From the NCBI RefSeq assembly GCF_021173675.1, contig NZ_JAIHON010000011.1, forward strand, positions 186,001-250,000: a stretch of DNA of 64,000 bases, written 5' to 3'. A program made the translations under genes and the position numbers. This stretch comes from Streptomyces lincolnensis. GTDB lineage: Bacteria; Actinomycetota; Actinomycetes; Streptomycetales; Streptomycetaceae. Below are positions 1 through 64,000 of this stretch, in pieces. Every line of letters starts with the position of its first letter. Position 1 is the stretch's first letter. Under the pieces are notes generated by a model. It was given only the letters and a program-made list of their open reading frames with translations. It did not search any database and was not told the origin of the DNA.

Positions 1-174
1 TTCGGCCCGCACTACTGTCCGGGCGGCATGCTGGCCCGCCTGGAATCCCAACTCCTCGTCGACGCGCTGCTGGACCGCGTGCCGGGTCTGAGGTTGGCCG
101 TACCGCCCGGCGAAGTCCCCTTCAAGAAGGGCGCCTTGATCCGCGGCCCCGAGGCGCTCCCGGTGACCTGGTGA
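1..174 (+). CDS. Cytochrome P450, C-terminal fragment (cut by window start)
   Basis: The first 57 codons read as the end of a cytochrome P450. The opening FGPHYCPGG is the haem-binding loop, with the cysteine that ligates haem iron, followed by the L-helix LARLE. The rest matches the usual last 40 to 50 residues, including a beta-region ending in VTW. The loop is slightly short of the usual FGxGxHxC, so one upstream residue may be missing or divergent. The stop TGA overlaps the GTG start of the cupin gene by 4 bases, so the two are probably co-transcribed. The substrate cannot be inferred from this fragment. Confidence 0.85.
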   Translation, partial: FGPHYCPGGMLARLESQLLVDALLDRVPGLRLAVPPGEVPFKKGALIRGPEALPVTW

Positions 175-695
175 CGGCCGCCGAAGGACTCCTGGTCCCA
201 CCGGGTCACGGCCGGGTCGTCCAGACACCGGCCCAGCACGTCACCTTCAAGGTGACCGGTTCCCACTCCCGGATGGCCTCCACCTTCGAGGTCATCGTGC
301 CCCCGGGCTTCGACGTGGGCGCCCACGTCCACACCCGCAGCGAGGAGCTCTTCTACGTCCTCGACGGCGAGCTGGACGTCCTCGCCTTCGAGCCGAGGGT
401 ACGGACCCCGGACAACTGGCAGCGCTGGGAGTCCGGTTCCGGCAATCGGGTCGTCCGGGCGACCCCGGGCACAGTCATCGTCGTACCCCCCGGGTGTCCG
501 CACGCCTTCGCCAACCCGACGGACACCCCGGCGAAGATGTTCTTCCAGGCGAGCCCGCCCCCGGACCACGAGCGGTACTTCGAGGAGCTCCTGGAGATCC
601 TGGACGGCGGGGGCCCACCGGATCACGCGGCGATCGAGCAACTCCGGTCGAGATACGACATCGAGCAACTGACACCGTTGCGATGCCCCACCTAG
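171..695 (+). CDS. Cupin-domain protein
   Basis: This 174-residue protein carries one cupin barrel. Motif 1 lies near residues 50-70 (GAHVHTRSEELFYVLDGE), with HxH and a glutamate as probable metal ligands. Motif 2 (PPGCPHAF) supplies the last histidine near residue 110. Cupins of this size bind a divalent metal and act as small dioxygenases, isomerases or ligand sensors; the exact role is unknown. The GTG start overlaps the stop of the P450 fragment, which gives translational coupling and suggests a shared oxidative pathway. The start is fixed by that overlap. An intergenic repeat begins inside the stop codon. Confidence 0.8.
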   Translation: MTAAEGLLVPPGHGRVVQTPAQHVTFKVTGSHSRMASTFEVIVPPGFDVGAHVHTRSEELFYVLDGELDVLAFEPRVRTPDNWQRWESGSGNRVVRATPGTVIVVPPGCPHAFANPTDTPAKMFFQASPPPDHERYFEELLEILDGGGPPDHAAIEQLRSRYDIEQLTPLRCPT

Positions 696-722
696 GGGCG
701 CGGGGAACTGCACGACCAGCCC
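694..722. repeat. Dispersed intergenic repeat, copy 1
   Basis: This 29-bp element starts AGGGGCGCGGGGAACTGC and ends CGACCAGCCC. Copy 2 lies at 6741-6769 in the opposite orientation with one mismatch. The flank to about 740 is also similar to the flank of copy 2, so the full unit may be near 50 bp. I associate this sequence with a widespread Streptomyces intergenic repeat. It sits between the convergent cupin and acyl-CoA dehydrogenase genes. Confidence 0.75.
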
Positions 723-743
723 TCACAACCCGCAGCCGCACAA

Positions 744-1973
744 CTACCGAATGGACATCCCCGAGAGCGTCCGCGCAATCACCAGCCGCTGGATCTCACT
801 CGTCCCCTCGAAGATCGTGTAGATCGCCGCATCCCGATGCATCCGCTCCACCGGATACTCCCGCGTGTAGCCGTTACCACCCAGAATCTGCACGGCCTGC
901 GCGGTGACCTTCTTCGCCGTCTCGCTCGCGAACAGCTTGGACATCGACCCCTCGGCGGCCGTGAACTGCTTGCCGCTGATCGCCATCCAGGAGGCACGCC
1001 ACACCAGCAGCCGGGCCGCGTCGATGGACGTCCGCATGTCGGCGAGCTGGAAAGCCACACCCTGGTTGTCGATGATCGGCCGCCCGAACTGCTCCCGAGT
1101 CTTGGCGTAGTCGAGGGCGACTTCATAAGCAGCCCGAGCCGTGCCGACCGCCATGGCTCCTACCGCAGGGCGACTCGCCTCGAACGTGGCCATCGCCGCG
1201 TTCTTCACCCGCTCACCGCCGGCGGCCTTCGCGCGTTCGCGGGCCCGTGCCAGCCGCTCGTCCAGCTTCTCCTTGCCGCCGAGGAGGCAGGAGCCGGGGA
1301 CCCGTACGTCCTCCAGGACGACCTCGGCGGTGTGCGAGGCGCGGATGCCGTGCTTCTTGAACTTCTGCCCCTGGGACAGCCCCGGCGTGTTCGGCGGGAC
1401 GATGAAGGAGGCGTGGCCCTTGGAGCCCAGCTCCGGGTCGACCACGGCGACGACGACATGGACGTTGGCGATGCCGCCGTTGGTCGCCCAGGTCTTCGTG
1501 CCGTTGAGGATCCACTCGTCCTTGGCCTCGTCGTACACCGCGCGGGTGCGCATGGAGGCGACGTCGGAGCCGGCGTCCGGCTCGGAGGAGCAGAAGGCCG
1601 CGACCTTGACATCGTTGACATCGCCGTACATCTGGGGGATCCAGGTGCCGACCTGTTCCTCGGTGCCGTTGGCGAGGACGCCGACGGCGGCGAGGCCGGT
1701 GCCGACGATGGAGAGGGCGATGCCCGCGTCACCCCAGAAGAGTTCCTCCATGGCCATGGGTATGCCGAGACCGGTCGGGTCGAAATACTGCTGGGCGTAG
1801 AAGTCCAGGGAGTAGATGCCGACCTTCGCCGCCTCCTGGATGACCGGCCAGGGAGTCTCCTCACGCTCGTCCCATTCGGCGGCCGCGGGGCGGATCACAT
1901 CGGCGGCGAAACCGTGCAGCCAGTCCCTGACCTCCTTCTGTTCGTCGTTGAGCTCCATGGTGAACTCGGCCAT
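744..1973 (-). CDS. Acyl-CoA dehydrogenase
   Basis: This 409-residue flavoprotein oxidises acyl-CoA to enoyl-CoA and passes electrons to ETF. All three family regions are visible: an N-terminal helical domain, a middle beta domain with [10 protein letters not shown] and the tryptophan-containing TKTWATNGG, and a C-terminal helical domain with REQFGRPI, the flavin-contact [16 protein letters not shown], and the final EGTSEIQR that carries the usual catalytic-base region. The start is the ATG preceded by GGAGGGG, giving MAEFTMELN; a longer in-frame extension lacks protein-like sequence. It is divergent from a TetR gene across a promoter region with three palindromes, so it is probably repressed by that regulator. 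Confidence 0.92.
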
Positions 1974-2010
1974 GTCCCCTCCAGAGGCGACGCACGTGCG
2001 GGTTACCGAC

Positions 2011-2031
2011 GGTGTTACTAACGGTAACACC
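2011..2031. promoter_or_regulatory. 21-bp palindrome in divergent promoter
   Basis: GGTGTTAC and GTAACACC form perfect 8-bp arms around TAACG. It lies 38 bp upstream of the acyl-CoA dehydrogenase start. The size and symmetry fit a dimeric repressor site; the cognate protein is not shown by the sequence. Confidence 0.6.
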
Positions 2032-2043
2032 GAGTCTGTTACT

Positions 2044-2081
2044 GGTCGGTAGGAAAAGTCAACTCCTACCGACCGGTCGGC
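2044..2081. promoter_or_regulatory. Probable TetR operator, nested palindromes
   Basis: An 11-bp perfect inverted repeat (GGTCGGTAGGA and TCCTACCGACC, 2044-2074) overlaps a 12-bp perfect palindrome CCGACCGGTCGG at 2069-2080. The second matches the type of site bound by TetR-family repressors. It lies 80-117 bp upstream of the TetR start at 2161 and 71-108 bp upstream of the acyl-CoA dehydrogenase start, so it could control both divergent genes. Confidence 0.65.
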
Positions 2082-2160
2082 AGCCCGTTCGATGCAAGGG
2101 CCATCCGAAGTGTTAGTTTGCGCAGGCGTTACCTGATTCAGCACCGGTGGGGGAGATTTC

Positions 2161-2805
2161 ATGGACACCACACAGCGGACCGATCAGCAGCGGTCCGCCG
2201 ACCGCCGTCGGCGTGAGCTGCTGGAGGCCGCGGACAGAGTGGTGCTGCGCGACGGCCCGCAGGCCTCGATGAACGCGATCGCGGCGGAGGCCGGGATCAC
2301 GAAGCCGATCCTTTACCGCCACTTCGGCGACAAGGGTGGACTTTACGCGGCCTTGGCCAAGCGGCACACCGACGCCCTGCTGGATTCGCTGCGGGCCGCG
2401 CTGGACGCCCCCGCCGAGCGCCGGGAGCGCGTCGAGGCGACGTTGGACACCTACCTCGCGGCGATCGAGGCGCGGCCCCAGGTGTACCGGTTCCTGATGC
2501 ATCCCGCGGAGGCGGGGCAGGTCGGGGACCAGGGGTTCGACGTCGGCAAGCACAGCTGGCCGCTGCTGCGCAGGATGGGCGAGGAGCTGGCCCAGGTCAT
2601 CGAGGAACGGCTGGATCTCGGCCCCGGAAGCCAGCAGCTGGCCCGGGTGTGGGGGCACGGCATCGTCGGGATGATGCACGCGGCGGGTGACTGGTGGCTG
2701 GGGGAACGGCCGTGTCCCCGGGACGAGTTGGTGCGCAGTCTCGCGGACCTGTTGTGGGGGCGCCTGGCGGCGGCCGGGGACAAGGTGGGCGGTCCGGGGT
2801 TCTGA
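2161..2805 (+). CDS. TetR-family transcriptional regulator
   Basis: This 214-residue protein has a TetR DNA-binding domain at about residues 15-65, with the helix-turn-helix [19 protein letters not shown] and the following [11 protein letters not shown]. The rest is an all-helical ligand and dimerisation domain without a recognisable ligand signature. The ATG is preceded by GGGGGAG. It is divergent from the acyl-CoA dehydrogenase gene and the shared promoter carries palindromes typical of TetR operators. Control of fatty-acid or acyl-CoA metabolism, with an acyl-CoA as inducer, is the simplest inference. Confidence 0.9.
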
Positions 2806-2830
2806 CGGTCGTACCCCTGGGCCGGCACGC

Positions 2831-3370
2831 TCACCGGTGCCAGGAGGCTCGGGCCGCCCGGCGCATCAGTCTTCGGTGGCGCCAGCCCTTCAGGTGGTCC
2901 GCGTAGACGCGGCCTTCCAAGTGGTCGCACTCGTGTTGCAGGCATCGCGCGAAGAAGCCCGTGCCGTGGACCGTCACCGGCTCCCCCGTCATCGTGAAGC
3001 CCTCCACCACCGCGTGGTCGTGACGTTCCGTGCCCGCTTCCAGGCCCGGCAGGGACAGGCAGCCCTCCGGGCCGCGCAGGACGAGACCGTCGGCCTCGAT
3101 CAGACGCGGGTTGACGAGATGGCCGAGATGGCGCTGTTCCTCGTCGTCGGGGCAGTCGTAGACGAAGACCCGCAGCGACCGGCCGATCTGGTTCGCGGCG
3201 AGGCCGACGCCCTCGGCGGCGTACATCGTGGCGAACAAGTCCTCCACGAGAGCGGCCAGTTCGGGGCCGAAGTCGGTGACGTCCTCGCAGGGGGTGTGGA
3301 GAACGTCGTCGCCGAGCAGGGCGAGGGGTCGGACGCGCCCGCGGGCGCCCGGGATGGGACCTTGTCGCAT
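2831..3370 (-). CDS. def: Peptide deformylase
   Basis: This 179-residue metalloenzyme removes the N-formyl group from nascent proteins. All three signature motifs are present: GVGLAANQIG, EGCLS (metal cysteine) and QHECDHLEG (two metal histidines and the catalytic glutamate). The N-terminus IPGARGRVRPLALLGDDVL fits the family. The start MRQGPIPG is chosen because homologous length begins there; the frame stays open far upstream but is only the shadow of murT. It converges with the TetR gene, with 25 bases between the stops. Streptomyces usually carry several deformylases, so this may be a paralogue. Confidence 0.93.
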   Translation of the reverse strand: MRQGPIPGARGRVRPLALLGDDVLHTPCEDVTDFGPELAALVEDLFATMYAAEGVGLAANQIGRSLRVFVYDCPDDEEQRHLGHLVNPRLIEADGLVLRGPEGCLSLPGLEAGTERHDHAVVEGFTMTGEPVTVHGTGFFARCLQHECDHLEGRVYADHLKGWRHRRLMRRAARASWHR

Positions 3371-3518
3371 GGCCGCAAGGGTACGGTCCTGACTGTCACG
3401 CGAAGGTCGTGCGGGCGCCGCGGTTCGGGAGTGCGAATGGATCTCGATAGGCTGAGGTCCACACCACGTTGCCGAATGGCTTGAGGCGCGGCGCGTACGC
3501 AAGGAGGATCGAGAACTG

Positions 3519-4757
3519 ATGGCAGGCAACTCGGACCCGCTCACGCCGCGGGCCAAGATCGCCGTTACCGCCGGCAAGGCGGTCGCGGCGGCATCGCGCG
3601 CCGCGGGGCGCGGCAGCGGTTCGGTGATCGGTGGCCGGGTGGCACTCAAGCTCGACCCCGACCTGCTCGCCAGGCTCGCCCAGAACCTGGACGTGACCCT
3701 GGTGTCGGCGACCAACGGCAAGACCACCACCACCCGGCTGATCGCCGAGGCGCTCAGGGCCGCCGGCCCGGTCGTCTCCAACGCCCTCGGCGCCAACATG
3801 CCGGCCGGCATCACCTCGGCGCTCGCGGGCAGCTCCGACGCACGCTTCGGCGTCATCGAGGTGGACGAGAAGTACCTCGCCGGAGTGGCCCGGGACACCG
3901 ACCCGAAGTGCATCGCACTGCTCAACCTCTCCCGCGACCAGCTCGACCGGGCCGCCGAGACCCGCATGCTCGCCGAGAACTGGCGCGAGGGGCTGGCCGG
4001 TTCCAAGGCCGTCATCGTGGCCAACGCCGACGACCCGCTGGTCGTGTGGGCCGCCTCCTCCTCCCCCAATGTGATCTGGGTCGCCGCGGGTCAGATGTGG
4101 AAGGACGACGCCTGGTCCTGCCCGTCCTGCGGTGGCGTGATGCAGCGGCCCGGCGACGACTGGTTCTGCGGTGAGTGCGGGTTCCGGCGGCCGACGCCGA
4201 GCTGGGCGCTGTCCGGGGACCACGTCCTGGACCCGCACGGATCCGCCTGGCCCATCCACCTCCAGCTGCCCGGCCGGGCCAACAAGGCCAACGCCGCGTC
4301 CTCGGCCGCCGTCGCCGCCGTCTTCGGCGTACCGCCGCAGGTCGCCCTGGAACGCATGTACCAGGTGCAGGCCGTCGCCGGACGCTACGACGTCGTGCAG
4401 TTCATGGAGCGCGACCTCAGACTCCTGCTCGCGAAGAACCCGGCCGGCTGGCTCGAAACGTTCAGCCTGATCGACCCGCCGCCGACCCCGGTGATCCTCT
4501 CGGTCAACGCGCGCGGCGCCGACGGCACCGACACCTCCTGGCTGTGGGACGTCGACTACACGCGGCTGACCGGCCACCCGATCTGCGTCATCGGCGACCG
4601 CAAGCTGGACCTCGCGGTGCGCCTGGAGGTCGCCAACCAGCACTTCCAGGTGTGCGAGAACATCGACCAGGCCGTGCAGATGTGCCCGCCCGGCCGCATC
4701 GAGGTCATCGCCAACTACACCGCCTTCCAGGACCTGCGCCGCCGCGTCGGCAACTGA
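3519..4757 (+). CDS. murT: Lipid II isoglutaminyl synthase, MurT subunit
   Basis: MurT is the ligase half of the MurT/GatD complex that amidates D-glutamate of lipid II to D-isoglutamine. The 412-residue protein has a Mur-ligase central domain with the P-loop SATNGKTTTTRL near residue 67, the conserved VIEVDEKYL and NLSRDQLDR segments, and a zinc-ribbon insertion with CPSC and CGEC near residues 203-224. The C-terminal MurT domain (DUF1727) includes LLLAKNPAGW and IGDRKLD. It is followed after 18 bases by gatD, the glutaminase subunit, as in other Gram-positives. A good AGGAGG precedes the ATG. Confidence 0.95.
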   Translation: MAGNSDPLTPRAKIAVTAGKAVAAASRAAGRGSGSVIGGRVALKLDPDLLARLAQNLDVTLVSATNGKTTTTRLIAEALRAAGPVVSNALGANMPAGITSALAGSSDARFGVIEVDEKYLAGVARDTDPKCIALLNLSRDQLDRAAETRMLAENWREGLAGSKAVIVANADDPLVVWAASSSPNVIWVAAGQMWKDDAWSCPSCGGVMQRPGDDWFCGECGFRRPTPSWALSGDHVLDPHGSAWPIHLQLPGRANKANAASSAAVAAVFGVPPQVALERMYQVQAVAGRYDVVQFMERDLRLLLAKNPAGWLETFSLIDPPPTPVILSVNARGADGTDTSWLWDVDYTRLTGHPICVIGDRKLDLAVRLEVANQHFQVCENIDQAVQMCPPGRIEVIANYTAFQDLRRRVGN

Positions 4758-4775
4758 CACACTCAGGGGACTTTT

Positions 4776-5504
4776 GTGAGCGACAACAGCCTGCGGGTCG
4801 TCTGGATCTACCCCGACCTGCTCAGCACCTACGGCGACCAGGGCAACGTCCTGGTCGTGGAGCGCCGCGCCCGGCAGCGCGGCCTGGACGTGGCCCGGCT
4901 CGACGTGCGCAGCGACCAGCCGATCCCGACCTCCGGCGACATCTACCTGATCGGCGGCGGCGAGGACCGGCCGCAGCGGCTCGCGGCCGAGCGGCTGCGC
5001 CGTGACGGCGGTCTGCACCGGGCCGTGGAGAACGGCGCGATCGTCTTCTCGGTCTGCGCCGGCTACCAGATCCTCGGCCACGAGTTCATCAACGACCTCG
5101 GCCAGCGCGAGCCGGGCCTCGGCCTGCTCGACGTGGTCTCGGTGCGCGGTGAGGGCGACCGGTGCGTCGGTGACGTCCTGGGCGACATCGACCCGCGGCT
5201 CGGCCTGCCCCCGCTGACCGGCTTCGAGAACCACCAGGGCATCACCCACCTCGGCCCCACCGCCCGCCCGCTCGCCAAGGTCCGCTTCGGCAACGGCAAC
5301 GGCACGGGCGACGGCACCGAGGGCGCGTACAACGACACGGTCTTCGGTACGTACATGCACGGACCCGTGCTCGCGCGGAACCCGCTCATCGCCGACCTGC
5401 TGCTGAAGCTGGCGCTCGACGTCAACGCGCTGCCGCCGACCGACGACCGCTGGTACGAGGCGCTCCGCAACGAGCGCATCGCGGCGGCGGAGCAGCCTGC
5501 GTGA
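4776..5504 (+). CDS. gatD: Lipid II isoglutaminyl synthase, GatD glutaminase subunit
   Basis: This 242-residue class I glutamine amidotransferase (CobB/CobQ-like) hydrolyses glutamine and passes ammonia to MurT. The nucleophile cysteine lies in FSVCAGYQILG near residue 94 and the catalytic histidine in TYMHGPVLARNP near residue 190. The N-terminal WIYPDLLSTYGDQGN is typical of GatD. The start is GTG, 18 bases after the murT stop. A short glycine/asparagine-rich stretch (GNGNGTGDG) near residue 170 is probably a surface loop. Confidence 0.95.
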   Translation: MSDNSLRVVWIYPDLLSTYGDQGNVLVVERRARQRGLDVARLDVRSDQPIPTSGDIYLIGGGEDRPQRLAAERLRRDGGLHRAVENGAIVFSVCAGYQILGHEFINDLGQREPGLGLLDVVSVRGEGDRCVGDVLGDIDPRLGLPPLTGFENHQGITHLGPTARPLAKVRFGNGNGTGDGTEGAYNDTVFGTYMHGPVLARNPLIADLLLKLALDVNALPPTDDRWYEALRNERIAAAEQPA

Positions 5505-5548
5505 GGTGATGTACACCGGGTGTCCCACTCGATGTAAGCAGCCCGTCT

Positions 5549-5581
5549 GACGGCCCGTACACACAGGTGAGCGGGCCCGTC
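5549..5581 (+). terminator. Possible terminator after gatD
   Basis: GACGGCCCG and CGGGCCCGTC can pair with one bulged base around a 14-base loop, 45 bases past the gatD stop. There is no T-run. It is the only hairpin I see between gatD and pfkA. Confidence 0.4.
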
Positions 5582-5692
5582 CAGCAGGCGGACGCGTGCT
5601 ACGGCCCCGCCCCCTCCTGCCGCTAGGGTGGCGGGGTTCGAGCCGGACAGCGTGGTCCGGACCCGGCCCACGTCGAGAAGGTAAATCGGGCT

Positions 5693-6718
5693 ATGCGCAT
5701 TGGTGTCCTCACGTCCGGCGGCGACTGCCCCGGCCTGAACGCGGTCATCCGGTCCGTCGTACACCGTGCCGTCGCCGACCACGGCGACGAGGTCATCGGT
5801 TTCCGGGACGGCTGGAAGGGCCTCCTGGAGTGCGACTACCTCAAGCTGGACCTCGACGCGGTGGGCGGCATCCTGGCCCGCGGCGGCACGATCCTCGGCT
5901 CCTCCCGTGTCCAGCCCTCCCATCTGCGGGACGGCGTGGAGCGGGCCCGGGGCCATGTCGAGGAGCTCGGACTCGACGCGATCATCCCGATCGGCGGCGA
6001 GGGCACCCTCAAGGCGGCCCGGCTGATGTCGGACGCCGGTCTGCCCGTCGTGGGTGTGCCGAAGACCATCGACAACGACATCGCGGTCACCGACGTCACC
6101 TTCGGCTTCGACACGGCCGTCGGGGTCGCGACGGAGGCGCTGGACCGGCTGAAGACCACCGCCGAGTCCCACCAGCGGGTGCTGGTCGTCGAGGTCATGG
6201 GGCGCCACACCGGGTGGATAGCGCTGCACTCGGGCATGGCGGCCGGCGCGCACGCCATCGTGGTGCCGGAACGGCCCTTCGACATCGACGAGTTGACCCG
6301 CAAGGTCGGCGAGCGGTTCGAGGCGGGCAAGCGGTTCGCGATCGTCGTCGCGGCGGAGGGGGCCAAGCCGAAGCCCGGGACCATGGCGTTCGACGAGGGC
6401 GCCAAGGACATCTACGGGCACGAGCGGTTCGCCGGGATCGCGCGGCAGCTGTCCCTGGAGCTGGAGGCGCGGCTCGGCAAGGAGGCGCGGCCGGTGATAC
6501 TCGGGCATGTGCAGCGGGGCGGTACGCCGACCGCGTACGACCGGGTGCTCGCCACGCGGTTCGGGTGGCACGCGGTGGAGGCCGTGCACCGGGGGGAGTT
6601 CGGTCACATGACCGCGCTGCGGGGGACGGACATCGTGATGGTGTCCCTCGCGGAGGCGGTGGAGACGTTGAAGACGGTGCCGGAGGATCGGTACGACGAG
6701 GCTGAGTGCGTTCTGTAG
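5693..6718 (+). CDS. pfkA: 6-phosphofructokinase
   Basis: This 341-residue enzyme phosphorylates fructose 6-phosphate to fructose 1,6-bisphosphate. It has the nucleotide loop LTSGGDCPGLN, GGEGTLKAA (glycine at the position that favours ATP over PPi), the catalytic PKTIDNDI with its aspartate, and MGRHTGWIA for sugar-phosphate binding. It belongs to the actinobacterial ATP-dependent group, where Streptomyces keep several paralogues. The ATG lies after GAGAAGG. The 188-bp upstream gap contains the probable gatD terminator and its own promoter. Which paralogue it is cannot be told from the sequence alone. Confidence 0.95.
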   Translation: MRIGVLTSGGDCPGLNAVIRSVVHRAVADHGDEVIGFRDGWKGLLECDYLKLDLDAVGGILARGGTILGSSRVQPSHLRDGVERARGHVEELGLDAIIPIGGEGTLKAARLMSDAGLPVVGVPKTIDNDIAVTDVTFGFDTAVGVATEALDRLKTTAESHQRVLVVEVMGRHTGWIALHSGMAAGAHAIVVPERPFDIDELTRKVGERFEAGKRFAIVVAAEGAKPKPGTMAFDEGAKDIYGHERFAGIARQLSLELEARLGKEARPVILGHVQRGGTPTAYDRVLATRFGWHAVEAVHRGEFGHMTALRGTDIVMVSLAEAVETLKTVPEDRYDEAECVL

Positions 6719-6740
6719 TTCGCGGTCTGCGGGCCGGTGG

Positions 6741-6769
6741 GGGCTGGTCGCGCAGTTCCCCGCGCCCCT
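6741..6769. repeat. Dispersed intergenic repeat, copy 2 (inverted)
   Basis: This element (GGGCTGGTCGCGCAGTTC to GCGCCCCT) is the reverse complement of 694-722 with one mismatch. The left flank from about 6720 also resembles the flank of copy 1. It lies just downstream of pfkA. Confidence 0.75.
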
Positions 6770-6870
6770 GAAGTGGGTCCGGTCGCCCCCGGTCGAAGAC
6801 GCGGCCGGGGGCGGTCTTAGTCTGTGTGCGGACAGACTCGCACAACCCCCACGAATCAGGAGCCGGCGTA

Positions 6871-7821
6871 ATGGAGCACAGCGGGCACGGCATGACCATG
6901 GATCTGCCGCCGTTCACGCTGGGGCGGGGGCTCGGTTGGTCGGCCGACCCGTTCTTTCTGGTCGCCTGTGTGCTGGCGCTCGCGCTGTACGGGTGGGGGG
7001 TCGTGCGGCTGCGGCGGCGGGGGGATTCCTGGTCGGCGGGGCGGACCGTGTCGTTCGTGGCGGGTGTGCTGTCCATCGGGCTGATGATGTGCACGAAGCT
7101 GAACGACTACGGGATGGTCATGTTCAGCGTGCACATGGTGCAGCACATGGTGATCAGCATGCTGTCGCCGATCCTGATCCTGCTGGGCGCGCCGATCACG
7201 CTGGCGCTGCGGGCGCTGCCGGTGGCCGCGCGGGGCCGGAAGGGGCCGCGTGAACTGCTCCTGGCCCTGCTGCACAGCCGGTACATGCGGATCGTCACGC
7301 ATCCGGCGTTCACCATCCCGCTGTTCATCGCGAGCCTGTACGCGCTGTACTTCACGCCGCTGTTCGACTTCCTGATGGGGTCGAAGACCGGGCACGTCGC
7401 GATGATGGTGCACTTCCTCGCCGTGGGCATCGTCTTCTTCTGGCCGATCATCGGGGTCGACCCGGGGCCGCACCGGCCGGGCTATCTGATGCGGATGCTG
7501 GAGCTGTTCGCGGGCATGCCGTTCCACGCGTTCTTCGGTATCGCGCTGATGATGGCGTCCGAGCCGATGGTCGAGACGTTCAAGAATCCGCCCGCATCCC
7601 TCGGTATCGACGCGCTGTCGGACCAGAACGCGGCCGGCGGCATCGCGTGGGCGTTCAGTGAGATCCCGTCCGTGCTGGTGCTGATCGCGCTGCTGTTCCA
7701 GTGGTACGGCTCCGAGCAGCGGCAGGCCAAGCGCCAGGACCGGGCGGCCGACCGGGACGGCGACAAGGAACTCGAGGCATACAACGCCTATTTGGCCTCA
7801 TTGAACGCACGCGGGCGTTGA
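6871..7821 (+). CDS. ctaG: Cytochrome c oxidase assembly protein, caa3-type CtaG family
   Basis: This 316-residue membrane protein belongs to the caa3_CtaG family linked to copper delivery or assembly of cytochrome c oxidase. About seven hydrophobic segments are visible. Conserved features include the histidine-rich N-terminus (MEHSGHGMTMD), HMVQHMVISMLSPILILLGAP, and a later MMVHFLAVGIVFFWPIIGVDP, all with membrane-embedded histidines that could bind metal. The ATG at 6871 has AGGAG upstream, while the longer frame from 6826 adds 15 unlikely residues. The tail is charged and cytoplasmic. It appears to be a single-gene unit. Confidence 0.88.
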   Translation: MEHSGHGMTMDLPPFTLGRGLGWSADPFFLVACVLALALYGWGVVRLRRRGDSWSAGRTVSFVAGVLSIGLMMCTKLNDYGMVMFSVHMVQHMVISMLSPILILLGAPITLALRALPVAARGRKGPRELLLALLHSRYMRIVTHPAFTIPLFIASLYALYFTPLFDFLMGSKTGHVAMMVHFLAVGIVFFWPIIGVDPGPHRPGYLMRMLELFAGMPFHAFFGIALMMASEPMVETFKNPPASLGIDALSDQNAAGGIAWAFSEIPSVLVLIALLFQWYGSEQRQAKRQDRAADRDGDKELEAYNAYLASLNARGR

Positions 7822-7878
7822 GGGCTTCTTTCTTCAGTAGCATGAAGCGCGATGGGGGAACCGCCAGGGGGAGCGGTG

Positions 7879-9309
7879 ATGACACTTCGCGCATTTATGC
7901 AGAGGCTCGCGAAAAGGATTGCGTGTCTGCTGGTTTTCGTTCTTGTCCTGAGCGGATGCAGCAGAGACGCACAATTGTTCGCCGTGAAGGCGGTCGCCGC
8001 GGGCGTCCCGTCGCTGGCGCCGTTCTTCGACGAACGCAGCGGACTGGGCCGGGACGCCCAGGTCCGGCCGCGGGCCGCGCCCGGCGGGCTCCAGCAGGGC
8101 GACACACCGGGCCTGTACGGGGGTTCGAAGCAGCCGACGATCTGTGACGTCGACAAGCTGGAGGACTTCCTCACCGACCCCGTGAACGAATCGAAGGCAC
8201 AGGCGTGGGCCCGTGCCCTGGACATCACCACGGACCGGATTCCGGGCTATCTGGAACTCCTCACACCTGTTCTGCTGCGTCACGACACTCTCGTCAAGAA
8301 CCACGACTACAAAAAGGGAAAGGCCGTCCCGTACAACTCGCTGCTCCAGTCGGGAATCGCGATTCTCGTGGATCGGCAGGGCCTTCCCGCCGTGAAGTGT
8401 TCGTGCGGAAATCCGCTGCGGCCTTTCGAGGGCGACACGACGAAGATCGCCGTCGAGTTCGAGGACGGCAACAAGAAGTGGCAGGGGTACGAGCGGGACG
8501 AGGTGGTGGCGGTGCGGCCGGCCACCCGGCCGCTGGCACGGCTCGCCCTGGTCGACGTCGAGGAACCGGAACGTGGCATCAACCGGCCGGTGGGTACGAC
8601 GGGTGAGGCCGACGGCACGTTCGACACCCGGGAGCGGCGCGCGGTGCCGGACCTCGCCGGGACGACGTTCGCGCAGGCGAGCCGTGAGCTGGCCGACACG
8701 GGCCTGGCGGCCGACTACGCCGGGCAGGGGCTGCCGCCGAACGGGGCCCGGGTCACGGCGTCCGACCCGCCGGCGGGCACCGAGCTGCGGTTCGGGCAGT
8801 ACGTGATGCTGAGCGTGGCCGGCAGCCCGACCGGGGAGACCTCCGTCGGGCCGCCCACTCCCCCGGCGCCCGGGTCCTCCGGGCCGACCACGACACCACC
8901 GCCCCCGCCGTCGAGCGGCGATCCCGGGCCGTCGACGCCCGCGCCTCCGCCCTCGTCCGGTACGGGCTCCGGCTCGGCGGGCTCCGAACCGCCCGAGTCC
9001 GACCGACCGCCGACGTCGAGCCCGCCGCCGAGCTCCGATCCGCCGCCGAGTCCGAATCCACCGCCCGGTTCCTCGTCCGGCGCGGGCCCGGAACCGCCTC
9101 CCTCCTCCGATCCCCCGGCCCCGCCGCCCTCCACGTCCGCCGCGCCGCCTCCGGAGACCACCTCCGCGCCACCCCCGGAGACCACCTCCGCGCCGCCACC
9201 GGAGACGACGGCGGCACCGCCCCCGGAGACGACCGCTGTGCCCCCGTCCGACACCCCGGTCACCAGCGCGCCGGGGAGCGACGAGCCGACCGTCGGCGCG
9301 CTCGCGTAG
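7879..9309 (+). CDS. PASTA-containing lipoprotein (DUF6777-like)
   Basis: The 476-residue protein has a lipoprotein signal peptide with lipobox LSGC (Cys27), so it should be anchored outside the membrane. Residues about 30-240 form an unrecognised domain with KCSCGNPLRPF and a typical WQGY segment; I recall this type as DUF6777. A PASTA-like domain follows at about 250-315 (VPDLAGTTFAQASREL and SDPPAGTELRFGQYV). The last 150 residues are Pro/Ser/Thr-rich with repeats of the form PPPETTSA, probably a cell-wall-spanning stalk. The start is the ATG preceded by GGGGGAG; an upstream ATG at 7852 is possible. A kinase gene follows after 29 bases. Confidence 0.75.
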   Translation: MTLRAFMQRLAKRIACLLVFVLVLSGCSRDAQLFAVKAVAAGVPSLAPFFDERSGLGRDAQVRPRAAPGGLQQGDTPGLYGGSKQPTICDVDKLEDFLTDPVNESKAQAWARALDITTDRIPGYLELLTPVLLRHDTLVKNHDYKKGKAVPYNSLLQSGIAILVDRQGLPAVKCSCGNPLRPFEGDTTKIAVEFEDGNKKWQGYERDEVVAVRPATRPLARLALVDVEEPERGINRPVGTTGEADGTFDTRERRAVPDLAGTTFAQASRELADTGLAADYAGQGLPPNGARVTASDPPAGTELRFGQYVMLSVAGSPTGETSVGPPTPPAPGSSGPTTTPPPPPSSGDPGPSTPAPPPSSGTGSGSAGSEPPESDRPPTSSPPPSSDPPPSPNPPPGSSSGAGPEPPPSSDPPAPPPSTSAAPPPETTSAPPPETTSAPPPETTAAPPPETTAVPPSDTPVTSAPGSDEPTVGALA

Positions 9310-9338
9310 CGCGGCCGCAGAACCCGGGAGTCGACCGG

Positions 9339-11255
9339 ATGCCTTCAGGAACCCCGACGTCGGGAGTGGGCCGGGTCATCGCCGGCCGTTACGTGCTGCT
9401 GAACCGGCTGGGCAGCGGCGGCATGGGCCATGTCTGGCTCGCCCACGACCAGCGACTGGCCTGCGAGGTCGCCCTCAAGGAGATCGTGTTCAGCGACCCG
9501 GCCGAGGCGGGCCCCGAGCGGGAGGCGCGGGTCGCGCGGGCCCGCGCCGAGGCCCGGCACGCGGCCGGGCTGCGCGGCCATCCGCACGTGGTGACCGTCC
9601 ACGACGTGCTGGAGCACGACGGGCTGCCGTGGATCGTCATGGAGTACGTGGCGGGCGCCGTCGACCTGCGCGACCTGGTCCGCACCCGGGGGCCGCTCGC
9701 CCCCGCCGAGTGCGCCCGGATCGGGCTGGCCGTGCTGGACGCGCTGACCGCCGGACACGAGCGGGGCGTGCTGCACCGGGACGTGAAACCGGCCAACATC
9801 CTGCTCGCCCCGGACCGCGGCGGGGCGCCGTACGGACGCGTCCTGCTGACCGACTACGGCATCTCCGTGCAGCCGGACGCCGGCGAGACGCGGTACACGC
9901 TGGCCTCGGTGCTCGTGGGCACCGCCGGGTATCTGGCGCCCGAGCGGGCCACGGGCGGGACGCCCACACCGGCCGCCGACCTGTTCTCGCTGGGCTGCAC
10001 GCTCTACCACGCGGTGGAGGGCGTGGGCCCGTTCGAGCGGGAGTCCCATCTCGCCGAGATCACCGCCGTGGTCATGGAGGAGCCCCGGCCGGCCGTGCGC
10101 GCCGGGGCGCTGGAGCCCGTGCTGCGGTCCCTGCTGGCGAAGGCTCCGGAGCATCGGCCCACCGCGGCCGAGGCGGAGGCCGCGCTGTCCCGGATCGTCA
10201 CCCCTCAGGCGGAGGCGGACGCCTACGCCCGTACCCAGACCGACCTGGGTTCGCAGCCGCCCTGGGGCGCCGTCCCCCCGCTCCCGTCCCCGCCTCCGGA
10301 ACGGCTCTCGCCGGGCGGTTCACACCCTCCCGGGGCGGCGCACCGCGTCGGGCCGAGCGCGGAGCCGTACGGCTTCGGGCCGCCCGTGGTGCCGCACCCC
10401 GTGCCACGCGGTCGGCGGCGTCGTGAGCGCTCGCGCGTCCTGCGTGCCGTCCTCGCCGGAGGGCTCGGGATGCTGCTGGCGCTGGGCGGGGTCTGGTACG
10501 CCGTGGCCCAGCGGGACGAAGGAGGCGGCGAGGGCGGCGGGAGCGGGCCGCCGTACGGCGAAAACGTCGGGCTGGCCAAGGCGCTGCGGGAGGGCGACTG
10601 CGTCCTCGCGGACTGGGCGGGCGCCCGCTTCCAGGGTGTGCCCCGGCTGTCCGTGGACCCCAGCTGTGGCGGCCGGGCGGTACCGGACGGGCAGGTGATG
10701 GCGCTCGTGGAGGCCGCGTCCGCGGACGAGGCGCGGCGGCTGGGGCCGGCCCGGTGCGAGGAGCGGACGCGGGAGCTGCGGGACAGGCTGGCCGATGTGC
10801 GCGCGCTGGCCGTGGTGCCGACCGCGGACGGGTTCCGGACCGCCGGGCGGCGCACCGCCTGTCTGGTGCTGGGCACCCACGGGCCGGTGTACGGGCCGCT
10901 CGGCCGGCACCGTGAGCTCGGTTCGGCCTTCGCGGACACCGCGACCATGCAGCGGCGGGACTGTCTGGAGGTGCCGTCGAACCGGATCGCCCGGCTGGTC
11001 TCCTGCGACGGGCCGCACGACGAGGTGGTGCTCGGGTTCACCCGGCTGGGCGCCGACGTGCCGTTCGGCCGGGCGCGTACGCAGTCCGACCTGGCGTGCG
11101 GGCGGGAGGTGCCGCCGGGCGACTTCGGATTCGACCCGTCGGTGTACACCGCGGGCTCCTGGACGAGCCAGGGGCACTGGAAGAACGGCACACATTTCGT
11201 CGTGTGCACCGTTCGGAAGCAGAACGGGGGCACCATGGAGGGGGACAAACCATGA
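9339..11255 (+). CDS. Transmembrane serine/threonine protein kinase
   Basis: The 638-residue protein has a eukaryotic-type kinase domain at residues 17-285: glycine loop LGSGGMG, Lys48 in VALKEI, catalytic HRDVKPAN (Asp148), a DYG metal motif in place of DFG, and APE as APER. A Pro-rich linker leads to one membrane helix at about 368-390 after a basic stop, then a 245-residue extracellular domain with several cysteines and no PASTA repeat. It is preceded by a PASTA lipoprotein that could be its separate sensor, and followed by a 56-residue membrane peptide. The ATG follows CGGGAG. Confidence 0.93.
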   Translation: MPSGTPTSGVGRVIAGRYVLLNRLGSGGMGHVWLAHDQRLACEVALKEIVFSDPAEAGPEREARVARARAEARHAAGLRGHPHVVTVHDVLEHDGLPWIVMEYVAGAVDLRDLVRTRGPLAPAECARIGLAVLDALTAGHERGVLHRDVKPANILLAPDRGGAPYGRVLLTDYGISVQPDAGETRYTLASVLVGTAGYLAPERATGGTPTPAADLFSLGCTLYHAVEGVGPFERESHLAEITAVVMEEPRPAVRAGALEPVLRSLLAKAPEHRPTAAEAEAALSRIVTPQAEADAYARTQTDLGSQPPWGAVPPLPSPPPERLSPGGSHPPGAAHRVGPSAEPYGFGPPVVPHPVPRGRRRRERSRVLRAVLAGGLGMLLALGGVWYAVAQRDEGGGEGGGSGPPYGENVGLAKALREGDCVLADWAGARFQGVPRLSVDPSCGGRAVPDGQVMALVEAASADEARRLGPARCEERTRELRDRLADVRALAVVPTADGFRTAGRRTACLVLGTHGPVYGPLGRHRELGSAFADTATMQRRDCLEVPSNRIARLVSCDGPHDEVVLGFTRLGADVPFGRARTQSDLACGREVPPGDFGFDPSVYTAGSWTSQGHWKNGTHFVVCTVRKQNGGTMEGDKP

Positions 11256-11268
11256 GGAGGGTGTTGCG

Positions 11269-11439
11269 ATGCCCGGATCCACGGACAGCTCGACCAGGAC
11301 GATGGGGGTGCTCACCGTCGGCGGACTCGTCGCGGTGACGGCCTACACGGTGGCACTCGGCAGCAACGGCTGGCTGTGGTTCGGCTGGGTCGTGCTGGGT
11401 CTGATCACCCTGGGAATGGTGGCCACCCGCAGTACCTGA
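11269..11439 (+). CDS. Small membrane protein, 56 residues
   Basis: Thirteen bases after the kinase stop, an ATG with GAGGAGG upstream opens a 56-codon frame. The product has a short polar N-terminus (MPGSTDSSTRTM), two hydrophobic stretches at about 13-30 and 33-50 (the second rich in W and G), and a short basic end. It matches no family I recognise by name; small two-helix membrane peptides after kinases are common in Streptomyces. Spacing and the ribosome site argue that it is real and co-expressed with the kinase. Confidence 0.65.
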   Translation: MPGSTDSSTRTMGVLTVGGLVAVTAYTVALGSNGWLWFGWVVLGLITLGMVATRST

Positions 11440-11457
11440 GGTCCGCTCCCGGGACCT
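11439..11457. terminator. Short hairpin between convergent operons
   Basis: AGGTCC and GGACCT pair around GCTCCCG, between the stop of the small membrane protein and the stop of the minus-strand histidine kinase. The stem is only 6 bp, so its use as a shared terminator is uncertain. Confidence 0.35.
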
Positions 11458-11462
11458 GCGGC

Positions 11463-12680
11463 TCACTCCCGGGTGAGCCGTCCCGCCGAGTGCACGCCCG
11501 GCTGGTACTTGGGCAGCCGGGCGGTGACCTTCATACCGGCTCCCACAGCCGTCTCGATGACGAGGCCGTAGTCGTCGCCGTAGACCTGGCGGAGCCGGTC
11601 GTCGACGTTGGAGAGGCCGATGCCGCCCGACGGGCTGATCTCGCCGGCGAGGATGCGGCGCAGCAGGGCGGGGTCCATGCCGACGCCGTCGTCCTCGATG
11701 ACGACCAGGGCCTCGGCGCCGGCGTCCTGGGCGGTGATGCTGATGTGGCTCTTGCCTCCGGCGGAGACGGCCTTGCCCTCCAGGCCGTGCTTGACGGCGT
11801 TCTCGACGAGCGGCTGGAGGCAGAGGAAGGGCAGGGCGACCGGCAGCACCTCGGGGGCGATCTGGAGGGTGACCGAGAGGCGGTCGCCGAAGCGTGCCCG
11901 GACGAGCGCCAGGTAGTGGTCGATGGCGTGGAGTTCGTCGGCGAGGGTGGTGAAGTCGCCGTGCCTGCGGAACGAGTAGCGGGTGAAGTCGGCGAACTCC
12001 AGGAGCAGTTCGCGGGCGCGCTCGGGGTCGGTGCGGACGAACGAGGCGATCACCGCGAGCGAGTTGAAGATGAAGTGCGGGGAGATCTGGGCGCGCAGGG
12101 CCCTGATCTCGGCCTCGATCAGCCGGGTGCGGGACTGGTCGAGGTCGGCGAGTTCGAGCTGGACGGAGACCCAGCGGGCCACCTCTCCGGCCGCGCGGAC
12201 CAGGACGGCGGACTCGCGGGGCGCGCAGGCCACCAGGGCGCCGTGGACGCGGTCGTCGACGGTGAGCGGGGCGACGACCGCCCAGCGCACCGGGCAGTCG
12301 GGGGTGTCGCACGTCAGCCGGAAGGCCTCGCCCCGGCCGGTCTCCAGCGGGGCGGCGAGGCGTTCCATGATCTCGGTGCGGTGGTGGTCGCCGACGCCGT
12401 CCCAGACGAGGACGTCCTTCTGGTCGGTCAGGCACAGGGCGTCCGTGCCGAGCAGGGTGCGCAGTCGGCGGGCCGACTTGCGGGCGGTCTCCTCGGTCAG
12501 GCCCGCCCGCAGCGGGGGCGCGGCGAGGGAGGCGGTGTGCAGGGTCTCGAAGGTGGCGTGCTCGACGGGCGTGCCGAGGCCGCCGAGGTGCTGGGGGCGG
12601 GCGGTACGCCGGCCGAGCCAGAACCCGGCGGCGAGCAGGGGGAGGATCGCCACGCACAGGCCGGCGATGAATCCGCTCAT
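11463..12680 (-). CDS. LytS-type sensor histidine kinase
   Basis: The 405-residue protein has one N-terminal membrane helix (about residues 3-22), a GAF-like sensor region at 60-175, and a LytS/His_kinase domain with phosphoacceptor His202 in AQISPHFIFNSL. The ATPase domain shows the N-box (CLQPLVENAVKHGLE) and G-boxes (EDDGVGMD, GIGLSNV). It lacks the multi-helix 5TM-LYT domain of LytS and BtsS, so sensing may be cytosolic. The start ATG overlaps the symporter stop by 4 bases. It is the last gene of an operon whose first gene is a LytTR response regulator, its obvious partner. Confidence 0.93.
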   Translation of the reverse strand: MSGFIAGLCVAILPLLAAGFWLGRRTARPQHLGGLGTPVEHATFETLHTASLAAPPLRAGLTEETARKSARRLRTLLGTDALCLTDQKDVLVWDGVGDHHRTEIMERLAAPLETGRGEAFRLTCDTPDCPVRWAVVAPLTVDDRVHGALVACAPRESAVLVRAAGEVARWVSVQLELADLDQSRTRLIEAEIRALRAQISPHFIFNSLAVIASFVRTDPERARELLLEFADFTRYSFRRHGDFTTLADELHAIDHYLALVRARFGDRLSVTLQIAPEVLPVALPFLCLQPLVENAVKHGLEGKAVSAGGKSHISITAQDAGAEALVVIEDDGVGMDPALLRRILAGEISPSGGIGLSNVDDRLRQVYGDDYGLVIETAVGAGMKVTARLPKYQPGVHSAGRLTRE

Positions 12681-14389
12681 GCCTTCACCTCCGCCCGGAG
12701 TTCCTCCGGCAGATGGAAGCGGGCCAGGATGGCCGCCGTCCCCGCCGGTACGCGCCCCGCCGTCGCCAGGGACACCAGCATCATGGTGAGGAAGCCCAGC
12801 GGCACCGACCAGAGCGCGGGCCAGGCGAGCAGGGCGTGCAGCGAGCCCGTGCCGGGGAAACCGGCCATGGTCGCGGCCACGGCGAGGAAGGCGGAGCCGC
12901 CGCCCACCAGCATGCCCGCGGCGGCTCCGGGCGGGGTCAGCCGGCGCCACCAGATGCCGAGCACGAGCAGCGGGCAGAACGACGAGGCCGACACGGCGAA
13001 GGCCAGTCCCACCGCGTCGGCGACCGGGAGCCCGCCCACCAGCATGCTCGCCGCGAGCGGCACCACCATGGCGAGCACCGTGCCGAGCCGGAAGTGCCGT
13101 ACCCCGCGCGAGGGCAGCACGTCCTGGGTGAGCACGCCCGCGACGGCCATGGTCAGCCCCGAGGCCGTGGAGAGGAAGGCGGCGAAGGCCCCGCCCGCCA
13201 CCAGCGCGCCGAGCAGGTCGCCGCCGAGGCCGCCGATCACCCGCTCGGGCAGCAGCAGGACGGCGGCGTCCGCGTCCCCGGTGAGGGTGAGTTCGGGGGC
13301 GTAGATCCGGCCGAGGGCGCCGTACACGGGTGGCAGCAGGTAGAAGGCGCCGATCAGGCCGAGGACGGCCACCGTGGTGCGGCGGGCGGCGACGCCGTGG
13401 GGACTGGTGTAGAAGCGGACGACGACGTGGGGCAGGCCCATGGTGCCGAGGAAGGTGGCGAGGATCAGGCCGTAGGTGGCGTACAGGGGCCGTTCCTCGC
13501 GGCTGGTGGCCAGGGAGGTCGACATGCCGCCGTTGGTGCCGCGGTCGGCGACCGGGACGGCGGCCCCCTTGTCGAAGGTCAGCCGGGTGCCCTGCTCGAT
13601 GCGGTGCGTGCCGGCGGGCAGGCGCAGCCGGTCCTCGTCGTGCGGGCGGCCGTCGATCGTGCCGTTCACCGTGACCGTGAGCGGTGCGTCGAGCTTGAGG
13701 TCCAGGCTCGTGTCGACGCGGACCTCGCGCTGCTCGCGGAAGGCGGCCGGTTCCTCGAAGGCGTGCCGGGGGGCTCCGTCGCCCTGCCAGGCGAGGATCA
13801 GGAAGAGGGCGGGGACCAGCAGGGCGGTGAGCTTGAGCCAGTACTGGAAGGCCTGGACGAAGGTGATGCTGCGCATGCCCCCGGCGGCGACGGTGGCGAC
13901 CACGACGGCCGCCACGATCACCCCGCCGAGCCAGCCGGGCGCCCCGGTCAGCACGGTCAGCGTCAGTCCGGCGCCCTGGAGCTGGGGCAGCAGGTAGAGC
14001 CAGCCGACACCGACGACGAAGGCGCCCGCGAGCCGTCGCACCGCCTGGGAGGCGAGCCGGGCCTCGGCGAAGTCGGGCAGCGTGTAGGCGCCGGAGCGGC
14101 GCAGCGGGGCGGCGACGAACAGCAGCAGGACCAGGTAGCCGGCGGTGTAGCCGACCGGGTACCAGAGCATGTCCGGGCCCTGCACGAGGACCAGTCCCGC
14201 GATGCCGAGGAAGGAGGCGGCGGAGAGGTACTCGCCGCTGATGGCGGCGGCGTTGAGGCGGGGGCCGACGGTGCGGGAGGCGACGTAGAAGTCCGAGGTG
14301 GTGCGGGAGATGCGCAGGCCGAAGGCGCCGACGAGGACGGTGGCGACGACGACGAGGGCGACGGCGGGGACGGCGTAGCCGGAGTTCAT
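12677..14389 (-). CDS. Sodium/solute symporter (SSS family)
   Basis: This 570-residue transporter has about 13 membrane segments and the SSS signature features near ISGEYLSAASFLGIAG and GMRSITFVQAFQYWLK, closest in style to ActP/MctP monocarboxylate symporters. Unusually, residues about 203-305 form a long hydrophilic insertion between two membrane helices, with predicted beta-rich sequence (LDAPLTVTVNGTIDG). It is co-transcribed with a small DUF485-like protein, as actP is with yjcH, and with a LytS/LytTR pair. The substrate may be a short carboxylate such as pyruvate or acetate; this is inference from family and context. Confidence 0.92.
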   Translation of the reverse strand: MNSGYAVPAVALVVVATVLVGAFGLRISRTTSDFYVASRTVGPRLNAAAISGEYLSAASFLGIAGLVLVQGPDMLWYPVGYTAGYLVLLLFVAAPLRRSGAYTLPDFAEARLASQAVRRLAGAFVVGVGWLYLLPQLQGAGLTLTVLTGAPGWLGGVIVAAVVVATVAAGGMRSITFVQAFQYWLKLTALLVPALFLILAWQGDGAPRHAFEEPAAFREQREVRVDTSLDLKLDAPLTVTVNGTIDGRPHDEDRLRLPAGTHRIEQGTRLTFDKGAAVPVADRGTNGGMSTSLATSREERPLYATYGLILATFLGTMGLPHVVVRFYTSPHGVAARRTTVAVLGLIGAFYLLPPVYGALGRIYAPELTLTGDADAAVLLLPERVIGGLGGDLLGALVAGGAFAAFLSTASGLTMAVAGVLTQDVLPSRGVRHFRLGTVLAMVVPLAASMLVGGLPVADAVGLAFAVSASSFCPLLVLGIWWRRLTPPGAAAGMLVGGGSAFLAVAATMAGFPGTGSLHALLAWPALWSVPLGFLTMMLVSLATAGRVPAGTAAILARFHLPEELRAEVKA

Positions 14390-14411
14390 GTGCCTGTTCC
14401 TGTGTGTGCCG

Positions 14412-14777
14412 TCATCGGTCTTCGACCAGGCGCACGAAGTCCCGCTCGTTGCGTTCGGCGCGGCGCACGAACCAGCGGGCGAGCAGGACCATGGGGGCGT
14501 AGAGGCCGAAGCCGAGGACGGCCCATTCGAGGCGGCGGGACTCGGGCATCGCCGCGAAGAGCAGCGGCAGCGGGCCGATGAGCAGGGCGAGGAAGGCGAA
14601 CACGGCGAGGGCGGCGCGCAGTTGGGTGCGCATCAGGGAGCGGACGTAGGTGTGGCCGAGGGTGGTCTGCTCGTCGATCTCGGTGCGGGGCCGGTAGTAG
14701 CCGGAGATCGGGCGGGTGCGGCGGGGCGGGCCGGTGACGACGACCCGGCGTTCGGTGGGGTTCTGGGGCACCGTCAC
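14412..14777 (-). CDS. Small membrane protein, DUF485-like
   Basis: The 121-residue protein has a basic N-terminus with GYYRPRTEID, two membrane helices at about 52-73 and 84-102, and a charged end. Proteins of this layout lie next to acetate-type symporters (YjcH/DUF485), and here the symporter starts 22 bases downstream. The GTG start overlaps the stop of the response regulator (GTGA). A role as accessory subunit or stabiliser of the symporter is likely but inferred. Confidence 0.82.
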   Translation of the reverse strand: MTVPQNPTERRVVVTGPPRRTRPISGYYRPRTEIDEQTTLGHTYVRSLMRTQLRAALAVFAFLALLIGPLPLLFAAMPESRRLEWAVLGFGLYAPMVLLARWFVRRAERNERDFVRLVEDR

Positions 14778-15523
14778 GACCTCCTCATCAGCAGGTCCCG
14801 CAGCTCGCGGGCGTGGCGGCGGCTGACCTGGAGCTCCTCGGAGCCGACCAGGACGCTCACCGTACCCGCGTCCAGGCGGAGCTCGCCGACGTGGCGCAGG
14901 GAGACCAGGTGGCGGCGGTGGATGCGGACGAAGCCCCGGGAGCGCCAGCGCTCCTCCAGGGTGGACAGCGGGATCCGGACGAGATGGCTGCCCCGGTCGG
15001 TGTGCAGCCGGGCGTAGTCGCCCTGGGCCTCGACGTGGGTGATGTCGTCCACGGAGACGAACCGGGTCACGCCGCCGAGCTCGACGGGTATGTGGTCGGG
15101 GTCGGGTTCGTGCACGGGGATGCGCGGTGCGCTGTCGAGGCGTTCGGCGGCCCGCCGGACGGCCTCGGCGAGGCGCTCCTTGCGTACCGGTTTCAGGACG
15201 TAGTCGACGGCCTTGAGGTCGAAGGCCTGGACGGCGAAGTCCTCGTGGGCGGTGACGAACACGACGAGCGGCGGCTGGGCGAACCCGGTGAGCAGCCGGG
15301 CGAGGTCGAGGCCGTCGAGGCCGGGCATGTTGATGTCGAGGAAGACGACGTCGATCGCCTCCGGCCCGTCCGGCCCCGACTCCAGCGCGCGGTTGATGCG
15401 GCGCAGCGCCTCGGTGGCGTCGCCGGCACCCTCCGCGCTGCCGACGCGGGGATCGGCGTGCAGGAGGTAGAGCAGCTCCTCCAGCGAGGGGCGTTCGTCG
15501 TCGACAGCCAGGGCGCGCAGCAT
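14774..15523 (-). CDS. LytTR-family response regulator
   Basis: The 249-residue protein has a receiver domain at 1-125 with the acidic pair DDE, phosphoacceptor Asp63 in FLDINMPG, and Lys111 in YVLKPV. The C-terminal LytTR DNA-binding domain is at about 150-249 (ITHVEAQGDYARLHT and FVRIHRRHLV). It is the first gene of the operon with DUF485 protein, symporter and LytS-type kinase. The start MLRALAVDDE is chosen by homology; the ribosome site is weak. Like BtsR or LytR it probably activates the transporter genes, but here it lies in the same transcript, giving autoregulation. Confidence 0.93.
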   Translation of the reverse strand: MLRALAVDDERPSLEELLYLLHADPRVGSAEGAGDATEALRRINRALESGPDGPEAIDVVFLDINMPGLDGLDLARLLTGFAQPPLVVFVTAHEDFAVQAFDLKAVDYVLKPVRKERLAEAVRRAAERLDSAPRIPVHEPDPDHIPVELGGVTRFVSVDDITHVEAQGDYARLHTDRGSHLVRIPLSTLEERWRSRGFVRIHRRHLVSLRHVGELRLDAGTVSVLVGSEELQVSRRHARELRDLLMRRS

Positions 15524-15601
15524 GAACCCGGAGTGTAGGAGTAATTCGTACGCATGCACACGTGCCGGGGTGCGGGCGCCCGCGCTGGATACAGTGCCGG
15601 C

Positions 15602-16105
15602 ATGAACAGCAGGCCCACGCCGTTCGACGAGCTCGACCGGAAGATCCTCACCGCGCTGATGGCGAACGCCCGGACCAGCTTCGCGGAGATCGGCGCGGTG
15701 GTGGGGCTGTCCTCGACGGCGGTCAAGCGACGGGTGGACCGGCTGCGGGACACCGGCGTGATCACCGGGTTCACGGCGACGGTGAAGCCCTCGGCGCTGG
15801 GCTGGCGCACGGAGGCGTACGTCGAGGTGTACTGCGAGGGCGCGGCCCCGCCGCGGCGGCTCGCGGAGGTCGTCCGCAACCATCCGGAGATCACCGCGGC
15901 GATGACGGTGACCGGTGGCGCGGACGCGCTGCTGCACGTGCGGGCGCGGGACGTGGAGCACTTCGAGGAGGTGCTGGAGCGGATCCGGGTGGAGCCGTTC
16001 ATCCGGAAGACGATCAGCGTGATGGTGCTGTCCCACCTCCTCCCGGAAAGCCCCGAGGCGGGCGCCAGCCAGCCCGCGCCCGTCGACGCAACAGAACTGC
16101 GCTGA
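15602..16105 (+). CDS. Lrp/AsnC-family regulator
   Basis: The 167-residue protein has an AsnC-type helix-turn-helix at residues 8-55 (LDRKILTALMANARTSFAEI, then STAVKRRVDRL) and a RAM ligand-binding domain at about 65-145. Such regulators respond to amino acids. It lies 124 bp upstream of the dimethylargininase and ornithine aminotransferase genes on the same strand, so control by arginine or ornithine is a reasonable inference. It is divergent from the LytTR operon with 78 bp between starts. The start ATG at 15602 gives the family length. Confidence 0.92.
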   Translation: MNSRPTPFDELDRKILTALMANARTSFAEIGAVVGLSSTAVKRRVDRLRDTGVITGFTATVKPSALGWRTEAYVEVYCEGAAPPRRLAEVVRNHPEITAAMTVTGGADALLHVRARDVEHFEEVLERIRVEPFIRKTISVMVLSHLLPESPEAGASQPAPVDATELR

Positions 16106-16117
16106 GCGGGCCGAACA

Positions 16118-16208
16118 CGCAGCGTTCCTGCGCGGACACGCAATCCTTGTTCCTTGTCGGGCCTCTCGGTCAGTTTCTACCGTGGTGTCAACCCTCAGTC
16201 GACACCAC
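16118..16208. promoter_or_regulatory. Inverted repeats upstream of ddaH
   Basis: CGCAG-CGTTC-CTGCG (16118-16132) and GTGGTGTC/GACACCAC with an 11-base spacer (16182-16189 and 16201-16208) lie between the AsnC gene and ddaH. The second ends 21 bases before the ddaH start. Either could be the AsnC operator or, for the second, an RNA hairpin. Confidence 0.5.
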
Positions 16209-16229
16209 AGGAAGCGGAGGAACCCCTCT

Positions 16230-17054
16230 GTGACCGATTCCCGTGTGCCGCGCCGACGGCGATTCCTCGTCTGCGAACCCAGACACTTCGCCGTGCAGTA
16301 CGCGATCAACCCCTGGATGCGTCCCGACACCCAGGTCGACGTCGACCTGGCCCGGGAGCAGTGGCAGAAACTGATCAGCACCTACCATGCCCACGGCCAC
16401 ACCGTGGACGCCGTGGATCCGGTCCCCGGGCTGCCGGACATGGTCTTCGCCGCGAACTCCGCGGTCGTCGTCGACGGCCGGGTCTTCGGCTCCCTCTTCC
16501 ACGCCCCCGAGCGCCGCCCGGAGTCCACGCACTACGACACCTGGTTCAAGTCCGCCGGCTACGACGTCCACCGCCCCGGGTCGGTCTGCGAGGGCGAGGG
16601 CGACCTCGTCTGGACGGGCCGGTACGTGCTGGCCGGCACCGGGTTCCGGACGAGCCGGGAGGCGCACCGCGAGGTGCAGGAGTTCTTCGGCCATCCGGTG
16701 ATCAGCCTGACGCTGGTCGACCCGCGCTTCTACCACCTGGACACCGCGCTGTTCGTGCTCGACGACTCCGTCGGCGGCAACAACATCGTGTACTACCCGG
16801 AGGCGTTCACGCCGGGCAGCCGTGAGGTACTCGCCCGGCTGTACCCCGACGCGGTCCTCGCGACCCACGACGACGCGATGGCCTTCGGCCTGAACTCGCT
16901 GTCCGACGGCCGGCACGTCTTCATCGCACCCCAGGCCGAGGCGCTGGCCGCGCGCCTCGGCGAGCACGGCTATGTCCCCGTCCCCGTCGACCTCTCCGAG
17001 CTCCACAAGGCCGGCGGTGGCATCAAGTGCTGCACCCAGGAGATCCGCTCATGA
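16230..17054 (+). CDS. ddaH: Dimethylargininase / amidinohydrolase
   Basis: This 274-residue enzyme of the pentein fold hydrolyses N-omega-methylated arginine to citrulline and methylamines. It shows FAANSAVVV near the N-terminus, the acidic EGEGDLVW motif, the catalytic histidine in YHLDTALFVL, and the catalytic cysteine near the C-terminus in GGGIKCCTQEI. The GTG at 16230 is chosen because GGAGG lies 9 bases upstream; the longer frame adds 16 basic residues. Its stop overlaps the rocD start by 4 bases. Simple arginine deiminase is less likely because of the length. Confidence 0.88.
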   Translation: MTDSRVPRRRRFLVCEPRHFAVQYAINPWMRPDTQVDVDLAREQWQKLISTYHAHGHTVDAVDPVPGLPDMVFAANSAVVVDGRVFGSLFHAPERRPESTHYDTWFKSAGYDVHRPGSVCEGEGDLVWTGRYVLAGTGFRTSREAHREVQEFFGHPVISLTLVDPRFYHLDTALFVLDDSVGGNNIVYYPEAFTPGSREVLARLYPDAVLATHDDAMAFGLNSLSDGRHVFIAPQAEALAARLGEHGYVPVPVDLSELHKAGGGIKCCTQEIRS

Positions 17055-18289
17055 CCGCGCACATCGACGAGCCCGTCCGCACGCGTTCCTCCGCCGATCT
17101 CATCCGCGCCGAGGAGCCGGTCCTCGCGCACAACTACCATCCGCTGCCCGTGGTCGTGGCCCGTGCCGAGGGCACCTGGGTCGAGGACGTGGAGGGGCGC
17201 CGCTATCTCGACATGCTGGCCGGTTACTCGGCGCTGAACTTCGGCCACCGGCATCCGGCGCTGATCGAGGCGGCGCACCGCCAGCTGGACCGCCTCACGC
17301 TCACCTCGCGGGCCTTCCACAACGACCGGCTCGCCGGGTTCGCCGAGCGGCTCGCGGAGCTGACCGGCCTGGACATGGTGCTGCCGATGAACACCGGCGC
17401 CGAGGCGGTCGAGAGCGGCATCAAGGTGGCCCGCAAGTGGGCGTACGAGGTCAAGGGCGTTCCCGCCGACCGGGCGACGATCGTGGTCGCGGCGGAGAAC
17501 TTCCACGGCCGTACGACGACGATCGTGTCGTTCTCCACGGACGAGACGGCCAGGGCCGGCTTCGGCCCGTTCACGCCGGGCTTCCGGATCGTGCCGTACA
17601 ACGACCTGGCGGCACTGGAGGCGGCGGTCGACGAGACCACCGCGGCGGTGCTGATCGAGCCGATCCAGGGCGAGGCGGGGGTGATCATCCCGGACGAGGG
17701 CTATCTGACCGGGGTGCGCGAGCTGACCCGCCGGGCGGGCTGTCTGTTCGTCGCCGACGAGATCCAGTCGGGGCTGGGCCGCACGGGCCGCACGCTCGCC
17801 GTGGAGCACGAGGGGGTCGTCCCGGACGTCCTGCTGCTGGGCAAGGCGCTGGGCGGCGGCATCGTCCCGGTGTCCGCGGTGGTCGCCCGCCGGGACGTGC
17901 TGGAGGTGCTGCGGCCGGGCGAGCACGGTTCGACGTTCGGCGGCAACCCGCTGGCCGCGGCGGTCGGCACGGCGGTGGTGGAGCTGCTGGAGTCGGGCGA
18001 GTTCCAGCGCCGCGCCGCCGAGCTGGGCGCGGTCCTGCGCGACGGGCTCACCGGCCTGGTCGGCAAGGGCGTGGTCGGCTTCCGCTCCCGGGGACTGTGG
18101 GCGGGCGTCGACGTCGACCCCGCGCTCGGCACCGGCCGCGAGATCAGCGCGCGCCTGATGAGTGAGGGCGTCCTGGTCAAGGACACCCACGGCTCCACGA
18201 TCCGGCTGGCGCCGCCGCTGACGATCACCGAGGAGGAACTCGTGGGGGCGCTCGGGACGCTGGAGAAGGTGCTGGCACGGGGGGTCTGA
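17051..18289 (+). CDS. rocD: Ornithine aminotransferase
   Basis: The 412-residue class III PLP aminotransferase converts ornithine and 2-oxoglutarate to glutamate semialdehyde and glutamate. Visible features are MNTGAEAVESGIKVARKW, EPIQGEAGVI, VADEIQSGLGRTG (aspartate that pairs with the PLP nitrogen) and the Schiff-base lysine in LLGKALGGG. HGSTFGGNPLA binds the cofactor phosphate from the second subunit. The ATG overlaps the ddaH stop. With dimethylargininase and an AsnC regulator it suggests a small arginine/ornithine catabolic unit. A strong hairpin terminator follows. Confidence 0.94.
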   Translation: MTAHIDEPVRTRSSADLIRAEEPVLAHNYHPLPVVVARAEGTWVEDVEGRRYLDMLAGYSALNFGHRHPALIEAAHRQLDRLTLTSRAFHNDRLAGFAERLAELTGLDMVLPMNTGAEAVESGIKVARKWAYEVKGVPADRATIVVAAENFHGRTTTIVSFSTDETARAGFGPFTPGFRIVPYNDLAALEAAVDETTAAVLIEPIQGEAGVIIPDEGYLTGVRELTRRAGCLFVADEIQSGLGRTGRTLAVEHEGVVPDVLLLGKALGGGIVPVSAVVARRDVLEVLRPGEHGSTFGGNPLAAAVGTAVVELLESGEFQRRAAELGAVLRDGLTGLVGKGVVGFRSRGLWAGVDVDPALGTGREISARLMSEGVLVKDTHGSTIRLAPPLTITEEELVGALGTLEKVLARGV

Positions 18290-18313
18290 TTCCGGCCGTG
18301 GGCCAGTAAGGTG

Positions 18314-18357
18314 GCGCGATGTCCGGTTCCGGGTGCGCCGGGAGCCGGACATCGCGC
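18314..18357 (+). terminator. Rho-independent terminator after rocD
   Basis: GCGCGATGTCCGG pairs perfectly with CCGGACATCGCGC, and four inner pairs extend the stem to 17 bp with one wobble. The loop is about 10 bases and TTTCTCC follows. Confidence 0.8.
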
Positions 18358-18485
18358 GTTTCTCCTGGTCAGCCGGGTGTGATCGCCGACCACACGGACA
18401 GCGGCGGTCGGCGCGCGGCCAGGCCGGGGAGGGTGAAGATTGAGTCAGGGAGGGTAGACCACTCTCAGCGACAGAGAGGTCGGCC

Positions 18486-20945
18486 GTGGGCACACAGGAG
18501 GAGCGGTACGTGGCCCGGCAGCGGTTCGACGTGGCCGATGCCGCGCCGCTGCTGCTCGACGCGCGGGGCGTCGTGACGAGCTGGACCGGGGACGCCCAGC
18601 GGCTGCTGGGATACGCGGCCGCCGAGGTGGTGGGCACCCGTGTGGCCGGGCTGCTCTCCGAGGAGGACGCGCGGCGGCTGCCCGAACTGGCCGAGCGGTG
18701 CGGCCGGGACGACGGCTGGGCGGGCCTGCTGACCGCCCGCGGCAAGGACGGCCGGCCGGTCAGGGTCATGGTGCGGATCGCCTCGGCGACCGAGTCCCGG
18801 GGCCCCGCTCGATGGCTGGTGCTGCTGTCGGACATGAAGCAGGCGCCGGGCTGGGACATGAGCCGCTCGATGCTGGAGCAGCTGGCCGCCCGCTCGCCCG
18901 TGGGCATCGCCATCGTGGACACCGACCTGCGGTTCGTGTGGTCGAACGCGGCCCTGGAACAGTTCGGCGGCGGACCGGCCCACCAGCGGCTCGGCCGGCG
19001 TCTGGCGGACATCCAGCCGGGGCTGGACTCCGAGGACATCGAGGCCCGGATGCGGCAGGTGCTGCGGACCGGGGAGCCGGTGATCGGGTACGAGCACGTG
19101 GGCCGGCTGCGTTCGGCGCCGCACCGGGAGACCGCGCACATGCTGTCGTTCACCCGCCTCGACGACGACCTGGGCCATCCGATGGGCGTGTACTACACGG
19201 TCGTCGACGTCACCGAGCGGCACCGCGCCCGGCAGCGGCTGGCCCTGCTCGACCGGGCCGGCGAGCACATCGGCCGCACCCTGGACATCACCCGCACCGC
19301 GCAGGAGCTGGCCGACGTGTCCGTGCCGGGGCTCGCCGACTTCGTCTGCGTGGACCTGCTGGAGTCGGTGCTGCGCGGCGCCGAGCCCGCGCCCGGTCCG
19401 CCGGACGGCACGGAACCGGTGCCGCTGCGCCGGGCGGGCCACCAGTCGGTGAACGCGGGCGTCCCGGAGGCCGTCGTCGACATCGGGGACGTGGCCGCCT
19501 ACCGCCCCGGCTCGCCCCCGATCCGCTGTCTCACCACCGGTGCCTCCTGGCGCGAGGAGCGGCTCGACCCGCTCGCCGAGGAGTGGGCCACCGACGTCGC
19601 CGACGGGCGCCGGGCCACCTTCCTGGAGCTGGGGCTGCACAGCGTGATGATCGTGCCGATCCGGGCGCGGGGCGTCACCCTGGGCATCACCACCTTCTTC
19701 CGGCGCCGCCGCCAGGAGCCCTTCGACGAGGACGACCTGAGCCTGGCCGAGGACCTGATGTCGCGGGCCGCCGTCTGTGTGGACAACGCCCGCCGCTACA
19801 CCCGTGAGCGCGACGCCGCGCTGGTGCTCCAGCGCAGCCTGCTCCCCCACCGGCTGCCCGAGCAGGACGCCGTGGAGGTGGCCGCCTGCTACCGGCCGGC
19901 CGACGAGCTGACCGGCCTGGGCGGCGACTGGTACGACCTGGTCCAGCTGTCCGGTGCCCGGGTCGCCCTGGTGGTGGGCGAGGTGCCCGGTCACGGCATC
20001 GCCGCCGCGGCGGCCATGGGCGGCCTGCGCACCGCCGTACGGACGCTGGCCGCGCTGGATCTGCCGCCCCAGGAGGTGCTCGCCCACCTGGACGACCTGG
20101 TCGCGCGGTCGGCCCGCGAGGAGGGCGTCATGCCCGGCACCGCGGGGGCCGACAGCACCCAGGCGGTGGGGTCCGGATGCGTGTACGTCGTCTACGACCC
20201 GGTCGACGGGCAGTGCGCGATGGCCGCCGCGGGGCATCCCGCGCCCACGGTGGTGCTGCCCGACGGGACCGTGACCTTCGTCGACCTGCCGCAGGGCTCG
20301 CCGCTGGGCACCGGCGGCCCGCCCTTCGAGTCGGTCGAGCTGGCCCTGCCGGAGGGGAGCACCCTCGTCCTCCACACCGACGGGCTCCTGGCCCACGGAC
20401 AGGACTGGGCCGTGGACGCGGACCGGGACCGGCTGCGGCTGGCCCTGGAGCGGTCCGAGCCCTCGCTCGACCAGCGCTGCCAGGTCGTGGTCGACGCACT
20501 GATCCCGGCCCGCCCGCACGACGACGTGGCCCTGCTGATGGCCCGCACCAAGGTCCTGGGCGCCGGCCAGGTCACCGAGTGGGACCTGCCTGCCGACCCC
20601 GCCGCGGTCGCCGACGCCCGCAAGGCGGCCTCCCGGGTGCTGACCGAGTGGGGCCTGGAGGACCTGGCGTTCACCACGGAACTGGTCGTCAGCGAGCTCG
20701 TCACCAACGCCATCCGGCACGCCACCGGTCCGGTCCGCCTGCGACTGGTCAAGGAGCGCGCCCTGACCTGCGAGGTCTTCGACGGCAGCGCCACCGCCCC
20801 GCACCTGCGGCACCCCCGCACCACGGACGAGGGCGGACGCGGACTGCTGCTCGTGTCCCAGTTCAGCCAGCGGTGGGGCACCCGCTACGTCCCCGAAGGG
20901 AAGATCATCTGGGCGGAGCAGTCCCTCACGGACACTCCGTCCTGA
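18486..20945 (+). CDS. PAS-PAS-GAF-SpoIIE phosphatase with C-terminal ATPase domain
   Basis: The 819-residue cytosolic regulator has PAS-like domains at about 15-115 and 130-245, a GAF-like domain at 255-440, a PP2C/SpoIIE phosphatase domain at 460-690 (GDWYDL 480-485) and an RsbW-like HATPase at about 700-815 with SELVTNAIRHA. Such proteins control anti-sigma-factor antagonists by dephosphorylation and kinase activity. The metal motif reads GEVPGHG instead of the usual GDVxGHG, an Asp-to-Glu change. The GTG start follows GAGAGG. The 57-bp gap to the next SpoIIE gene suggests a shared unit. Confidence 0.92.
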   Translation: MGTQEERYVARQRFDVADAAPLLLDARGVVTSWTGDAQRLLGYAAAEVVGTRVAGLLSEEDARRLPELAERCGRDDGWAGLLTARGKDGRPVRVMVRIASATESRGPARWLVLLSDMKQAPGWDMSRSMLEQLAARSPVGIAIVDTDLRFVWSNAALEQFGGGPAHQRLGRRLADIQPGLDSEDIEARMRQVLRTGEPVIGYEHVGRLRSAPHRETAHMLSFTRLDDDLGHPMGVYYTVVDVTERHRARQRLALLDRAGEHIGRTLDITRTAQELADVSVPGLADFVCVDLLESVLRGAEPAPGPPDGTEPVPLRRAGHQSVNAGVPEAVVDIGDVAAYRPGSPPIRCLTTGASWREERLDPLAEEWATDVADGRRATFLELGLHSVMIVPIRARGVTLGITTFFRRRRQEPFDEDDLSLAEDLMSRAAVCVDNARRYTRERDAALVLQRSLLPHRLPEQDAVEVAACYRPADELTGLGGDWYDLVQLSGARVALVVGEVPGHGIAAAAAMGGLRTAVRTLAALDLPPQEVLAHLDDLVARSAREEGVMPGTAGADSTQAVGSGCVYVVYDPVDGQCAMAAAGHPAPTVVLPDGTVTFVDLPQGSPLGTGGPPFESVELALPEGSTLVLHTDGLLAHGQDWAVDADRDRLRLALERSEPSLDQRCQVVVDALIPARPHDDVALLMARTKVLGAGQVTEWDLPADPAAVADARKAASRVLTEWGLEDLAFTTELVVSELVTNAIRHATGPVRLRLVKERALTCEVFDGSATAPHLRHPRTTDEGGRGLLLVSQFSQRWGTRYVPEGKIIWAEQSLTDTPS

Positions 20946-21002
20946 CCCACTGGTCGCACGCATATCGTGGGAAACTGGGGTGAGTCCGGTGGTGAGAGTG
21001 CC

Positions 21003-22244
21003 ATGAACGATTCGGTGATCGACTACGCGGCGGTCTTCCAGGCCCTGCCCGGCATGGTGGCCCTGCTGGGGCCCGACCTGGTGTTCGCGGACGTCAACGA
21101 GGAGTTCGTCCGGCAGTCCGGCCGCAAGCGCGAGCAGCTCGTCGGACACCATCTGTTCGAGGTCTTCCCGGACAACCCCAACGACAGCACGGCCACGGGC
21201 ATGCGCAACCTCAAGGCCTCGCTGCACCGGGTGCTGGACACCGGCGAGCGCGACGCGATGGCCCTCCAGCGCTACGACGTCGAGGACCCGGAGCGGCCCG
21301 GGCAGTGGCACGAGCGGTACTGGAGCCCGTGCAACGCGCCGGTGTTCGGCCAGGACGGCGAGGTGGTGCTGCTGGTGCACCGGGTCGAGGAGGTCACCGA
21401 GCTGATCCGGGCCCGCGGCCACCGGGGCGGCGGACGGGCCGGCAGCCGGGCCCGCGTGCTGGAGGCCGAGCTGTACACCCGCGCCCGTGAACTCCAGGAA
21501 CTCAACGACCGGCTGCGCCAGGCGCACGCCCGCGAGCGCGAGGTGGCCCTGGCCCTCCAGGAGGCCATGCTGCCCGCCAACCGCCAGGTGGGCCACCATC
21601 GGGCCGCCGTGCGCTACCGGCCCGCGGTCGGCGCGCTGAACGTGTGCGGCGACTGGTACGACCTGGTCGACCTGGTGGGCGGCAACCGGATCGGAGTGTC
21701 CGTGGGGGACGTGGTCGGCCACGGACTGGCCGCCGCCGGCGTCATGGGCCAGCTGCGCAGCGCGCTCACCGCCACCTCCCGGGTCGCCGACGGACCCGCC
21801 GAGGCGCTCGACGTGCTCGGGCGCTACGCCCATGTGGTCGACGGCGCCGAGTCCGCCACCGCGGTCACCACCTTCGTCGACTTCGACCGCCGCACCATCA
21901 CCTACAGCAGCGCCGGTCACCCCCCGCCCGCGCTGGTCCGCCCCGACGGCCGCGTGGAGTTCCTCGACCGCGCCACCGATCCCCCGCTGGACGCCCGCCC
22001 CGACCCGGAGCCCAGACCCGAGGCCGAGACCACGTTCGCCGACGGCGACACCCTCGTGCTGTACACCGACGGCCTGATCGAACGGCGCCGCGAGGACATC
22101 GACACGGGACTGGCCCGCCTCGCCGACGCCCTCACCCGACACCGCGACGACGACCCCGACACCCTCGCCGACGCGGTCCTCCTGGAGCTGCTGCCCCCGG
22201 GCGGCGCGACGGACGACACGGCGCTGATCGTCGTACGGCTGTGA
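21003..22244 (+). CDS. PAS-SpoIIE protein phosphatase
   Basis: The 413-residue protein has an N-terminal PAS domain (about 5-130, FQALPGMVALLGPDLVFADV), a coiled-coil linker at 150-190 (RARELQELNDRLRQAHARER), and a PP2C/SpoIIE domain with GDWYDL, the intact metal motif GDVVGHG, SSAGHPPP and LYTDGLIE. It has no HATPase domain, unlike the protein upstream. It probably dephosphorylates an anti-sigma-factor antagonist in a stress or development pathway. The ATG at 21003 is used; the ribosome site is weak and the longer frame from 20967 lacks support. Confidence 0.92.
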   Translation: MNDSVIDYAAVFQALPGMVALLGPDLVFADVNEEFVRQSGRKREQLVGHHLFEVFPDNPNDSTATGMRNLKASLHRVLDTGERDAMALQRYDVEDPERPGQWHERYWSPCNAPVFGQDGEVVLLVHRVEEVTELIRARGHRGGGRAGSRARVLEAELYTRARELQELNDRLRQAHAREREVALALQEAMLPANRQVGHHRAAVRYRPAVGALNVCGDWYDLVDLVGGNRIGVSVGDVVGHGLAAAGVMGQLRSALTATSRVADGPAEALDVLGRYAHVVDGAESATAVTTFVDFDRRTITYSSAGHPPPALVRPDGRVEFLDRATDPPLDARPDPEPRPEAETTFADGDTLVLYTDGLIERRREDIDTGLARLADALTRHRDDDPDTLADAVLLELLPPGGATDDTALIVVRL

Positions 22245-22392
22245 CACGAGGCCGACTGCGGGACTTCTGGTGACGGGGTAACTCATTCCGGAAATTCCAT
22301 CGGAATATCGCAATAAGCGGATTCACTCCCTTCTCTCCCCGGGTCGCCGGTGGCGGCAGTACGGTGCGCTTCCACGGCCTTCGGGGGGATCG
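22245..22392. promoter_or_regulatory. AT-richer promoter region before protease/ATP-grasp operon
   Basis: This 148-bp gap is clearly richer in A and T than its surroundings. It holds ATTCCG and CGGAAT as arms around a 10-base spacer near 22287-22308. It is the likely promoter of the three-gene protease/ATP-grasp operon. Confidence 0.45.
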
Positions 22393-23508
22393 ATGCTGGA
22401 CGACATCAGAAGCGTGAAGCAGCGGGTCGAGGACGAGTTCCTGGACCGGCCCGGCGTCATGGGCGTCGACATCGGCTACAAGGAACGGCGTGGCCGCCGT
22501 ACGGACACCGTCTCCCTGCGGGTACTGGTGGAGGAGAAGCACGACGTGCCGCCCGAGCAGCGGGTGCCCGGCGAGATCGACGGAGTCGTGACCGACGTGA
22601 TCGAACGCGGGGCTCCCCGGTTCCTGGCGGACACCACACGCTACGACCCGCTGGTCGGCGGTATCAGCGGGGGCACCTGCGGCGGAGTACAGGGACTCGG
22701 CACGCTCGGCGCGGTGGTCCGTGACGTGGCCACGGGCACCCTCGGCATGCTCAGCAACTGGCATGTCCTGGTGGGCGGGGTCTCCGGTCCGCAAGGTCTG
22801 TTCGTGGCGCAGCCGGGACCCGGCGAGGACGGCGGCAGCTGCCAGAAGGACGTCGTCGGCCAGGTCACCAAGTCCGCGATCAACGAGTTCGTGGACTGCG
22901 CCGTGCTCCGCCTCAACACCGCGCGCCCGGCGATCAACGCCATTCAGGACTTCGGCCCCCTGCACCACCAGCCCACGATGGCGGCGCTGCTCGGCCATCC
23001 GGTCGTCAAGCGCGGCCGGACGTCATGGCTGACGTACGGCACGATCGACGCCGTCGACGCGACACTGACCCTCGACAACGCGGGTGCGCAGCGCGTCTTC
23101 CGCCGGCAGATAGGCATCTGGCGGGTGCCTGAGCGCAACCGGTCCTTCGCACTGCCCGGGGACTCCGGCTCCGTCGTCCTGGACCGGACCAACCGTCGGG
23201 TGGTGGGCCTCCTCTTCGCGGCCGGAAGGGGCACCCGGTTCACCGCGGAGGGTTCCTACGGCTACGCCAACCCGATCGCGAGCGTGCTGCACGCCCTCGG
23301 CGTCGAGATATTCGCCCCGAAGGTCAAGGAGAAGGAGCAGGAGAAGGACGACGAGAAGGACGACGAGAAGCTCCGGGACAAGATCATGAAGGAGAAGGAC
23401 CGGGACACGCTCGACGCCTCGGCCGAGGACCGGTTGAGCCGGCTGGAGACGGCTGTGGGAGATCTGCAGCATTTCATCGAGGCACGCGACCGGCGTGACG
23501 ACGGCTGA
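22393..23508 (+). CDS. Intracellular trypsin-like serine protease
   Basis: The 371-residue protein has no signal peptide. Residues 10-75 form a conserved lead domain (RPGVMGVDIGYKERRG and VSLRVLVEEKHDVP) of the kind found in Nal1-like bacterial proteases. A chymotrypsin-fold core follows with His124 in LSNWHVL, Asp168 in EFVDCAVLRL and Ser258 in LPGDSGSVV, so the triad appears complete. The end, about 310-365, is an extremely charged K/E/D-rich coiled coil (KEKEQEKDDEKDDEKLRDK). The next gene starts 11 bases later, followed by an ATP-grasp gene with a 4-base overlap. The substrate is unknown; the charged tail could be a partner site or a ligase substrate. Confidence 0.85.
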   Translation: MLDDIRSVKQRVEDEFLDRPGVMGVDIGYKERRGRRTDTVSLRVLVEEKHDVPPEQRVPGEIDGVVTDVIERGAPRFLADTTRYDPLVGGISGGTCGGVQGLGTLGAVVRDVATGTLGMLSNWHVLVGGVSGPQGLFVAQPGPGEDGGSCQKDVVGQVTKSAINEFVDCAVLRLNTARPAINAIQDFGPLHHQPTMAALLGHPVVKRGRTSWLTYGTIDAVDATLTLDNAGAQRVFRRQIGIWRVPERNRSFALPGDSGSVVLDRTNRRVVGLLFAAGRGTRFTAEGSYGYANPIASVLHALGVEIFAPKVKEKEQEKDDEKDDEKLRDKIMKEKDRDTLDASAEDRLSRLETAVGDLQHFIEARDRRDDG

Positions 23509-23519
23509 GCACGCCCGCG

Positions 23520-24221
23520 ATGACCTTCCTGGTGCTCTGTGAACCGGACGACGCGGCCGCCCTGTGGGCCGCCGACCGGCTCGCCGAACCGGGCTCACGA
23601 CAGGTACGCGTGCTGACCTCTCGTGAGCTGTCCACCGCTCACGACTGGGCCCACCGCATCGGGGTCGACGGCGTCGAGGTCTCCTTCACGGTCGGCTCCG
23701 GCGACCGGTTCCGCAGCGGCGGGATCCGGGGCACCCTCAACCGTCTGCGCGGAGTGCCGGATCTGCCCGCGCTGGCCCGGAGCGCGCCCGGTGACCGGCG
23801 TTACGTCCACGCCGAGTGGACCGCCTTCTGCCTCGGCTGGCTGCGCGGCCTGCCGGGTCCCGTGCTCAATCCGCCGGACCCCCGCGGCCTGGGCGGCTCC
23901 GGACGCGATCCCCGGGAATGGCGGGCGCTGGCCACCGCCACCGGCCTCGGGCGGCCCTCCGCCGCGCGAGAAGCGGGCGATACGTTCGAGGTGCTCGTCA
24001 TCGGCGACCGCGTCGTCGGGTGCTCCCCGGACCGGGCGACGACGCCCGCGGGGGCGGAAGCATGTCTGCGCCTGGCCGCCTCGGCTGGCACGCCCGTGCT
24101 CGGCATCACCCTGTCCCACCCCGGCCCGGCATTCGTCGCCGCGACGGAGTGTCCGGACCTCAGACACGGTGGCCTCCGCGCCGTCGCGGCCCTGGACCGC
24201 GCGTTGGGACGGCACGCGTGA
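23520..24221 (+). CDS. Unknown protein resembling the N-terminal half of an ATP-grasp enzyme
   Basis: I do not recognise a named family. The 233-residue protein contains GGIRGTLNRLRGVPDLP, then YVHAEWTAFCLGWLRGLPG and PVLNPPDPRGLGG at about residues 60-125. That pattern resembles the segment just before the ATP-binding region in RimK/MvdD-like ATP-grasp ligases. The C-terminal part keeps VLVIGDRVVG but lacks the D/E/N metal residues of a complete ATP-grasp site. It lies between a trypsin-like protease and a full ATP-grasp protein with tight spacing and is probably their partner. The ATG is fixed only by the frame and lacks a clear ribosome site. Confidence 0.7.
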   Translation: MTFLVLCEPDDAAALWAADRLAEPGSRQVRVLTSRELSTAHDWAHRIGVDGVEVSFTVGSGDRFRSGGIRGTLNRLRGVPDLPALARSAPGDRRYVHAEWTAFCLGWLRGLPGPVLNPPDPRGLGGSGRDPREWRALATATGLGRPSAAREAGDTFEVLVIGDRVVGCSPDRATTPAGAEACLRLAASAGTPVLGITLSHPGPAFVAATECPDLRHGGLRAVAALDRALGRHA

Positions 24222-25102
24222 TCCTGCTGATCGGCGAGGCGACGGACGGCCCGCTCGCCGCCGTACGAACGGAACTGGACCGATGCGGCGATCCGTATCT
24301 GCTGCTGGACCGGCGGGCCTGCACGGAGTCCGCGGTCACCGACTCCGACCTGGTCCTCGGCGGAGTGCGCCGGCCTCTGGCCGGGATCACGGGCGTACAC
24401 GTGCGGGACGCGGCGGGGCCGTCCTGCCCCGCGGCCCACCTGCTGCACCGTGAACTCGCGCCCTGGCTGGAGGTCACACCGGCCCACGTGCTCAACCGCC
24501 CGTCGGCTTCGGCGACCAACCTCTCCAAGACCTTCCAGTTGCAGGTGATCCGGGAGACGGGCTTCCCCGTGCCCGAGACGCTGGTCACCGACCGGCCCGA
24601 GGACGTCGCGGCCTTCCGCGCGCGGTACGGCACCGTGGTGTACAAGTCCGTGAGCAGCCGACGCTCCGTGGTCCGCCCGCTCGACGAAGAGGCGATGCGC
24701 CGCATCGACCGCATCCGCTGGTGCCCGACCCAGTTCCAGCAGTACGTCCGTGGTGTGAACGTCCGCGTGCACATCGTGGGTGACCGGCACTTCGCCACCG
24801 CCGTGCACACGACGGCCGTCGACTATCGCTACCCGGCCGCGCCGTCGGAGACCCCCGTGTTCTGCGGTGTCGATCTGCCCGCCGAACTGGTGCGGCGCTG
24901 CCATCGCCTCGCCAGGACGCTGGGCCTCCCCCTCACGGGCATCGACCTGCGGATCACGCCCGACGGCACGGCGTACTGCCTGGAGGCCAACCCGAGCCCC
25001 GCCTTCACCTACTACCAGTCGGCGACCGGCCAGCCCATCGCCCGGGCCGTGGCAGAGCTGCTGCGCGGCGCATCACGGACGGCCCGGGAGCCGAGCCTGT
25101 GA
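24218..25102 (+). CDS. ATP-grasp ligase (RimK/MvdD-like)
   Basis: The 294-residue protein has the ATP-grasp layout: a pre-grasp domain ending in HVLNRPSASATNLSKTFQLQ, the ATP lysine in VVYKSVSS (Lys143), the adenine-binding strand CPTQFQQYVRG, and the metal site GIDLRITPDG with CLEANPSPAF (Asp243, Glu256, Asn258). Enzymes of this type join a carboxylate to an amine through an acylphosphate, as in graspetide or amino-acid ligases. The GTG start overlaps the upstream stop (GTGA). No short precursor peptide gene is seen nearby, so the substrate may be an encoded protein or a small metabolite. Confidence 0.88.
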   Translation: MILLIGEATDGPLAAVRTELDRCGDPYLLLDRRACTESAVTDSDLVLGGVRRPLAGITGVHVRDAAGPSCPAAHLLHRELAPWLEVTPAHVLNRPSASATNLSKTFQLQVIRETGFPVPETLVTDRPEDVAAFRARYGTVVYKSVSSRRSVVRPLDEEAMRRIDRIRWCPTQFQQYVRGVNVRVHIVGDRHFATAVHTTAVDYRYPAAPSETPVFCGVDLPAELVRRCHRLARTLGLPLTGIDLRITPDGTAYCLEANPSPAFTYYQSATGQPIARAVAELLRGASRTAREPSL

Positions 25103-25259
25103 CGGTCACGATCGCGAACCGGCCAGATCCCGGGCGCGCCGCCCGCGGCCCTGTTCCGGCCGCTCCTGCCTGGCCCTACACTGACAGCCCCACGACGTGC
25201 CGGTTGACCTGCTGGAACGCGGCGGTCGAGCCGATCCGCCCGAGTGAGGAGCGCCCCTC

Positions 25260-25985
25260 TTGTTCTACTACCTTCTCAAGTACGTGCTTTTGGGGCCGTT
25301 GCTGAGACTGGTCTTCCGGCCTCGGATCGAAGGCCTCGAACACATACCGCAGTCGGGGCCGGCCATCGTCGCGGGCAACCATCTCTCCTTCTCCGACCAC
25401 TTCCTGATGCCCGCGGTCCTCAAGCGCCGCATCACCTTCCTGGCGAAGGCCGAGTACTTCACCGGCCCCGGGATCAGGGGCCGGCTGACGGCGTTCTTCT
25501 TCCGCAGCGCGGGACAGATCCCGGTGGACCGCTCCGGGAAGGAGGCGGGCCAGGCGGCGATCCGCGAGGGCCTCGGGGTGCTGAGCAAGGACGAGCTGCT
25601 GGGCATCTATCCCGAGGGGACACGCTCGCACGACGGGCGGCTCTACAAGGGCAAGGTCGGGGTGGCGGTGATGGCGCTGCGGGCCCAGGTCCCGGTGATC
25701 CCGTGCGCGATGATCGGCACCTTCGAGGCCCAGCCGCCGGGGAAGGTCATCCCGAACATCCACCCCGTGGTGATCCGCTTCGGCAAGCCGCTGGACTTCT
25801 CCCGCTACGCCGGCATGGAGAACGAGAAGGCCATCCTGCGCGCCATCACCGACGAGATCATGTACGCCATCCTCAAGCTGTCCGAGCAGGAGTACGTCGA
25901 CCAGTACGCGGCCGTCGTCAAGGCCGAGGAGGCCGCCGCGCGCAGGGAGAAGGAACGCCGGTTCCCGCGGCTGCCGCTGAGCTGA
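25260..25985 (+). CDS. 1-acyl-sn-glycerol-3-phosphate acyltransferase (PlsC-like)
   Basis: The 241-residue protein transfers an acyl chain to lysophosphatidate or a related acceptor at the membrane. It shows the HX4D catalytic motif in NHLSFSDH, FRSAGQIPVDR, the glycerophosphate-binding YPEGTRS, and the VPVIPCAMIG block. The N-terminus YYLLKYVLLGPLLRLVF is hydrophobic. The start is TTG: AGGAG lies 8 bases upstream and no ATG or GTG fits as well. It follows the ATP-grasp gene by 157 bp and probably has its own promoter. Confidence 0.93.
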   Translation: MFYYLLKYVLLGPLLRLVFRPRIEGLEHIPQSGPAIVAGNHLSFSDHFLMPAVLKRRITFLAKAEYFTGPGIRGRLTAFFFRSAGQIPVDRSGKEAGQAAIREGLGVLSKDELLGIYPEGTRSHDGRLYKGKVGVAVMALRAQVPVIPCAMIGTFEAQPPGKVIPNIHPVVIRFGKPLDFSRYAGMENEKAILRAITDEIMYAILKLSEQEYVDQYAAVVKAEEAAARREKERRFPRLPLS

Positions 25986-26044
25986 ACTCTGCCGACGGCA
26001 GAACCCCGTGGCCGAACGGGAGTTGGCCGTCGTACGGTCGCGTC

Positions 26045-27094
26045 ATGACACGACGCGCTGTGGTGATCGGAGCGACGGGACAGATCGGGCGGGCGGCCGT
26101 GGGCGCCCTGGCCGGCGACGGCTGGGAGGTGACGGCCGTCTCGCGGGGCGGTGGGCGGGACGACGGCTGGCCCGAGGGGGTGCGGGTCGCGCGGGCCGAC
26201 CGGGCGGACGACACGGCCCTGACGGAAGCGGTCGGCGACGGCTGCGACGTCCTGGTGGACCTGGTCGCCTACGGGCCGGAACACGCCCGGCAGCTGCTCG
26301 CGCTGTCCGACCGGGTCGGCTCCGCCGTGGTGGTCTCCAGCGTCTCGGTCTACGAGGACGACAAGGGCCGGAACTTCGACACCCAGGACGAGCCGGGCGG
26401 TTTCCCCGAGTACCCGCTCCCGATCACGGAGGCCCAGCGGACCGTCACGCCCGCCGAGACCTCGTACAGCACCCGCAAGGCGGGCCTGGAGCGCGAACTC
26501 CTCGCCGCGGGCGACCGGTTGCCCACCACGCTCCTGCGGGCCGGGGCGATCCACGGACCGCACTGCCAGACCCCTCGCGAGCTGTACTTCGTCAAGCGCA
26601 ACCTGGACCGCCGCCCCCGACGTGTCCTCCCCTACGGCGGGGGGAGCCGCTTCCACCCGGCGAACGTCCACAACCTCGCCGAGCTGGTCCGGCTGGCCGC
26701 CGCCCGTCCCGGCTCGCGGGCCCTCAACGCCGTCGACCCGGACGCCCCGACGGTGGCGGAGATCGCCGCCGCGATCGACACCGCCATGGGCGTGGAGACC
26801 GAGAGCGTGATCGTGGACGGGCCGCCGCCCTCGCCGACGGTGGGCCACACCCCCTGGTCGGTGCCCGTTCCGGTGGTCTGCGACATGTCGGCCGCCGAAC
26901 GGGAGCTGGGCTACCGCCCCGTGGCCCGGTACGCCGAGAGCCTGCCGGAGACCGTCGCGTGGATCGAGGGCCGGCTGCGCGGAGGGGACTGGCGCGAGGC
27001 GTACCCGAAGATGTTCGAGGTGTACGGCGACCTCTTCGACTACGCGGCGGAGGACGCGTTCCTCGACGCGCCCCCTACCTCGGGTCGGCGCTGA
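26045..27094 (+). CDS. NAD-dependent epimerase/dehydratase
   Basis: This 349-residue extended short-chain dehydrogenase has the Rossmann loop GATGQIGRA at its N-terminus, SSVSVYEDD, and a YSTRK motif matching the YxxxK catalytic pair. The LLRAGAIHGP region and the C-terminal substrate part fit sugar-nucleotide or reductase-like members. The ATG at 26045 is used. The 3' end overlaps the convergent ABC permease by 20 bp. The substrate is not known. Confidence 0.88.
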   Translation: MTRRAVVIGATGQIGRAAVGALAGDGWEVTAVSRGGGRDDGWPEGVRVARADRADDTALTEAVGDGCDVLVDLVAYGPEHARQLLALSDRVGSAVVVSSVSVYEDDKGRNFDTQDEPGGFPEYPLPITEAQRTVTPAETSYSTRKAGLERELLAAGDRLPTTLLRAGAIHGPHCQTPRELYFVKRNLDRRPRRVLPYGGGSRFHPANVHNLAELVRLAAARPGSRALNAVDPDAPTVAEIAAAIDTAMGVETESVIVDGPPPSPTVGHTPWSVPVPVVCDMSAAERELGYRPVARYAESLPETVAWIEGRLRGGDWREAYPKMFEVYGDLFDYAAEDAFLDAPPTSGRR

Positions 27095-27866
27095 ACTTCG
27101 ACGTCGACCAGAAGTAGCCGAGGACCGCGAGGCCGAGGCACCAGGCGACGGCGAGCCAGCCGTTGTGGCCGATCCCGGTGCCGAGCAGCAGGCCGCGCAG
27201 GGTCTCGATGGCGGGGGTGAAGGGCTGGTACTCGGCGATCGGCCGGAACCAGCCCGGCATCGCGTCGACCGGTACGAAGGCGCTGGACAGGAACGGCAGG
27301 ATCATCAGCGGCATCGCGTTGTTGCCGGCCGCCTCGGCGTTGGGACTGACCAGGCCCATCCCGACGGCGATCCAGGTGAGCGCCAGGGAGACGAGCGCCA
27401 GCAGCCCGAAGGCCAGGAGCCACTCCAGGACGGTGGCGTCGGTGGAACGGAAGCCGATGGCCACGGCGACGGCTCCGACGAGCGCCACGCTCATCACGCA
27501 CTGGATCACACTGCCGACGACGTGCCCGATGAGCACCGATCCGCGGTGGATGGCCATCGTGCGGAAGCGGGCGATGATGCCCTCGGTCATATCCATGGCG
27601 ACGGAGACCGCGCTGCCGATCGTGGTGCCGCCGATGGTCAGCATCAGGAGGCCCGGGACGAGATAGGTGAGGTACTCGGACCGGTCGGCGCCGCCGCTGC
27701 CGAGGCCGGCGCTCATCACGTCGCCGAAGATGTAGACGAAGAGCAGGAGCAGGATGACCGGTGTGAGCAGCAGGTTCAGGGTGAGGGAGGGGTAGCGGCG
27801 GGCGTGCAGGAGGTTGCGGCGCAGCATTGTGGCGGAGTCGCGGGCCGCGAGGGCGAGGGAGCTCAT
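27075..27866 (-). CDS. ABC-2 transporter permease (DrrB-like)
   Basis: The 263-residue protein has six membrane segments and the ABC-2 permease pattern, including LTLNLLLTPVILLLLFVYIFG and the conserved PFLSSAFVPVDAMPGWFRPI near the C-terminus. It is the membrane half of a drug-type exporter with the ATPase encoded just upstream (ATGA overlap). DrrAB-type systems export antibiotics or lipids; the cargo is unknown. Its stop lies inside the 3' end of the convergent epimerase. Confidence 0.93.
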   Translation of the reverse strand: MSSLALAARDSATMLRRNLLHARRYPSLTLNLLLTPVILLLLFVYIFGDVMSAGLGSGGADRSEYLTYLVPGLLMLTIGGTTIGSAVSVAMDMTEGIIARFRTMAIHRGSVLIGHVVGSVIQCVMSVALVGAVAVAIGFRSTDATVLEWLLAFGLLALVSLALTWIAVGMGLVSPNAEAAGNNAMPLMILPFLSSAFVPVDAMPGWFRPIAEYQPFTPAIETLRGLLLGTGIGHNGWLAVAWCLGLAVLGYFWSTSKFSADPR

Positions 27867-28912
27867 CGGATGGTCTCCTTGGGCTGGTCGGGGGTCTGGC
27901 CGGGAGTGTGGTCGGTGTCGCTGAGGGTCTGGCCGGGGGCGTGGTCGGTGTGGCCGGTCAGGGCGAAGAAGACGTCGTCGAGGTCGGGGGTGTGCACGGT
28001 CAGTTCGTCCGCCTCGACGCCGGCGGCGTCCAGCCAGTCCAGGAGGGCGCGCAGTTCGCGCTGGCTGCCGTCGCTGGGGATCTGCAGGGCGAGGGCCTCG
28101 TCGTCCCGGGAGGCCGCCGCCAGGGCGGAGGCGGCGGCCCGGTAGGCGGCCGGGTCGGTGAACCGCAGCCGCACATGCCCGCCCGGGATCAGCCGCTTGA
28201 GCTCCTCGGCCGTGCCCTCGGCGGCGATCTTCCCGTCGTTCAGCACGGCGATCCGGTCGGCGAGTTCGTCGGCCTCCTCCAGATACTGCGTGGTGAGGAA
28301 GACCGAGACCCCGCCGGTGACCAGCTCCCGGATGATCCCCCACATGGTGTGCCGGGAACGCGGGTCCAGACCGGTGGTCGGCTCGTCGAGGAAGATGATC
28401 CGCGGATCACCCACCAGCGTCATGGCGATGTCCAGCCGCCGCTTCATACCGCCGGAGTAGGTGGAGGCGGGCTTCCTCGCGGCCTCGGTCAGGTCGAAGC
28501 GTTCCAGCAGCTCGGCCGCCACGCGCCGCCCGGCCCGCCGGGACAGATGATGCAGGTCGGCCATCAGGAGCATGTTCTCCTCGCCGGTGATCAGCCCGTC
28601 CACGGCGGAGAACTGCCCGGTGACACCGATCGCGGCGCGCACCGCCTGCGCGTCGGCGGCCAGGTCGTGGCCGGCGACCTGGGCCTGTCCCCCGTCGGCG
28701 GTGATGAGCGTGGACAGGATCTTCACGGCGGTGGTCTTGCCGGCCCCGTTGGGGCCGAGCAGGGAGAAGACCGTGCCTTCCGGGACGGCCAGGTCGATGC
28801 CGTCGAGGACGGTCTTGTCGCCGTAGGACTTGCGCAACCCGACGGCGGAGATGGCAGCCGGTGACGGGTGATCGTCGCGCTGGATGAACATGGGCATGAC
28901 AGAAGAAGGCAT
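27863..28912 (-). CDS. ABC transporter ATPase (DrrA-like)
   Basis: The 349-residue protein has Walker A GPNGAGKTTAV, the signature STYSGGMKRRLDIA, Walker B IIFLDEPTTGLD, and a C-terminal DrrA extension ending at DLDDVFFALTGH. The tail continues as a short imperfect repeat (DHAPGQT and DHTPGQT). The start at 28912 has GGAGGG close upstream; ATG codons 15 and 21 bases further in are alternatives. It is co-transcribed with the permease and probably with the DUF4097 gene 80 bp upstream. Confidence 0.93.
   Translation of the reverse strand: MPSSVMPMFIQRDDHPSPAAISAVGLRKSYGDKTVLDGIDLAVPEGTVFSLLGPNGAGKTTAVKILSTLITADGGQAQVAGHDLAADAQAVRAAIGVTGQFSAVDGLITGEENMLLMADLHHLSRRAGRRVAAELLERFDLTEAARKPASTYSGGMKRRLDIAMTLVGDPRIIFLDEPTTGLDPRSRHTMWGIIRELVTGGVSVFLTTQYLEEADELADRIAVLNDGKIAAEGTAEELKRLIPGGHVRLRFTDPAAYRAAASALAAASRDDEALALQIPSDGSQRELRALLDWLDAAGVEADELTVHTPDLDDVFFALTGHTDHAPGQTLSDTDHTPGQTPDQPKETIR
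27892..27952. repeat. Direct repeat in the DrrA-like gene 3' end
   Basis: Two copies of about 28 bp (each beginning GGGTCTGGCCGGG and ending GTGGTCGGTGT) lie in tandem with a 5-bp spacer. They keep the frame and encode the repeated APGQT/TPGQT tail. Confidence 0.7.
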
Positions 28913-28992
28913 GGGGCCCTCCGATCGAAGGCTGAGGTGTCGAAGGCTGAAGTGGGACGGGGCTGGAGAACGGGCCGGTCGGGACGCGGCGT

Positions 28993-29835
28993 TCAGGACT
29001 TCGCGCGGAGGACGTCGATGTTGCCCCAGTTGGCCCGGGCGCGGACCTTGACGGTGTCCTCGGTGTGCTCCGGGGCCTCGGACGCGGCGAGCGCGTTGCG
29101 TACCTGCCCCCGGTTGGAGCTGACGTCGAGCCAGGCGGCGGTGCCCTCGCGGATGCCGATCTCGATGGACCCGTTGGAGGTCTCCAACTGGACGTCACCG
29201 CTGGAGACTTCACCGACGCGCAGGGAGCCGTTGGTGGCGGTGCCGGTGACCGACGCCGTGGCGCGCGCGATGTCGACGGCGCCGTTGGTGCCCCTCACCC
29301 GCAGGTCGCCGGTCACGGCGCCGACCGTCGTGGTGCCGTGCGAGTTCTTCAGGACCGCCGGGCCGTCGACGAGGCCGATGCGCATGTTGCCGGAGCTGGT
29401 GGTGATCTCGGCCCTGCCCTCGACCCGGTCGACCACGATCGAGCCGTGGGTGACGGTGAGCTGGAGCGGCCCGGTCACGTCGAGGCGGACATCACCCGTC
29501 GAGGTCTTCAACCGGACCTCGCCGAGCCGGCCCTCGCTGAGCACCTGGGCCCAGGCGCCGGTCATCTCCACGTGTGAGCCCGTGGGCAGTTCGACCGTCA
29601 CGTCGGCGAGGCCGGAGGGCCCGATCATGCGCCGCTCCTTGGTCCTCACGGTCAGGACGCCGCTCGCGTAGGTGACCTCGGTCTGCTCGGCGGCCCGCAC
29701 GTCCTTGTCCCGCTTCGGGTCGCGGGGCAGCACCTCGACGACCGTGTCGAGGCGGTCGGCCGCGGTGAACCGGATGGAACCGGCGCCCACATGGGCGTTG
29801 ACCGAAATCGGTTCGGGAGTGTCGAAAACAGGCAT
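28993..29835 (-). CDS. DUF4097-family beta-strand repeat protein
   Basis: The 280-residue protein is built of repeated short strands with turns such as SSGNMRIG, TNGAVDIA, TNGSLRVG and SNGSIEIG, typical of the DUF4097 beta-helix family. It has no signal peptide or membrane segment, so it should be cytosolic. The family is often next to regulators and ABC exporters but has no agreed biochemical role. It lies between an RHH regulator and a DrrAB-like transporter on the same strand, with 84 bp to the regulator stop. Confidence 0.87.
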   Translation of the reverse strand: MPVFDTPEPISVNAHVGAGSIRFTAADRLDTVVEVLPRDPKRDKDVRAAEQTEVTYASGVLTVRTKERRMIGPSGLADVTVELPTGSHVEMTGAWAQVLSEGRLGEVRLKTSTGDVRLDVTGPLQLTVTHGSIVVDRVEGRAEITTSSGNMRIGLVDGPAVLKNSHGTTTVGAVTGDLRVRGTNGAVDIARATASVTGTATNGSLRVGEVSSGDVQLETSNGSIEIGIREGTAAWLDVSSNRGQVRNALAASEAPEHTEDTVKVRARANWGNIDVLRAKS

Positions 29836-29919
29836 GGCTGTACCGTCCTCATGGGTCCTTGGGGCGTCCCCGCAGGTGGGACGTGATGCGGGCGTTGTCC
29901 GATGGGGGGCGGGACGCGG

Positions 29920-30438
29920 TCAGCGCACCCAGCCCGTGAAGCTCTGTCCGACGGTGTGGGTCCGCTCCGCCGGGCGCGGCTGCGCACCGCCGTCGACCGC
30001 GGCGGACACGGCGCGCACCAGCCACGCGTTGACCGACAGGCCCTCGCGGGTCGCGGCCTCCTCGGCACGGGCCTTGAGGTGCGCCGGCAGCCGCAGGTTG
30101 ACGCGGGCGGTGCCGCCCTCGTCGCCGTCGGCCGGGGCCGGTGTCCTGAACGGCTCGACGGGTGCGGCCGGTTCCGCGGGGGCGCCCGCGTCGGTGGGCG
30201 GCAGCGCCACCACGAACTCGGGGTCGAGCCCGCGCAGCCGTACGTCGACCGAGCCGGGGGCGAGGTCGCGGGTGACCTCGTCCATCGCGGCGGAGAGCAC
30301 GTTGAGCATGATCAGCCGGGTCGCCGACTCCAGCGGCGCGGTGAGCCTCTCGGCCAGCTCCCGGGCTTCGTCGCCACCGGCTTCGGCGGCCACCGCGAGT
30401 TCACGGCGGAGGGTGTCGACATACGGGGTGAGATCCAT
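29920..30438 (-). CDS. Ribbon-helix-helix (HicB/Arc-like) regulator
   Basis: The 172-residue protein has a helical N-terminal domain (about 1-75, VDTLRRELAVAAEAGGDEAR) and a C-terminal ribbon-helix-helix domain at about 110-155 with the strand TARVNLRLPAHLKARAEEAA and the helix GLSVNAWLVRAV. No toxin gene is adjacent, so it is a regulator rather than a HicB antitoxin. It is the first gene of an operon with DUF4097 protein and ABC transporter. The start codon lies at the edge of a dense array of TGGCGCCA-like repeats, which are probably its binding sites, giving autoregulation. Confidence 0.85.
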   Translation of the reverse strand: MDLTPYVDTLRRELAVAAEAGGDEARELAERLTAPLESATRLIMLNVLSAAMDEVTRDLAPGSVDVRLRGLDPEFVVALPPTDAGAPAEPAAPVEPFRTPAPADGDEGGTARVNLRLPAHLKARAEEAATREGLSVNAWLVRAVSAAVDGGAQPRPAERTHTVGQSFTGWVR

Positions 30439-30570
30439 GACGCCATGATGGCATCACTATGGCGCCACACGCAAGCCCGCAGGGCATCACCTGACGCCAG
30501 ATGGCACCGCACGGCACCATCTGGCGCGGCATAGCGCCATGTGGCACCACTCGGCGTCATGTGGTGCCAT
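30438..30570. promoter_or_regulatory. Operator array of TGGCGCCA-like repeats
   Basis: About ten related half-sites lie in 133 bp. Examples are a 19-bp imperfect palindrome TGACGCCATGATGGCATCA (30438-30456), TGGCGCCA (30460-30467), a perfect 10-bp inverted repeat CGCCAGATGG/CCATCTGGCG (30495-30504 and 30517-30526), and TGGCACCAC/GTGGTGCCA (30542-30550 and 30561-30569). It is upstream of the RHH regulator gene and overlaps its start codon, so cooperative repressor binding is likely. Confidence 0.75.
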
Positions 30571-30571
30571 G

Positions 30572-30609
30572 CGGAGAAGGGGGCGGCCGACGGGCCGCCC
30601 CCTTCTCCG
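30572..30609. terminator. Terminator hairpin between peptidase and RHH operon
   Basis: Perfect 17-bp stem (CGGAGAAGGGGGCGGCC and its complement) with a 4-base loop. It lies 18 bp past the stop of the minus-strand tripeptidyl aminopeptidase gene and insulates the RHH operon from it. Confidence 0.8.
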
Positions 30610-30626
30610 TCGTGCGTGCTACCGCG

Positions 30627-32228
30627 TCACGGCTTCGGCGTGGCGTGCGGCGCGCAGGTCACGTCGCGGCCGTCCAGCTTGCCGGTGAGCAGGTAGGTGT
30701 CCACCCGCTCGTTGATGCACGGGTTGACCAGGTTGGTCACGCCGTGGGAGCCCGCGTTCTTCTCGGTGATCAGACGGGAGCCCTTGAAGCGCTTGTGGAG
30801 TTCGACGGCGCCGCCGTACGGGGTGGCGGCGTCGCGCTCGGACTGCACGATGAGGACGCCCGGAAGACCCTTGCCGGTCCTGACGTCGACCGGGGTCTGC
30901 TGCTTGACCGGCCAGGTGGCACAGGGCAGGTTCATCCAGGCGTTGGCCCAGGTCAGGAACGGGTGGCTCTGGTGCAGCCTGGTGTTGTCCCGGTCCCACT
31001 TGCGCCAGCTGGTGGGCCACTTGGCGTCGGTGCACTCGACGGCCGTGTAGACGGCGTTGCCGTTCTCCGAGGACGCGTTGCCCGCGGTGTCCGACAGGTC
31101 GGGAGCGGCCGCGTCGACCAGGGCCTGGGTGTCGCCCGCGAAGTACTTGCTGAACACGGAGGCGACGGGCGCCCACGAGGAGTCGTAGTACGGAGCGCCC
31201 TGGAAGAAGCCGATCAGTTCGGCCGGGCCGACGACCCCGCCGATGGGGTTCTTCTTCGCGGTGGCCCGCAGCTCCAGCCACTTCGCCTGCACTTCGGCGC
31301 GGGTGTCGCCGAGGTGGTAGGTCGCGTCGTTCTTGGCGACCCAGTCCTGCCAGTCCTGCCAGCGGGTCTCGAAGGCGACGTCCTGGTCGAGGTTGGCCTC
31401 GTACCAGATCTTCTCCCGCGACGGGTTGACGACGCTGTCGACGATCATGCGGCGGACGTGGCCCGGGAACAGCGTGCCGTAGACCGCGCCGAGGTAGGTG
31501 CCGTAGGAGACGCCCAGGAAGTTGAGCTTCTTCTCGCCGAGCGCGGCGCGGATGACGTCGAGGTCGCGCGCGGTGTTCGGGGTGGTCATGTGCGGCAGCA
31601 TCTCGCCGCTGCGCTCGTAGCAGCCCTCGGCGTACTCACGGGCGAGCTTGCGCTGGGCGCGCTTGTCGGCCTCGGAGTCCGGCACCGGGTCCATCTTGGG
31701 CGCCTTGACGAACTCCTGCGGGTCGATGCAGGAGATGGGCGCCGACTTGCCGACACCGCGCGGGTCGAAGCCCACGAAGTCGTACGCCTTGGAGGTGTTG
31801 ACCCACAGCGGCGCCTTGGTCGTGACGCGGCGCGGGAAGCGCAGACCGGAGCCGCCCGGTCCGCCGGGGTTGTAGATGAGCGCGCCCTGGCGCTCCTCCT
31901 TGGTGCCGGTGCTGCCGATGCGGTCCACGGCCAGCTTGATCTGCTTGCCGTGGGGCTTGGCGTAGTCGAGCGGCACGGTGACGTAGCCGCACTGGATCGG
32001 CTTCTCCAGGCCCCAGTCGGCCGGGCAGTCCTGCCAGTCGATCCCGGTCTTGGCGGCCTTGGCGGCGGCGAGCGCGACACCACGCGCCTCACGGTCCTGG
32101 CCGCCTCGGGACTCCCCGGTGGCGCTCGCCGTGGGTGCTGCCACGGCGCCGGCTATCAGTGTGGCCGTGATGAGTGCTCCGGCCGAACCGAGTGCCGTCG
32201 TCCGCCACTTCGGTCTTGTCTCCCTCAA
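30627..32228 (-). CDS. Secreted tripeptidyl aminopeptidase (S33 alpha/beta hydrolase)
   Basis: The 533-residue protein has a signal peptide (basic RETRPKWR, hydrophobic core, AAPTASA cleavage region near residue 36) and an alpha/beta-hydrolase domain. The oxyanion region YNPGGPGGSG, the nucleophile in GVSYGTYLG, the acid in SERDAATPYGGA and the histidine in AGSHGV are present, with a TAP-like C-terminal domain. It should remove tripeptides from extracellular proteins. TTG at 32228 is chosen as start because GGGGAGGGG lies just upstream and the signal peptide begins there; the ATG at 32321 adds a non-signal-like lead. Confidence 0.92.
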   Translation of the reverse strand: MRETRPKWRTTALGSAGALITATLIAGAVAAPTASATGESRGGQDREARGVALAAAKAAKTGIDWQDCPADWGLEKPIQCGYVTVPLDYAKPHGKQIKLAVDRIGSTGTKEERQGALIYNPGGPGGSGLRFPRRVTTKAPLWVNTSKAYDFVGFDPRGVGKSAPISCIDPQEFVKAPKMDPVPDSEADKRAQRKLAREYAEGCYERSGEMLPHMTTPNTARDLDVIRAALGEKKLNFLGVSYGTYLGAVYGTLFPGHVRRMIVDSVVNPSREKIWYEANLDQDVAFETRWQDWQDWVAKNDATYHLGDTRAEVQAKWLELRATAKKNPIGGVVGPAELIGFFQGAPYYDSSWAPVASVFSKYFAGDTQALVDAAAPDLSDTAGNASSENGNAVYTAVECTDAKWPTSWRKWDRDNTRLHQSHPFLTWANAWMNLPCATWPVKQQTPVDVRTGKGLPGVLIVQSERDAATPYGGAVELHKRFKGSRLITEKNAGSHGVTNLVNPCINERVDTYLLTGKLDGRDVTCAPHATPKP

Positions 32229-32341
32229 GAGGGCCCCTCCCCGTACATCGTTTCGATTGGTACGGGGATCCTCCCGGCTGTGCTGTTCCTGTGACCAGGG
32301 GTGGTCGGCCTTCTTTGCCAATCCGATAAACGGAACCCCTC

Positions 32342-32356
32342 GTCCGCTCGGCGGAC
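32342..32356 (-). terminator. Small hairpin after ureD
   Basis: GTCCGC and GCGGAC pair around TCG, directly after the ureD stop. The stem is 6 bp, so it is a weak terminator candidate between the urease operon and the aminopeptidase gene. Confidence 0.35.
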
Positions 32357-33127
32357 CTAGCGGAGCCGGCCGAGCGCCTCGTCCAGCACCCGGCGCAGCC
32401 GCAGCCCGTCCGCCGCCACGGCGGTGACGAGGGCCGCCGGGCCGGCCAGCGGGACCACCGCGGCACCCTCTCCCAGCACCCGGGCGGCGACCGGCTCGGC
32501 CGCGAACTCCGGTCGTACGACGACGAGCTGGCCCACGGCACGGTGGCCGGCGAGGACCGCCGGGCCGTCCCAGCCGCCCGGCGCCCCGGGTCCGCAGGCC
32601 AGTTCCTGGTCGAGCACGGTCCGGCCGCCGACCCGCAGGACGAGCCGGCTGGTGAGCCGCCCGGGATCCTCACCCGCGCGCCCGAGCACCTGTTCCTCGC
32701 GCAGCACGAGCCGGGAGGTCGCACCGAGATCGACGCGTGTCGTGGCGTACAGGTCACTGCCGCGCGCGGAGATCAACTGCTCGGGCAGCCAGTGCAGTTC
32801 GCCGCCGTCGGCGACGGTGAGGCGGACGTCGTAGCGGGACTCGCCCTTGGCCTGTCCCGGCAGCGCGATGGTGGCGGCGGCGGAGCCGACACGCAGGCGG
32901 GCCCCTGCCTCGACGGCGGCCTGCACGGTGAAGTGGTCGCCGCCGAGCGGCCCGCTCATCGCGCCGACCAGCATGACCCGCGCCTCGTCGCCGCTGCCCC
33001 GGGTCCGGCGCAGGGCCAGCGGTCCGTCGCCCTCCAGGACGGGCAGCGACGTGCCGCCCCTGCCGTCGTCGCGGGCGAGGATCCGCGCGGTGGCCCGTAC
33101 TCCCGCCACGGCCACGGCCTCCGTCAC
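32357..33127 (-). CDS. ureD: Urease accessory protein UreD
   Basis: This 256-residue chaperone binds apo-urease and recruits UreF and UreG for nickel insertion. The family pattern is seen in [22 protein letters not shown]-type sequence, the WLPEQLI segment and the GRTVLDQEL block. The GTG start overlaps the ureG stop (GTGA); a longer frame to 33160 is the shadow of ureG. It is the last gene of ureABCFGD. Confidence 0.92.
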
Positions 33128-33801
33128 GCCGTCCACGCGGCGAGCCGTGTCCGCACCCACGCGGCCACGTCGCTCACGCCGGGCTCGCTCCTGAGCGACT
33201 GGAAGACGACGGGCAGTTCGGCCCGCTGCGCCTTGGCGTCGGCCGCCATCCGCCCGAGGTCCGAGCCGACGTACGGGGCGAGGTCGGTCTTGTTGACGAC
33301 GAGCAGGTCGGCGGTGGTCACCCCGGGGCCGCCCTTGCGCGGGATGTCGTCCCCGCCGGCCACGTCGATCACGAAGATCTGCGCGTCCACCAGCCCCTTG
33401 GAGAAGGTCGCGGTCAGGTTGTCCCCACCGGACTCGACGAGGATCAGGTCCAGCGGCCCGACCTCGTCCTCCAGGTCCTCCACCGCTTCGAGGTTCGCCG
33501 AGATGTCGTCCCGGATCGCCGTGTGCGGGCAGGCCCCCGTCTCCACGGCCGTGATCCGCTCGGGCGGCAGCACGGCCTCCCTCAGCAGGAACTCGGCGTC
33601 CTCCCGCGTGTAGATGTCATTGGTGACGACCGCCAACGACAACTCCTCCCGCAGCGCCCGGCACAGCGCGGCGACGGTCGCGGTCTTCCCGGACCCGACG
33701 GGCCCCCCGAGCCCGATCCGCAGCGCCCTGCGCGAGCCGTCGGCACGGCGGGCGTCGGCACTGACGGCGGCGGGCCCGTCGTGGGAGTGGTCGAGATGCA
33801 T
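33124..33801 (-). CDS. ureG: Urease accessory GTPase UreG
   Basis: This 225-residue SIMIBI GTPase powers nickel delivery to urease. It has the P-loop [23 protein letters not shown] with the nickel-binding Cys-Pro-His, [11 protein letters not shown], and the base-recognition VVNKTDLAP. The N-terminus carries several histidines (MHLDHSHDG), a frequent UreG metal-storage feature. The ATG start and length are as expected. A 149-bp spacer with stem-loop repeats separates it from ureF. Confidence 0.96.
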
Positions 33802-33829
33802 AACGGCTCCTCCATGTCTGGCGTTTTCA

Positions 33830-33858
33830 GCCCGTCCGGCGTTTGAGGACGAGGCCCC
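33830..33858. repeat. Intergenic repeat element
   Basis: GCCCGTCCGGCGTTTGAGGA with the flanking CGAGGC resembles a sequence I know as common in Streptomyces intergenic regions. CGTCC and GGACG can pair across it. It lies between ureG and ureF with the hairpin at 33880-33898. Confidence 0.5.
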
Positions 33859-33879
33859 TTCAGGGCCGATACGGGGGTC

Positions 33880-33898
33880 CAGGGGGCGGAGCCCCCTG
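33880..33898. repeat. Perfect stem-loop in the ureF-ureG spacer
   Basis: CAGGGGGC and GCCCCCTG form an 8-bp stem around GGA. This hairpin and its flank are of a type repeated in Streptomyces intergenic DNA. It lies inside the urease operon and could act as an attenuator or mRNA processing point. Confidence 0.55.
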
Positions 33899-33950
33899 AG
33901 GGCGGCAGCCCTGGGGATGGGACGGGTAGGGGCGGCGGGGGCGAGAAAAA

Positions 33951-34625
33951 CTAGGACGCGAACAACCGCACGCCCCAGCCGGCATGCACCTCCGCCCCGA
34001 TCTCCAACAGCGGCGCGGACGCCGCGGGCAACGCGTCGGCCCCCTCGTCGACAACACACCGCGCGTCCTCCACCGCCCGATCCGCGACACGATCCAGCTC
34101 CGGCGCCAGCCGCGCCAGCACCCCGGTCGCCTCGAACGGGTCGAGGGAGAGCAACCGCACCGTCGCCGACGCGGGCCCGCTCACACTCTCGTACGCCGCG
34201 CAGTAGGCCGCGTCCACGGCCCCCAGCCCGGCCGCCCGGGCCGTGAGCCCCAGCACCACCGGCTGATGCGCCCCCTTGGGGAACTCCCGTGCCAGGGCGT
34301 CCAGTTCGTCCGAGGGCCAGGTGGCCCGCGCGGCCCGCGTCAGCTGCCGGCCGAGCTTGCGCGCGGCGGTCCGCAGCGCGGGGGACGGCGTCCGCGCGTC
34401 GGCGGCGGCGTCCAACTCCACGGGATCCACGCCGAGTACGGCCGCCGCGGCCAGCGCGGCGGCGACCCGCCCCGCCGTGTGCAACCGCCCCCGGCAGAAG
34501 TCCTCCAGGCTCGCGGCGCCGGTGACCCGGCCGGCTTTGACGGCGGCCTCGGCCCCGCCGGAGTGCGCGTGCCCTCCGGCGGGGAAGCGGCCGTCGGCCA
34601 GGACGAGAAGTGCTGCTCGTGACAT
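33951..34625 (-). CDS. ureF: Urease accessory protein UreF
   Basis: The 224-residue helical protein links UreD and UreG during urease activation. Family segments include [19 protein letters not shown] at the N-terminus, [11 protein letters not shown], and the conserved C-terminal [20 protein letters not shown]. The start is an ATG 14 bases after the ureC stop. Codon use and spacing match the neighbours. Confidence 0.92.
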
Positions 34626-34639
34626 CGGCTACCGCGCCA

Positions 34640-36353
<1,714 letters not shown>

Positions 36354-36361
<8 letters not shown>

Positions 36362-36665
36362 CGAGGGCACCTCCGGTCTCCCCGCGCAGGCCGGGCACCA
36401 CACGGGCACCGGCGAGCGGGACGAGTTCGACGTCGACGGGGATCCCGGGCTCGAAGCGCACGGCGGTGCCGGCGGCGATGTTGAGCCGCTTGCCGCGCGC
36501 GGCGGCACGGTCGAAGTCCAGACCGGGGTTGGCCTCGGCGAAGTGGTAGTGGGAGCCGACCTGGACGGGCCGGTCGGCGGCGTTGAGGACGGTCAGCGCG
36601 GTGACGTCGAGGCCCTCGTTGTACACGATCGGGTCGTCGGCGAAGAGGAACTCTCCGGGGATCAT
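36354..36665 (-). CDS. ureB: Urease subunit beta
   Basis: The 103-residue structural subunit has the typical MIPGEFLF start, [19 protein letters not shown], and the beta-rich GTAVRFEPG segment. It overlaps ureC by 8 bases and starts 11 bases after ureA. It has no catalytic residues and helps form the trimeric core. Confidence 0.96.
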
Positions 36666-36676
36666 CGGGGCCCCTC

Positions 36677-36979
36677 TCAGACGATCGGGTCGTGGACGGT
36701 GACGAGCTTGGTGCCGTCCGGGAAGGTCGCCTCGACCTGGACGTCGTGGATCATCTCGGGGATGCCCTCCATGACGTCGTCCCTGGTGAGCAGCTTGCGC
36801 CCGGAGGCCATCAGCTCCGCGACGGTCCGGCCGTCACGGGCGCCTTCGAGGATGTGCGATGTGATGAGGGCGACCGCCTCGGGATGATTCAGCCTGAGCC
36901 CGCGGGCCCGGCGCTTCTCCGCCACGTCGGCCGCCACGTGGATGAGCAGCCTCTCTTGCTCGTGCGGGGTCAGTTGCAC
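36677..36979 (-). CDS. ureA: Urease subunit gamma
   Basis: The 100-residue subunit begins [18 protein letters not shown] and has the typical [10 protein letters not shown] and [19 protein letters not shown] segments. GTG at 36979 is chosen because it gives the exact family length and has GAGGTGGGA upstream; a GTG 12 bases earlier and an ATG at 37087 are less likely. It is the first gene of ureABCFGD. No ureE is present, as is usual in actinobacteria. Confidence 0.95.
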
Positions 36980-37001
36980 GTCCCACCTCACAGTCCTCGC
37001 T

Positions 37002-37021
37002 CCGGACCGTGCGGGGTCCGG
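37002..37021 (-). terminator. Hairpin between tetR and ureA
   Basis: CCGGACC and GGTCCGG form a 7-bp stem with a 6-base loop, 46 bp after the TetR stop and 22 bp before the ureA start. It could end tetR transcription or be part of the ureA leader. Confidence 0.4.
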
Positions 37022-37067
37022 TTTCCGCAGCCCCGGGGCAAAGTCCCTGGTGGCGTGGAGGGGCAGG

Positions 37068-37742
37068 CTAGTTGGATGGCGTTTCAACCAAGTTAACCGC
37101 GCCGTCCACCGCCCCCGTGCCGACCTCCCCGGGCGACATGCTCATCAGCGCCCGCAGCCCGTCCCGCAGGACGTCCACCGGCGCGGGACCGAACAGGGCC
37201 TGCTGGGCGATGAAGCCGACGACGGCGGCGATCATCGTGCGGGCCACGTGGTCCGGCTCGATGTCGGGGCGCATCACCCCGGACTCCTGGTAGGCCGCCA
37301 CGATCCGTCCCCAGGCCGCGCGGACGGCGCCGTACCCCTCCCCCAGCACGGCCGCCAGCTCGGGGTTGCGCGGGATCTCCGACCACACCTGCACGACCAG
37401 ACGCGGGAAGGCGGGGACGCCGTCGACGACGAGGTTGGCCCGCAGGGCGAGGGCCCGGCTCAGGACGGCGGCCACGAGGCTGTCGGGCCGCGGTGGCGGG
37501 CTCTGCCGGGCCGCCTCCTCGAAGGCACCGCTCACCTCGCCGAGCACCTCCGAGATGATCGCGGCGATCAGCTCCTCCTTGCCGCTGAAGTAGCGGTACA
37601 CCGCCCCGGCCGACAGATCGGCCTCCTTCAGGACGTCCTGCATCGACGTGGCGTGGAAGCCGTTGCGGGCGAAGCAGAGCGCGGCGGCGTCGAGGATCTG
37701 CCGACGGCGGGCGTCGAGGTGTGCCTGGGATACGCGTGCCAT
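37068..37742 (-). CDS. TetR-family regulator
   Basis: The 224-residue protein has a TetR helix-turn-helix at about residues 13-58 ([20 protein letters not shown], then [16 protein letters not shown]) and a helical ligand domain. It is divergent from a membrane-protein gene, and both promoters carry a copy of an AAACGAAC-type sequence, so it should repress itself and its neighbour. It lies upstream of ureA on the same strand, but a hairpin separates them. The ligand is probably a compound moved by the neighbouring membrane protein; this is inferred. Confidence 0.92.
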
Positions 37743-37752
37743 GGTCCACAAA

Positions 37753-37831
37753 CTAAAACGAACATTCCTTCTTGACAAGACGCGCGGACGGCGGGACGGT
37801 GAGGGCGCACCTAAAACGAACGATCCTTCTT
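37753..37831. promoter_or_regulatory. Duplicated TetR operator (direct repeat)
   Basis: CTAAAACGAAC followed by ATTCCTTCTT (37753-37773) recurs at 37811-37831 with two base changes (GA for AT at the centre). Each copy resembles the palindromic AAACGAAC-GTTCGTTT type of TetR site. One copy is 11 bp from the tetR start and the other 50 bp from the divergent gene start. Confidence 0.7.
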
Positions 37832-37880
37832 TTTGACTCGCGGACCTGGATCCAGGTCCGCCACAGCCCCGAGGAGTCCC

Positions 37881-38909
37881 ATGTCCACCGCATCCGCTAC
37901 ACAGCCCGAGCCACGCCGACTCCCCCACGGGCGCCGCCTCGCCGTCGTGATGGTGCTCGCCCCGCTGCTCGCCGCCCTCGCCCTGTGGGCCTCCGCCTGG
38001 CCGGCCGCCCGCACCGCGCCCCGCGACCTGCCCCTGGGGGTGGCCGGACCCGCGCAGGCCGTGACACAGCTGGAGCGGCAACTCGAACAGCGCGAGGGCG
38101 CGTTCGAGGTCCACCGCTACGCCGACGAGGCGGCCGCCCGGGAGGCCATCGAGGACCGGACCGTATACGGCGCGGTCGTGGTCACCGCCCAGGGCCCCGA
38201 ACTGCTCACCGCGTCGGCCGCGAGCCCCGTGGTCGCGCAGTTGCTCCAGCAGGCGGTGGCGGAACAGGCGGCCGCCGAGGGCACCGAGGTCAGGACGGTC
38301 GACGTCGTGGCCGCGCCCGAGGGGGACCCACGGGGTGCCGCGCTCAACGCGAGCCTGCTGCCGTTGGCCATCGCCGGCATCGCGGCGGGCGCGGTGGTGA
38401 CCCTGCTCGGGCTGCGCGGACCGCGCGCCGCGATCGCGCTGCTCGGCGCCTCCGCCCTGGTCGGCGTGACCACCGCCGCCATCGCGCACAGCTGGCTCGG
38501 GGTCCTCACGGGCGACTGGTGGGCCGAGGCCGGCACGTTCGGCCTGACGACGCTGGCCATCGGTGCGGCGGTCGCGGGGCTCGCCGCCCTGATCGGCACC
38601 GCGGGGGTCGGCATCGCGGCGGCCACCGTGATGCTGATCGGCAACCCGTTCTCCGGAGCACCCAGCGCCCCGCAGATGCTGCCCGAGCCGGCCGGCGCCA
38701 TCGGCCAGTGGCTGCCGCCGGGCGCGGGGACGACGCTGCTGCGCTCGGTGTCGTTCTTCGACGGAGCCGCGGCGACCGGGCCCGCTCTCACGCTCACCTG
38801 GTGGGCGGCGCTCGGCCTGGGCGCCGTACTGCTCGGCGGGGTGCTCGCCAAGCGCCCGAAGAGCGACGCCGAGCCCGCGTCCCGGCGGGAGCTGACCACC
38901 GTCGGCTGA
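37881..38909 (+). CDS. Membrane protein, ABC-2/YhgE-like
   Basis: The 342-residue protein has one membrane helix near residues 20-42, a 120-residue extracytoplasmic region with LPLGVAGPAQAV and VYGAVVV, and then about five further helices. This layout resembles ABC-2-type or Pip/YhgE-like proteins that act in export without an adjacent ATPase. The ATG follows GAGGAG. It is divergent from a TetR repressor with a duplicated operator, a common arrangement for efflux genes. A strong terminator follows. Confidence 0.8.
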   Translation: MSTASATQPEPRRLPHGRRLAVVMVLAPLLAALALWASAWPAARTAPRDLPLGVAGPAQAVTQLERQLEQREGAFEVHRYADEAAAREAIEDRTVYGAVVVTAQGPELLTASAASPVVAQLLQQAVAEQAAAEGTEVRTVDVVAAPEGDPRGAALNASLLPLAIAGIAAGAVVTLLGLRGPRAAIALLGASALVGVTTAAIAHSWLGVLTGDWWAEAGTFGLTTLAIGAAVAGLAALIGTAGVGIAAATVMLIGNPFSGAPSAPQMLPEPAGAIGQWLPPGAGTTLLRSVSFFDGAAATGPALTLTWWAALGLGAVLLGGVLAKRPKSDAEPASRRELTTVG

Positions 38910-38935
38910 CTGCTGCCGGCCGACCACCCCGGTCC

Positions 38936-38975
38936 GACCGTGCGCCCCCGCTGTAGCGGACGGGGGCGCACGGTC
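38936..38975. terminator. Strong terminator hairpin
   Basis: GACCGTGCGCCCCCG pairs perfectly with CGGGGGCGCACGGTC over 15 bp with a 10-base loop. It lies 27 bp past the membrane-protein stop and 33 bp past the convergent antitoxin stop, so it may serve both. Confidence 0.8.
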
Positions 38976-39008
38976 CTGTCGTCTGTCAGGGGCGCCGCAC
39001 GGGGCGCT

Positions 39009-39287
39009 CTAGGAGGCCCCGTGCCCGCGGTGATGGGCCGCGATACCGAACCGCTGCTGTTCGCGAGGAGCGGACGCGGCCTCACGGACGGTGGAGACGG
39101 CGCTGATCACCTGCTCCTCCGCGGGTTCCGCAAGCTCCTCCAGCCGTTCGAGATCGGCTGCGGAGACCAGCGCCACCAGGGGCTTTCCATGCCGCGTCAC
39201 GACGACGCGCTCACCGCCGTACACCACTCGGTTGATCAGGTCGGCGAGTTCAGCCCTGGCTTGCGTCACCGGAATCTCGTAGGCCAT
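39009..39287 (-). CDS. Phd/YefM-family antitoxin-like protein
   Basis: The 92-residue protein has the Phd/YefM pattern: [40 protein letters not shown]-type N-terminal DNA-binding domain with a flexible charged end. No Doc, YoeB or other toxin gene is next to it. It is divergent from the clpP paralogue with 63 bp between starts, and that gap holds a TGTACA palindrome of the type bound by YefM. It may regulate itself and clpP, or pair with a toxin elsewhere. Confidence 0.88.
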
Positions 39288-39305
39288 ACCCCCATTCTAA
39301 CGTCA

Positions 39306-39320
39306 CGTACATCCTGTACA
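39306..39320. promoter_or_regulatory. YefM-type TGTACA palindrome
   Basis: GTACA-TCC-TGTAC is a perfect 13-bp palindrome (39307-39319) and contains one full TGTACA (39315-39320). It lies between the divergent antitoxin-like gene and clpP. TGTACA is the known core of the E. coli YefM site. Confidence 0.65.
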
Positions 39321-39350
39321 TTTTTTACAGACGCCGAAGGAGGGGTTCCC

Positions 39351-39986
39351 ATGACCCGACCGTCCGCCCGCTACGTCCTGCCCGAGTTCACCGAGCGCAC
39401 CAGCTACGGGACCAAGTCGATGGATCCGTACTCGAAGCTGCTGGAGGAGCGGATCGTCTTCCTCGGGACGCCGATCGACGACGTCTCGGCGAACGACGTG
39501 ATGGCCCAGTTCATGTACCTCGAGTACCAGGACCCCGACCGGGACATCGCGCTGTACATCAACTCCCCCGGCGGCTCGTTCAGTGCGATGTCGGCGATCT
39601 ACGACACGATGCAGTACGTCCGGTGCGACGTGGAGACGACCTGCCTCGGGCAGGCTGGCTCGTCGGCCGCGGTGTTGCTGGCGGCGGGGGCCCCGGGCAA
39701 GCGGAATCTGCTGCCGGGTGCCCGCGTGGTGATCCACCAGCCCGCGCTGGCCGACCCGGTGCAGGGGCAGGCCAGCGATCTGGCGATCCAGGCCGAGGAG
39801 TTGACGCGGGTGCGGACCCGCCTGGAGGAGATGCTCGTCCAGCACACCGGTCGCACCCGGGAGCAGGTGACCGCGGACATCGAGCGGGACAAGATCCTGG
39901 ACGCCCCGGGCGCGCTGGAGTACGGGCTCGCGGACCGGATCATCCCGAGCCGCAAGGCCTCCTCCGCCGCGCCCGGCGCGAGGTGA
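39351..39986 (+). CDS. clpP: ATP-dependent Clp protease proteolytic subunit paralogue
   Basis: The 211-residue serine protease subunit has the nucleophile in [13 protein letters not shown] (Ser104), catalytic His129 in RVVIHQP, and a probable Asp180 in [17 protein letters not shown] forms the oxyanion region. The nucleophile motif GQAGSS differs from the usual GQAASM, as in Streptomyces ClpP3-5-type paralogues. It needs a Clp ATPase, none being nearby. GAAGGAGGGG precedes the ATG. The gene is divergent from a Phd/YefM-like protein and is followed by a 101-residue unknown gene. Confidence 0.92.
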
Positions 39987-39993
39987 GCCGTCG

Positions 39994-40299
39994 ATGCTGC
40001 CCGATCTGCCACCGCTGCCCGCCCTCACCCGCGCCGAGGGCGAACTGATCGACCGTTACCTCGACGTGGTCGACCTGCTCGGGCGGATCAACCCGGGCCG
40101 GCACGGCGACACCTACCGCGGACTGCGCGCGGCCCAGGCGCTGGTGGGCAAGGCGACCGCGCTGCGCGACGCCCTGGAACTGATGCACCGCCGGGGCGAG
40201 ACCGAGCTGCACGCCGACACGCTGGCGCGTGCGCTGCGTGTCCTGGACGGGGAGCGCCGCACGGCTCGCGTCATCGTTCCGCCGCGCTCCGACAGTTGA
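39994..40299 (+). CDS. Unknown 101-residue protein downstream of clpP
   Basis: I do not recognise the family. The protein is helical and charged, with MLPDLPPLPALTRAEGELID and the later YRGLRAAQALVGKATALRDA, and no membrane segment or signal peptide. It starts 7 bases after the clpP stop, so it is almost certainly co-translated with it. A role as a ClpP partner is possible but rests only on position. A hairpin terminator follows. Confidence 0.7.
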   Translation: MLPDLPPLPALTRAEGELIDRYLDVVDLLGRINPGRHGDTYRGLRAAQALVGKATALRDALELMHRRGETELHADTLARALRVLDGERRTARVIVPPRSDS

Positions 40300-40310
40300 C
40301 GCACCCCCAG

Positions 40311-40353
40311 CCGGTCCGGACGTCCGGCCTCCGCGCCGGGGCGTCCGGGCCGG
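40311..40353 (+). terminator. Probable terminator after the clpP unit
   Basis: CCGGTCCGGACG and CGTCCGGGCCGG pair over 12 bp with one wobble around a 19-base interior that can pair further. It lies 11 bp past the 101-residue gene. Confidence 0.5.
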
Positions 40354-40639
40354 GGTTGAAACGAACCAAACGGCGTACCCCCGTTCGGAGTAGACGCGGT
40401 TCCTTCTTCCGGCCCGAAAAGCTTGCGCAACGCGCGTAGGACGGGGACGGAGTGTGACGTTCCTGTGCTGGTCCGGACGTCCTCAAGGGCCTCGACACCT
40501 CTTCGAACAAGGGGGTGTCCACCCGAACGGGTGAGTGGTGAGTAACAACACAAACCACCGGTTCCGTTGGGATTTTCGGACATCGGTGAGCCAAGATCCC
40601 TGTCTGACGACAAGCCCCCGCCGCAGCGGCGGGGCGATC
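40354..40639. other. Upstream region of the riboswitch transcript
   Basis: About 290 bp without a gene. It is locally richer in A and T (for example GTGGTGAGTAACAACACAAA near 40530) and should hold the promoter and the start of the long leader of the NlpC/P60 gene. I see no convincing open frame and no clear operator. Confidence 0.4.
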
Positions 40640-40843
40640 CGGGTGGACGCCGAGTCCTGCCGCCGCCCGGATGACCGGTCGACAGAAGTGGATCGGCAGG
40701 AGTGGAGGACCCAGGCACGACGGGTCGCCGGAACGGTCACGCCATGACCGGGTCGAGCAGCCCTTGGGGTGAAGCCGCGTCAGCGGCCGGGCAACTTCGC
40801 CAGCCCGAATCCGACAGGTCATCCTTCACAGGCGGCTGACGAA
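40640..40843 (+). promoter_or_regulatory. Cyclic di-AMP riboswitch (ydaO/yuaA)
   Basis: The leader contains the conserved ydaO elements in order: GCCGAGTCCTGCCG, ACAGAAGTGGATCGGCAGG, CTTGGGGTGAAGCCGC, GGGCAACTTCGCC, and AGCCCGAATCCGACAGGTCA, closing with GGCGGCTGACGAAGGG directly before the ribosome site. ydaO senses cyclic di-AMP and is found ahead of cell-wall hydrolase genes in Streptomyces, as here. High cyclic di-AMP would be expected to lower expression. The ends are approximate. Confidence 0.9.
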
Positions 40844-40852
40844 GGGTTGCGC

Positions 40853-41326
40853 ATGACTGCGCTCAATCGTGTCCCGTCGCTCATGGCCCGGGCCGGTACG
40901 GCCTCGGCGTTCGCCATCGCCGCTGTGGGCGGCTCGGTCGTGGTCCCCGGTGTCGCATCCGACGCCGCGGCCGCCACGCCGGCGACGAAGGCACTTCAGG
41001 TCGCGGCTTCCAAGAAGGGATCCCCCTACAAGTACGGCGCCGTCGGGCCGAACAGGTTCGACTGCTCCGGGCTGACGCTGTACTCGTTCAAGAAGGCGGG
41101 CAAGAAGCTGCCGCGCACGGCCGCCCAGCAGTACAACAAGACGCGCCACATCTCCGCCAAGAGCCGCAAGGCCGGAGACCTGGTGTTCTTCCACTCGGGC
41201 TCGAACGTGTACCACGTCGGCATCTACGCCGGAAAGGGGAAGCTCTGGCACTCCCCGAAGACCGGGGACGTCGTCAGGCTGCAGAAGATCTGGACCAAGA
41301 GCGTCTGGTACGGCCGGGTCAAGTAG
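40853..41326 (+). CDS. Secreted NlpC/P60 cell-wall hydrolase
   Basis: The 157-residue protein has a signal peptide (MTALNRVPSLMARAGTASAF onward, cleavage near ASDAAAA at about residue 40) and one NlpC/P60 domain. Catalytic Cys is in RFDCSGLTLYSF, His in VYHVGIYAG, and a third polar residue in LWHSPKTG. It should cleave peptidoglycan peptides. The ATG at 40853 has GAAGGG upstream and follows a cyclic di-AMP riboswitch, so expression responds to that messenger. It is compact, without LysM or other wall-binding modules. Confidence 0.93.
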   Translation: MTALNRVPSLMARAGTASAFAIAAVGGSVVVPGVASDAAAATPATKALQVAASKKGSPYKYGAVGPNRFDCSGLTLYSFKKAGKKLPRTAAQQYNKTRHISAKSRKAGDLVFFHSGSNVYHVGIYAGKGKLWHSPKTGDVVRLQKIWTKSVWYGRVK

Positions 41327-41423
41327 TGCCCTCCCGAGGGGGCGGCGGCGCTCTGATCCGCCGCCGCTCTCTCCGGGAACCCCCTGACGCGTGACACGGG
41401 CTCGGATGGTTACTCGTTCACGT

Positions 41424-41993
41424 ATGGCCGACCACCGTCCCTGCACCGCACGCAACGAGACTCCGCTGGAGCGTGCCGACCGCAACTTCGGCGAACTGCT
41501 CCAGGAACTGCGCGTCACCCAGACCGGGGTGCAGATCCTCTTCGCGTTCCTGCTGTCGCTGGCCTTCACCCAGCGTTTCCCGGACCTGGACACGGTCCAG
41601 CGCGTCACCTACGTGACCACACTGCTGCTCTCGGTGCTCGCGGCGGCCCTCTTCACCGCGCCCGCCGCCCTGCACCGCTTCCTCTTCCAGCAGGGCGCCA
41701 AGCCCCGCATCGTGCAGGTCTCCTCACGGCTCGCCTCGGTCGGCATGGCGGTCCTGGTCCTGGCGTTCACCGGGTCGGTGCTGCTCGTGGTCGACGTGAC
41801 GATCGGCCGGTCCGGTGGTATCGCGGCGGGCGCGGCGACCCTGTGCGTCTGTCTCGGCCTGTGGTGGCTGCTCCCTCGGCTGGTGCGGCGCGCCGACCGC
41901 GCCGAGCCCCTGCAGCACCGCACGACGATCAGGCCGCCCTCGGCGGTCCGGACAGGACCGCCGCACCGGGAACTGTCCACGCGCCGCCGGTGA
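41424..41993 (+). CDS. Membrane protein, DUF6328-like
   Basis: The 189-residue protein has a short charged N-terminus (ERADRNFGELLQELRVTQTG), four membrane segments within residues 35-155 and a basic cytoplasmic tail. I recall this layout as DUF6328, a family common in actinobacteria without a known role. Starts are uncertain: ATG at 41424 is used, with ATG at 41406 and GTG at 41391 as in-frame alternatives. No strong ribosome site marks any of them. It converges with the ATPase gene. Confidence 0.75.
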   Translation: MADHRPCTARNETPLERADRNFGELLQELRVTQTGVQILFAFLLSLAFTQRFPDLDTVQRVTYVTTLLLSVLAAALFTAPAALHRFLFQQGAKPRIVQVSSRLASVGMAVLVLAFTGSVLLVVDVTIGRSGGIAAGAATLCVCLGLWWLLPRLVRRADRAEPLQHRTTIRPPSAVRTGPPHRELSTRRR

Positions 41994-42058
41994 CCTCCTC
42001 TCCCGGCCGCTGACGCCCGCCCGGCGGACGACCGCGTACGGCCGTCACCCCGGCCGGG

Positions 42059-42517
42059 TCACGGTTCCTGCTGTCCCGCCGCCGTCACCGGCTGCGCCGG
42101 CACGGTCCACGGCAGTTCGATGGCGACGGTCTTGCCGCCCTCCCGGGTGGGCCTGACTCTCAGCTTGCCGCCGCACTCGGCGGTCAGCCAGCGGATGATC
42201 ACCATGCCCCGGCCGTTGTCCTGCTGGACGGCGGCGGGCAGCCGCTTGGGGAAGCGGGGATGGCTGTCGGTGACGCCGATGCGCAGCTGCTCGTCACGGT
42301 CGAGCGCGATGTCCACCGTGAAGGTGGGTGACTGCCCGAACGTGTGCTGGACGGCGTTGGTGGCGAGCTCGGAGACGATCAGGCGGATGGTGTCGGCGAC
42401 TTCGGCCCCCGGTGGCAGTCCCCACTCCGCCAGGATGGTGACCACGTACTCGCGGGCCGCGGAGACCGAGGCGGGCTCGCTCGGCAGAGTGACGGATGCT
42501 TCCAGATGGTCTGCCAT
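42059..42517 (-). CDS. RsbW-like ATP-binding protein (HATPase)
   Basis: The 152-residue protein is an anti-sigma-factor/RsbW-type histidine-kinase-like ATPase. The N-box is IRLIVSELATNAVQHTF, with the G-box NGRGMVIIRWL. There is no sensor or phosphoacceptor domain. In Streptomyces such ATPases sit next to an XRE regulator and a DUF397 protein, as here, in developmental control units related to whiJ and bldB. It is divergent from the XRE gene with a 213-bp gap that holds an AT-rich inverted repeat. Confidence 0.9.
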   Translation of the reverse strand: MADHLEASVTLPSEPASVSAAREYVVTILAEWGLPPGAEVADTIRLIVSELATNAVQHTFGQSPTFTVDIALDRDEQLRIGVTDSHPRFPKRLPAAVQQDNGRGMVIIRWLTAECGGKLRVRPTREGGKTVAIELPWTVPAQPVTAAGQQEP

Positions 42518-42643
42518 GGCGACGTCGTCCCTTTCCCACGGGACCGCGGTCCGACACGGAGCGGATGGTTCGAGTACGGTCCCGGACTGGTGCTTCGTCG
42601 CCAGACTGCCATTACCAAGGCGGTCACGGGTGGCGATCCACCA

Positions 42644-42659
42644 AGATATGCATATATCT
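42644..42659. promoter_or_regulatory. AT-rich inverted repeat
   Basis: AGATAT-GCAT-ATATCT lies in the divergent gap between the ATPase and XRE genes, 72 bp before the XRE start. It is the most AT-rich stretch in the area and a likely operator or promoter element of this regulatory set. Confidence 0.5.
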
Positions 42660-42730
42660 GTCGCTCGAAGCGGTGAACTCTACGACCTCAGACCGTATTT
42701 GGGCGCCCCGGTTGGAGTAAGGAGTAGCCC

Positions 42731-43591
42731 ATGCAGCACGGTCCCGCGGTGCGCCGCCGGAAGCTGGGCGCCGAACTGCGCGCCCTGCGCGCCGGTGCGG
42801 GGCTCACCAGCGGCGAGGCCGCCCGCCTGGTGGGCTGGCACCAGTCGAAGGTGAGCCGGATCGAGACCGGCGCGAGCGGTGTGAAACCGGCCGATGTGCG
42901 GTTACTCCTCGATGCCTACCGTGTGACGGACTCCCAACTACGGGAGTTGCTCCTGGTGTTGGCGGGGTCCGACGAGGGTGGCGGACGCCACCACTGGTGG
43001 CACGCGTACCGCGGTGTGCTGCCGCCGACCTACCGGGACTTCATCAGCCTGGAGTCCCAGGCGAGTGCGATGAGCACCTTGGAGACCTCAGTGGTCCCCG
43101 GACTGCTCCAGACACCCGAGTACGCCCGGGCGGTGACCAAGGCGGCGGTGGGCGGGCTGGACGACGAGCGCCTGCACGCCCTGGTCGAAGTACGGCTGGC
43201 CAGGCAGGACGTGCTCCGAGGGCATCCCCCGCTGGAGCTCAGCGCGGTGCTGGACGAGGCCGTGCTCAGACGCGAGGTCGGCGGTCCCGAGGTGATGGCG
43301 CGTCAGCTGGAGCGGTTGGTCGAGGCGGCGCGGCTGCCCCAAGTGCGGCTCCAGGTGCTGCCGTTCTCCGCGGGAGCGCACGTCGGCATTACCGGGCCTT
43401 TCGTTATCTTCTCATTTTCGAGCACATCTGATCTGGATGTGGTTGTTCTCGACCACTTGACGAGTAGCCTCTACCTCGAACGGAAAGAAGACCTCAGGGC
43501 CTACTCGGAGGCCTTCAACGCCCTTCAGATCCACGCCCTTTCGCCCGAGGACTCGTTGGATTACATCGCCGGATTGGGTGACGGCGTGTAA
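42731..43591 (+). CDS. XRE-family regulator with DUF5753 domain
   Basis: The 286-residue protein has an XRE helix-turn-helix at residues 10-65 (LGAELRALRAGAGLTSGEAA and GWHQSKVSRIETG) and a C-terminal DUF5753 domain (WHAYRGVLPPTYRDFISLES, VVPGLLQTPEYARAV, LVIF-like strands). Such proteins pair with DUF397 proteins in Streptomyces differentiation and antibiotic control. AAGGAG precedes the ATG. A DUF397 gene starts 9 bases downstream. Confidence 0.93.
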   Translation: MQHGPAVRRRKLGAELRALRAGAGLTSGEAARLVGWHQSKVSRIETGASGVKPADVRLLLDAYRVTDSQLRELLLVLAGSDEGGGRHHWWHAYRGVLPPTYRDFISLESQASAMSTLETSVVPGLLQTPEYARAVTKAAVGGLDDERLHALVEVRLARQDVLRGHPPLELSAVLDEAVLRREVGGPEVMARQLERLVEAARLPQVRLQVLPFSAGAHVGITGPFVIFSFSSTSDLDVVVLDHLTSSLYLERKEDLRAYSEAFNALQIHALSPEDSLDYIAGLGDGV

Positions 43592-43600
43592 GGAGGCACC

Positions 43601-43828
43601 ATGTCAGCTCTGCCTCGGCACGTACCTTCCAGCAACGATCTGCACGCCGTGCGGTGGCTGCGCAGCAGCTACAGCACGGGAGCCAACAACTGCGTCGAGA
43701 CGGCACGACCGAGCGGCGGCCCCTGGGCCGGTCTGCTCGCCGTGCGCGACTCCAAGGATCCGGCCGGACCCGCGCTGCTCTTCTCCCCCGGGAGCTGGGC
43801 GGGATTCACTGCCGCGTTCCGGTCCTGA
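43601..43828 (+). CDS. DUF397 protein
   Basis: The 75-residue protein has the DUF397 pattern: WLRSSYSTGANNCVE near residues 19-33, VRDSKDPAGPALLFSPG, and the terminal SWAGFTAAF. In Streptomyces these small proteins act with the adjacent XRE/DUF5753 regulator, sometimes as antagonist (WhiJ/BldB-like pairs). The ATG follows AAGGAGGC. The downstream gap of 63 bp separates it from convergent bioF. Confidence 0.92.
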   Translation: MSALPRHVPSSNDLHAVRWLRSSYSTGANNCVETARPSGGPWAGLLAVRDSKDPAGPALLFSPGSWAGFTAAFRS

Positions 43829-43891
43829 CCCGCCTACTCACTCGCTCACCCGGTCCAGCAGGGTGGCGGCGCACGGCCGTGTCACGCCGAC

Positions 43892-45019
43892 TCATGGTCG
43901 CGTCTCGCCGATCACCCGGACCGCGTGTTCGATCTGTCCCTCGGAGAGGTCCGCGCGGGCGGTCAGCCTCAGCCGTGAGATGCCGTCGGGAACGGAAGGA
44001 GGACGGAAGCAGCCCACGGCCAGCCCGGCCGCACGGCACTCGGCCGCCCATCGCACGGCCCCCTCCGGGGACGGCGCGCGCACGGAGACCACCGCGGCGT
44101 CCGGACGTACCGCCTCGTGACCCGCGGCGGTCAGGCGTGCGTGGAGTTCGCCCGCCACCGTGCGCGCCCGCGCCGCCCGCTCCGGCTCGCGGCGCAGCAG
44201 CCGCAGGGCCGCCAGGGCCGAGCCCGCCGCCGCCGGAGCCAGACCGGTGTCGAAGATGAACGTCCGGGCCACGTTGACCAGGTGGTCGATCACCCGGGCG
44301 GGGCCCAGGACGGCACCGCCCTGGCTGCCGAGCGACTTGGACAGCGTGACCGTGACGACCACGTCGTCGGCGCCCGCGAGTCCCGCCGCGTGCGGGGTGC
44401 CGCGGCCGCCGTCGCCGAGGACGCCGAGACCGTGCGCGTCGTCCAGCACCAGACCCGCGCCGCGCTCCCGGCAGGCCTCGGCGTGGGCGGCGAGCGGGGC
44501 CGCGTCGCCGTCGACCGAGAAGACCGTGTCGGACACCAGGACGGCGGGCCCGTCGTGGGTCCGCAGCGCCTTGGCCACGGCGTCCGGGTCGGCGTGCGCG
44601 ACGACCTGTGTCTCGCCCCGGGCCAGCCGGCAGCCGTCGATCAGCGAGGCGTGGTTGCCCGCGTCGGAGACGACCAGTGAGCCGTGCGGCGCCAGCGCGG
44701 TCACCGCGGCCAGGTTCGCTGCGTAGCCCGACGACAGGACGAGCGCCGCCTCGAAGCCGCAGAAGTCGGCCAGCTCGCGTTCCAGCTCGGTGTGGAGTTC
44801 GGTGGTGCCGGTGACGAGCCGGGATCCGGTCGCCCCGGCGCCCCAGGTGCGGGCGGCCCGCGCCGCGCCCTCGGTGACCTCGGGATGACGGGACAGCCCC
44901 AGGTAGTCGTTGCTCGCGAGATCGAGCAGCGGCGCGTGGGCGGGGCGCGGGCGCAGCGTCCGCACGAGTCCGGCCCGACGGCGTGATTCCGCCTCCTCGT
45001 CGATCCAGCCGAACGCCAT
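43892..45019 (-). CDS. bioF: 8-amino-7-oxononanoate synthase
   Basis: The 375-residue PLP enzyme joins pimeloyl-ACP or -CoA with alanine in biotin synthesis. It shows [64 protein letters not shown] with PLP-binding aspartate and histidine, and the lysine in [19 protein letters not shown] precedes the ATG. It is divergent from bioBAD across a 160-bp promoter region, so biotin control of both sides is expected. No pimeloyl-forming bioC or bioH is seen in the window. Confidence 0.93.
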
Positions 45020-45093
45020 CGCTCCTCCAGGGCTCGTACGGGTGGCTTTTGTAGGCAGCGCACAGACACTAGTCGCACGACCAGGCACCCACT

Positions 45094-45111
45094 GTGTGGC
45101 AATACCCACAC
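45094..45111. promoter_or_regulatory. Inverted repeat between bioF and bioB
   Basis: GTGTGG-CAATAC-CCACAC lies midway in the divergent bio promoter, 69 bp before bioB. It is a candidate site for a biotin regulator. No BirA-type regulator gene is nearby. Confidence 0.45.
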
Positions 45112-45179
45112 GTCGAAGCGCCTGTCTTGTACGAACTCTCCTTGGCCCGAGGCGGCTCCTTAGGACAGGATCGGCTCTC

Positions 45180-46400
45180 ATGGACCTGCTGAACACGCTG
45201 GTGGACAAGGGGCTTCGGCGCGAGCTGCCGAGCCGCGAGGAGGCGCTGGCCGTCCTCGCCACTTCCGACGACGACCTGCTCGATGTGGTGGCCGCGGCCG
45301 GCAAGGTGCGCCGGCACTGGTTCGGCCGGCGGGTGAAGCTCAACTACCTCGTCAACCTCAAGTCGGGCCTGTGCCCGGAGGACTGCTCCTACTGTTCGCA
45401 GCGGCTCGGCTCCACCACCGGCATCCTGAAGTACACCTGGCTCAAGCCCGACGACGCCTCGAAGGCGGCGGCGGCCGGTTTGGCGGGAGGTGCCAAGCGG
45501 GTCTGCCTGGTGGCCTCCGGGCGCGGTCCGACCGACCGGGACGTGGACCGGGTCGCGGGCACCATCAAGGCGATCAAGGAACAGAACGAGGGCGTCGAGG
45601 TGTGCGCCTGTCTCGGGCTGCTCTCCGACGGCCAGGCCGAGCGGCTGCGCGAGGCGGGCGCGGACGCCTACAACCACAACCTGAACACGTCCGAGGGCAC
45701 CTACGGCGAGATCACCACCACGCACACCTACGCCGATCGCGTGGACACCGTGACCAAGGCGCACGCGGCCGGTCTGTCCGCCTGTTCCGGGCTGATCGCG
45801 GGCATGGGCGAGTCGGACGAGGACCTGGTCGACGTCGTCTACGCGCTGCGCGAGCTGGACCCGGACTCGGTTCCGGTCAACTTCCTGATCCCGGTCGAGG
45901 GCACCCCGCTGGCCAAGGAGTGGAACCTCACCCCGCAGCGCTGCCTGCGGATCCTGGCCATGGTGCGGTTCGTCTGCCCGGACGTCGAGGTGCGGATCGC
46001 GGGCGGCCGGGAGGTCCATCTGCGCACCATGCAGCCCCTCGCGCTGCACCTGGCCAACTCGATCTTCCTCGGCGACTACCTCACCACCGAGGGCCAGGCC
46101 GGCAAGGCCGACCTGGAGATGATCGCGGACGCCGGGTTCGAGGTGGAGGGCACCGGCCAGGTGACCCTGCCCGAGCACCGGGCGAACGCGGGCGGGGGCG
46201 GCTGCGGCTCGACCGCCGAGACCGCCTGCGGCTCGCACGAGGGTGCGGGCTGCGGCTCGCACGAGGGCGCCGGTGTCTGCGGCTCCGCGCCCGCCGCCTC
46301 GACGCCCGCCGCCTCGACGCCCCCGGTCGGCGAGCCCCGCACCGACCTCGTCGCCGTCCGCCGCCGTGGCGCCGGAACGGACCTCGCGCCCAATGCCTGA
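45180..46400 (+). CDS. bioB: Biotin synthase
   Basis: The 406-residue radical SAM enzyme inserts sulfur into dethiobiotin. The cluster motif is CPEDCSYC (Cys65, Cys69, Cys72); later [15 protein letters not shown] and [12 protein letters not shown] bind substrate. After the conserved core (about residue 335) there is an unusual 70-residue tail rich in Gly and Cys with a repeat of the form GCGSHEGA, with cysteines at 342, 350, 358 and 367. The ribosome site is weak. bioA overlaps the 3' end by 8 bases. Confidence 0.95.
46226..46267. repeat. Direct repeat coding the BioB cysteine-rich tail
   Basis: CTGCGGCTCGCACGAGGG at 46226-46243 recurs exactly at 46250-46267, a 24-bp period. It encodes the repeated CGSHEGAG unit. 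Confidence 0.8.
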
Positions 46401-47673
46401 CCTGAACGTCCCCGAGCTCCTCGAGCTGGACCGGCAGCACGTCTGGCACCCCTACGGCCCGATGCCCGGCCGCCGGGAACCGCTCGTCGTGGAGTCGGCG
46501 AGCGGGGTGCGGCTGCGGCTGGCGGACGGCTCCGGCGAACTGGTCGACGGCATGTCGTCCTGGTGGTCGGCGATCCACGGCTACAACCACCCGGTGCTCA
46601 ACGAGGCCGCGCGCGAGCAGCTCGGGCGGATGAGCCACGTGATGTTCGGCGGCCTCACGCACGAGCCCGCCGTACGGCTCGCGAAGCTCCTTGTCGACAT
46701 GTCGCCGGACGGCCTGGAGCACGTCTTCCTCGCCGACTCCGGTTCGGTGTCGGTCGAGGTCGCGGTCAAGATGTGCCTCCAGTACTGGCGCTCGCTCGGC
46801 CGCCCGTCGAAGCGGCGGCTGCTGACCTGGCGGGGCGGCTATCACGGCGACACCTGGCAGCCGATGTCGGTGTGCGACCCCGAGGGCGGCATGCACGAGC
46901 TGTGGTCCGGGGTGCTGCCGCGCCAGGTGTTCGCGGACCCGCCGCCGACCCGGTACGAGGAGTCGTACGCCGATCGGCTGCGCGCACTGATCGAACGCCA
47001 TGCCGACGAACTCGCCGCGGTGATCGTCGAGCCGGTGGTGCAGGGCGCGGGCGGGATGCGATTCCACTCCCCCGCGTATCTGCGGGTGCTGCGCGAGGCC
47101 TGCGACGCGCACGACGTGCTGCTGGTGTTCGACGAGATCGCCACCGGGTTCGGGCGCACGGGCGCGCTGTTCGCGGCGGAGCACGCGGCGGTGACCCCGG
47201 ACGTGATGTGCGTGGGCAAGGCGCTGACCGGCGGTTACCTGACGATGGCGGCGACGCTGTGCACGCCTCGGGTGGCCGACGGCATCTCCCGGGGCGAGGT
47301 ACCCGTCCTCGCGCACGGGCCGACCTTCATGGGCAATCCGCTGGCGGCGGCCGTCGCCTGCGCGTCGATCGACCTGCTGCTGGGCCAGGACTGGCCCGCC
47401 GAGGTCAAGCGGATCGAGACGGGGCTGCGGGAGGGGCTGGCGGCTGCCTCCGACCTCCCGGGCGTCACGGACGTGCGGGTCCTCGGCGCCATCGGGGTGG
47501 TCCAGCTCGATCATCCCGTGGACATGGAGGCCGCCACGGCGGCGGCCGTCCGCGAGGGCGTGTGGCTCCGGCCGTTCCGCGACCTGATCTACACGATGCC
47601 GCCGTACGTCACGGGCGACGCGGACCTGGCACGGATCGCGCGCGCGGTGTGCGCGGCGGCGCGGGAGGGATGA
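46393..47673 (+). CDS. bioA: Adenosylmethionine-8-amino-7-oxononanoate aminotransferase
   Basis: The 426-residue PLP enzyme makes 7,8-diaminononanoate using SAM as amino donor. Features: HVWHPYGPM at the N-terminus, [54 protein letters not shown], and the lysine in [14 protein letters not shown]. The start ATG overlaps the end of bioB by 8 bases. The bioD gene starts 1 base after its stop. The order bioB-bioA-bioD is standard for actinobacteria. Confidence 0.95.
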
Positions 47674-47674
47674 C

Positions 47675-48391
47675 ATGACGGTCCTCGTGATCACGGGCAC
47701 GGGCACGGAGGTCGGCAAGACGGTGGCGACCGCCGCCCTGGCCGCCGCCGCGCTCGCGGCCGGACGGTCGGTGGCCGTCCTCAAGGCCGCGCAGACCGGC
47801 GTACGACCGGACGAGCCCGGGGACGCCGCGGAGGTGGCGCGGCTCGCGGGCGCCGTGACGGCGGCCGAGGTCGCCCGGTATCCGGAGCCGTTGGCGCCGG
47901 CCACGGCGGCGCGGCGGGCCGGGCGGGAGCCGGTGCGTCCGCGCGAGGTCGCCGAGGCCGCCGCCAAGCTGGCCACCGAGCACGACCTGGTACTGGTGGA
48001 GGGCGCCGGCGGACTGCTCGTACGGTTCGACGCGGCGGGCGGGACGCTGGCCGACGCGGCCCGGTTGCTGGCGGCGCCGGTGCTGGTGGTGGCGTCGGCC
48101 GGGCTGGGTACGCTCAACACGACCGAACTCACCGCCCGGGAACTGCGCTCCCGCGGGCTCGACCTGACCGGGATCGTGATCGGCAACTGGCCCGACGCAC
48201 CCGACCTGGCCTCGCGCTGCAACCTCGCGGACCTGCCGGACGTGTCGGCGGCTCCGCTGCTCGGCGCGCTGCCCGCCGGGGCCGGACGGCTCGCCCCGGC
48301 CGACTTCCGTACCCGGGCGCCGGGTTGGCTGGCGCCCCGCCTCGACGGGACGTGGGACGCGGAGGCGTTTCGCGCGCGGGAGGCTCCCTAG
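47675..48391 (+). CDS. bioD: Dethiobiotin synthetase
   Basis: The 238-residue ATP-dependent carboxylase closes the ureido ring. It has the P-loop GTGTEVGKTVATA, LKAAQTG and the VLVEGAGGLLVR segment. The ATG follows GGGAGGG. Its stop codon overlaps that of the convergent LuxR gene. It ends the bioBAD operon. Confidence 0.94.
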   Translation: MTVLVITGTGTEVGKTVATAALAAAALAAGRSVAVLKAAQTGVRPDEPGDAAEVARLAGAVTAAEVARYPEPLAPATAARRAGREPVRPREVAEAAAKLATEHDLVLVEGAGGLLVRFDAAGGTLADAARLLAAPVLVVASAGLGTLNTTELTARELRSRGLDLTGIVIGNWPDAPDLASRCNLADLPDVSAAPLLGALPAGAGRLAPADFRTRAPGWLAPRLDGTWDAEAFRAREAP

Positions 48392-51054
48392 GCCTGCTCC
48401 CGTCCCGGGTCCTCCTCGGCGAGGAGCCGGACGAGTTCGATCCGGGAGCGGATGCCCAACCGGGTGAAGACACCGCGCAGATGATGGTCGATGGTGCGCG
48501 GGCTGAGCGCGAGACGCCCAGCGATCTCCCGGTTGGTGGCGCCCTCGGCGGCCATCCGGGCGATCAGCAACTGCTGGGCGGTGAGCCGGGTTCCGGGACG
48601 GTCGGGCGCGCCGCGTGCGCTCGTGTCGGATGCGCTCGTGTCGGGTGCGCCGAGCGCGCGGAGTTCGGCCCGTGCCCGGTCGGCGCAGTGCGGGGCGCCG
48701 AAGTGTTCGAAGGCCGCCAGCGCGCTGTGCAGCCGGTCGCGTGCCTCCGTGCGGTGGCGCAGGCGTCGCAGCGCGGCCCCGAACAGCAGCTCGGTACGGG
48801 CGCGTTCGAAGTCGCGGGTGCCGCGCGCGTGCAGGTCGAGTGCGGTGCGGTAGTGCTCGACGGCTTCCGCGCCGGGCGCGAGCAGGGCACGGCACCGGGC
48901 GCTGAGCGCCAGGTCGTCGGGGCTGTCCACGACGCTCGCCCAACGGTGGTAGTCGCCGTGGGCGGCCCGCGCGACCCGGGTGTCGCCGGTGCGGACGGCG
49001 GCCTCGACGTAGTGCGGGGTGGCCAGATGGCGGATGGCCCGGTGGCCGTGGCCGGGCCCGAACCCGGCGAGGGCGCGCAGCCGGGCCGCGGCGGCCGGGA
49101 AGCGGCCGCTGCCGAGGTCGAGGAAGGCGAGCGCCCACTGGGCGAGGGCGGCGGGCAGGCCGAGACCGCGTCCGAGGGCGTACGACCGGGCGGCGGCGGC
49201 GCGTTCGCGGCACAGGTCCGCGTCACCGGTGACCGCGGCGAACATCGCGAGGGCGGCCTGGAGATGGCAGGCGCCGTTGTCCTGGCCGGTGGCGTACGCC
49301 TGGGCCAGTGCCTCGGTCGCGGCGGCCTCGCCGGCCCGGGGTCGACCGGTCCAGAAGTCGGCGTACGCCCGGAACTCCGTGGCCTGGACCGCGGTCGCCG
49401 TCGCGCCGCGCGCCCGCGCCGAGGCGGCCGCGCGGAGGGTCGCGGTGGCGGCGAGGGTGTGGTCGCCGAGCAGCAACGCGGCGATTCCGGCGTGCAGCAG
49501 CAGGGTGGGGTCCCCGCCGGGACCGCAACGCCCCGCCGCCGCCATCAACAGATCCCGCGCGTCCTCGTACCGCCCCTCGACGGCCGCCGCCAGCCCACCG
49601 AGCGTGCCGGGCGGCACGACTCCGAGCGCCTCGGCCACCTGCTCGGCCTCACGGCACCGACGCAGGTCACCGGTGTAGATGGCGGCTTCGGTGGCCCGGG
49701 TGAGGAGATGAGTGGCCCGGGACGACGACGTGGAGGGACGGGTGGCGTCGGTCGAGGCGGGGAGACCGGGGGCGTGGGCCGACGCCGGGCGGCGGGTGTC
49801 CCGGGGCGACGCGGAGCGGCCGGGTGCGTCGGGCGAGACCCGGGGGTGGTCGGTCAGCGCCGACGCGTGGGCGTGGGGAAGCTCCGCCGCCCGGACCGAC
49901 CCGGCAAGGCTCACCGCCTGGGCCGATTCGGCACGGCTCACCCCCGGACCTGATGCGGACGAACCAACGACCGGGAGCCGTACCGGGACTTGGGCCGCCT
50001 GGGCCGGCGTCGGGACATCGGTGCCCGGGGTCGACGCGGAGCGCCGGCGGGACGCTCCCGGCGCAGCACGTCCAGGGGCACGCTCCCGTGTCGCCCTCGG
50101 GACGTGAGCGGCGGGGCGGGACTCGTCCGGGCCGCTGGCAGGCGATGGTGGTGACACGTGCCGCCCGTCAGCGATGTGTTCCGGGTCCCCCGGCGGCTGC
50201 GCCACCACCGCCGCCAGCAGCGCGTCGAAGGCCTCCGAGGCGTTGCCCGTGCGGAGGGCGAGGACGCCGGTCAGGGCGTCTTCGGGAGCGGCGGCGGCCA
50301 GGCGGCGGGCGCGGTCGCTGTCGCCGGACTGCCAGGCGTGGACGGCGGCGCGGGCCAGGAGGCGGGACTGCTCGCGGGGGTCGGGGCACAGGGCGGCGGC
50401 GCGTTCGGTGAGGGCTCGGGCCAGTTGCAGGCGGCCCGCGTCGCGGGCCTGTTCGGCGGCGGAGCGGAGTTCGGCCGTGAGCCGGGCGCTCGGGCCGAGG
50501 GCGCCCGCGCCCCGGTGCCAGGAACGGCCGGGTGTCTCGCCGTCACCGCGCAGCACCCGGGCCAGCAGCCGGTGGACCTCGCGCCGGTCGGCCGGGGAGC
50601 CGGTCTCGTAGGCGGCGACCGTCGTCCACGCGTCCCGGAAGACCACCCCGCCCGTCGTGGCCTGGGCGATACCGGCCGCCTCCGCGGCTTCCAGGGGGCG
50701 GGTGTCGAGGCGGACGGCGGTGACGGCACGCAGGAAGGCGTGCGTCGGGACCGGGTACTGGTCGGCCGCCGCGAGGAGCAGCAGCAGCCGGGTGTCGTCC
50801 GGCAGGGCCTGGATCTCGGCGCGGTGGGTCCGCAGCAACGCCGGGGCCAGTTCGGCGGGTTCGGTGGGCAGCGCGTCGTGGCCGGCCGCCTGCCGTTCGG
50901 TCAGCAGCGGTACGAGGTCGGCGGCGGCGCGCGGATCGCCGTGGACGGCACGCAGCACTCGCACCCGGACGCCCGCGGGCAGCGAGGAGAGGGGGCGTGG
51001 GGGAGGTGGAGTGCGGTCGAGAGGCGGGGGGTTCACCGGAGTCACCACACACAT
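48388..51054 (-). CDS. LuxR-family regulator, large, without P-loop
   Basis: The 888-residue protein ends in a LuxR helix-turn-helix (LTAQQLLIARMAAEGATNRE, LSPRTIDHHLRGVF) at about 820-885. The middle, about 460-800, is made of TPR-like helical repeats. The N-terminal 270 residues resemble the part of LAL regulators that follows the ATPase, but no Walker A or B motif is seen. Residues about 290-450 are a Pro/Ser/Ala-rich, probably disordered insertion. The ATG at 51054 is weakly supported and GTGs follow at codons 3 and 4. It is divergent from a lipase gene and may control it. Confidence 0.85.
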   Translation of the reverse strand: MCVVTPVNPPPLDRTPPPPRPLSSLPAGVRVRVLRAVHGDPRAAADLVPLLTERQAAGHDALPTEPAELAPALLRTHRAEIQALPDDTRLLLLLAAADQYPVPTHAFLRAVTAVRLDTRPLEAAEAAGIAQATTGGVVFRDAWTTVAAYETGSPADRREVHRLLARVLRGDGETPGRSWHRGAGALGPSARLTAELRSAAEQARDAGRLQLARALTERAAALCPDPREQSRLLARAAVHAWQSGDSDRARRLAAAAPEDALTGVLALRTGNASEAFDALLAAVVAQPPGDPEHIADGRHVSPPSPASGPDESRPAAHVPRATRERAPGRAAPGASRRRSASTPGTDVPTPAQAAQVPVRLPVVGSSASGPGVSRAESAQAVSLAGSVRAAELPHAHASALTDHPRVSPDAPGRSASPRDTRRPASAHAPGLPASTDATRPSTSSSRATHLLTRATEAAIYTGDLRRCREAEQVAEALGVVPPGTLGGLAAAVEGRYEDARDLLMAAAGRCGPGGDPTLLLHAGIAALLLGDHTLAATATLRAAASARARGATATAVQATEFRAYADFWTGRPRAGEAAATEALAQAYATGQDNGACHLQAALAMFAAVTGDADLCRERAAAARSYALGRGLGLPAALAQWALAFLDLGSGRFPAAAARLRALAGFGPGHGHRAIRHLATPHYVEAAVRTGDTRVARAAHGDYHRWASVVDSPDDLALSARCRALLAPGAEAVEHYRTALDLHARGTRDFERARTELLFGAALRRLRHRTEARDRLHSALAAFEHFGAPHCADRARAELRALGAPDTSASDTSARGAPDRPGTRLTAQQLLIARMAAEGATNREIAGRLALSPRTIDHHLRGVFTRLGIRSRIELVRLLAEEDPGREQA

Positions 51055-51163
51055 GACGTTACTGGCGAGTTAATTGACACGTAAAGACCGGCGATTTCAC
51101 CGATGCGGCGCGCGTAGACCCCGGCCGACACTCCTGAGAACCCCACCCGTATCAGGAGGCATC

Positions 51164-51850
51164 ATGCAGCGCTTCAAGCGTCGCATCGCCGCGGCCGCCT
51201 CGGCCGTGTCGGCATCGCTCCTTCTGTCGCTCCCGCTGTCCGCGACGCCCGCTCACGCCGCGACCCACAACCCCGTCGTCTTCGTCCACGGTCTCAGCAG
51301 TTCGTCCAGCAGCTGGGACGACTGGGTCTCCTACTTCAAGGCCGACGGCTATACCGCCTCGGAGCTGGACGCCTGGTCGTACAGCTGGTCCCAGTCGAAC
51401 GTGACCACCGCCCAGCAACTGGCCACCGAGGTCAAGCGGGTGCTCGCCGCCACCGGCGCCTCCAAGGTCGACCTGGTCGTGCACTCGATGGGCGCGCTCA
51501 GCTCCCGCTACTACCTGAAGAACCTCGGCGGCACGGCCTACGTCGACGACTTCGTCTCCACCGCCGGCGTGAACCACGGCACGACCGCCGCCGGGTGGTG
51601 CGCGTGGCTGTACACCTCCTGCGCGGAGATGCAGACCGGCAGTTCCTTCCTCACCTCGCTGAACTCCGGCGACGAGACGCCGGGCAGTGTGTCGTACGCC
51701 AGTTACTGGTCCAACTGCGACGACGCGCTCACCCCGGACACCACGGCGATCCTGAGCGGCGCGACCAACGTCGAGGTCGGGTGCGTGTCGCACACCGACA
51801 TGAACAACGATCACGGCGTCTACGAGCAGGTGCGCGACTTCGTCGGATGA
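51164..51850 (+). CDS. Secreted lipase/esterase (class 2)
   Basis: The 228-residue protein has a signal peptide ([13 protein letters not shown] to ATPAHAA, about 32 residues) and an alpha/beta-hydrolase domain. The oxyanion region is [11 protein letters not shown], the nucleophile serine is in VVHSMGALS, and the C-terminal histidine is in [14 protein letters not shown]. Four cysteines (WCAW, TSCAE, SNCD, VGCVSH) suggest two disulfides. AGGAGG precedes the ATG at 51164. It is divergent from the LuxR gene with 109 bp between starts. Confidence 0.92.
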
Positions 51851-51942
51851 CGGACCGCTTCGTCGGATGACGGACCGCGGGGGTGCGACGGGCCCGTCCG
51901 GGGGAGAATCGTGGTGAGGAACGTCCTGTCAGGGAGGTTGCC

Positions 51943-52632
51943 ATGCCGCTACGGTCCCCCGGCCGCGCCGGGGTGTCCCGGGACCTCGTCCACCACCCGC
52001 TGTTCGCCCGCTACTACGCCCGGATCAGCGTCGGCGCCGAGACCCGGATGGGCATGGGCGCGATGCGGGACAGGCTCCTCGCCGGGCTGTCCGGGCGGGT
52101 GATCGAGATCGGCGCGGGCAACGGCCTGAACTTCGCGCACTATCCGGGCACGGTCTCGGAGGTCGTGGCGATCGAACCGGAGCGCCGGCTGCGGCACCTG
52201 GCCGTGGAGGCCGCCCTGCGCTCCGGGGTGCCGGTGGACGTGGCGCCGGGCGCGGCGGAGGCCCTGCCGGTCAAGAGCGAGGCCTTCGACGCGGCGGTGG
52301 TCTCCCTGGTGCTGTGCAGCGTGCGCGACGTGCCGCGGGCGCTCGCGGAGATACGGCGGGTGCTGCGGCCCGGCGGCGAGGTGCGGTTCTTCGAGCACGG
52401 CCGGGGCGGCGGCCGTGCGATGCGCCTGACCCAGCGGGCGCTGGACCGCACGCTGTGGCCGCCGCTGAGCGGCGGCTGCCATCTGGCCCGGGACCCGATC
52501 GGCGCGCTGCGCGGGGCCGGCTTCGAACTCGGCCCCTATCGGCAGGTGTTCATGCCGGAGAACGGTCCCCGGCTGCCCACCTCCTACTGCGTGCTGGGCA
52601 CGGCCTGGCGGCCGCCCTTGGAGGAGCACTGA
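51943..52632 (+). CDS. Class I SAM-dependent methyltransferase
   Basis: The 229-residue protein has the SAM motif VIEIGAGNGLNFAHY, the acidic motif II near VVAIEPERRL, GAAEALPVKSEAFDAAVVS, and the methyltransferase-11 type block IRRVLRPGGEVRFFEHGRG. The C-terminal LPTSYCVLGTAW is conserved in this family. GGGAGG lies before the ATG at 51943. The substrate is unknown. It converges with the Fic/Doc-like gene. Confidence 0.9.
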   Translation: MPLRSPGRAGVSRDLVHHPLFARYYARISVGAETRMGMGAMRDRLLAGLSGRVIEIGAGNGLNFAHYPGTVSEVVAIEPERRLRHLAVEAALRSGVPVDVAPGAAEALPVKSEAFDAAVVSLVLCSVRDVPRALAEIRRVLRPGGEVRFFEHGRGGGRAMRLTQRALDRTLWPPLSGGCHLARDPIGALRGAGFELGPYRQVFMPENGPRLPTSYCVLGTAWRPPLEEH

Positions 52633-52654
52633 CCGCCGGCCCCGGTCCCGCCGC

Positions 52655-53029
52655 TCACAGCGTCCATTTCTTCAGCTCGCGCGCGATGTCGTGCACCGAG
52701 GCGTCGCCCTTCTTGGCGGCCCGGGCGAGGTCGCGGACCAGTTCCGGCGAGGTGACGACCCTGAGCCCGCTCGCGACGAGGTAGGCGTACCCGACGGCGC
52801 ACGCGAAGAGGGCGTTGCTGCGCTCCAACGCCGGGACATGGATGAGCAGTTGCAGCAGCGCCGCGGCACGCATGTGCGGGCTGTCGTACACGGGGATGTC
52901 GAATATCTCGGCCTGGTGCCGTGCCACGGCGGCGACCAGGGCCCCCCAGTCGGTGACCTGGGGATCGCCCGGGGTCTTCTGCTCGGCGAGCATCAGGAGC
53001 CAGGCGAGATCGATGCGCAGATCGCTCAA
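52655..53029 (-). CDS. Fic/Doc-like toxin of a toxin-antitoxin pair, degenerate motif
   Basis: The 124-residue helical protein resembles Doc-type Fic proteins (AWLLMLAEQKTPGDPQVTDW and MRAAALLQLLI) and is co-translated after an RHH antitoxin (ATGA overlap). The catalytic Fic loop HxFxDGNKR is not conserved: the matching place reads HVPALERSNALF, without the aspartate, glycine, lysine and arginine. It may be an inactive or different enzyme, or a Fic fold with another activity. I recall this group as annotated Fic-family toxin components in Streptomyces. Confidence 0.75.
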   Translation of the reverse strand: MSDLRIDLAWLLMLAEQKTPGDPQVTDWGALVAAVARHQAEIFDIPVYDSPHMRAAALLQLLIHVPALERSNALFACAVGYAYLVASGLRVVTSPELVRDLARAAKKGDASVHDIARELKKWTL

Positions 53030-53259
53030 CGAGCCTCGTGTTCCTTGCTTTCCTTGCCGAACTCCTCCGTGAAGACGGATTCGTACTGCTTCATGAAGTC
53101 GGCCGCGGCCTCCACGAAGGCCTGGCCCGCTTCCCCGGTGTCCTTCATGACCAGTTCCTCTATGTAGCGGTTGACGCTCACGCCGCGGGCGAGGGCACGT
53201 TCACGGGCGGCGCGGGCGGTGCCCTCGTCCACCCGCACGTTCAACTGAGTCTTCGCCAT
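53026..53259 (-). CDS. RHH antitoxin
   Basis: The 77-residue protein has the ribbon-helix-helix start TQLNVRVDEGTARAARERA and GVSVNRYIEELV, and an acidic C-terminal part (YESVFTEEFGKESKEHEA) suited to toxin binding. It is the first gene of the pair. The promoter gap holds two GCTAGC palindromes 13 bp apart. It should repress its own operon. Confidence 0.85.
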   Translation of the reverse strand: MAKTQLNVRVDEGTARAARERALARGVSVNRYIEELVMKDTGEAGQAFVEAAADFMKQYESVFTEEFGKESKEHEAR

Positions 53260-53267
53260 ACGTCGAA

Positions 53268-53288
53268 GCTAGCGCCGATGTGCTAGCA
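53268..53288. promoter_or_regulatory. Paired GCTAGC operators of the toxin-antitoxin unit
   Basis: GCTAGC at 53268-53273 and TGCTAGCA at 53281-53288 lie just upstream of the antitoxin start at 53259. Two small palindromes one and a quarter turns apart fit an RHH dimer pair. Confidence 0.6.
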
Positions 53289-53331
53289 CCCGCAAGAGGG
53301 TCCGCATCCCGGCAACAGGTGCCCCTTACAT

Positions 53332-53387
53332 CGGTATCGGGGGCCCCACCTGGGGCGGAGACGGTCTCGGCCCCACGGGGGATACCG
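53332..53387. promoter_or_regulatory. Nested palindromes before the MacB-type ABC operon
   Basis: CGGTATC (53332-53338) and GATACCG (53381-53387) flank a 23-bp palindrome centred at 53363 (GGGGC-n-GAGAC-G-GTCTC-n-GCCCC). It lies 72-127 bp before the TTG start. No adjacent regulator gene is seen to bind it. Confidence 0.55.
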
Positions 53388-53458
53388 GGTGTGGGGTGGA
53401 TCACACTACCCTCGGCGGGACAGGAGAGTCCCGGTGCACCGAAGCCCAGGAGGCAGTC

Positions 53459-54310
53459 TTGTCCACCCCTGCTGCTCAGTACGTGCCGGGCCAGGCGTCG
53501 GCCGACGGGATCGCCGCCCGCGCCCGCGGGCTGACCAAGGCGTACGGAACGGGCGAGACGACGGTGCTGGCCCTGGACTCCGTGGACGTGGACATCGCGC
53601 GCGGCCGGTTCACCGCGATCATGGGCCCGTCCGGCTCCGGCAAGTCCACGATGATGCACTGCCTGGCCGGACTCGACACCGTCTCCGCCGGTCAGGTGTG
53701 GCTCGGCGACACCGAGATCACGGGGCTGAAGGAGCGCGAGCTGACCCGGCTGCGGCGGGACCGGATCGGGTTCATGTTCCAGTCGTTCAACCTCATCCCG
53801 ACGCTCAACGCGGCCGAGAACATCACGCTGCCCATGGACATCGCGGGCAAGAAGCCCGACGAGAAGTGGCTGGACCAGGTCATCGACACCCTCGGGCTGC
53901 GCGACCGGCTCAAGCACCGGCCCTCGCAGCTCTCCGGCGGACAGCAGCAGCGGGTGGCGTGCGCGCGGGCGCTGGCCTCCCGGCCGGAGCTGATCTTCGC
54001 GGACGAGCCGACCGGCAACCTCGACTCGCGCGCGGGCCTCGAAGTACTCGGGTTCCTGCGGGAGGCCGTCGACCAGCTCGGACAGACCGTCGTCATGGTG
54101 ACCCACGACCCGGGCGCCGCCGCCCACTCCGACCTGGTCCTCTTCCTCGGGGACGGGCGGATCGTCGACGAGATGGAACGCCCGACGGCGGAGGCGGTCC
54201 TCGAGCGCATGAAGCGCTTCGACGTCACCAAGGCCCCCTTCGACGCCCAGGGTCCCCCGCCCGGCGCGATCCCCACCGAAGGCGACGGCCCCTCACTCGA
54301 CAAGGACTGA
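53459..54310 (+). CDS. ABC transporter ATPase (MacB/LolD type)
   Basis: The 283-residue ATPase has Walker A GPSGSGKSTMM, FMFQSFNLIPTLNAAENI, the signature QLSGGQQQRVACARAL, Walker B LIFADEPTGNLD, and the switch histidine in MVTHDPGA. TTG at 53459 is chosen since AGGAGG lies 5 bases upstream and homologues begin there; the ATG at 53396 adds 21 residues. It couples to the FtsX-type permease encoded 3 bases later. The cargo, possibly a peptide or lipid, is unknown. Confidence 0.94.
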   Translation: MSTPAAQYVPGQASADGIAARARGLTKAYGTGETTVLALDSVDVDIARGRFTAIMGPSGSGKSTMMHCLAGLDTVSAGQVWLGDTEITGLKERELTRLRRDRIGFMFQSFNLIPTLNAAENITLPMDIAGKKPDEKWLDQVIDTLGLRDRLKHRPSQLSGGQQQRVACARALASRPELIFADEPTGNLDSRAGLEVLGFLREAVDQLGQTVVMVTHDPGAAAHSDLVLFLGDGRIVDEMERPTAEAVLERMKRFDVTKAPFDAQGPPPGAIPTEGDGPSLDKD

Positions 54311-54313
54311 GCC

Positions 54314-56881
54314 GTGCTGAAGGCGACGCTGAGGAGCTTTCTCGCGCACAAGGGACGCCTGGTGCTGTCCGCCCTGGCCGTGGTGCTGTCCGTGGCCTTC
54401 GTCGCGGGCAGTCTGATCTTCTCGGACACCCTGAGCCGCACCTTCGACCGGCTCTTCGCCTCGACCGCGCCGGACGTCACGGTCAGCCCGAAGGAGAACC
54501 TCGACGAGGCCATCCCGTCCGGCATGACCCCCACCGTCCCGGCCGCGCTCGCCCAGCAGCTGGCCCGGGTCGACGGGGTCGCCGCCGCCCGTGCGGACGT
54601 CGGCGTCGAGAACATCACGGTCGTCGACGAGGACAACGAGTCGGTGGGCCCGACCACCGGCGCCCCGACCATCGGCAGCGACTGGAACCCGACCGAGCGC
54701 ACTCCCCTGGAGCTCACCTCCGGCCGCGCACCGCGCGGCCCCTCCGAGGCGATGCTCGACGCGGAGACCGCCGACGGCAAGGACGTGGAGATCGGCGACA
54801 CGCTCACCGTGATCGCGGCCCCGGGGTCGTTCAAGGTCGAGATCGTCGGCATCGCCACGTTCACCACCACCAACCCCGGTGCCGCACTGGTCTTCCTCGA
54901 CCCCGAGAGCGCGCGGGAGAAGCTCCTCGGCGACCCGGCGGCCGCCACCGGCATCTCCGTGGACGCCGCCGAGGGCGTGAGCGACGACCGGCTCAAGCAA
55001 CGGGTGGCCACCACGCTCGGCGCGGACCGCTACGACTACCGGACCGCCGACGAGCAGGCCGAGTCCGACCTCGACCAGCTCGGCGGCTTCCTCGACATCA
55101 TCAAGTACGTGATGCTCGGCTTCGCCGGAATCGCCGTGCTGGTCGGCGTCTTCCTGATCGTCAACACCTTCTCGATGCTGATCGCCCAACGCACCCGCGA
55201 GCTGGGCCTGCTGCGCGCGCTGGGCGCCGACCGGCGCCAGGTCCGCCGCTCGGTGCTCACCGAGGCGACCCTGCTGGGGCTGGTCGGTTCGACCGTGGGC
55301 CTGGCCACCGGGATCGGCCTGGCGGCCGGACTGATCGCGCTCATGAACACGCTCGGCATGAACATCAAGTCGAGCGAGATGGTGATCGGCTGGGCCACTC
55401 CCGTGGCCGCGTACGTCGTCGGGGTCGGCGTCACCTTCGTCGCCGCCTATCTGCCGGCGCGCCGGGCGGCCGGCGTCTCGCCGATGGCGGCCCTCGCCGA
55501 TGCCGAGATCGCCGGCGTCGGACGGCCGCTCAGGACACGTGCGATCGTGGGCGGCACCGTCGGGGCGCTCGGCGCGGCAGCGCTCCTGGGCTGCGTCACC
55601 GCCTCGGAGACCGGCTCGGCGGCCTCGCTGCTGGGCCTCGGGATCGTGCTCACCCTGCTGGCCACCGTGATCGCCGGGCCGCTGCTGGTGCGGCCGGTGA
55701 TCCGGGTCCTCGGCGGCGCCTTCCCGGCGCTGTTCGGATCGATCGGCCGGATGAGCCAGCGCAACGCCCTGCGCAACCCCCGCCGCACCGGCGCCACCGC
55801 CGCCGCGCTGATGGTGGGCCTCGCCCTGGTCGGCGGGATGTCGGTGGCGAGCGCCTCCATGACCGACTCCTTCGACCAGCAGATCGACAAGACCCTGGGC
55901 GCCGACTACGTCATCCAGAACACCAACTTCCTGCCCTTCCCGCAGGAGGTCACCGACGCGGTCCGGGACACCCCGGGCGCCGGGCTCGTCGTACGGTCGC
56001 GGTTCACCCCCGTCGCCGTACGACTGCCGGACGGCGACCGGGTGGAGACGACCGCGGCGGCCTACGACCCGCGGCTCGACGACGTCGCCCGCATCACCTA
56101 CGCCGAGGGCGACACCCCTGCGGCGCTCGCGGCCGGCCGGATGGCCATGGACCGGGACTTCGCACGCGACCACGGCGTACGGGTCGGCAGCGCGATCCCC
56201 GTGGAGTTCCAGGGCGGCCGCACCACCGAGCTGACGGTGGGCGCACTCACCGACCAGGACCAGGCCGAGGGCTTCGGGACCCAGGGCGGCCTGTACTTCG
56301 GCCTGGCCACGCTGGACCGGTTCGCGCCGGGCGGGCAGGACTCCGCGCTGTACGTGAACGCCGCCTCCGGGACGAGCGCCGACGATCTGCGCACGAACCT
56401 GGAGAAGACGCTCGACCCCTATCCGCAGGTGCAGGTGCGCGACCTGGCCGACTACAAGGAACTGGTCCACGACCAGATCGCGGTGCTGCTCTACCTCGTG
56501 TACGCGCTGCTCGGGCTGGCGATCGTCATCGCGGTGCTCGGCGTGGTCAACACCCTCGCGCTGTCGGTCGTCGAGCGCACCCGGGAGATCGGCCTGCTGC
56601 GGGCCATCGGGCTGGCCCGGCGTCAGTTGCGCCGGATGATCCGGCTGGAGTCGGTGGTGATCGCGGTGTTCGGCGCGGTGCTGGGCCTCGCGCTGGGCCT
56701 GGTGTGGGGCGTGTGCACCCAGCAGGTGCTGGCGCTCCAGGGCATGAAGGCGCTGGCGATCCCCTGGGGCACGATCGTCGCGGTGGTGGTCGGCTCGGCG
56801 GTGGTGGGTGTCGTGGCGGCCCTGCTGCCCGCGCTGCGCGCCTCCCGTATGAACGTGCTGGCGGCCATCGCACACGAGTGA
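54314..56881 (+). CDS. FtsX/MacB-type ABC permease
   Basis: The 855-residue permease has a helix at about 17-39, a large extracellular MacB-type domain, and two FtsX blocks (about 255-390 with FLIVNTFSMLIAQRTRELGL, and 720-855 with VVNTLALSVVERTREIGL). It is therefore a two-FtsX fused permease, as in actinobacterial DUF214 proteins. It forms an exporter with the upstream ATPase (3-base gap, GTG start). A 44-bp hexamer repeat begins just after its stop. Confidence 0.93.
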   Translation: MLKATLRSFLAHKGRLVLSALAVVLSVAFVAGSLIFSDTLSRTFDRLFASTAPDVTVSPKENLDEAIPSGMTPTVPAALAQQLARVDGVAAARADVGVENITVVDEDNESVGPTTGAPTIGSDWNPTERTPLELTSGRAPRGPSEAMLDAETADGKDVEIGDTLTVIAAPGSFKVEIVGIATFTTTNPGAALVFLDPESAREKLLGDPAAATGISVDAAEGVSDDRLKQRVATTLGADRYDYRTADEQAESDLDQLGGFLDIIKYVMLGFAGIAVLVGVFLIVNTFSMLIAQRTRELGLLRALGADRRQVRRSVLTEATLLGLVGSTVGLATGIGLAAGLIALMNTLGMNIKSSEMVIGWATPVAAYVVGVGVTFVAAYLPARRAAGVSPMAALADAEIAGVGRPLRTRAIVGGTVGALGAAALLGCVTASETGSAASLLGLGIVLTLLATVIAGPLLVRPVIRVLGGAFPALFGSIGRMSQRNALRNPRRTGATAAALMVGLALVGGMSVASASMTDSFDQQIDKTLGADYVIQNTNFLPFPQEVTDAVRDTPGAGLVVRSRFTPVAVRLPDGDRVETTAAAYDPRLDDVARITYAEGDTPAALAAGRMAMDRDFARDHGVRVGSAIPVEFQGGRTTELTVGALTDQDQAEGFGTQGGLYFGLATLDRFAPGGQDSALYVNAASGTSADDLRTNLEKTLDPYPQVQVRDLADYKELVHDQIAVLLYLVYALLGLAIVIAVLGVVNTLALSVVERTREIGLLRAIGLARRQLRRMIRLESVVIAVFGAVLGLALGLVWGVCTQQVLALQGMKALAIPWGTIVAVVVGSAVVGVVAALLPALRASRMNVLAAIAHE

Positions 56882-56886
56882 CGGAA

Positions 56887-56932
<46 letters not shown>

Positions 56933-57015
56933 GAACGTCCCCGCCCAGGGGAGGTGGTTGACCCGGCGAGCGCGGGCACTCGGTGGCCAAAGCATTCCGG
57001 AGGCCGGAGGACATC

Positions 57016-57588
57016 ATGAGCGCGACGGCACGGGGCTCCCACGACGATCCGACCCGGCAGAAGAGGCTGGGCATCTACCTCAACGATCATCTGGCCGGGG
57101 CGACGGCGGGCACCGAGCTGGCCCGCCGTATGGTGCGCGAGCACCGCGGATCGACGTACGGCGACGCTCTGGAGAACCTGGCGGCGGAGATCGCGCAGGA
57201 CCGGCGGGCCCTGCTGCGGCTGCTCGGAGACCTGGACATTCCGGTGCGGCGGTACAAGGTGTACGGGGCGTGGCTGGGCGAGAAGGCCGGGCGGGTCAAG
57301 CCCAACGGCCGACTGCTGCGGCGCTCCGGCCTCACCCTGTTGATCGAGCTCGAGGCCCTGCGGCTGGGCGTCCAGGGCAAGGCGTCCCTCTGGCACGCCC
57401 TGCTCTCCGCGTCGGCCCAGGACTCCCGGCTGGACGCCGACCGGCTCGAACAGCTGCTCCAGAGGGCGGACCGGCAGATCAAGACCCTGGACACCCTGCA
57501 CGCCAGGGCCGTGATGCCCGTACTGCTCCCGTCGGCGTCACCGGAACCGGCACCGAAGGCCCCGTCCGGCAAGGGGGCACCGGCGTGA
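57016..57588 (+). CDS. Unknown helical protein, ferritin-like fold possible
   Basis: The 190-residue protein has an N-terminal segment GIYLNDHLAGATAGTELARR and further long amphipathic helices (YGDALENLAAEIAQDRRALL and LTLLIELEALRLGVQGKASL). The four-helix pattern with His and several Glu/Asp resembles ferritin-like proteins, but a full metal motif set cannot be confirmed. The C-terminus is Pro/Ala-rich. CCGGAGG precedes the ATG. It lies alone between the ABC operon and a GNAT gene. The name is uncertain. Confidence 0.65.
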   Translation: MSATARGSHDDPTRQKRLGIYLNDHLAGATAGTELARRMVREHRGSTYGDALENLAAEIAQDRRALLRLLGDLDIPVRRYKVYGAWLGEKAGRVKPNGRLLRRSGLTLLIELEALRLGVQGKASLWHALLSASAQDSRLDADRLEQLLQRADRQIKTLDTLHARAVMPVLLPSASPEPAPKAPSGKGAPA

Positions 57589-57734
57589 CCACGGCCGGGC
57601 GGACCGCCGCTTTGCCCGTGAACGCCCTACGCCGTAGTCCGTCGACCCCGGCCATGTCAGCTCCTCTCCCGTGAGGCGAGGTCGGGGTGCGAAACCGGTG
57701 GTCGGAGGGGCCGGTGCCCTGCTTGACTCACGCC

Positions 57735-58160
57735 ATGAACGATCTGCGCATCCGCCCCGCCGACCACCCCGACATCGACACCGTGCTCCGGTTCTGGCGC
57801 GAGGCCGCGGAGGGAACGAGCATCAGCGACGACCGGGAGGGCGTGGAACGCCTGGTGACCCGCGACCCCGAGGCGCTCATCCTGGCCGAACTCGACGGGG
57901 AACTGGTCGGCACGGTGATAGCGGGCTTCGACGGCTGGCGCTGCCATCTGTACCGGCTCGCGGTGCACCCGGACCGGCGGCGCCGGGGCATCGGCGGCGC
58001 CCTGCTCACCGCGGCCGAGGAGCGCTTCGTACGGCTGGGCGGGCGCCGCGGGGACGCGATGGTGCTGACGGCCAACGAGAACGCGCACCACGCGTGGCGG
58101 GCCGCCGGATACGCGCCGGAGGAGCGCTGGCGCCGCTGGGTGAAACCCCTCACCGCCTGA
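57735..58160 (+). CDS. GNAT-family N-acetyltransferase
   Basis: The 141-residue protein has the GNAT fold: beta4 LYRLAVHPDRRRRGIGGALL with the acetyl-CoA loop RRRGIGG, and the C-terminal ENAHHAWRAAGYAPEERW. The acetyl acceptor is unknown. The ATG at 57735 gives the usual family start (MNDLRIRPAD), although GTG at 57687 is possible. The ribosome site is weak. Confidence 0.9.
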   Translation: MNDLRIRPADHPDIDTVLRFWREAAEGTSISDDREGVERLVTRDPEALILAELDGELVGTVIAGFDGWRCHLYRLAVHPDRRRRGIGGALLTAAEERFVRLGGRRGDAMVLTANENAHHAWRAAGYAPEERWRRWVKPLTA

Positions 58161-58339
58161 CTCCCTCCACCGCCTGACGCCCCTCGCCCGTCCTCTTACC
58201 CTTGGGGGACCATTCGGTCCGTGAAAGACCGGACCTCGAAGGAAAGGTGTGAGCGTCCGCCCATGGGCGAGCCTCCCAGTGGTACGCGAGATCGCGCGGC
58301 CCTCCCCACTCTGTCCGATCATGGGACGGAGGTGACCCG
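58161..58339 (+). promoter_or_regulatory. Leader of the CorC/HlyC pair, possible RNA structure
   Basis: The 179-bp gap holds a hairpin candidate (GGTCCG and CGGACC around a short loop near 58214-58233), a GCCCATGGGC palindrome, and a strong GGAGGTGACC ribosome site before 58340. I cannot match it to a known riboswitch. A metal-responsive leader would fit the gene family, but that is only a suggestion. Confidence 0.4.
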
Positions 58340-59674
58340 ATGACCGAACTGCTCCTCCTGCTGGTGGCGGTGCTGCTGTCGCTCGCCTGCGGTGCCTTCG
58401 TGGCCGCGGAGTTCTCGCTGACCACGGTCGAGCGCAGCGAGCTGGAACGGGCCGTGGAACGCGGCGAGCGGGGCGCGTCCGGTGCCCTGAAGGCCGTACG
58501 GAATCTGACGTTCCAGCTCTCCGGCGCCCAGCTCGGCATCACGGTGACGAACCTGGTGGTCGGCATGCTGTCCGAGCCGTCGATCGCCGCGCTGATCGCG
58601 GGTCCGCTGCGGTCGGCCGGTGTCTCGGACTCGGCGGCGTCCTCGCTCGCGCTGGTGCTCGGCACCGCGCTGTCGACGGTGTTCCTGATGGTCGTCGGCG
58701 AGCTGGTGCCCAAGAACTGGGCGATCTCCTCGCCGCTGGCGGTGGCCAAGCGGGTGGGCAACGCGCAGCGCTGGTTCAGCGCCGCCTTCCGCCCCTTCAT
58801 CACCCATCTGAACAACACCGCCAACCGGGTCGTACGGCGTTTCGGACTGGAGCCCGCCGAGGAGCTGGCCTCCGCCCGGGGGCCTCAGGAGCTGGCCGCA
58901 CTGGCCCGGCACTCCGCCCGGGAGGGCGCCCTGGAGGCGGACACCGCCGAGTTGTTCGTCCGCACGCTGAACCTCGCCGACCTCAGCGCCGAGAACGTCA
59001 TGACACCGCGTGTCCAGGTCATCGCCCTGGACGCCCAGGCGACCTGCGAGGACGTCGCGAACGCGACCCGGGCGACCGGGCTGTCCCGCTTCCCGGTCTA
59101 CCGCGGCAACCTCGACTCGGTCGTCGGGATCGCGCACATCAAGGACGTCCTGACCATCCCGGCGGGGCGCCGGCCCCGCGTGCCGGTCTCCGAGATCGTG
59201 CGCGAGCCGCTCCTGGTCCCGGAGTCGCTCACCGTCGACCGGCTCCTGGACCGGCTGTCGGGCAAGCGCACCATGGCCGTCGTCATCGACGAGTACGGCG
59301 GTACGGCGGGCGTGGCCACCCTGGAGGACATCGTCGAGGAGGTCGTCGGCGAGGTGCGGGACGAGCACGACCCGCACGAGACGCCCGACCTGGCCCCGGC
59401 CGGCACCGACGACGAGGGCCGCACCCTGTACTCGGCCGACGGATCGGCCCGCATCGACCAGCTCGCGCGCGTCGGCCTGCGGGCGCCCGAAGGGCCGTAC
59501 GAGACGCTGGCCGGTCTGGTGGCGAACGAGCTCGGCCGGATCCCGGCCGTCGGCGACCGCGTCGACGTCACCGGCTGGCGACTGGACGTGGTGGACGCCT
59601 CGGGCCGCAGAGCCGCCCGCCTGCTGCTGCACGCGCCGCCGCCGGGCGGGGAGACGGACGGGGAGGACGCATGA
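58340..59674 (+). CDS. CorC/HlyC-type membrane protein (CNNM-like), first of a pair
   Basis: The 444-residue protein has an N-terminal DUF21 membrane domain (about four helices, residues 1-165, with FQLSGAQLGITVTNL), a CBS pair at about 205-340 (VMTPRVQVIALD and IDEYGGTAGVATLED), and a C-terminal CorC_HlyC domain. The family is linked to magnesium or cobalt export. GGAGGTGACCC precedes the ATG. The stop overlaps the next paralogue start by 4 bases. Confidence 0.93.
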   Translation: MTELLLLLVAVLLSLACGAFVAAEFSLTTVERSELERAVERGERGASGALKAVRNLTFQLSGAQLGITVTNLVVGMLSEPSIAALIAGPLRSAGVSDSAASSLALVLGTALSTVFLMVVGELVPKNWAISSPLAVAKRVGNAQRWFSAAFRPFITHLNNTANRVVRRFGLEPAEELASARGPQELAALARHSAREGALEADTAELFVRTLNLADLSAENVMTPRVQVIALDAQATCEDVANATRATGLSRFPVYRGNLDSVVGIAHIKDVLTIPAGRRPRVPVSEIVREPLLVPESLTVDRLLDRLSGKRTMAVVIDEYGGTAGVATLEDIVEEVVGEVRDEHDPHETPDLAPAGTDDEGRTLYSADGSARIDQLARVGLRAPEGPYETLAGLVANELGRIPAVGDRVDVTGWRLDVVDASGRRAARLLLHAPPPGGETDGEDA

Positions 59675-60684
59675 CCGCGATCCAACTGCTGATCGGTCTG
59701 GCGACCCTCGTCGTCAACGCCTTCTTCGTGGGCGCCGAGTTCGCGCTGATCTCGGTGCGCCGCAGCCAGATCGAGCCGTACGCCGAGGAGGGCGACCGGC
59801 GGGCCAGGAGCGTGCTGTGGGGACTCCAGCACGTGTCCGCGCTGATGGCCGCCGCGCAGCTCGGCATCACGCTGTGCACGCTGGTGCTGGGCGTGGTCGC
59901 CGAGCCGGCGATCGAACACCTGCTGGAGCCGGTGTTCCACGCGATGGGCGTGCCGGAGGGCGCGGGGCACGCGGTGTCCTTCGTCATCGCGCTGACCCTG
60001 GCGACGTATCTGCACATGCTGCTCGGCGAGATGGTGCCGAAGAACATCGCGCTCGCCGAGCCGGTGCGCAGCGCACTGCTGCTGGGACCGCCGCTGGTGG
60101 CGCTGTCCCGCGCGCTGCGCCCGGTGATCTTCACGATCAACGCCTTTGCGAACGCCGTGCTGAAGCTGTTGCGGGTGGAGACCAGGAACGAGGTCACGGC
60201 CACCTTCTCGGACGCCGAGCTGGCCCGGATCGTGCGGGACTCCGGCGAGGCCGGCCTGATCGACGACCGCGCGCGGGAGCGGCTGCACGACGCGCTGGAG
60301 CTGGGCCGCCGGCCGGTGCGGGACGTCGTACTGCCGCTGGACCGCGTCGCCTACGCGTTCCTGGGCGTCACGCCCGACCGGCTGGAGGAGATGTCCGCCG
60401 AGTCCGGCTACTCCCGTTTCCCGGTGGTGGACGAGGAGCGGCACATCATCGGCTACCTGCACGTCAAGGACGCCCTCGACCAGGCCCCGCGGGACCGACC
60501 GTTCCGGCGGGAGGACATGCGGGCCATCGCCCGGATCCGGGAGACCACCCCGCTGGACGACGTCCTCACGGCCATGCGCCGCAGCCGTACGCATCTGGCG
60601 GCCGTGGAGGGCGGGGACGGGCGGCTCACCGGGCTGGTGACCATGGAGGACGTGCTGCGGGAGCTGTTCGGTCAGCCGGCGTGA
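59671..60684 (+). CDS. CorC/HlyC-type membrane protein (CNNM-like), second of a pair
   Basis: The 337-residue paralogue has the same DUF21 domain (FVGAEFALISVRRSQIEPYA, AAAQLGITLCTL) and a CBS pair (VVLPLDRVAYAF, SRFPVVDEERHIIGY, LTGLVTMEDVLRELFG) but ends before the CorC_HlyC domain. The two overlapping genes probably form a heteromer, a frequent arrangement in actinobacteria. Transport of magnesium or another divalent ion is inferred from family. Confidence 0.93.
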   Translation: MTAIQLLIGLATLVVNAFFVGAEFALISVRRSQIEPYAEEGDRRARSVLWGLQHVSALMAAAQLGITLCTLVLGVVAEPAIEHLLEPVFHAMGVPEGAGHAVSFVIALTLATYLHMLLGEMVPKNIALAEPVRSALLLGPPLVALSRALRPVIFTINAFANAVLKLLRVETRNEVTATFSDAELARIVRDSGEAGLIDDRARERLHDALELGRRPVRDVVLPLDRVAYAFLGVTPDRLEEMSAESGYSRFPVVDEERHIIGYLHVKDALDQAPRDRPFRREDMRAIARIRETTPLDDVLTAMRRSRTHLAAVEGGDGRLTGLVTMEDVLRELFGQPA

Positions 60685-60773
60685 GGGAACGGGGGGAGTC
60701 GGGGAGAGCGCCGGGAGGCTGAGCGGGCCGACCGACCGCCGGGTATGCGCCTCGGGATACCATTTCTGTCGCC

Positions 60774-61574
60774 ATGCAGACGAATCCCACATACACCAGC
60801 CTGGTCGCGGTCGGCGACTCCTTCACCGAGGGCATGTCGGACCTGCTGCCCGACGGCACCTACCGGGGCTGGGCCGACCTGCTCGCCGGCCGGATGGCGG
60901 CCCACTCCCCCGGCTTCCGTTACGCCAACCTCGCGGTGCGCGGCAAGCTGATCGGGCAGATCGTCGCCGAGCAGGTCGACGTGGCCGCGGCCATGCGGCC
61001 CGACGTGATCACCCTGGTGGGCGGGCTGAACGACACCCTGCGGCCCAAGTGCGACATGGGCCGGGTGCGCGCCCTGCTCACCGAGGCCGTCGAGCGGCTC
61101 GCCCCGTCCTGCGAACAGCTGGTGCTGATGCGCAGCCCCGGCCGTCAGGGCCCGGTCCTGGAGCGCTTCCGGCCACGCATGGAGGAGCTGTTCGAGTGTG
61201 TCGAGGAGCTCGCCCAGAAGCACGGCGCGCTGGTGGTTGACCTCTACGGGGCGCCCTCGCTGAGCGACCCGCGCCTGTGGGACGTGGACCGGCTGCACCT
61301 GTCGGCCGAGGGACACCGCCGGGTCGCGGAGGCGGTCTGGCAGGGGCTCGGCTACGAGCCCGAGGACACCGAGTGGCGCACCCCGCTGCCCCTCACCCCG
61401 CCGCCGGGATGGGCGGCCCGCCGCATCGCGGACGCCCGCTTCGCCCGGCAGCACCTCCTGCCGTGGATCGCCCGCCGCCTCACCGGCCGCTCCTCGGGCG
61501 ACGGCCTGCCGCCGAAGCGGCCGGAGCTACTGCCGTACGAGGGTCGGATACCTCCTGAGAGGCCGACGGACTAG
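60774..61574 (+). CDS. SGNH/GDSL-type hydrolase
   Basis: The 266-residue esterase has the nucleophile serine in VAVGDSFTEGM (Ser16), Gly and Asn in LVGGLNDTLR, and the C-terminal DxxH as DRLHLSAEG. It lacks a signal peptide, so it is cytosolic. The C-terminal 60 residues are basic and Pro-rich. Substrates of this group are acyl or acetyl esters; the exact one is unknown. The gene stands alone, following the CorC pair by 89 bp. Confidence 0.92.
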   Translation: MQTNPTYTSLVAVGDSFTEGMSDLLPDGTYRGWADLLAGRMAAHSPGFRYANLAVRGKLIGQIVAEQVDVAAAMRPDVITLVGGLNDTLRPKCDMGRVRALLTEAVERLAPSCEQLVLMRSPGRQGPVLERFRPRMEELFECVEELAQKHGALVVDLYGAPSLSDPRLWDVDRLHLSAEGHRRVAEAVWQGLGYEPEDTEWRTPLPLTPPPGWAARRIADARFARQHLLPWIARRLTGRSSGDGLPPKRPELLPYEGRIPPERPTD

Positions 61575-61778
61575 GTGCTCCCGCCCACCCGCGTGATCAA
61601 CGTCAGGGGCCGGATCCACGAGTACGGCCCCGGGCTGGAGCACGCCCGCGAGGACGTCGCCGCGCAAGGGCACTCCGGCCATGCCCGTGCCCCGCGGCCT
61701 CCTTGCGTTGCGACACTCATGTGCCGCCATCAGTGGACGGTGGCCAAGGCGTGGCGGCCAAGGCGCGGAGCGCGGTGA
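61575..61778 (+). pseudogene. Possible remnant reading frame (uncertain)
   Basis: A GTG right after the hydrolase stop opens 67 codons beginning LPPTRVINVRGRIHEYGPG. The first 28 residues look protein-like and vaguely recall DUF4326-type TRVVNVRG starts, then the frame runs into the antisense of the oxidoreductase gene. It may be a remnant or chance. No ribosome site is seen. Confidence 0.2.
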
Positions 61779-62886
61779 CCGGTTTGCGTAGTCCATAGGC
61801 GACTGCCGTCGACGTTCCGTCGGCATGGCTCCAGGTCAGCAGCGCGCGTCCGTCTGCGACGCTGCCCTGTGCCGTGGTCGGTTCGCCGCTGAGCGGCAGG
61901 CGGCCGACGATTTTGACGGTGAGGCCGGCGATCTCGGTCCAGAAGTAGTCGTCCTGCGGCGGCCCCGGTGCTGGGAGACCGAGGGCGGAAGCCGCCGCGG
62001 TCCTGCCCTGGGCGAGGGCGTTGGACCAGAAGGGGGCACGCCGGTCGGGCCGTGTGCCGTCGCCGCGGAGGTAGGTGACGTCGCCGGCGGCGAACACTCC
62101 GGGCACGGTGGTGGCGCAGGCATGGTCGATGCCGACGCCGAGACGGTCGGCGAGGCCGGTCCCTGCCAGCCAGCCGGTGCTGGGTACTTCTCCGGCGCAG
62201 GTGACCACCAGGTCCGCGGTGAGCTCGGTGCCGTCGGGGAGCGCCACGCCGCTCACGGGGTCGCCGGTCAGGGTGGCGAAGCCGGTGGCCTGCAGGAAGC
62301 GGATGCCGTACGCCGCAGCGCGTGTGGTGATCGCGGCGGACAGGTGGTCGCCGAGGATGCGTTCCAGCGGCCGGTCGGTGTCCACGACGGTGACCGGGAT
62401 GCCGCGGGCGGCGCAGGCGCTGGCCACCTCCATGCCGAGGAAGCCGGCGCCGATCACGATCGCCGAGCCCGCGTGCGCCAGGCGATCGCGGAGCAGCCGG
62501 GCGTCGTCCAGCGTCCGCAGGACGAGTTCGCCCCGCTGGCCTGGGGCGGCGAGCCGACGGGCGTCCGCTCCAGTGGCGACGATCAGCGCGTCGTAGCCGA
62601 CCTGGCGGCCGTCGGCGGTGGTGACGGTGCGACGCCGGGTGTCGGCGGTGACCGCGGCCGAGCGGATGACGTCGGTGTCGAGTCCGTCGAGGGCCAGACC
62701 GAGGGTGTGGTCGGCGGCCTGGTCTTTGAGAACGGCTTTGGACAGGGGCGGGCGGGAGTATGCGCCGTCGTCCTCGGCGCCGATGAGCACGACCGGTCCG
62801 GTGTGGCCGAGGGCGCGCAGGTGGCGGGCGGCGGCGGTGCCGGCGAGTGACTCGCCGACGATGAGCACCGAGCGCGGTGCGGTCAC
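61717..62886 (-). CDS. Ferredoxin reductase (FAD/NAD-dependent)
   Basis: The 389-residue flavoprotein has the FAD loop VLIVGESLAGTAAARHLR, the NAD loop VIGAGFLGMEVASACAARG, the ATG motif in LIVATGADAR, and TVPGVFAAGDV. It resembles BphA4/putidaredoxin-reductase-type proteins that feed electrons from NAD(P)H to a ferredoxin. The first loop reads GES in place of the classic GxGxxG spacing, as in this family. The GTG start overlaps the ferredoxin stop (GTGA). It should serve the adjacent P450. Confidence 0.92.
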   Translation of the reverse strand: MTAPRSVLIVGESLAGTAAARHLRALGHTGPVVLIGAEDDGAYSRPPLSKAVLKDQAADHTLGLALDGLDTDVIRSAAVTADTRRRTVTTADGRQVGYDALIVATGADARRLAAPGQRGELVLRTLDDARLLRDRLAHAGSAIVIGAGFLGMEVASACAARGIPVTVVDTDRPLERILGDHLSAAITTRAAAYGIRFLQATGFATLTGDPVSGVALPDGTELTADLVVTCAGEVPSTGWLAGTGLADRLGVGIDHACATTVPGVFAAGDVTYLRGDGTRPDRRAPFWSNALAQGRTAAASALGLPAPGPPQDDYFWTEIAGLTVKIVGRLPLSGEPTTAQGSVADGRALLTWSHADGTSTAVAYGLRKPVTALRALAATPWPPSTDGGT

Positions 62887-63080
62887 GGCAGGACTCGCAG
62901 GGCGGCGACCGGGCAGGCGTTGACAGCGGCGCGAGCGGCGAGCTGATGCTCGTCGGGGACTTCGGTGCCCTCGAAGTGGTAGGTGAGTTCGGCGTCGTCG
63001 TCCAGGCTGAAGACATCGGGAGCCTGGTCGGCGCACAGGCCATGACCTTCGCAGCGTGGATGGTCGACGGAGATCTTCAT
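62883..63080 (-). CDS. [3Fe-4S]-type ferredoxin
   Basis: The 65-residue protein begins MKISVDHPRCEGHGLC and ends with ACPVAALRV, the pattern of P450-linked ferredoxins with three cluster cysteines; the second cysteine position is occupied by His/Gly. It lies between a P450 and a ferredoxin reductase on the same strand. AGGACC lies before the ATG. It is the electron carrier of this three-component system. Confidence 0.93.
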   Translation of the reverse strand: MKISVDHPRCEGHGLCADQAPDVFSLDDDAELTYHFEGTEVPDEHQLAARAAVNACPVAALRVLP

Positions 63081-63122
63081 GGTGCGGTCCTCAGCAGTCC
63101 TCAAAAGGGCGAGCGGCGGGGT

Positions 63123-64000
63123 TCAGGCCGGGATGAGTTCGAGCGGCAGGCGGTCGAGGCGGTGGATGACGTTGTTCAGGGCCCACTCGGGTGGGCCGGC
63201 GACCTCGATGCGGTCGACGCGTTCGACCAGGGCGCGCAGGATCGCGGAGGTCTCCATGCGGGCCAGTCCCTGGCCGGCGCAGCCGTGCGTGCCCTGCCCG
63301 AAACCGAGTTGGCGGGCGGCGTCGCGGCGGATGTCGAAGGTGTCCGGGTCGTCCCACTCCAGCGGGTCGCGGTTGGCGGAGCCGTACAGGACCAGTACCC
63401 GGGAGCCCTTGGGGAGGGCGATGCCCGCCAGATCCGTGTCGCGGGCGGCGGTGCGGGAGAAGGCGCGGATCGGGGATTCGTGGCGGACGACCTCGTTGAC
63501 CGCTTTCGGGACGAGGTCCGGGTCCGCCTTCAGCAGGCGCCACTGCTCGGGGTGGAGGGCGAACAGGTACAGCGCGCTGGAAATGGCGCTGATGGTGGTG
63601 TCCAGGGAGGGTGCCAGGTAGTCGATCATCATGGTGGCGCACTCGGCGGGCATGATCCGGCCCTCGTCGGCGGCGCGCAGCAGGTCGTGGCCCATGCTGC
63701 CGTCCAGCACGGACCGGTCACGGACCACGCCGCGCGCGTAGCGCAGCATGCCGAGGGACGCGGGTAGTGTGCGCACCGCCTGGCGGTTGATGGGGCCCAT
63801 GGCGTCGAAGGTGGCACCGGCCCAGCGCAGCAGATGCTCGCGGCCCCGCTGGGGCCAGCCGACCAGGTCGGGGACGACTGCCATCGGCAGCGCCGTGGCG
63901 ACCTCCACCGCGTCGACCGTCCGCCGGGCGACGGCTGCCTCGACCACGGCGGCCGCCTGCTGTTCGACCGTGTCCTTCATCGTGCGCAGCGCCTTGGGGG
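63123..64000 (-). CDS. Cytochrome P450, N-terminus beyond window
   Basis: The frame is open to the window edge, so the 5' end is missing (about 292 codons seen). It has the I-helix LAPSLDTTIS, the ExxR motif in NEVVRHESPIRAFSR, and the haem loop FGQGTHGCAGQGLAR with the axial cysteine. The ATG at 63980 is internal: the codons before it (PKALRT) match the usual P450 sequence. The ferredoxin and reductase follow in the same operon. The substrate is unknown. Confidence 0.94.
   Translation of the reverse strand, partial: PKALRTMKDTVEQQAAAVVEAAVARRTVDAVEVATALPMAVVPDLVGWPQRGREHLLRWAGATFDAMGPINRQAVRTLPASLGMLRYARGVVRDRSVLDGSMGHDLLRAADEGRIMPAECATMMIDYLAPSLDTTISAISSALYLFALHPEQWRLLKADPDLVPKAVNEVVRHESPIRAFSRTAARDTDLAGIALPKGSRVLVLYGSANRDPLEWDDPDTFDIRRDAARQLGFGQGTHGCAGQGLARMETSAILRALVERVDRIEVAGPPEWALNNVIHRLDRLPLELIPA

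Follow-up and report, generated by a model that had tools for sequence, protein, structure and literature searches.

A charged, tagged protein tail as the likely substrate of an ATP-grasp ligase and its ATP-grasp-derived partner

The tail of the first protein of a three-gene cassette in Streptomyces lincolnensis is likely, on sequence comparison, to be the precursor and substrate of the ligase pair encoded behind it, since that pair occurs together with a protein bearing a charged tail and a conserved end tag. The cassette lies within the window, the whole 64,000-nucleotide stretch of DNA that was analysed, and we consider it probable that it represents a self-contained module of wide occurrence, whose three genes serve to modify a protein's tail. 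What is new here is the likely precursor; the gene set itself is already published. A sequence-only reading of the window had reported no precursor peptide nearby, which is not supported: the protease's own tail is the likely precursor. It had also proposed a logic of peptide or protein modification, which is supported, with a chemistry that we infer. The features are as follows.

22393..23508, + strand: P1, 371 aa, serine protease with a NAL1-like trypsin fold and a charged C-terminal tail
23320..23406, + strand: P1 residues 310-338, a stretch rich in Lys, Glu and Asp, proposed cross-linking site
23419..23469, + strand: heptad helix SAEDRLSRLETAVGDLQ ahead of the tag, P1 residues 343-359, consensus ExRLxxLExxxxxL
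23470..23508, + strand: eroded tag HFIEARDRRDDG and stop (consensus HFIxxELRPDLSxGAL)
23520..24221, + strand: P2, 233 aa, pseudo-ligase, graspetide-synthetase fold without ATP-binding subdomain or metal ligands
24218..25102, + strand: P3, 294 aa, graspetide-synthetase-like ATP-grasp ligase, GTG start

The three + strand frames are open, the first two lying 11 bases apart and the last two overlapping by 4 bases, and the described layout of protease, half ATP-grasp and ATP-grasp is correct. P2 adjoins P3 in 70 of 72 loci and their frames overlap in 45 of the 70 adjoining loci (starts chosen by script), so the arrangement is not due to chance. The linkage of the genes is real, but the protease is not a constant part, since 48 of 68 upstream genes encode other proteins. 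The cassette ranges from actinobacteria to an archaeon; the species scan detects only those loci that have one of two short patterns, and a scan of the viral collection gave one locus (L115). A tblastn search of plasmids showed no match for P2, and P3 matched in 21 plasmid records; of five regions taken from these, the two with annotated features were read. One candidate locus (G292) was discarded for its seven internal stop codons. No Pfam family recurred in more than 2 of 66 same-strand neighbours (251 neighbour ORFs called), indicating no fourth constant gene among those neighbours. PADLOC on the window genes returned nothing for P2 and P3 and P1 at E 0.038, which does not favour a role in defence.

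In 67 of 70 ligase-pair loci, the upstream gene closes with a stretch rich in Lys, Glu and Asp and then the tag HFIxxELRPDLSxGAL. The search pattern for the tag requires F/Y, I/V and RP, so the conservation of these letters is by construction; positions outside the pattern are also well conserved (D in 54, L in 54, A in 50 and E in 46 of 68). L033 and L061 showed no clear tagged protein. The upstream frame of L033 ends SALRDEDP, which resembles only the end of the tag. On 50 locus-bearing genomes, the tag profile matched 47 places in 44 genomes, 46 of them within the locus as judged by eye from positions and contig ranges, and gave no match in the other 6. Presence is by construction for the 36 of these 50 loci that were in the profile, and the informative result is the rarity of the tag elsewhere; of the 14 loci outside the profile, 8 were matched.

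Two wider scans, like the one that gave G292, scored in each genome a subset of the initial candidates (19 of 115 in one instance), and their counts are therefore minima. Across 396 genomes of the phylum, tag matches were at least the window (outside the profile), G190 (in the profile) and one chance frame; across 392 genomes of the genus, a P2 bait matched at least 15, of which 8 were read out and 5 of those were new loci. The weakest P2-bait genomes (G044, G055, G142, G633 and G650) lay outside the read-out. All 8 read-out loci, including the five new ones, possess the tag, the charged stretch and P3. A tag match in G173 (E 0.003) was rejected: it lies in an antisense frame with RPDL 210 residues before the frame end and no charged window, and the only P3-profile match of that genome is partial and on another contig.

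We compared tag similarity with P3 identity across loci of different cargo class. The two were correlated (rho 0.51, 56 of 68 loci), and 0 of 1000 permutations reached a value as high. By this comparison the tag varies with the ligase rather than with the cargo. A literature search of titles and abstract openings showed no report of the tag or tail.

A tag profile built without the window matches the window's copy at 23422-23493 with E 3.9e-5, covering positions 2-25 of the 39 in the model, and the tag of this copy lacks the motif-defining RP and ends after RRDDG. The window tag is eroded, and the copy is therefore divergent or decaying. Decay, in which the protease may still work with a tail that is no longer modified, appears rather unlikely to us; it is a separate question and compatible with the module model. 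The shortened tag and the long P3 end branch (1.01 against a median of 0.28) are consistent with decay, as is the finding that a search of 100 related genomes at E 1e-40 or better gave just two P3s besides the window's own, with identities of 46% and 44%. Against it, the three frames are open, the charged stretch persists, the catalytic triad is kept, and the window P3 retains every column invariant in alignment A8. This alignment comprises 60 sequences out of 70 P3 references, a set from which L022 and L081 were already absent.

The P1 tail comprises 62 residues (310-371) rich in Lys, Glu and Asp, and was absent from the earlier reading. A charged stretch is present in 66 of 68 upstream proteins, the exceptions being L031 and L072, and in 1 of 66 neighbour proteins, which is also tagged. 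Lys is favoured over Arg even above 65% GC, with a median K/(K+R) of 0.83 in 44 proteins against 0.00 in 9 neighbours, in windows picked with Lys and Arg treated alike. Distances from Lys to acidic residues show main peaks at +1, +4 and +5 and smaller ones at +8 and +11, in regions that include some uncharged inserts; with several peaks, no single ring geometry is prominent. A heptad helix usually precedes the tag; its consensus comes from alignment A9 (49 of 64 tag windows), and in P1 the helix (344-356) falls in a low-confidence part of the P1 model. Charged repeat tails can also serve as helical spacers or disordered linkers, a point against a cross-linking model.

It is conceivable that the target of the enzymes is the tag itself (its Asp, Ser or Glu, for example), with the charged stretch serving simply as a helical spacer. 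Conservation of the tag beyond its search pattern would agree with this. However, the charged stretch accompanies the tag almost throughout with its preference for Lys at high GC, and makes up most of each stand-alone protein, and we regard the tag as an unlikely target.

The third protein had been described as a full ATP-grasp ligase, and this was confirmed, with PsnB as its nearest relative. A profile of 60 P3s matched PsnB, MdnC, CdnC, MdnB, AMdnB and PruB at E 5e-43 (PsnB) to 1.5e-27. Lys104, Asp243, Glu256 and Asn258 are present in 60 of 60 sequences of A8 and Lys143 in 59 of 60; we take these residues to have ATP- and metal-binding roles, as in ATP-grasp enzymes generally. The window P3 scored under every NCBIfam cut-off applied: 116.5 bits against 350 for TIGR04187 (GRASP_SAV_5884), 74.5 and 74.6 bits against 425 and 475 for the MvdC and MvdD equivalogs (TIGR04185 and TIGR04184), and 50.3 bits against 143.4 for the RimK family (TIGR00768).

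The RimK match, together with RimK structures matched at E values of roughly 1e-12 to 1e-11, would fit a ligase pair that extends the tail or C-terminus by amino acids, in the way RimK attaches glutamate, and forms no cross-links. We judge this slightly less probable still than action on the tag, because graspetide synthetases score far above RimK for P3 and because basic and acidic residues are about equal in the charged windows (ratio 1.03), which fits side-chain pairing.

P2 is a graspetide-synthetase homologue that, by its sequence, has lost the ATP-binding centre and the metal ligands. Its AlphaFold model (pLDDT 92.7) has the ATP-grasp fold, with VIA Z 20.3 to the microviridin ligase AMdnB, so the middle protein did not turn out to be unrelated to ATP-grasp. 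Its description as only the pre-ATP-binding half was correct as to origin but too narrow: P2 has no counterpart of P3 residues 128-180 and 196-215 and keeps remnants of the C-terminal lobe. The profile for finding P2s absorbed P3s during iteration, and P2 was compared with P3 from P2 rows alone (alignment A7, 64 of 70 P2s).

P1 contains a Nal1_C domain (Pfam, 38.9 bits, cut-off 26.1). The reported triad H124/D168/S258 is right, and it is kept in 20 of 20 NAL1-type upstream proteins, the window included. Elsewhere the upstream cargo is a subtilase, an M6-type peptidase, an Ig/TIG protein or little beyond the tail, and peptidases of several unrelated families are common. Clustering and Pfam totals over the 68 upstream proteins gave 19 with little besides the tail (the stand-alone tails L020, L037, L054, L070 and L079 assigned by hand), 6 of a Streptomyces type (no Pfam match in the one scanned) and 4 in the Ig/TIG cluster. 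The cargo class switches 19 times along the P3 tree, three unknown-cargo loci being counted as one class. From our reading of the sequences, L016 carries a lectin and L052 an M64 peptidase. Clean members whose short tail stands alone include the loci of Methylocapsa palsarum and Blastococcus (L056, L023).

The sequence-only reading knew of no described system with this set. The set is in print: by its description it corresponds to ATP-grasp branch 8 of Makarova et al. 2022 (PMC8939145), in which peptidases accompany a truncated ATP-grasp, and for which that paper, considering candidates of 150 aa or less, arrived at no predicted precursor. Branches 7 and 8 are read there as a peptidase supplying peptides to the ATP-grasp ligase. 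A peptidase that cuts other cellular proteins to feed the ligase, close to the earlier reading, would agree with the frequency of unrelated peptidase families, but many cargos match no peptidase and the same tail and tag occur on these and on the peptidases, and we consider it very improbable.

In our preferred reading, modification of the tail, P2 and P3 would form a heteromer, and P2, alone or with P3, would bind the tag, which would thus serve for recognition at the C-terminus much as a leader peptide does. Once P3 had phosphorylated Glu/Asp side chains of the charged tail, Lys side chains would attack them, and the resulting isopeptide (lactam) bonds would staple the tail or link chains to each other. 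In the window, the substrate would be the tail of the NAL1-like protease itself, which would not be a processing enzyme for a separate peptide. A graspetide precursor has a conserved recognition sequence with donor and acceptor residues; here a conserved tag and a Lys/acid-rich stretch are present, but the tag is C-terminal, the proposed precursor is a large protein, and recognition of the tag is putative. Tentatively, and with less confidence than in the module itself, we suggest a machine of general use in bacteria and archaea, by which otherwise folded, unrelated proteins would have their tails stapled through Lys-Glu/Asp isopeptide bonds under the direction of the tag, with an obligate pair of live and dead ligases. 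The folded cargos meant are proteases, Ig-type proteins and a lectin. A concrete substrate is thereby proposed for a ligase group published as having none. If true, graspetide-type chemistry would extend to tails of large folded proteins with a dead ligase as partner, the scope of RiPP mining would widen, as would the range of bacterial systems that cross-link proteins, and the tag could be a genetically encoded handle for protein cross-linking.

Among known systems, P3 shares fold and sequence, and P2 shares fold, with MdnB/MdnC/AMdnB, PsnB and PruB, whereas P2 lacks the ATP-binding centre. These ligases are known from small precursors. P1 residues 1-309 share the fold of rice NARROW LEAF 1 (NAL1; Z 28.2 over 289 residues, rmsd 3.3), and the charged tail and tag are additions of P1. 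The likeness to Makarova branch 8, matched by its published description, lies in the unrelated peptidase families and the inactive truncated ATP-grasp beside an active one, but the precursor proposed here is the tail of a larger upstream protein. Graspetide group 32 is described as having diverse neighbouring protease families, which are interpreted there as maturation or resistance factors (PMC13097080). A precedent for the proposed chemistry is corallotide, in which a graspetide synthetase forms Lys-Asp isopeptides in repeated KxxxD motifs (PMC13097080). Its group 15 (Carter et al. 2026) shares with the cassette a long precursor, repeated Lys-acid motifs, partner proteins and a TIGR04187-type enzyme, but differs, by the account given in the accessible part of that paper, in having no pseudo-ATP-grasp, no C-terminal RPDLS tag and no protease fusion, and in being confined to Corallococcus.

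The three open reading frames of the locus were laid out as follows:

22393-23508, + strand, open reading frame of P1, the protease
23520-24221, + strand, open reading frame of P2, the middle protein, after an 11-base gap
24218-25102, + strand, open reading frame of P3, the ATP-grasp ligase, overlapping P2 by 4 bases

This arrangement agreed with the sequence-only reading of the window. Just 5' of P1 (18486-22244) were two long frames, which we take to resemble PAS/SpoIIE-type phosphatase regulators. P1 was a trypsin-fold protease that scored above the cut-off of Pfam Nal1_C, and the predicted model of residues 1-309 matched rice NAL1 (Z 28.2, 289 residues, rmsd 3.3). The H124-D168-S258 triad originally noted was kept in all 20 NAL1-type proteins of the loci, the window counted in. 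Residues 310-371, where model confidence was low, formed a tail running from a Lys/Glu/Asp-rich stretch through a heptad helix with RLSRLETAVGDLQ to HFIEARDRRDDG.

P2 showed no family match in Pfam, NCBIfam or PADLOC. Its predicted model, built from 64 related sequences (mean pLDDT 92.7), gave PruB as the top Foldseek match (E 1.1e-9), and VIA aligned it with AMdnB (Z 20.3, 223 residues, rmsd 3.2) and PruB (Z 19.5, 220 residues, rmsd 3.0). Profile comparison with P3 gave a probability of 98.4 (E 9e-15), and a fold unrelated to ATP-grasp was thereby rejected. P2 is a pseudo-ligase because counterparts of P3 128-180 and 196-215 were missing and D243, E256 and N258, invariant in 60/60 P3s, were not conserved; the equivalent P2 residues were Asp in 25/64, Gly in 40/64 and Thr in 38/64, respectively.

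P3 was nearest to graspetide synthetases, with PsnB the top match by both single sequence and profile. The window P3 fell far under every curated NCBIfam cut-off among the families matched and is therefore a member of no family described there. Two further P3-profile matches in the window's own genome (G000:C23:289054-289977, E 1.1e-26; G000:C55:475897-476244, E 3.2e-12) are perhaps ordinary ATP-grasp ligases. On a Candidatus Megaera polyxenophila plasmid (L008:4001-7196), an ATP-grasp gene with 31% identity to P3 was followed by a hypothetical gene and two annotated isopenicillin N synthase dioxygenases.

The P2 search found one genome besides the window (G128) among 150 of the genus Streptomyces, and G190 among 396 of the phylum; a second phylum match was false, with seven stops. 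A species-collection pattern scan with three P3s gave 69 loci, many of them metagenome-assembled, which by titles and taxonomy came from Acidobacteriota, Actinomycetota, Pseudomonadota, Chloroflexota, Nitrospirota, Myxococcota, Planctomycetota, Verrucomicrobiota, Bacteroidota, a Leptolyngbya, WOR-3 and an uncultured archaeon. Adding L003, L006 and the window brought the set to 72 loci. In 70 of these P2 adjoined P3, the others being L066 (contig edge) and L081 (partial P3), and the two frames overlapped in 45/70. On a viral-collection contig (L115:1304-5915), P2 and P3 stood behind a 988-aa protein that ended in a tag variant, AFIRADERP; no charged stretch was found in this protein, whose start presumably resembles DUF6519.

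The upstream gene closed with the tag consensus HFIxxELRPDLSxGALxxE in 67/70 loci. The search pattern demanded F/Y, I/V and RP; at positions outside it, 68 proteins (window included) kept D in 54, L in 54, A in 50 and E in 46. A charged stretch preceded the tag in 66/68 upstream proteins compared with 1/66 neighbour proteins, the sole neighbour being a subtilase in L016 that was tagged as well. The tail-bearing upstream proteins (cargos) varied widely.

Cargo classes and counts
NAL1-type: 20
Little besides tail: 19
Cluster with subtilases: 9
Streptomyces/Kitasatospora type: 6
Ig/TIG cluster: 4
Cluster with M6 peptidase: 3
M64: 1
Lectin: 1
Others: 4
Cut by contig end (L049): 1

In three genomes the locus encoded two tagged proteins: L016 (3637-5613) had the subtilase next to a probable lectin, L051 (3300-4300, - strand) an additional protein on the opposite strand that we take to be LysM-like, and L070 (5640-7200) two charged tails in tandem. 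In the Streptomyces/Kitasatospora group (L029:8-6088, L038:53-6049, L040:21-6239), two large genes of about 720-830 and 1240-1270 aa lay 5' of the cargo; the L029 pair, which was scanned, had no Pfam match.

In the 396 phylum genomes, the tag profile matched the window, which is outside the profile (E 3.9e-5), and the G190 locus, which is inside it (E 1.9e-18). A third, marginal match was rejected: its frame ran antisense and had no charged stretch, and the genome lacked a full P3. Among 50 locus-bearing genomes, 44 were matched at 47 places; 36 of the 50 loci were in the profile, and 8 of the 14 left out were matched. By position against contig ranges, 46/47 places were inside the locus, and the other was in G574, whose P3 contig starts 305 bases ahead of P3. 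The six unmatched genomes had divergent tags (L025, L036, L069), no clear tagged protein (L033, L061) or a partial P3 (L081). With P2 as bait, 15 of 392 genomes of the genus matched, the window's genome and G128 among them. Regions were read out for eight of the 15, three probably being the L029, L038 and L077 loci and five new. In all eight, P2 and P3 were accompanied by a charged stretch and by a protein whose tag matched at E 2.7e-6 or below. All five new tags had LRPDL, and their cargos matched the M6-type protein of L069.

Cargo class changed 19 times on the tree of 60 P3s, counting three cargos of unknown type as one class (minimum 8, shuffled mean 34.8). Well-supported branches forced at least four changes for stand-alone tails, two for NAL1 and three for subtilases. 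Between loci of different cargo class, tag similarity followed P3 identity (rho 0.51; 56 loci, 1200 pairs), a value reached in 0/1000 permutations. One P3 clade (support 100/99) had tags without RPDL in 7/7, compared with RPDL in 52/60 tags elsewhere. Part of this correlation would be expected from shared descent of tag and ligase alone. The pattern shows a tail that remains with its ligase as cargos are exchanged.

The window tag had lost the RP motif and terminated at RRDDG. The window's P3 had an end branch of 1.01 (median 0.28), and just two other P3s, with 46% and 44% identity, reached E 1e-40 among the 100 relatives searched. The window copy is a member that has diverged or is decaying. 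The catalytic columns were intact.

In loci above 65% GC, with charged windows picked regardless of Lys or Arg, median K/(K+R) was 0.83 in 44/44 cargo proteins and 0.00 in neighbours, of which 9/39 had such windows. The basic:acidic ratio over all 67 cargo proteins with charged windows was 1.03. Adjacent KK and acid-acid residues hardly occurred (0.06 and 0.11 of the shuffled level). Lys-to-acid spacings were enriched at +1 (2.27), +4 (1.44) and +5 (1.69), and less strongly at +8 and +11. The Lys preference and one-to-one stoichiometry fit Lys-to-acid amide bonds; a spacer helix, too, would account for part of the pattern.

In this module the tail of a larger protein very probably serves as precursor. 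The sequence-only reading was partly right: the ATP-grasp relationship of P2 was supported, and the lack of a nearby precursor peptide was not. Makarova et al. 2022 (PMC8939145) described an ATP-grasp branch (branch 8) with peptidases and a truncated ATP-grasp, for which they predicted no precursor; they took proteins of 150 aa or less as precursor candidates, and tails on longer proteins would explain the precursor gap there. Neither the tail nor the tag was described in the titles and abstract openings of the literature searched. Carter et al. 2026 (PMC13097080) mentions a group 32 with diverse proteases, taken as maturation or resistance factors, and describes corallotide, whose repeated KxxxD isopeptides are a precedent for the repeated Lys-acid links that we infer in the present loci. 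The module is best read as a graspetide-type system of a new form.
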